Below are positions 1-13,711 of a stretch of DNA of 13,711 nucleotides, one piece after another; position 1 is the first letter of the stretch; each line of letters starts with the position of its first letter. Position numbers and translations under genes: made by a program. Source of the stretch: Treponema sp. (lineage in GTDB: Bacteria; Spirochaetota; Spirochaetia; Treponematales; Breznakiellaceae); the NCBI GenBank assembly GCA_031273185.1, contig JAISSG010000026.1:1-13711 (forward strand), read 5' to 3'. Under the pieces are notes generated by a model that saw nothing but the letters and a program-made list of their open reading frames with translations, had not been told where the DNA came from and did not search any database.

Positions 1-896
1 CCGCCGGGAACCTGGCTTACCAGAATGCGGGTGTCCGCGCCAAGGAAGCTCGACTCGAACTTTTTGTAGTTGTTCCGTACCTTGCGGAAATAGGCGGCGA
101 TTTCCAGCAGCAAATTAATGTCAAGGCCGGTGTCGTACTCCGTTCCCTTGAAAATCTCGACCATGGTCTCGGTGGGGCTGTGGCTCGTGCCCATCGCCAT
201 GGACGAAATGGTGGTGTCGAGGATTTCTGCCCCCGCCTCGGCGCACTTGGTCAGGGTCGCCACGGACATACCCGTGGTGGCATGGGTGTGGATTTCGATG
301 GGCAGGTTGGCGACCTTTTTGATCGCCTTGACCAGATTGTAGCCCTCGTAGGGCTTCAGCAAACCCGCCATGTCCTTGATGCAGATGGAATCCGCGCCGG
401 TGTCGGCAAGCTGTTTGGCAAATTCGGCGTATTTTTCGATGGTGTGGAAGGGGGTTACGGCATAGGAAATGGTCGCCTGAATGTGCTTGCCGGTCTTTTT
501 TGCCGCTTCGGTGGCGGTTCTGAAGTTCCGGGGGTCGTTGACCGCGTCAAAAATGCGGAAAATGTCAACGCCGTTGCGGGCGGCAAGCTCCACGAACTTC
601 TGAACCACGTCGTCGGCATAGTGCCGGTAGCCCAGCAGATTCTGCCCCCGCAGCAGCATCATGATTTTGGTGTTGGGCAGGGCCTTTTTCAGCTTTTTCA
701 GCCGCTCCCAGGGGTCCTCGTTGAGGAAGCGGATGCAGGAGTCAAAAGTGGCCCCCCCCCAGGCTTCCAGGGCGAAATAGCCCACTTTGTCGAGCTTGTC
801 GCAGATCGGCAGCATGTCCGACGTCACCATCCGGGTGGCAAACAGGGACTGGTGGGCGTCGCGCAGCACGAGATCGGAGAGTTTGACTTTTGCCAT
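1..896 (-). CDS. oadA: Oxaloacetate decarboxylase alpha subunit, carboxyltransferase domain (partial)
   Basis: This is the N-terminal 298 residues of a biotin-dependent decarboxylase alpha chain; the remainder, with the expected C-terminal biotinyl domain, lies beyond the left edge. The family moves the carboxyl group of oxaloacetate onto biotin, which the membrane beta subunit then decarboxylates while pumping Na+. Visible family marks are RDAHQS (residues 12-17, with metal ligand Asp13), EAWGGATFD (44-52), the probable carboxylated lysine Lys174 in CIKDMAG, and metal-ligand histidines 203 and 205 in EIHTHATTG. The ATG at 896 follows a purine-rich Shine-Dalgarno (AAGGAAGGA). It starts 18 nt after the oadG stop, so the two are co-transcribed. 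A related possibility is pyruvate carboxylase subunit B, which shares this domain; the adjacent gamma subunit favours the sodium-pump decarboxylase. The EAWGG motif is encoded across a run of nine G. Confidence 0.93.
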   Translation of the reverse strand, partial: MAKVKLSDLVLRDAHQSLFATRMVTSDMLPICDKLDKVGYFALEAWGGATFDSCIRFLNEDPWERLKKLKKALPNTKIMMLLRGQNLLGYRHYADDVVQKFVELAARNGVDIFRIFDAVNDPRNFRTATEAAKKTGKHIQATISYAVTPFHTIEKYAEFAKQLADTGADSICIKDMAGLLKPYEGYNLVKAIKKVANLPIEIHTHATTGMSVATLTKCAEAGAEILDTTISSMAMGTSHSPTETMVEIFKGTEYDTGLDINLLLEIAAYFRKVRNNYKKFESSFLGADTRILVSQVPG

Positions 897-914
897 TTCT
901 TCCTTCCTTTTGTG

Positions 915-1175
915 TTATTTCGCTTTTCGATATTCATTAACCGCAGCGGAAATGGCGGCGGTAACCGAGGCATTGTTCCCTGAAGCCGCGCCAGAAGAAC
1001 TGGCGACCGGGGCGGCCCCTGCGGACGTTACGGCGGGTTGGTCCTTCGTCAGGGACTGGATGACCTTCCCCACTACCGTAATGGCGATGATCAGGATAAT
1101 CAAAAACCCGAAAACAATACCCATGCCCAGCACGGTCAAGACCCCGCTTTGGCCCAGCATTTCCATTATGGTCAT
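915..1175 (-). CDS. oadG: Oxaloacetate decarboxylase gamma subunit (OadG family)
   Basis: This is a small membrane protein of 86 residues. The gamma chain anchors the alpha subunit to the membrane beta subunit in the Na+-pumping oxaloacetate decarboxylase complex. One N-terminal membrane helix (about residues 10-34, rich in Ile, Val, Leu and Gly with the GMGIVFGFLIILI core) is followed by a Ser/Ala/Gly-rich flexible linker and a short charged end, the standard OadG layout. The start at 1175 was chosen because GGAGG lies just upstream; a longer reading from 1208 would place that ribosome binding site inside the coding sequence. A good sigma-70 promoter lies at 1208-1236. It is the first gene of the visible operon and is followed by oadA. 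OadG sequences are weakly conserved, so the call rests on topology, length and the adjacent oadA. Confidence 0.87.
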   Translation of the reverse strand: MTIMEMLGQSGVLTVLGMGIVFGFLIILIIAITVVGKVIQSLTKDQPAVTSAGAAPVASSSGAASGNNASVTAAISAAVNEYRKAK

Positions 1176-1207
1176 AGCACCTCCAAAAGATAAGCAATCT
1201 TGGGTCA

Positions 1208-1236
1208 ATCATACCTGAATACCCGCCCAAGTTCAA
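1208..1236 (-). promoter_or_regulatory. Sigma-70 promoter for oadG-oadA
   Basis: Read on the minus strand, a -35 box TTGAAC (1236-1231) is separated by 17 bp from a -10 box TATGAT (1213-1208). Each differs from consensus by one or two bases and the spacing is optimal. The predicted transcript start is about 25 nt upstream of the oadG ATG, leaving room for the GGAGG ribosome binding site. Confidence 0.7.
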
Positions 1237-1281
1237 GCCCCCGCCCGCCCGGCTGGCCGGGACGCTCTTTTCGATGCGATA

Positions 1282-1311
1282 TTGAACAATTCAGCGGAAA
1301 TGTAGTATAAT
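1282..1311 (+). promoter_or_regulatory. Sigma-70 promoter for the chemotaxis receptor gene
   Basis: A -35 box TTGAAC (1282-1287) and a perfect -10 box TATAAT (1306-1311) are spaced 18 bp apart. The -35 hexamer is the same one used by the divergent oadG promoter. The transcript would start near 1318, about 27 nt before the ATG, with a strong AAGGAGGG ribosome binding site at 1331-1338. Confidence 0.7.
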
Positions 1312-1344
1312 CTTACGCTAACCTTTTTTTAAGGAGGGTTTCTA

Positions 1345-3546
1345 ATGAAACTGAATTTCAAACTGAGTTTAATCGTGATCATCATCGTGGTGGTCATATT
1401 GGTGACGGTTGCCGTAATACTTCTGCAGAGGTCGGCGGGCCTGACCATTGGGCTTAACAAGGATGCCATCAGTTACCTGGGCAGTTGGCGCGCGACATAC
1501 TGGGAAAACAGGGAAGACCAGCGTTTGCAGACCCTGCGCGTTATGGCGAGCCAAATGGAGGATTATGAAGCCTTGCCCGCGGAAACCAGGCGGGACGAGT
1601 TTGAAAGAATGATGATGTCGGTTCTCAAAAGCAACGACCAAATTATTACCATATATACGATATGGAAGCCAAACGCCATTGACGGCATGGACTCGCGCTA
1701 TATTGGCAGGCCGGGGTCAAGCCCCACGGGGCAGTACGCCGCGGCGGTCACCAGGGAAACCGGGTCTATAACAATGCGCGCGTCCGCCGATATACCCGGC
1801 ACTATGGAATATATCAACGGGCCTAATGCACGGAAAGAGCGGGCAATGGATCCCGAGGCCAGAACGGTACAGGGAAAGGAAATCTATGTGATCAGGTTCA
1901 TGGTCCCCATCATTAACCGCCGTACCAATGAAGTGGTAGGAGGCATAGGAGCCTGGCTGGATATCGCCCCCATACAGGGGAGGGTGGTGCAAACCGTCCA
2001 GACTAACGACATAATAGCCAGATTGGCGGTTATCGACGACAGCGGGTTTATTTACGCGAACGACCAGCCCGACCGCGTAGGCAAAAACTTTAAAGATGCG
2101 GAGGCAGCCATATTCGGCAACAACCTGGAAGATGCCATAGGGGTGATTAAAAGAGGGGAATCGAAACAGTACTCAGGCTACTCGCCCGTCCTTAAATCGA
2201 ACGTGCAAATAGACCTTACCGGCTTCCAGATAGGCGACACGGGCAAGTCCTGGTCGATAATGGTCGTGGCGACCGAAGATTTCATGCTGCTTGAGGTAAA
2301 CGCCATGAGGCGGTTTGCCATTATGCTGGGGGCGATATTAATTGTGGTGGCGGCGGCTATTGTTTTCATTATCCTTACCAGAACGGTCAAGCCGATAATC
2401 ACGGTGGCGAATACCCTCAAGGACATCGCGCAGGGCGAGGGGGATCTGACCAAGTCGGTTAACGTCCATTCCAAGGACGAAGTGGGCGACCTTGCCAAAT
2501 ACTTTAACGAGACCCTGGGTAAAATAAAAGCCCTCGTTCTTACCATTAAAAAGGAAGGGGTAGTGCTGACCGACATCGGCAACGATCTCGCCAGCAACAT
2601 GACCGAGACCGCCGCCGCCGTCAACGAGATAACCGCCAACATCCAGAGCATCAAGAACCGCGTCATCAACGAGAGCGCCAGCGTGACCCAGGAAAACGCG
2701 ACTATGGAGCAGTTGACACAGCACATTGAAAAACTGGAAAAACTCATTGAAAAGCAAAGCTCCAATGTGTCCCAGGCGTCAGCCGCCATTGAGGAAATGG
2801 TAGCCAACACCCAGTCCGTTACCGACACCCTGGTCAAGAACGCCGCCAATGTAAAGACCTTGCAAGAATCTTCCGAGGTGGGGCGCACCGGGTTGCAGGA
2901 CGTGGCTTCTGACATCCAGGAAATCGCCCGCGAGTCCGAGGGGCTTTTGGAGATTAACGCGGTAATGGAAAACATCGCCAGCCAGACCAATCTGCTTTCG
3001 ATGAACGCCGCGATAGAGGCGGCGCACGCGGGCGAGGCGGGCAAGGGGTTCGCCGTGGTCGCCGACGAGATCCGCAAGCTGGCTGAAAGCTCCGGCGAGC
3101 AGTCCAAAACCATCAGCACGGTTCTGAAGAAGATAAAGGGTTCCATTGACAAGATCACCAAGTCTACCGAAAACGTGCTGAACAAATTCGAGGCCATCGA
3201 CACAAGCGTCAAGACCGTCGCGCAGCAGGAAGAAAACATCCGCAACGCGATGGAGGAGCAGGGGCAGGGGTCCAAGCAAATACTGAGCAGCATCGGGCAA
3301 CTGAACGAGATCACCGGGGAGGTAAAGAGCAGCTCGCAGGAAATGCTGGTTGGGGCGAAAGAGGTCATCCATGAGAGCCAGAACCTTGAGAAGCAGACGC
3401 AGGAAATCACGTCGGGCATGAACGAGATGGCGACCGGGGCCGATCAGATCAACCTTGCGGTAAATCAGGTCAACGAGATTTCGGTTAAGAACCGCGAAGG
3501 CATTGCCACCTTAATGAAGGAAGTTTCCCGCTTTAAGGTAGAATAG
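1345..3546 (+). CDS. Methyl-accepting chemotaxis protein with periplasmic dCache-type sensor
   Basis: This is a 733-residue transmembrane chemoreceptor that would control CheA kinase activity and flagellar rotation. The order is: membrane helix 1 (about residues 7-29); a large periplasmic region (about 30-322) with features of a double-Cache sensor, such as [12 protein letters not shown] and [12 protein letters not shown]; membrane helix 2 (about 324-345); HAMP (about 346-400, with [20 protein letters not shown]); then a long signalling coiled coil. The highly conserved hairpin tip lies around residues 543-585 ([21 protein letters not shown]). There is no C-terminal CheR-binding pentapeptide; the protein ends in RFKVE. 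The ATG is preceded by AAGGAGGG at good spacing and by its own promoter. Cache domains commonly bind amino or organic acids, but the ligand cannot be read from sequence. The gene stands alone between divergent oadGA and the downstream mutase, with no che genes beside it. Confidence 0.95.
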
Positions 3547-3553
3547 GGCGGCG

Positions 3554-3582
3554 TTTACATAAGCCGCGTATTCCACCATAAT
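3554..3582 (+). promoter_or_regulatory. Possible sigma-70 promoter for the phosphohexomutase/TRAP run
   Basis: In the 54-nt gap after the chemoreceptor stop, TTTACA (3554-3559) and CATAAT (3577-3582) are 17 bp apart, each one base from consensus. The transcript would start just before the AGAAGGGGG ribosome binding site of the mutase. This would make the four-gene run independent of the receptor promoter, although read-through cannot be excluded. Confidence 0.45.
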
Positions 3583-3600
3583 CGGAGAAGGGGGCATGTT

Positions 3601-5337
3601 ATGGATAAAACTGCTATTGTCGAGCGGGCAAAGGACTATATTGCCAGGGAACATGATGAAGGCTTCCGGGCGGAAGTGGAAAAGCTCCTCGCCGCAGGGG
3701 ACTGGAAGGAGCTGGAAGACAGGTTCTACCGGAACCTGGAATTCGGCACCGGGGGCCTGCGGGGGGTAATCGGCGGCGGCTACAACCGCATGAATTCCCT
3801 GGTGGTAAAAAGCGCGACCCAGGGGCTGGCGACGTACCTGATCAAGGCGTTCCCCCAGAAAGCCTCGGCGGGCAAGCTGTCTGCGGTCCTCGCCTTTGAC
3901 AGCCGCCACTACTCGGCGGAATTCGCCGAGGCCGCCGCGCTGATCTTTGCCGCCAACGGCATCAAGACGTGGCTTTTCTCGGGCTTGCGGCCCACGCCGG
4001 AACTGTCATTCGCCATACGGCACCTGCACTGCGACACCGGCATCGTGGTGACGGCGAGCCACAACCCGCCCCAGTACAACGGCTACAAGGCGTACTGGAA
4101 CGACGGCTCCCAGGTGATACCCCCCCACGACATTGGCATCATTGACGAAGTGAACAATGTCAAGGACATTAAAGAAATTTCCCGCCAGCAGGCGCTGGAC
4201 AAGGGGCTTTTGGCCGTCATTGACAAGGAAGTTGACGAGCCGTACCAGGCGATGGTAAAGTCCCGGCTTTTCCGCCCCGACCTTATCCGGGCAAAGGCCG
4301 GCGCGGTAAAAATCGTGTACACGCCCCTGCACGGCACCGGGGCCATGCATGTCGAGAAGGTGCTGGGCGACCTGGGGCTGAAGGTGATCACCGTGCCGCA
4401 GCAGCGGGAAGGCAACGGCGATTTTCCCACGGTGTCCTTTCCCAACCCCGAAGAGGCCGCCGCCCTCGACATGGCGATAAAGCTGGGGACGGCTGAAAAG
4501 GCCGACGTGGTAATGGCCACCGACCCCGACGCCGACCGTTTCGGTATCGCCGTCCCGAACAAGCAGGGCACATACACCCTGGTCACGGGAAACCAGATGG
4601 GCGTGCTGATGGCGGACTACATTTTCCTCTCGCTCAAGGAACTGGGCAAATTGCCCGCCAACGCCGCGATGGTCAACTCGATTGTCACGACGGGGATGCA
4701 GAACCGTGTGGCCCGGCATTACGGCGGCGAATGTTTCGAATGCCTTACCGGCTTCAAGTGGATCGCCGACATTATGCGCAAGTGGGAGATCGGCGAGGCG
4801 GGGGCAAAAACATTCGTGTTCGGCACCGAGGAAAGCTACGGTTATCTGGTGGAGACCGAGGTCCGCGACAAGGACGGCGTTTCAGCCGCCGCCCTCACCG
4901 CCGAGATGACCCTGTACTGGCGGAGCAAGGGCAAGAGCCTGCTGGACCGGCTTGACGAGTTATACGCAATCTGCGGCTTCTGGCAGGAGATGGGCATTTC
5001 AAAATATTTCCAGGGGCCGGAGGGCCCGGCGATCATGAAGGGGATAATGGACAAGTACCGCTCCGGCCCGCCCTCGTCATTGGGCGGCATCGCCATCGAC
5101 AAGGTGCGCGACCTGGAAAACGGGGCCGACGGCCTGCCGCCCAGCGACGTGCTGCAGTTTTTTCTTGCCGACGGCGCCGTGGTCAGCGCCCGCCCCAGCG
5201 GCACCGAGCCGAAGATCAAGTTCTACGCCTCGTGCTGCGCCGAGCTTGGCGCGGGCGGGCTGGAAGCCGCGAAAGCCGAAGTTGCCCGCAAGCTGGACGC
5301 GATCAAAAAAGACATCCGTCAAGTTATTGGGGAATAG
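3601..5337 (+). CDS. Phospho-sugar mutase (phosphoglucomutase/phosphomannomutase)
   Basis: This cytoplasmic alpha-D-phosphohexomutase is 578 residues long, the usual size of the bacterial PgcA-type phosphoglucomutases. The family interconverts hexose 1- and 6-phosphates through a phosphoserine. All four family signatures are present: the phosphoserine loop TASHNP with catalytic Ser153; the Mg2+ loop DPDADRFG with Asp308, Asp310 and Asp312; the sugar-specificity loop GTEESYGY (408-415); and the phosphate-binding loop RPSGTEPK (531-538). The enzyme should therefore be active. Whether glucose or mannose phosphate is preferred, or both, cannot be decided here. The ATG follows AGAAGGGGG. The last codons (Ile-Gly-Glu-stop) lie inside a G-rich 7-bp repeat that continues into the next gene 10 nt away, so this gene heads a probable operon with tatT, tatP and the TRAP permease. 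Confidence 0.93.
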   Translation: MDKTAIVERAKDYIAREHDEGFRAEVEKLLAAGDWKELEDRFYRNLEFGTGGLRGVIGGGYNRMNSLVVKSATQGLATYLIKAFPQKASAGKLSAVLAFDSRHYSAEFAEAAALIFAANGIKTWLFSGLRPTPELSFAIRHLHCDTGIVVTASHNPPQYNGYKAYWNDGSQVIPPHDIGIIDEVNNVKDIKEISRQQALDKGLLAVIDKEVDEPYQAMVKSRLFRPDLIRAKAGAVKIVYTPLHGTGAMHVEKVLGDLGLKVITVPQQREGNGDFPTVSFPNPEEAAALDMAIKLGTAEKADVVMATDPDADRFGIAVPNKQGTYTLVTGNQMGVLMADYIFLSLKELGKLPANAAMVNSIVTTGMQNRVARHYGGECFECLTGFKWIADIMRKWEIGEAGAKTFVFGTEESYGYLVETEVRDKDGVSAAALTAEMTLYWRSKGKSLLDRLDELYAICGFWQEMGISKYFQGPEGPAIMKGIMDKYRSGPPSSLGGIAIDKVRDLENGADGLPPSDVLQFFLADGAVVSARPSGTEPKIKFYASCCAELGAGGLEAAKAEVARKLDAIKKDIRQVIGE

Positions 5338-5353
5338 GGAGTGGGGAATGGGG
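5326..5353 (+). repeat. G-rich heptamer repeat, copy 1, bridging mutase stop and tatT start
   Basis: Four consecutive 7-bp units at 5326, 5333, 5340 and 5347 share the pattern A-N-T-(G/A)-GGG, with AATGGGG as the last unit. The mutase stop codon TAG (5335-5337), the tatT purine-rich ribosome binding site and the tatT ATG (5348-5350) all fall inside. The plus strand, which is also the mRNA strand, carries four G runs of 3-4 with loops of 3-4 nt, matching the usual G-quadruplex pattern. Related copies lie at 12857-12912 and 13509-13568. Confidence 0.75.
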
Positions 5354-6298
5354 ATAAGAAAATTGCGTAACATCCTTGGCTTGGTGGTTGTTTCATTAAT
5401 GTTGTTGCATGCGGGCACGGGGTGTTCGGTTAATACGTTGGTGGCAAATGCGCTGACCGGGGACGGGGGGTCGGCGGTGTTTACCGGGGATAATGATCCC
5501 GAACTGGTAGGGGACGCGCTTCCCTTTGCCATCAAAATGTACGAGGCGCTGCTTGACGCAACCCCGAAGCACCAGGGGCTGATGCTCGTCACCGGCTCGC
5601 TCTTTGTGATGTACGCCAACGCCTATATCCAGGGGCCCGCCGAGATACTCCCGCTGGAGGAATGGCAGGCCCGTGACGCGGCGGTGGCGCGGGCAAAGCA
5701 GATGTACCTGCGGGGAAGCGGCATCCTCTACGATGCGCTGGAGGCAAAGTACCGGGGCTTCACCAAAGCCACGGAGCGGGAGGCCGATTTGCAGCGTATG
5801 CTCGGCAGGTGCAAGAAAGCAGACGCTGGCCTGTTGTACTGGGCAGTGGCCGGCGGCCTCGCCGCCTACTCGATAGACGTGCTTGACTTTGACCTGAGCG
5901 CCCGCATACCCGAATGGAAGGCGATGATTTTGCGGGCATACGAACTCGATCCCGGTTACGGGGGCGCGGCGCTGGACGAATTCCTTGTCCTTTTTTACGC
6001 CTCCCTGCCGGAAATGATGGGCGGGGACAAGGCGCAGGCAGAGGTTCACTTTCGGCGGGCGCTGGAAAAGACCGGGGGGAATTCGGCGGGGGCCTACGTC
6101 TCCTACGCCCAGGCGGTCTGCGTTCCCGCCCAGGATTACGAGGCATACAAGGATTGGCTGGAAAAGGCCCTTGCCATCGACCCGGATGCCGACCCGTCGA
6201 CCCGGCTCGTGACGATCATCACCCAGCGGAAGGCGAGATGGCTGCTTGACAACGCATGGAACTACTTTTCCTTCCTTCCTGTTCCCGACAACTACTGA
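5348..6298 (+). CDS. tatT: TRAP transporter T-component lipoprotein (TatT family)
   Basis: This is a 316-residue lipoprotein resembling T. pallidum TatT (Tp0956), a helical protein built from cryptic tetratricopeptide repeats that binds the TRAP substrate-binding protein TatP. The N-terminus has basic residues, a hydrophobic helix (about 9-21) and a lipobox-like GTGC with Cys26 as the lipid-attachment site; spirochaetal lipoboxes are relaxed. The mature part is almost wholly helical, with TPR-like segments such as AEVHFRRALEKTGG and YKDWLEKALAIDPDAD. The start at 5348 was chosen because it yields this signal peptide. A longer reading from 5165 would overlap the mutase gene and give an implausible Pro/Ser/Arg-rich leader. 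The gene lies 10 nt after the mutase and 29 nt before the binding protein. The family and context agree, but TatT proteins diverge strongly, so identity rests partly on neighbours. Confidence 0.85.
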   Translation: MGIRKLRNILGLVVVSLMLLHAGTGCSVNTLVANALTGDGGSAVFTGDNDPELVGDALPFAIKMYEALLDATPKHQGLMLVTGSLFVMYANAYIQGPAEILPLEEWQARDAAVARAKQMYLRGSGILYDALEAKYRGFTKATEREADLQRMLGRCKKADAGLLYWAVAGGLAAYSIDVLDFDLSARIPEWKAMILRAYELDPGYGGAALDEFLVLFYASLPEMMGGDKAQAEVHFRRALEKTGGNSAGAYVSYAQAVCVPAQDYEAYKDWLEKALAIDPDADPSTRLVTIITQRKARWLLDNAWNYFSFLPVPDNY

Positions 6299-6327
6299 TA
6301 CTATGCTTTCTTTTTATGGAGGATGAT

Positions 6328-7359
6328 ATGAAAAAAAGCGCAGCGTTTTTTGCCTTTGTGGTTTTTATCTTTTTTTTCACGCCTGAAGCGGTTTTTGCCC
6401 AGCGGGGCGGCAGGTCCCAGAGCGAGATCATCGAGGTGCGGCTTGCCTCGCCCATGCCCAGGAATTCGGACTGGGGCAGGACACTGGACCGCATAGCCGC
6501 GGAATGCGCAAGGGTGACCAATAACGAGGTGCGGTTTCGTGTTCTCCACGACGGGGTTGAAGGCGGCGAGACAAAGTCGCTTTCCTCCCTTTCCACCGAT
6601 AACATCCAGGCGTCATTGTTTACGTCTTTCGGGCTTTCGCTGTTCTGCCCCGAAATCCTGACCATGAGCGTCCCCTTTATGATCAGAAACGATGCCGAGC
6701 TGGAACAGGTGCTGAAGGAAATTCTGCCGATTCTTGAGGCCCGGATCAACACAACCAATTATGTCGTGCTGGCCTGGTCGAAAGCCGGCTGGGTCAACGT
6801 GTTCTCAAAGGACCCGGTGTTCGTGCCGGACGATTTGCGCAGGCATAAGGTGGCGACCAACCCCGAATCGGACGAGTTGAATTTGGCGTTCAGGACCATG
6901 GGGTTTAACCTTGTGGAAACGGAGATAGTGGACCTTGGAACCAGGCTGGCAAACAACATGATCAACGCCATATACCAGACCCCTGCGGCGGTCGCCCCCA
7001 TTGGGATGCACAGAACCCTGTGCAACATGCTGGACATCCCGATTGCCCCGTTCCTAGGCGCCATCGTCATGAACCGGGTCACGTGGAACAAACTGGGCCC
7101 CAATCGGCAGCGGGAGATTTTACGGGCCACCCAGCGGATTGCCGCGGAGTTTGACGACTTGATGCCAAGAACCGTTGACAATGCGCTGGCGATGATGCAG
7201 AGGGAGGGGCTGAAAATAAACCGGGCGAACGCGGAGCAGCAAGCACTGTGGCACGCCGATCTCCAGCGGGCCATCCCCTCGCTGCTGGGCACGGCTTTTG
7301 ACCGGAATGTATACCAGCGGATCAATGGGATACTTGAGCGATCAAGGAGCGGTCGCTAG
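6328..7359 (+). CDS. tatP: TRAP transporter substrate-binding protein, DctP family (TatP)
   Basis: This is a 343-residue periplasmic binding protein. A signal peptide (Lys-Lys, then a Phe-rich hydrophobic core) ends at a signal peptidase I site after AVFA, residue 24. The mature protein follows the DctP pattern: IIEVRLASPMPRNSDWG at the first strand, a VRFRVLHDGVEGG segment, and the helix-strand region around KVATNPESDELNLAFRTMG (about 172-191). DctP proteins normally bind a carboxylate ligand. The T. pallidum relative Tp0957 (TatP) has been suggested to take a hydrophobic ligand, so the substrate here is open. The start at 6328 is fixed by GGAGGA with a short spacer and by the good signal peptide; an upstream in-frame ATG at 6316 contains that ribosome binding site. 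It sits between tatT and the permease, as expected for a complete TPAT system. Confidence 0.9.
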   Translation: MKKSAAFFAFVVFIFFFTPEAVFAQRGGRSQSEIIEVRLASPMPRNSDWGRTLDRIAAECARVTNNEVRFRVLHDGVEGGETKSLSSLSTDNIQASLFTSFGLSLFCPEILTMSVPFMIRNDAELEQVLKEILPILEARINTTNYVVLAWSKAGWVNVFSKDPVFVPDDLRRHKVATNPESDELNLAFRTMGFNLVETEIVDLGTRLANNMINAIYQTPAAVAPIGMHRTLCNMLDIPIAPFLGAIVMNRVTWNKLGPNRQREILRATQRIAAEFDDLMPRTVDNALAMMQREGLKINRANAEQQALWHADLQRAIPSLLGTAFDRNVYQRINGILERSRSGR

Positions 7360-7363
7360 GCAC

Positions 7364-9262
7364 ATGGCCGGAAGGGATATTTCAGCGCTTAGAGCCCTCG
7401 GCTGGGTTGAAAAGGGTATCTGTTACGGTTCCCTGTCCCTGCTTGCGCTGATCCCCTTTGCGGAGATGATATTGCGCCGCTTCAGCCTGGCAATCCCGGC
7501 GTCAAAATCAATAATGGTCCATCTCTTCCTGGTGCTGGGTTTTTTCGCCTCCATGCTCACGGTAAAATTCGGGGAGCATATATCGATAGCTGTCATTCAT
7601 TACATCAAGAACGACAAGGCAAAGCAGGCTCTGGAATTCTCAAGAACCCTTCTTTCGGTTTTTATCCTGAGCGTCCTGGCGTGGAACTGCATTTCGTATA
7701 TCAAGCATGGCCTTATGGGAAGGTCCGTCGGGTTTATACCTGAGCGGGTATTTGCCGCGGCCATGCCGCTTGGCTATATCGTGATCGCCCTGCGCTTTGC
7801 CCTAAAGCCCCAGGGAAAGCGGGAGAGGGTTATGGCCCTTGCGGCGATCCTGCTTGGCACTGTCGCGGCGCTTCCTGCAATCGCAAAAATAATCTGGGGC
7901 TTTGATCCGCCCGAGCCGTTTTTCTCCTGGGTAAACTCCCTGTACGACATAGCCTGGCTCATCCGCCTTCCCGCGATACTGTTCCTGATCCTGGCGGCGC
8001 TTTTGGGCATGCCGATTTTTGTGGCCATCGGCGGCATCGCCATGATCGCGCTGCAGGCGGCGGGGCGGGAGCCGGAGGCGGCCCCCATCCAGATTTTTTC
8101 CGCGCTGACCGAGGCGGACATCATCGCCATCCCCCTCTTTACCCTTACCGGCTTTTTCCTTTCGGAGAGCAACGCGGGCCAGCGGCTTGTTAACGCTTAC
8201 CGGCTGTTTCTTGGCTGGCTGCCCGGCGGCATGATCATCACCATCATCGTCATCTGCGCTTTTTTCAGCTCGTTTACCGGGGCTTCCGGGGTAACGATAC
8301 TCGCCCTTGGCGGCATACTGTACAAGATGATGAACGAAAACAGGTACCCCGAGCGTTTTTCCATAGGGCTGCTCACCTCTGCCGGGGGCGTTGGCCTGAT
8401 GTTCCCCCCCAGCCTTCCTATTATACTGGTTGGCATCACCAGCAGCACGATCCTGCACTTCATGAACGTGCGTACCTCTTACGACATTAAGCATTTTTTT
8501 GCCGGGGCAATTATCCCCGGGTTGCTGTTGGTGCTGGCGATGATTGCCACCAGCCTCGTGCTTTCGTCGAAAGTCAAAGTGCCCAGGGAAACTTTTGAGC
8601 CGGGGAAGGCGCTGCGCTCCCTCAGGGAATCCGCCTTTGAAATTTTGCTGCCAGTCATTCTGATGCTGGGCTATTTTACCGGGCTGTTCACGCTGGTGGA
8701 GGCCAGCGCGGTATCGGTAATCTATGTGGTAATCGTCGAGGTTTTTATCAAGAAGGATATCGCCGTCGCCGAAATACCGAAGGTTTTCCTGAAAGCCGTG
8801 CCGATCATCGGCGGGGTGCTGGCGATACTGGCAATGGCGAAGGCCCTTTCCTACGCCATCATCGATTCCGGCATACCTGAAAATTTCACTACCTGGATGC
8901 AGGGCGCGGTGCAGTCGAAATACGTTTTCCTTTTGCTGCTGAATCTTGCCCTGCTGGTGGTTGGCTGCCTGATGGACATATTCTCGGCAATCATGGTTGT
9001 GCTTCCCCTCATCGTCCCCCTGGGGTTTGCCTACGGGATCGATCCCGTGCATCTTGGGATCATCTTTATCATGAACCTGGAAGTCGGCTTTCTGACCCCG
9101 CCTGTCGGGATGAACCTCTTCCTTGCAAGCTACCGTTTCGAGAAGCCCTTCGCGGAAATATGCCGCTGCGTGCTGCCCTACATCCTAATCCAGTTTGCCG
9201 TGGTACTGCTCGTTACCTACATCCCCTGGCTTTCAACCTGGCTGCCCGGATTCTTTAATTAG
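7364..9262 (+). CDS. Fused TRAP transporter permease DctQ-DctM
   Basis: This inner-membrane permease is about 632 residues long and joins the small (DctQ, about residues 15-180, four helices) and large (DctM, about 190-630) TRAP subunits. TRAP systems use ion gradients rather than ATP to import the ligand delivered by the binding protein. DctM signatures are visible: FSSFTGASGVTILALGGI near residue 302, GLMFPPSLPIILVG near 343, and NLEVGFLTPPVGMNLFL near 571. The start is uncertain. The ATG at 7364 is 4 nt after the tatP stop, with AAGGAG 14 nt upstream, which is rather far. An ATG at 7325 overlapping tatP, or a TTG at 7298, would add 13 or 22 residues before the conserved part. The first residues of the 7364 version precede the first hydrophobic helix sensibly. 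Fused QM permeases are common in spirochaetes, including Tp0958. Confidence 0.92.
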   Translation: MAGRDISALRALGWVEKGICYGSLSLLALIPFAEMILRRFSLAIPASKSIMVHLFLVLGFFASMLTVKFGEHISIAVIHYIKNDKAKQALEFSRTLLSVFILSVLAWNCISYIKHGLMGRSVGFIPERVFAAAMPLGYIVIALRFALKPQGKRERVMALAAILLGTVAALPAIAKIIWGFDPPEPFFSWVNSLYDIAWLIRLPAILFLILAALLGMPIFVAIGGIAMIALQAAGREPEAAPIQIFSALTEADIIAIPLFTLTGFFLSESNAGQRLVNAYRLFLGWLPGGMIITIIVICAFFSSFTGASGVTILALGGILYKMMNENRYPERFSIGLLTSAGGVGLMFPPSLPIILVGITSSTILHFMNVRTSYDIKHFFAGAIIPGLLLVLAMIATSLVLSSKVKVPRETFEPGKALRSLRESAFEILLPVILMLGYFTGLFTLVEASAVSVIYVVIVEVFIKKDIAVAEIPKVFLKAVPIIGGVLAILAMAKALSYAIIDSGIPENFTTWMQGAVQSKYVFLLLLNLALLVVGCLMDIFSAIMVVLPLIVPLGFAYGIDPVHLGIIFIMNLEVGFLTPPVGMNLFLASYRFEKPFAEICRCVLPYILIQFAVVLLVTYIPWLSTWLPGFFN

Positions 9263-9285
9263 GGGGAGCTAGTACTGTATCCCCT
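9262..9285. terminator. Possible shared hairpin at the convergent TRAP permease/protease ends
   Basis: GGGGA at 9263-9267 can pair with TCCCC at 9280-9284 around a 12-nt loop that includes the short palindrome AGTACT. It sits exactly where the permease stop (9260-9262) and the protease stop (9271-9269) meet and could act in both directions. No T tract follows on either strand, so intrinsic termination is doubtful. Confidence 0.3.
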
Positions 9286-9682
9286 GTATCTCATCGCCGT
9301 GGGCGCCGACCAATACCTGTTCTGTGGGATCTACCATCAAATCCATATCCTCAAGCGGGATCACCCCCAAAAGGACCTCGTCGCAGTCCGGCATAACCCA
9401 GGGCTGGCAGATCATTGAACGGTTTTTCCAGTGGACTTCAACTGCCTCGGTCACGTTTACTACCGCTTTTGCATTGTTGGCCATTCTCGTTATCTTTGTC
9501 CCCCGCATTTCAAGCCCCAATTGCTGGCGCACTTCGTCGCTAATTATGAGCGTCATCGAGCCGGTGTCAACCACGGCCTGGACTTCGGTTTGCCGGATAT
9601 CCATCGCGCCGATAATCCCCCGTTGCGCGTTAGTCACATCGAAAGCGTTCTTGAGCGTTATTCCCGCGTAGACCGTTCCCAT
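9269..9682 (-). CDS. Small retropepsin-like aspartic protease (clan AA)
   Basis: This 137-residue protein carries the retroviral-type aspartic protease signature AVVDTGS, with catalytic Asp39, Thr40 and Gly41, followed by hydrophobic strands. A second-half motif, LLGVIPLEDMDLMVDP, resembles the LLG-x-x-x-L region of gag-type proteases. One DTG per chain means it would act as a homodimer. It has no signal peptide or membrane helix, so it is probably cytoplasmic; the substrate is unknown. The ATG at 9682 has GAGGAG with a 6-nt spacer. It is encoded after the sigma factor on the same strand but separated by about 105 nt, and its stop lies only 6 nt from the TRAP permease stop on the other strand. 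Such single-domain proteases are annotated in many bacterial genomes but are largely uncharacterised. Confidence 0.83.
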   Translation of the reverse strand: MGTVYAGITLKNAFDVTNAQRGIIGAMDIRQTEVQAVVDTGSMTLIISDEVRQQLGLEMRGTKITRMANNAKAVVNVTEAVEVHWKNRSMICQPWVMPDCDEVLLGVIPLEDMDLMVDPTEQVLVGAHGDEIQGIQY

Positions 9683-9705
9683 TGTTTTCTCCTCGTGTTG
9701 GATTC

Positions 9706-9732
9706 ATTGTAACCTGTTCAAGGTCTTTACAA
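9706..9732 (-). promoter_or_regulatory. Weak candidate promoter for the aspartic protease gene
   Basis: On the minus strand, TTGTAA (9732-9727) and TACAAT (9711-9706) resemble -35 and -10 boxes but are only 15 bp apart. The surrounding 105-nt gap between sigma gene and protease is AT-richer than its flanks. I see no clear terminator for the sigma gene in it, so the protease may also be reached by read-through. Confidence 0.3.
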
Positions 9733-9787
9733 CAGTATATGGCGAGAAAGTATGTTTTGCTTTAGTTTTTTCGGAAAATATGCCTGC

Positions 9788-10807
9788 CTAGAAGTGATCC
9801 TTCAGCTCGCTGAGTTCCTGGAAAGTGCGGAGCTTGAAGGTTGCCTTTTCCTGAATCTGGCGCACCCGCTCGCGGGTTATCCCCAAGAGCTTGCCTGTCT
9901 CCTCAAGGGTCAGCGGCCCCTCTCCGGCAAGGCCAAAGCGGAGCTGGATGATCTTCATCTCGCGCTCGGAAAGCTGGGAGAGTATGTCCCGCATGGTTTC
10001 CTGAAGAGTCATGGAGAAAACCATTTCAAAAGGCTCCGTCATGGAATCGTCCCTGATCAGGTCCGCCAGGCGGGTAAGGTTGCCGTCGTCAACTATGGTG
10101 TCAAGGCTGGTGGTTTCCTGGGAGAGCTTGACGATGTCTTTTATCTTGGACACCGGCAGGCCCAGGTACTCGGAAAGCTCCTCCTCGCTGGGGTCGCGCC
10201 CCAGATCCTGGGTAAGCTGCTTGGCGACGTAGTAGCATTTTTTTATCGTGTTGAGCATGTGGATGGGGATGCGGATTACCCGGCCCTTGTCCGCTATGCT
10301 CTTGATTATCGCCTGCCTGATCCACCATGTGCCGTAGGTCGAGAAGCGGCAGCCCTTGGTGTAATCAAAACGTTCTACCGCTTCGATCAGGCCGATGTTC
10401 CCCTCGTCAATCAGGTCCAAAAGGGAAAGCCCCCGGTGCTGGTAGTTCTTGGCGATGGAAACAACCAGGCGGAGGTTGGAGTTGATCATCCGGTTTTTGT
10501 AGAGCAGCAGGGCGCTGTCAAGCGCGGCTTTTTCCCGGCTGTAGTCGGCTTTTGCCTTGTCCTGGCGCTCTGCCTCAAGGTCCTTTAGCTTGGAGCGCAG
10601 GCTTACGATCTTTTCCCCTATGCTCTGCTCCTCCTGGACGGTCAGCAGGGGGAACTTTGAAATCTGCCTGAAATACAGGGCAAGAGGATCGGCCTCCTTG
10701 ACGATTTTGGACCGTTTTGCGCTTTTTGGCGAATAGCCCCTGGGGCGTTTCCGCAGGTTTTCATGTTCCGCGCTTTCCGTTTCAAGCGATACAAACGACT
10801 TTAGCAT
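9788..10807 (-). CDS. RNA polymerase sigma factor, sigma-70 family group 2 (RpoD/RpoS-like)
   Basis: This 339-residue sigma factor lacks region 1.1. Region 1.2 is at about residues 38-68 ([21 protein letters not shown]). Region 2 is at 107-190, with the core-binding and promoter-melting motifs [30 protein letters not shown] and [13 protein letters not shown]. Region 3 spans about 190-262 and region 4 about 275-335, ending in the helix-turn-helix [20 protein letters not shown]. All domains needed for -10 and -35 recognition are intact. Between regions 1.2 and 2.1 (about 69-105) there is a charged helical insertion longer than in RpoS. The N-terminal 37 residues are basic and poorly conserved. 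The ATG follows AGGGAG with an 8-nt spacer. The gene begins 33 nt after the LysM gene on the same strand. Group 2 status (alternative, not the housekeeping factor) is inferred from the missing region 1.1 and the context. Confidence 0.88.
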
Positions 10808-10840
10808 TCCCGTATCTCCCTTTTTGTCATTTTTACATGC

Positions 10841-11677
10841 TTAGAACCTGGGCACTCTTGCCGGATCGACAGGAGACCCGTTCTGCGACACGAGCAGGAC
10901 CAGGTCCGGCTTGCCGGATGCCGGGTAGATGCCCAGTTTTCCCAATTCGGTTCCAGCCTCTATGACGTCACCCTTTCTGACGGAGAGGGTTTCGCAGGCC
11001 CCGTACAAATACCGATAGCCCCCGTCCGATTCAACAATCGCCACGTTGCCGTAGCCCCGCCAGGTGCTGGCATAAACCACCGTACCCCTGCTAAGGCTCT
11101 TGACCGATTCGGAGGCCGTCCCGGTAACAAGCACCCCCATGTTGCCGTTCATGTACAGTATTTCCTTTGCCGCTACAGGCCAGCGAACCGAGGGATCAAC
11201 GGTTGCCCTCGCGGGGGGCTGCGCGGATGCCCTTTGGGCCGGGCTGGCCGCTGCCGTTGCTGTTACTGCGGGGGCAGGATAGGGTATTTTGATCTTCTCG
11301 CCCGCCTTGAGAACGTAGTCCCTCGAAAACCCGTTGATGTCACGAAGGACCTGGAGGGTTACGCCCTGCCTGCGGGCAATGCTGTACAGGGTATCGTTTT
11401 GCGACACCGTGTATTCAAAGCGAGCCGCGGCGGGTGGCGAGTCCCCCCCCGCAGAGGGAATGGCGAGCCGCATCCCGACCAGCAGCCTGGAAGCATCGGT
11501 AATGTCGTTGCGGCGCATAAGCTCTTCCTGGCTGACCCTGTACGTCCGGGAAAGGGAGTAAATCGTGTCCCCCCTCACGACAACATGTACCCTGTCTTGC
11601 GCGGAAGCGCCATGCAAAAGCAGCCCGAACATGGCCGTTATGAGAAGAAAAGGCAATAGACTGCGCCAAGAGATCAT
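10841..11677 (-). CDS. Secreted LysM protein with degenerate M23 (LytM) domain, NlpD/EnvC-like
   Basis: This is a 278-residue exported cell-wall protein. A signal peptide (cleavage after ASA, residue 26) is followed by two LysM peptidoglycan-binding modules (about 30-74 with VVRGDTIYSLSRTY, and 88-132 with VSQNDTLYSIARRQ). Next come an Ala/Pro linker (134-162) and an M23-type beta domain (165-276). In active M23 enzymes the zinc ligands lie in LYAH and HLHFE motifs; here these read LYGAC (around 224-228) and PDLVLLV (257-263), so the metal site is gone. Catalytically dead LytM proteins such as E. coli NlpD and EnvC activate amidases at division, and that role is the likeliest here. No lipobox is present, unlike E. 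coli NlpD. No strong ribosome binding site precedes the ATG; the start is supported by the signal peptide. A sigma factor gene follows 33 nt downstream. Confidence 0.88.
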   Translation of the reverse strand: MISWRSLLPFLLITAMFGLLLHGASAQDRVHVVVRGDTIYSLSRTYRVSQEELMRRNDITDASRLLVGMRLAIPSAGGDSPPAAARFEYTVSQNDTLYSIARRQGVTLQVLRDINGFSRDYVLKAGEKIKIPYPAPAVTATAAASPAQRASAQPPARATVDPSVRWPVAAKEILYMNGNMGVLVTGTASESVKSLSRGTVVYASTWRGYGNVAIVESDGGYRYLYGACETLSVRKGDVIEAGTELGKLGIYPASGKPDLVLLVSQNGSPVDPARVPRF

Positions 11678-11695
11678 ATCACGTCATTATCGACA

Positions 11696-11732
11696 TGACT
11701 TCTGTCAATCTTGATTAAAATGATGTATCATT
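11696..11732. promoter_or_regulatory. Inverted repeats between divergent LysM and CYTH genes
   Basis: The 69-nt divergent gap holds two short inverted repeats: TGAC-TTCT-GTCA (11696-11707) and AATGAT-GT-ATCATT (11719-11732), the second with 6-bp arms. A -10-like TAAAAT (11716-11721) for the CYTH gene and a -35-like TTGACA on the minus strand (11708-11703) overlap them, but neither has a well-spaced partner. They may be operator half-sites; no binding protein can be named. Confidence 0.35.
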
Positions 11733-11746
11733 GCACTGGGTGAGTT

Positions 11747-12337
11747 ATGGCGACAGAAGTTGAGCTAAAAGTCCGCGTTGACGACATTGAGCCGGTGAAG
11801 GAGCGGCTTTCCGCTATCGGAAGCTATTGCCGATCCTGCCGCAAGTCCGATTCCTATTGGCTTTCCCCGAAAGGGCCCGAGGTGAGGGTTCGCCGGGAAC
11901 AGGGCGTTGAAGCGGACGGCGCGGCGTATGAATCCGCCGTGGTGACGTTCAAGTCAAAAACAATTTCCGGCGGCATCGAGGTAAACGACGAGCGGGAATT
12001 CACCGTGTCCAACGCCGCCCTTTTTGAAGAGCTTCTGGACAGCCTGGGCATGAGCAAAACGATACAAAAGGAAAAGACCGGCTGGGCATGGAGCATCCGC
12101 GTGGCGGCAGGGCAGGCACAAAACCCGCCTGCGGCAGCACAGTTGCCGATTCTCGCGGAAGTTATGCTGGTAAAGGACTTGGGCTGGTTTCTGGAGATTG
12201 AGATCGTCTGCCCCGACAACTGCGGGCAGGCGGTTGGGGAAAGCCGGAAGCGGCTGCTCGCCCTGCTTGCGGAGTTGGGGATACCGGCGGAACGAATCGA
12301 AAGCAGGCCGTATACACAGATGCTGGCCGCCTTGTGA
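11747..12337 (+). CDS. CYTH-domain protein (class IV adenylate cyclase CyaB / triphosphatase family)
   Basis: This is a 196-residue single-domain cytoplasmic protein of the CYTH superfamily, whose members act on nucleoside triphosphates, thiamine triphosphate or polyphosphate, or make cAMP. The hallmark EXEXK is EVELK at residues 4-8. Further tunnel residues are visible: Arg47 and Arg49 in EVRVRR, Lys69 and Lys71 in TFKSK, the EVNDEREF strand (78-85), Lys108 and Lys110, and Glu150 and Glu152 in GWFLEIEI. An Ala/Pro-rich segment (120-134) lengthens the loop before the penultimate strand. Adenylate cyclase and triphosphatase activities cannot be separated by sequence alone. The ATG follows GGGTGAG. 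The stop is 23 nt before the dCMP deaminase start, so the two are probably co-transcribed. Confidence 0.85.
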   Translation: MATEVELKVRVDDIEPVKERLSAIGSYCRSCRKSDSYWLSPKGPEVRVRREQGVEADGAAYESAVVTFKSKTISGGIEVNDEREFTVSNAALFEELLDSLGMSKTIQKEKTGWAWSIRVAAGQAQNPPAAAQLPILAEVMLVKDLGWFLEIEIVCPDNCGQAVGESRKRLLALLAELGIPAERIESRPYTQMLAAL

Positions 12338-12360
12338 ATCCGGGGGGAAGGGAGTTTTTT

Positions 12361-12852
12361 ATGGAAGAAACCGTTTATCGCAGGCCAAGCTGGGACGAGT
12401 ACTTTATGGAAGTGTGCGACGCCATTTCAAAACGGGCCACCTGCGACCGGGGGCGATCCGGCTGCGTCATCGCCAAGGACAACCAGCTTCTGGTAACCGG
12501 CTACGTGGGCGCGCCCGCCGGCCTTCCCCACTGCGACGAGGCCGGGCATCAGTTCAAGAAAATGCTCCACGAGGACGGCAGCGTTACCACCCACTGCGTC
12601 CGCACCGTCCACGCCGAGCAGAACGCCATTTGCCAGGCCGCCAAGCGGGGCATATCGATCAGCGGCGGCACCCTTTACTGCCGCATGACCCCCTGCCGCA
12701 CCTGCGCCATGCTGATCATCAACTGCGGCATTGTCCGCGTGGTGTGCCAGCGCCGCTACCACGACTCAGGCGACTCCGAGACGATGCTCTCCCTGGCAGG
12801 TGTCAAGCTGGAATACGTGCATGACGAAGTACAGCAGTACGATAAACAATGA
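12361..12852 (+). CDS. dCMP deaminase (cytidine/deoxycytidylate deaminase family, ComEB-like)
   Basis: This is a 163-residue zinc enzyme that would convert dCMP to dUMP, feeding thymidylate synthesis. The opening RPSWDEYFMEVCDAISKRA is typical of dCMP deaminases. The zinc site is complete: HAE at 84-86 (His84 ligand, Glu86 proton shuttle) and PCRTC at 111-115 (Cys112 and Cys115 ligands). The conserved GYVGAP segment and additional Cys/His (Cys28, His58, Cys79), similar to the second metal site of some dCMP deaminases, are also present. The start at 12361 was chosen because AAGGGAG lies 6 nt upstream; a GTG at 12334 overlapping the CYTH stop is an alternative but has no such site. It is the second gene after the CYTH protein and converges on the AMMECR1 gene. 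Confidence 0.92.
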   Translation: MEETVYRRPSWDEYFMEVCDAISKRATCDRGRSGCVIAKDNQLLVTGYVGAPAGLPHCDEAGHQFKKMLHEDGSVTTHCVRTVHAEQNAICQAAKRGISISGGTLYCRMTPCRTCAMLIINCGIVRVVCQRRYHDSGDSETMLSLAGVKLEYVHDEVQQYDKQ

Positions 12853-12856
12853 AATA

Positions 12857-12912
12857 TAGGGAACAGGGAAGTGAACAACTATCCCCAGTCCCTAACTCCT
12901 GGCCCCGATCCC
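12857..12912. repeat. G/C-rich heptamer repeat, copy 2, hairpin between convergent genes
   Basis: A short G-rich arm (TAGGGAACAGGGA, 12857-12869) is followed by a C-rich arm of 7-bp units beginning CCCCAGT at 12883, 12890, 12897 and 12904. The arms can pair imperfectly (TAGGGA with TCCCTA, AGGGA with TCCCC). Read on the minus strand, the C-rich arm matches the G-rich arm of copy 3. A second small hairpin (GATCC/GGATC, 12907-12920) follows directly. It lies between the convergent stops of the dCMP deaminase and AMMECR1 genes and may act as a transcription barrier, but has no T tract. Confidence 0.6.
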
Positions 12913-12920
12913 TTTGGATC

Positions 12921-13493
12921 CTATTCTTCTCCAAAAACAACTGCGGTGAAGGTGTACAGAATCGCATCGGGGGTATTGTAGGACTCAGGGGGGAGACCAG
13001 CCTTGACGCAGATGTAGTCAAGGTATTCGTTCAGGTTCCATCCCTGCTCGACCGGGACCTGGGGCAGCAGCACGCCGGATCGCCCGCCCCTCGTCAGGTA
13101 CAGCCCGTGGACCCCTACCTTAACCTGGCGGGGGTCGGGGCAGACGGACATGGGCGACAGGGCGGATATTTCAATGTGGCACATTTCCAACTCGCCGGGC
13201 CGCAACGGGGGAAAGCGGGGGTCGCCGAAAGCCGCCTCCCGTGCCATGACCCGCACCGTTTCCACCAGGGGGAGGCTCGCCGTCATCCTGCCTATGCAGC
13301 CCCGCAAGTTGCGCCCGCTGCCTCTGCCCAGCTTGTGCAGGGTGACAAAGGCCCCGCAAGGCTCCCGCAGCACGGCGCTGTTCGCCGCTTCGCCTGGGTA
13401 CTGCGGCTGGCGGCCCTCAAGTTTCGAGACGATGCTTTCTCGGGCATCGGCAAGCAGGATTTTTTGCTCGTCGGGGTTTATGGTAAAGTCCAT
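12921..13493 (-). CDS. amrA: AMMECR1-domain protein (AmmeMemoRadiSam system protein A type)
   Basis: This 190-residue protein covers the whole AMMECR1 domain. Family marks are the signature LRGCIG (residues 63-68), followed by a region with MAREAAFGDPRFPPL, the strand EMCHIEISALSPM, the GVHGLYL turn, and the tail GVLLPQVPVEQGWNLNEYLDYICVKAGLP. In bacteria such proteins often occur with a Memo-like and a radical SAM protein (AmmeMemoRadiSam system) of unknown biochemical role; neither partner is seen here. The cytoplasmic location is inferred from lack of signal or membrane segments. The ATG at 13493 has GAGG only one base upstream, and a TATAAT at 13504-13499 ends 5 nt before it, so the transcript may be nearly leaderless. 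The gene is bracketed by inverted copies of the heptamer repeat. Confidence 0.88.
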   Translation of the reverse strand: MDFTINPDEQKILLADARESIVSKLEGRQPQYPGEAANSAVLREPCGAFVTLHKLGRGSGRNLRGCIGRMTASLPLVETVRVMAREAAFGDPRFPPLRPGELEMCHIEISALSPMSVCPDPRQVKVGVHGLYLTRGGRSGVLLPQVPVEQGWNLNEYLDYICVKAGLPPESYNTPDAILYTFTAVVFGEE

Positions 13494-13498
13494 GCCTC

Positions 13499-13504
13499 AT
13501 TATA
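13499..13504 (-). promoter_or_regulatory. Perfect -10 box just upstream of the AMMECR1 start
   Basis: On the minus strand TATAAT (13504-13499) ends 5 nt before the ATG. Transcription would start at or within a base or two of the start codon. The expected -35 position falls inside the C-rich (minus strand) heptamer repeat and does not resemble TTGACA, so the promoter would be weak or need an activator. Confidence 0.4.
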
Positions 13505-13508
13505 TAAC

Positions 13509-13568
13509 GGGGACTGGGGACTAGGGAATGGGGACTGGGAAGGCTGACATCTTTCCCCAATCCCCAGT
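13509..13568. repeat. G-rich heptamer repeat, copy 3, with hairpin arm
   Basis: On the plus strand four 7-bp units start at 13509, 13516, 13523 and 13530 (GGGGACT three times and AGGGAAT once), then GGGAAGG. After a short loop come CCCCAAT (13555-13561) and CCCCAGT (13562-13568). The inner part folds as a strong hairpin, roughly 13530-13543 with 13551-13565. The G-rich side also fits a four-run G-quadruplex pattern. It lies between the AMMECR1 start and the IS end. Confidence 0.7.
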
Positions 13569-13593
13569 ACACCATGAAGCTCAATAACACTTA

Positions 13594-13711
13594 GAGCTTA
13601 TCCGGGAATAAGTCCTGGATGGACCGGGATAATCTGTCGCCATACGATAATAGCGCAGGCAAAATGTAACAGCGCCAGATAATTGCTATCCTTCTTCTCA
13701 TACCGAACCAG
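13594..13711 (-). mobile_element. End of an IS5-family insertion sequence (partial)
   Basis: The right edge holds the transposase C-terminus and probably one IS terminus. The inferred terminus begins at 13594 (GAGCTTATCCGGGAATAAG), preceded by TTA (13591-13593), a possible 3-bp TNA-type target duplication as in the IS1031 subgroup. The inverted-repeat partner lies outside, so this boundary is inference; the element itself is supported by the transposase. Confidence 0.6.
13598..13711 (-). CDS. IS5-family transposase, C-terminal 37 residues (partial)
   Basis: Translating the minus strand from the window edge gives LVRYEKKDSNYLALLHFACA, then IIVW and a short tail ending at TAA (13600-13598). 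The RYEKK-x-x-N-Y-L-A-L-x-H-x-A-C-x-x-I-x-W pattern is the characteristic C-terminal helix of IS5-family DDE transposases, just after the catalytic glutamate, which lies beyond the edge. The stop codon falls within the presumed terminal inverted repeat, as is common for these compact elements. The rest of the gene is off the window, so intactness cannot be judged. Confidence 0.78.
   Translation of the reverse strand: MVRYEKKDSNYLALLHFACAIIVWRQIIPVHPGLIPG

Follow-up and report, generated by a model that had tools for sequence, protein, structure and literature searches.

A G-rich heptamer array at a phosphohexomutase–tatT junction in Treponema: a probable solo copy of a dispersed repeat in the ribosome-binding region of a transporter gene

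Introduction

The cyanobacterial STRR (short tandemly repeated repetitive) heptamers are short tandem units dispersed in intergenic regions, and the Treponema array considered here, likened to them by description only, is similar in being one of a set of dispersed tandem heptamers. Rickettsia palindromic elements, which insert in frame into genes, resemble, again by description, one further Treponema locus discussed below (L297 of genome G002) in that palindromic repeats are tolerated within coding sequence, although the Treponema in-frame cases, unlike those of Rickettsia, lie at N-termini beside starts.

G-rich heptamers of the forms GGGNATC and GGGGA(C/T)T were described in Xanthomonas and Nostoc by Rehm et al. 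2015 (PMC4692102), and the accessible part of that paper already sets out the class, its quadruplex potential and its placement at stop codons, while finding no regulatory role and leaving function open. As far as that part goes, the repeats are like those of Treponema in being G-run heptamers, often about four to an array, dispersed, mostly intergenic and with quadruplex potential, and in often forming convergent pairs (in Xanthomonas) and lying near or across stop codons on the coding strand. They differ in their host organisms, in that Treponema units are mixed and vary by genome, and in that start-proximal arrays there have their G runs mainly on the non-coding strand, whereas here a coding-strand array reaches a start and can supply its Shine-Dalgarno (SD) sequence. 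The TAACTGA heptamers of marine Beggiatoaceae (PMC4679880, seen in part) form arrays within several nucleotides 5' of start codons and have been proposed to act in translation; they have little SD character, whereas the G-rich Treponema units are SD-like. Bacterial 5'UTR RNA quadruplexes (PMC11087576, likewise seen in part) share a G-run tract near a start, the evidence coming from reporters in that work and from sequence alone in the present case.

The array in question lies between a phosphohexomutase gene and tatT, and the reading favoured here, which is considered likely though well short of certain, is that a solo copy of a dispersed heptamer repeat has overprinted the tatT ribosome-binding region, with initiation by the ordinary SD route at one of two candidate start codons, ATG 5348 or TTG 5363.

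The locus and its heptamer array

The window, meaning the whole stretch of 13,711 nt that was analysed (Treponema sp., contig JAISSG010000026.1), carries in 5' to 3' order a phosphohexomutase gene followed by the three genes of a TRAP transporter, namely tatT, a substrate-binding protein gene and a DctQM permease gene. The relevant features are as follows.

3601–5337, plus strand: phosphohexomutase gene, PGM_PMM domains I–IV, C-terminal end ...DIRQVIGE-TAG (ORF, Pfam)
5335–5337, plus strand: mutase stop codon TAG (ORF, sequence reading)
5328–5355, plus strand: four-unit G-rich heptamer array (sequence reading, Tandem Repeats Finder, shuffles)
5329–5353, plus strand: predicted canonical G-quadruplex motif, G runs 4-3-4-4, loops AATA, AGT and AAT (4-3-3 nt)
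5348–6298, plus strand: tatT, TRAP transporter T-component (PF16811), with a lipoprotein-like signal and its Cys codon at 5423–5425 (ORF, Pfam)
6328–7359, plus strand: TRAP substrate-binding protein gene (DctP family), 3' of tatT (ORF, Pfam)
7298–9262, plus strand: fused DctQ–DctM TRAP permease gene, start codon position tentative (ORF, Pfam)

DctQ and DctM form a single ORF (7298–9262), the longest listed form of which overlaps the 3' end of the binding-protein gene. Those TatT relatives that are named, among the matches listed, come from Treponema and other spirochete records, and we take their source, from the isolate codes, to be the termite gut.

The mutase–tatT junction reads ATTGGGGAATAGGGAGTGGGGAATGGGGATAAGAAAATTG, and the letters of the array region, ATTGGGGAATAGGGAGTGGGGAATGGGGATAAG, divide into the units TGGGGAA (5328–5334), TAGGGAG (5335–5341), TGGGGAA (5342–5348) and TGGGGAT (5349–5355). 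The first-pass annotation had seen four 7-bp G-rich units here but placed them two bases too early, at 5326–5353. Its observation is partly confirmed: the period of seven is real, Tandem Repeats Finder giving 3.9 copies over 5328–5354, and the window has two sites with four G runs at that period (5330 and 13510), against a mean of 0.01 in shuffled sequence (in a second shuffle test 0.027 were expected, any site at all appearing in 7 of 300 shuffles). The annotation's runs of 3–4 G with loops of 3–4 nt also hold good, and the motif has the highest positive (plus-strand G) G4Hunter score of the window, 2.32. Generic quadruplex motifs are, however, no more frequent in the window than chance would give (2 against 1.5 ± 1.25), which implies that the signal lies in the period and not in the quadruplex. 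The predicted RNA fold of the junction region is no better than that of shuffles (z +0.30), and an Rfam search of the window returned no family at gathering score. A single weak phage match (87% over the 31-base array, E 0.07) was disregarded.

Set against the class described by Rehm et al. (PMC4692102, accessible part), the array has tandem heptamers, intact GGG and about four units, and it has a stop codon on the coding strand within it (5335–5337), where the class calls for one overlapping or within 50 bp. It runs contrary to one reported preference, which is not part of the strict definition: near starts the class tends to have its G on the non-coding strand, whereas at the tatT start the G lies on the coding strand.

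Orthologous junctions and the end of the mutase gene

Of 80 loci, 50 have the mutase gene co-oriented with tatT and upstream of it, and the 27 of these with a gap of 420 nt or less were the junctions read, leaving out 23 pairs that lie farther apart; none of the 27 contains an array. The exact four-run pattern, which shorter or mutated arrays would escape, is present in 5 of the 80 loci and never at tatT. A genus search yielded 30 loci, largely repeating the same genomes, and the 20 of them read as DNA (the other 10 being read as protein) likewise have no array at the junction. It must be borne in mind that this absence covers relatives up to about 76% TatT identity, the DNA of the two closest, P0001 (94%) and P0003 (88%), lying outside the comparison. 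Nor is the quadruplex motif conserved: it is missing from the 27 close junctions, and the exact pattern from tatT in all 80 loci. The comparison of orthologous junctions, suggested earlier as a check, supports a dispersed repeat.

A different picture emerges for the end of the mutase gene. It had been held that the repeat encodes the last mutase codons and the stop, and the letters can indeed be read that way, but I-G-(D/E)-stop is the gene's own ending: among 50 relatives with the end in view, VIGD occurs in 19 and VIGE in 7, and the third-last codon (counting the stop) is GGG in 11, followed in each by GAN and a stop, and scanning these loci for the pattern revealed no array at that place. 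The annotation had named the same codons in relatives without the repeat period as something that would tell against it, and for the mutase end that is what is found. DNA homology in BLAST moreover extends to query position 47 or 48 in four genomes (G007, G005, G029 and G023), position 48 being 5337, the final base of the stop. On these two grounds unit 1 is native mutase sequence older than the repeat, and the stop itself is probably older too; the remaining units are read as the repeat proper.

A dispersed family of heptamer arrays and paired elements

For wider comparison, 39 genomes of one genus were searched, the reference being G001, which contains locus L001 and a mutase 90% identical to that of the window. 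A loose period-7 G-run pattern occurs in 30 of the 39, at 1 to 415 overlapping hits each (poly-G tracts included), and is missing from the other 9. A stricter unit pattern exceeds its reversed control in G001 (86 against 18), G008 (98 against 10), G011 (33 against 15) and, at very low numbers, G029 (2 against 0); it is not enriched in G018 (25 against 46) and gives no hit in G032. Both abundance and unit type differ between genomes, the units being GGGAGTR/GGGAATR, GGGACTR or GGGATCR/GGGACCR.

In a BLAST search of the same genomes with the junction, the array alone matches at least 15 unlinked places at 86–96% identity and one more at 82%, within query positions 29–76 and in seven genomes (G001, G002, G006, G008, G010, G023 and G026), a lower bound because at most 12 candidates were scored per genome; against L001 positions 881–904, 22 of 24 letters are identical. 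Many dispersed copies are to be seen in relatives such as G001, G002, G003 and G008. In the stretches read of the first three there are 72 tracts of three or more runs, some being G-rich sequence of an unrelated kind, together with 17 inverted pairs; 13 pairs enclose a core of 55–62 bp, and a crude ORF rule puts ten of the pairs in an open frame.

The core between the inverted heptamer arms often has inverted ends of its own, of the form GTTGTTCG...CGAACAAC, as at L142, L150, L155 and L159 (G002), L001 (G001) and L164, L167 and L174 (G003), and by reading it occurs in both orientations. An attC/integron origin for it, weighed against the general layout of attC sites, was dropped, and a relaxed Rfam search of a related element gave 24 microRNA-family rows and one cyanobacterial sRNA, all below gathering score and attributed to chance.

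The window has two clear heptamer sites and one degraded one, those other than the tatT array being:

13507–13568, no strand assigned: second site, G-rich arm 13509–13539 facing a C-rich arm near 13553–13568
12857–12906, no strand assigned: third site, probably degraded, with a short G-arm, a possible core-end remnant at 12872–12885 (minus strand) and a C-rich arm

A search of the window for core ends gave 6 matches with up to 3 mismatches against 4.2 expected, that at 12872–12885 being the only one with a single mismatch. For the array at tatT, no inverted C-rich partner was found in 5250–5420, nor any by reading, so that the facing arm and core of the inverted-pair Treponema element are both lacking, and the most plausible reading of the array is a solo arm belonging to the G-rich heptamer family dispersed in related Treponema genomes. 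Sequence comparison shows its close resemblance to that family and its absence from the orthologous junctions read.

The alternative that fares best is growth in place, in which the mutase end GGGGAATAG or a resident SD seeded a tract that expanded by slippage, no mobile copy having arrived. This would fit a native unit 1 in phase with the remaining units, and there is a suggestive precedent in G029, where the ortholog of a G001 locus (L271, below) has a single native TGGGGAG in place of about four units. The mixed unit types, however, are those of unlinked arrays, the agreement with L001 is close, and inverted pairs with a core are not a product of slippage, so growth in place is regarded as rather unlikely, though it deserves to be taken seriously.

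The start of tatT

If a solo copy did land at the junction, the question is what it contributes to tatT, for which two starts come into consideration.

5348–5350, plus strand: candidate start codon ATG, inside the array (sequence reading)
5363–5365, plus strand: candidate start codon TTG, shortly 3' of the array and in frame with ATG 5348 (first residue of orthologs, distance to Cys)
5335–5342, plus strand: candidate SD UAGGGAGU for ATG 5348, 5-nt spacing, −7.4 kcal/mol
5350–5354, plus strand: candidate SD GGGGA for TTG 5363, 8-nt spacing, −5.5 kcal/mol

Both starts have SD complementarity 4–11 nt upstream, as judged by pairing with the anti-SD letters. The lipobox Cys is 25 codons from ATG 5348 and 20 from TTG 5363, and in 71 tatT relatives the median is 20 codons and the 90th percentile 22, figures biased toward short leaders by taking the ATG nearest the Cys as the start. 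Among the matches listed, the closest TatT proteins, P0001 and P0003, begin MRNIL, with a first residue matching TTG 5363; their source may write M for whichever start codon is used, as the pair P0098/P0099 suggests. The database protein encoded by the window itself (P0002) begins, by reading, at GTG 5441, which indicates that automated start calls at such array sites are unreliable. On these comparisons TTG 5363 is at least as likely a start as ATG 5348, with relatives favouring the former. The ATG credited to the array is therefore present in it but is one of two plausible starts, the other lying just outside, whereas the best SD candidate for tatT does fall within the array, as had been claimed, whichever codon is used.

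It could be argued that the array is a passenger tolerated in a short spacer, with no part in tatT translation, both start and signals lying downstream. TTG 5363 does fit the N-termini and Cys distances of orthologs, and an SD of −4 kcal/mol or better is found in 43 of the 71 relatives and not in the other 28, so the array's SD may be dispensable. Yet the best SD for TTG 5363 is the last G run of the array itself, and the letters between array and TTG, TAAGAAAA, give little SD potential, which makes a passenger role unlikely.

Proposed mode of action

Under the favoured reading, a solo heptamer copy overprinting the ribosome-binding region, the array sits in phase on the last codons of the mutase (TGGGGAA TAG), fills the gap from the mutase stop to tatT, and would drive tatT initiation by ordinary SD pairing on its G-rich units. 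Since the mutase stop lies within the array, ribosomes finishing the mutase would cover and melt it, and translation of tatT would probably be coupled to termination 10 nt upstream of ATG 5348. Arrays of this kind would suit a stop–SD–start role because every unit contains an SD-like GGGGA or GGGAG, TAGGGAN offers a stop and GAATG or GAGTG a start.

A G-quadruplex at the array is possible, and the first-pass annotation had gone further in proposing that the folded G runs conceal the SD and ATG of tatT, so that its translation would depend on cation, temperature or a helicase. A canonical motif with the top positive G4Hunter score of the window is certainly there, the region's own fold is not stronger than that of shuffled sequence, and K+-dependent quadruplexes have been obtained with DNA oligonucleotides of comparable heptamers (PMC4692102). 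Such a switch is nevertheless thought very unlikely: the array is missing from the orthologous junctions read, generic quadruplex motifs are no commoner in the window than in shuffles, and ribosomes at the mutase stop would occupy the site, so that a quadruplex would matter only if upstream translation failed. In addition, RNA quadruplexes in 5'UTRs raised translation in vitro and in E. coli, in the part of PMC11087576 available, which is the opposite of simple hiding.

The interpretation offered by that annotation is, as a whole, partly supported. What it said of a dispersed repeat captured on a translation start is borne out by the unlinked matches, the 27 junctions without an array, the SD candidates and the DNA-level parallels described below, and the array belongs, to judge from its letters, to a repeat class already described and sits where it would overprint a gene start.

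Placement of arrays relative to stops and starts

Placement was scored for 111 distinct arrays, a non-random set made up of strict-pattern sites and 20 unselected contig starts of G001, stretches of ten G002 contigs taken without selection, stretches of G003 that were for the most part selected, and 9 selected regions of G008. Stop codons were counted from about −24 to +30 nt of the array start, for open frames of 150 aa or more under a crude ORF rule. The G-rich (sense) strand has 29 of them and the opposite strand 2; a TAG inside the array accounts for 14 of the 29, and a single array contributes two. Two earlier, overlapping counts gave 10 against 0 of 55 and 19 against 4 of 61. Stops at or before the array start number 15, and in 7 cases the distance is exactly 4 nt.

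This placement agrees with what the accessible part of PMC4692102 states. If the arms of paired elements point inward, a strand rule follows by geometry, which could explain the published preference for coding-strand G after stops and non-coding-strand G before starts. It should be added that an open frame of 80 aa or more encloses 30 of 61 arrays; with the ten pairs in open frames, this means either that many arrays lie away from gene junctions or that the ORF rule misfires.

Starts are a different matter. Coding-strand arrays were found at the next start in 3 of 55 cases (−30 to 50 nt, all TTG of unverified ORFs; antisense 7 of 55) and within 30 nt of a start in 3 of 61 (antisense 5 of 61). 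The position at tatT had been called unusual; as regards the stop codon it is not, being the stated preference of the class (PMC4692102, same part), but an array that reaches the next start is indeed rarer.

A role of arrays after stops at the level of DNA or transcription (a pause, terminator, recombination or replication signal) would account for the strong sense-strand bias seen in the 111 arrays and in the accessible part of PMC4692102, but is very unlikely here, the tatT array being solo without a C-rich partner, its region folding no better than shuffles, and the bias itself perhaps following from the inward-pointing arms.

Parallel cases in other genes

At L271 (G001) a VWA-domain gene has its stop TAG inside GGGAGTGGGGAGTAGGGAGTGGGGAATAAACC, and the next gene, for a TPR protein with a lipoprotein-like leader, could start at a GTG in the array (SD energy −7.3) or at an ATG 15 nt after it (−5.5); the 87% identical ortholog L309 (G029) has a single TGGGGAG as SD before GTGAGG (−7.8). 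At L286 (G001) an SBP_bac_5 gene ends in a TAG whose G is the first letter of the array, and the following permease gene (BPD_transp_1) has a single start codon 5' of its conserved part, an ATG 6 nt beyond the array; about 25 residues 5' of the conserved part, C-rich arm included, have no counterpart in most orthologs, and by reading no array is present at the junction in 10 of the 11 orthologs listed (L298–L307). In the eleventh, L297 (G002), the ATG lies 3 nt after the upstream stop and the permease ORF runs in frame through the whole element (MGIGDWGLGTGERC...KPQSPVPSPQSL...). With the L271 and L286 starts as we infer them, three array junctions in G001 and G002 thus overlap or adjoin predicted starts or encode a predicted N-terminus. 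A further sense-strand match at a start, the TTG of L265, lies beside a likely paired element and was not counted.

Compared with most orthologs listed, the paired element at L297 (about 1345–1540) lengthens the leader of the OppB-like permease by about 50 residues. At L182 of G006 (about 2001–2027) an array lies inside an ORF, apparently in frame, before a catalytic motif; by reading the ORF resembles a PrmC/HemK methyltransferase, to judge from the motif of that family.

At the protein level, a count was made of the six-residue peptides that a four-unit array could encode. Five of 120 TatT proteins (P0067, P0074, P0089, P0106 and P0118; the 120 are those listed of 2017 matches) have 26 such peptides between them within their first 60 residues, 25 of the 26 reading the C-rich strand; there is none in the rest of TatT, in 120 TatP or in 120 mutases, again those listed. 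An earlier form of the test, in which the window with its untranslated leader was also counted, yielded 32 N-terminal hits against a shuffled mean of 0.12, and none at 34,442 positions of mature parts. The N-termini are database gene calls, part of which may be untranslated. No corresponding DNA was found by eye in 36 loci (the best places, 163 of 195 genomes being matched), so these heptamer-coded N-termini stand at the protein level. Residue identity at lag 7 is also high in 109 TatT N-termini (z 11.4), but lag 3 is nearly as high (z 10.5), lag 8 stands out in the mutases, and even the mature part of TatT shows a small excess at lag 7 (0.087 against 0.057–0.063), for which reasons the exact six-residue test was relied on and lag 7 treated as suggestive.

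Taken together, these cases allow the tentative suggestion that G-rich heptamer elements may be portable stop–SD–start cassettes, landing or growing at junctions, with tatT a recurrent target. If so, they would repeatedly replace native starts and even signal peptides, a dispersed repeat thereby rewiring translational coupling in operons, and this would be a possible route by which such a repeat determines where a gene starts, what leader peptide it has and how it is coupled. Repeated takeover of starts and N-termini looks new, being absent from the open-literature matches listed; heptamer repeats of termite Treponema do not appear among the literature matches listed, which does not prove their absence. 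Start-overprinting arrays would also give a directly testable function to repeats whose function is left open in the accessible part of PMC4692102.

Four further TatT proteins (P0030, P0070, P0091 and P0101) have N-termini with a 7-residue periodicity but another composition, and in all nine the N-terminus and signal-peptide core look like translated heptamer arrays.
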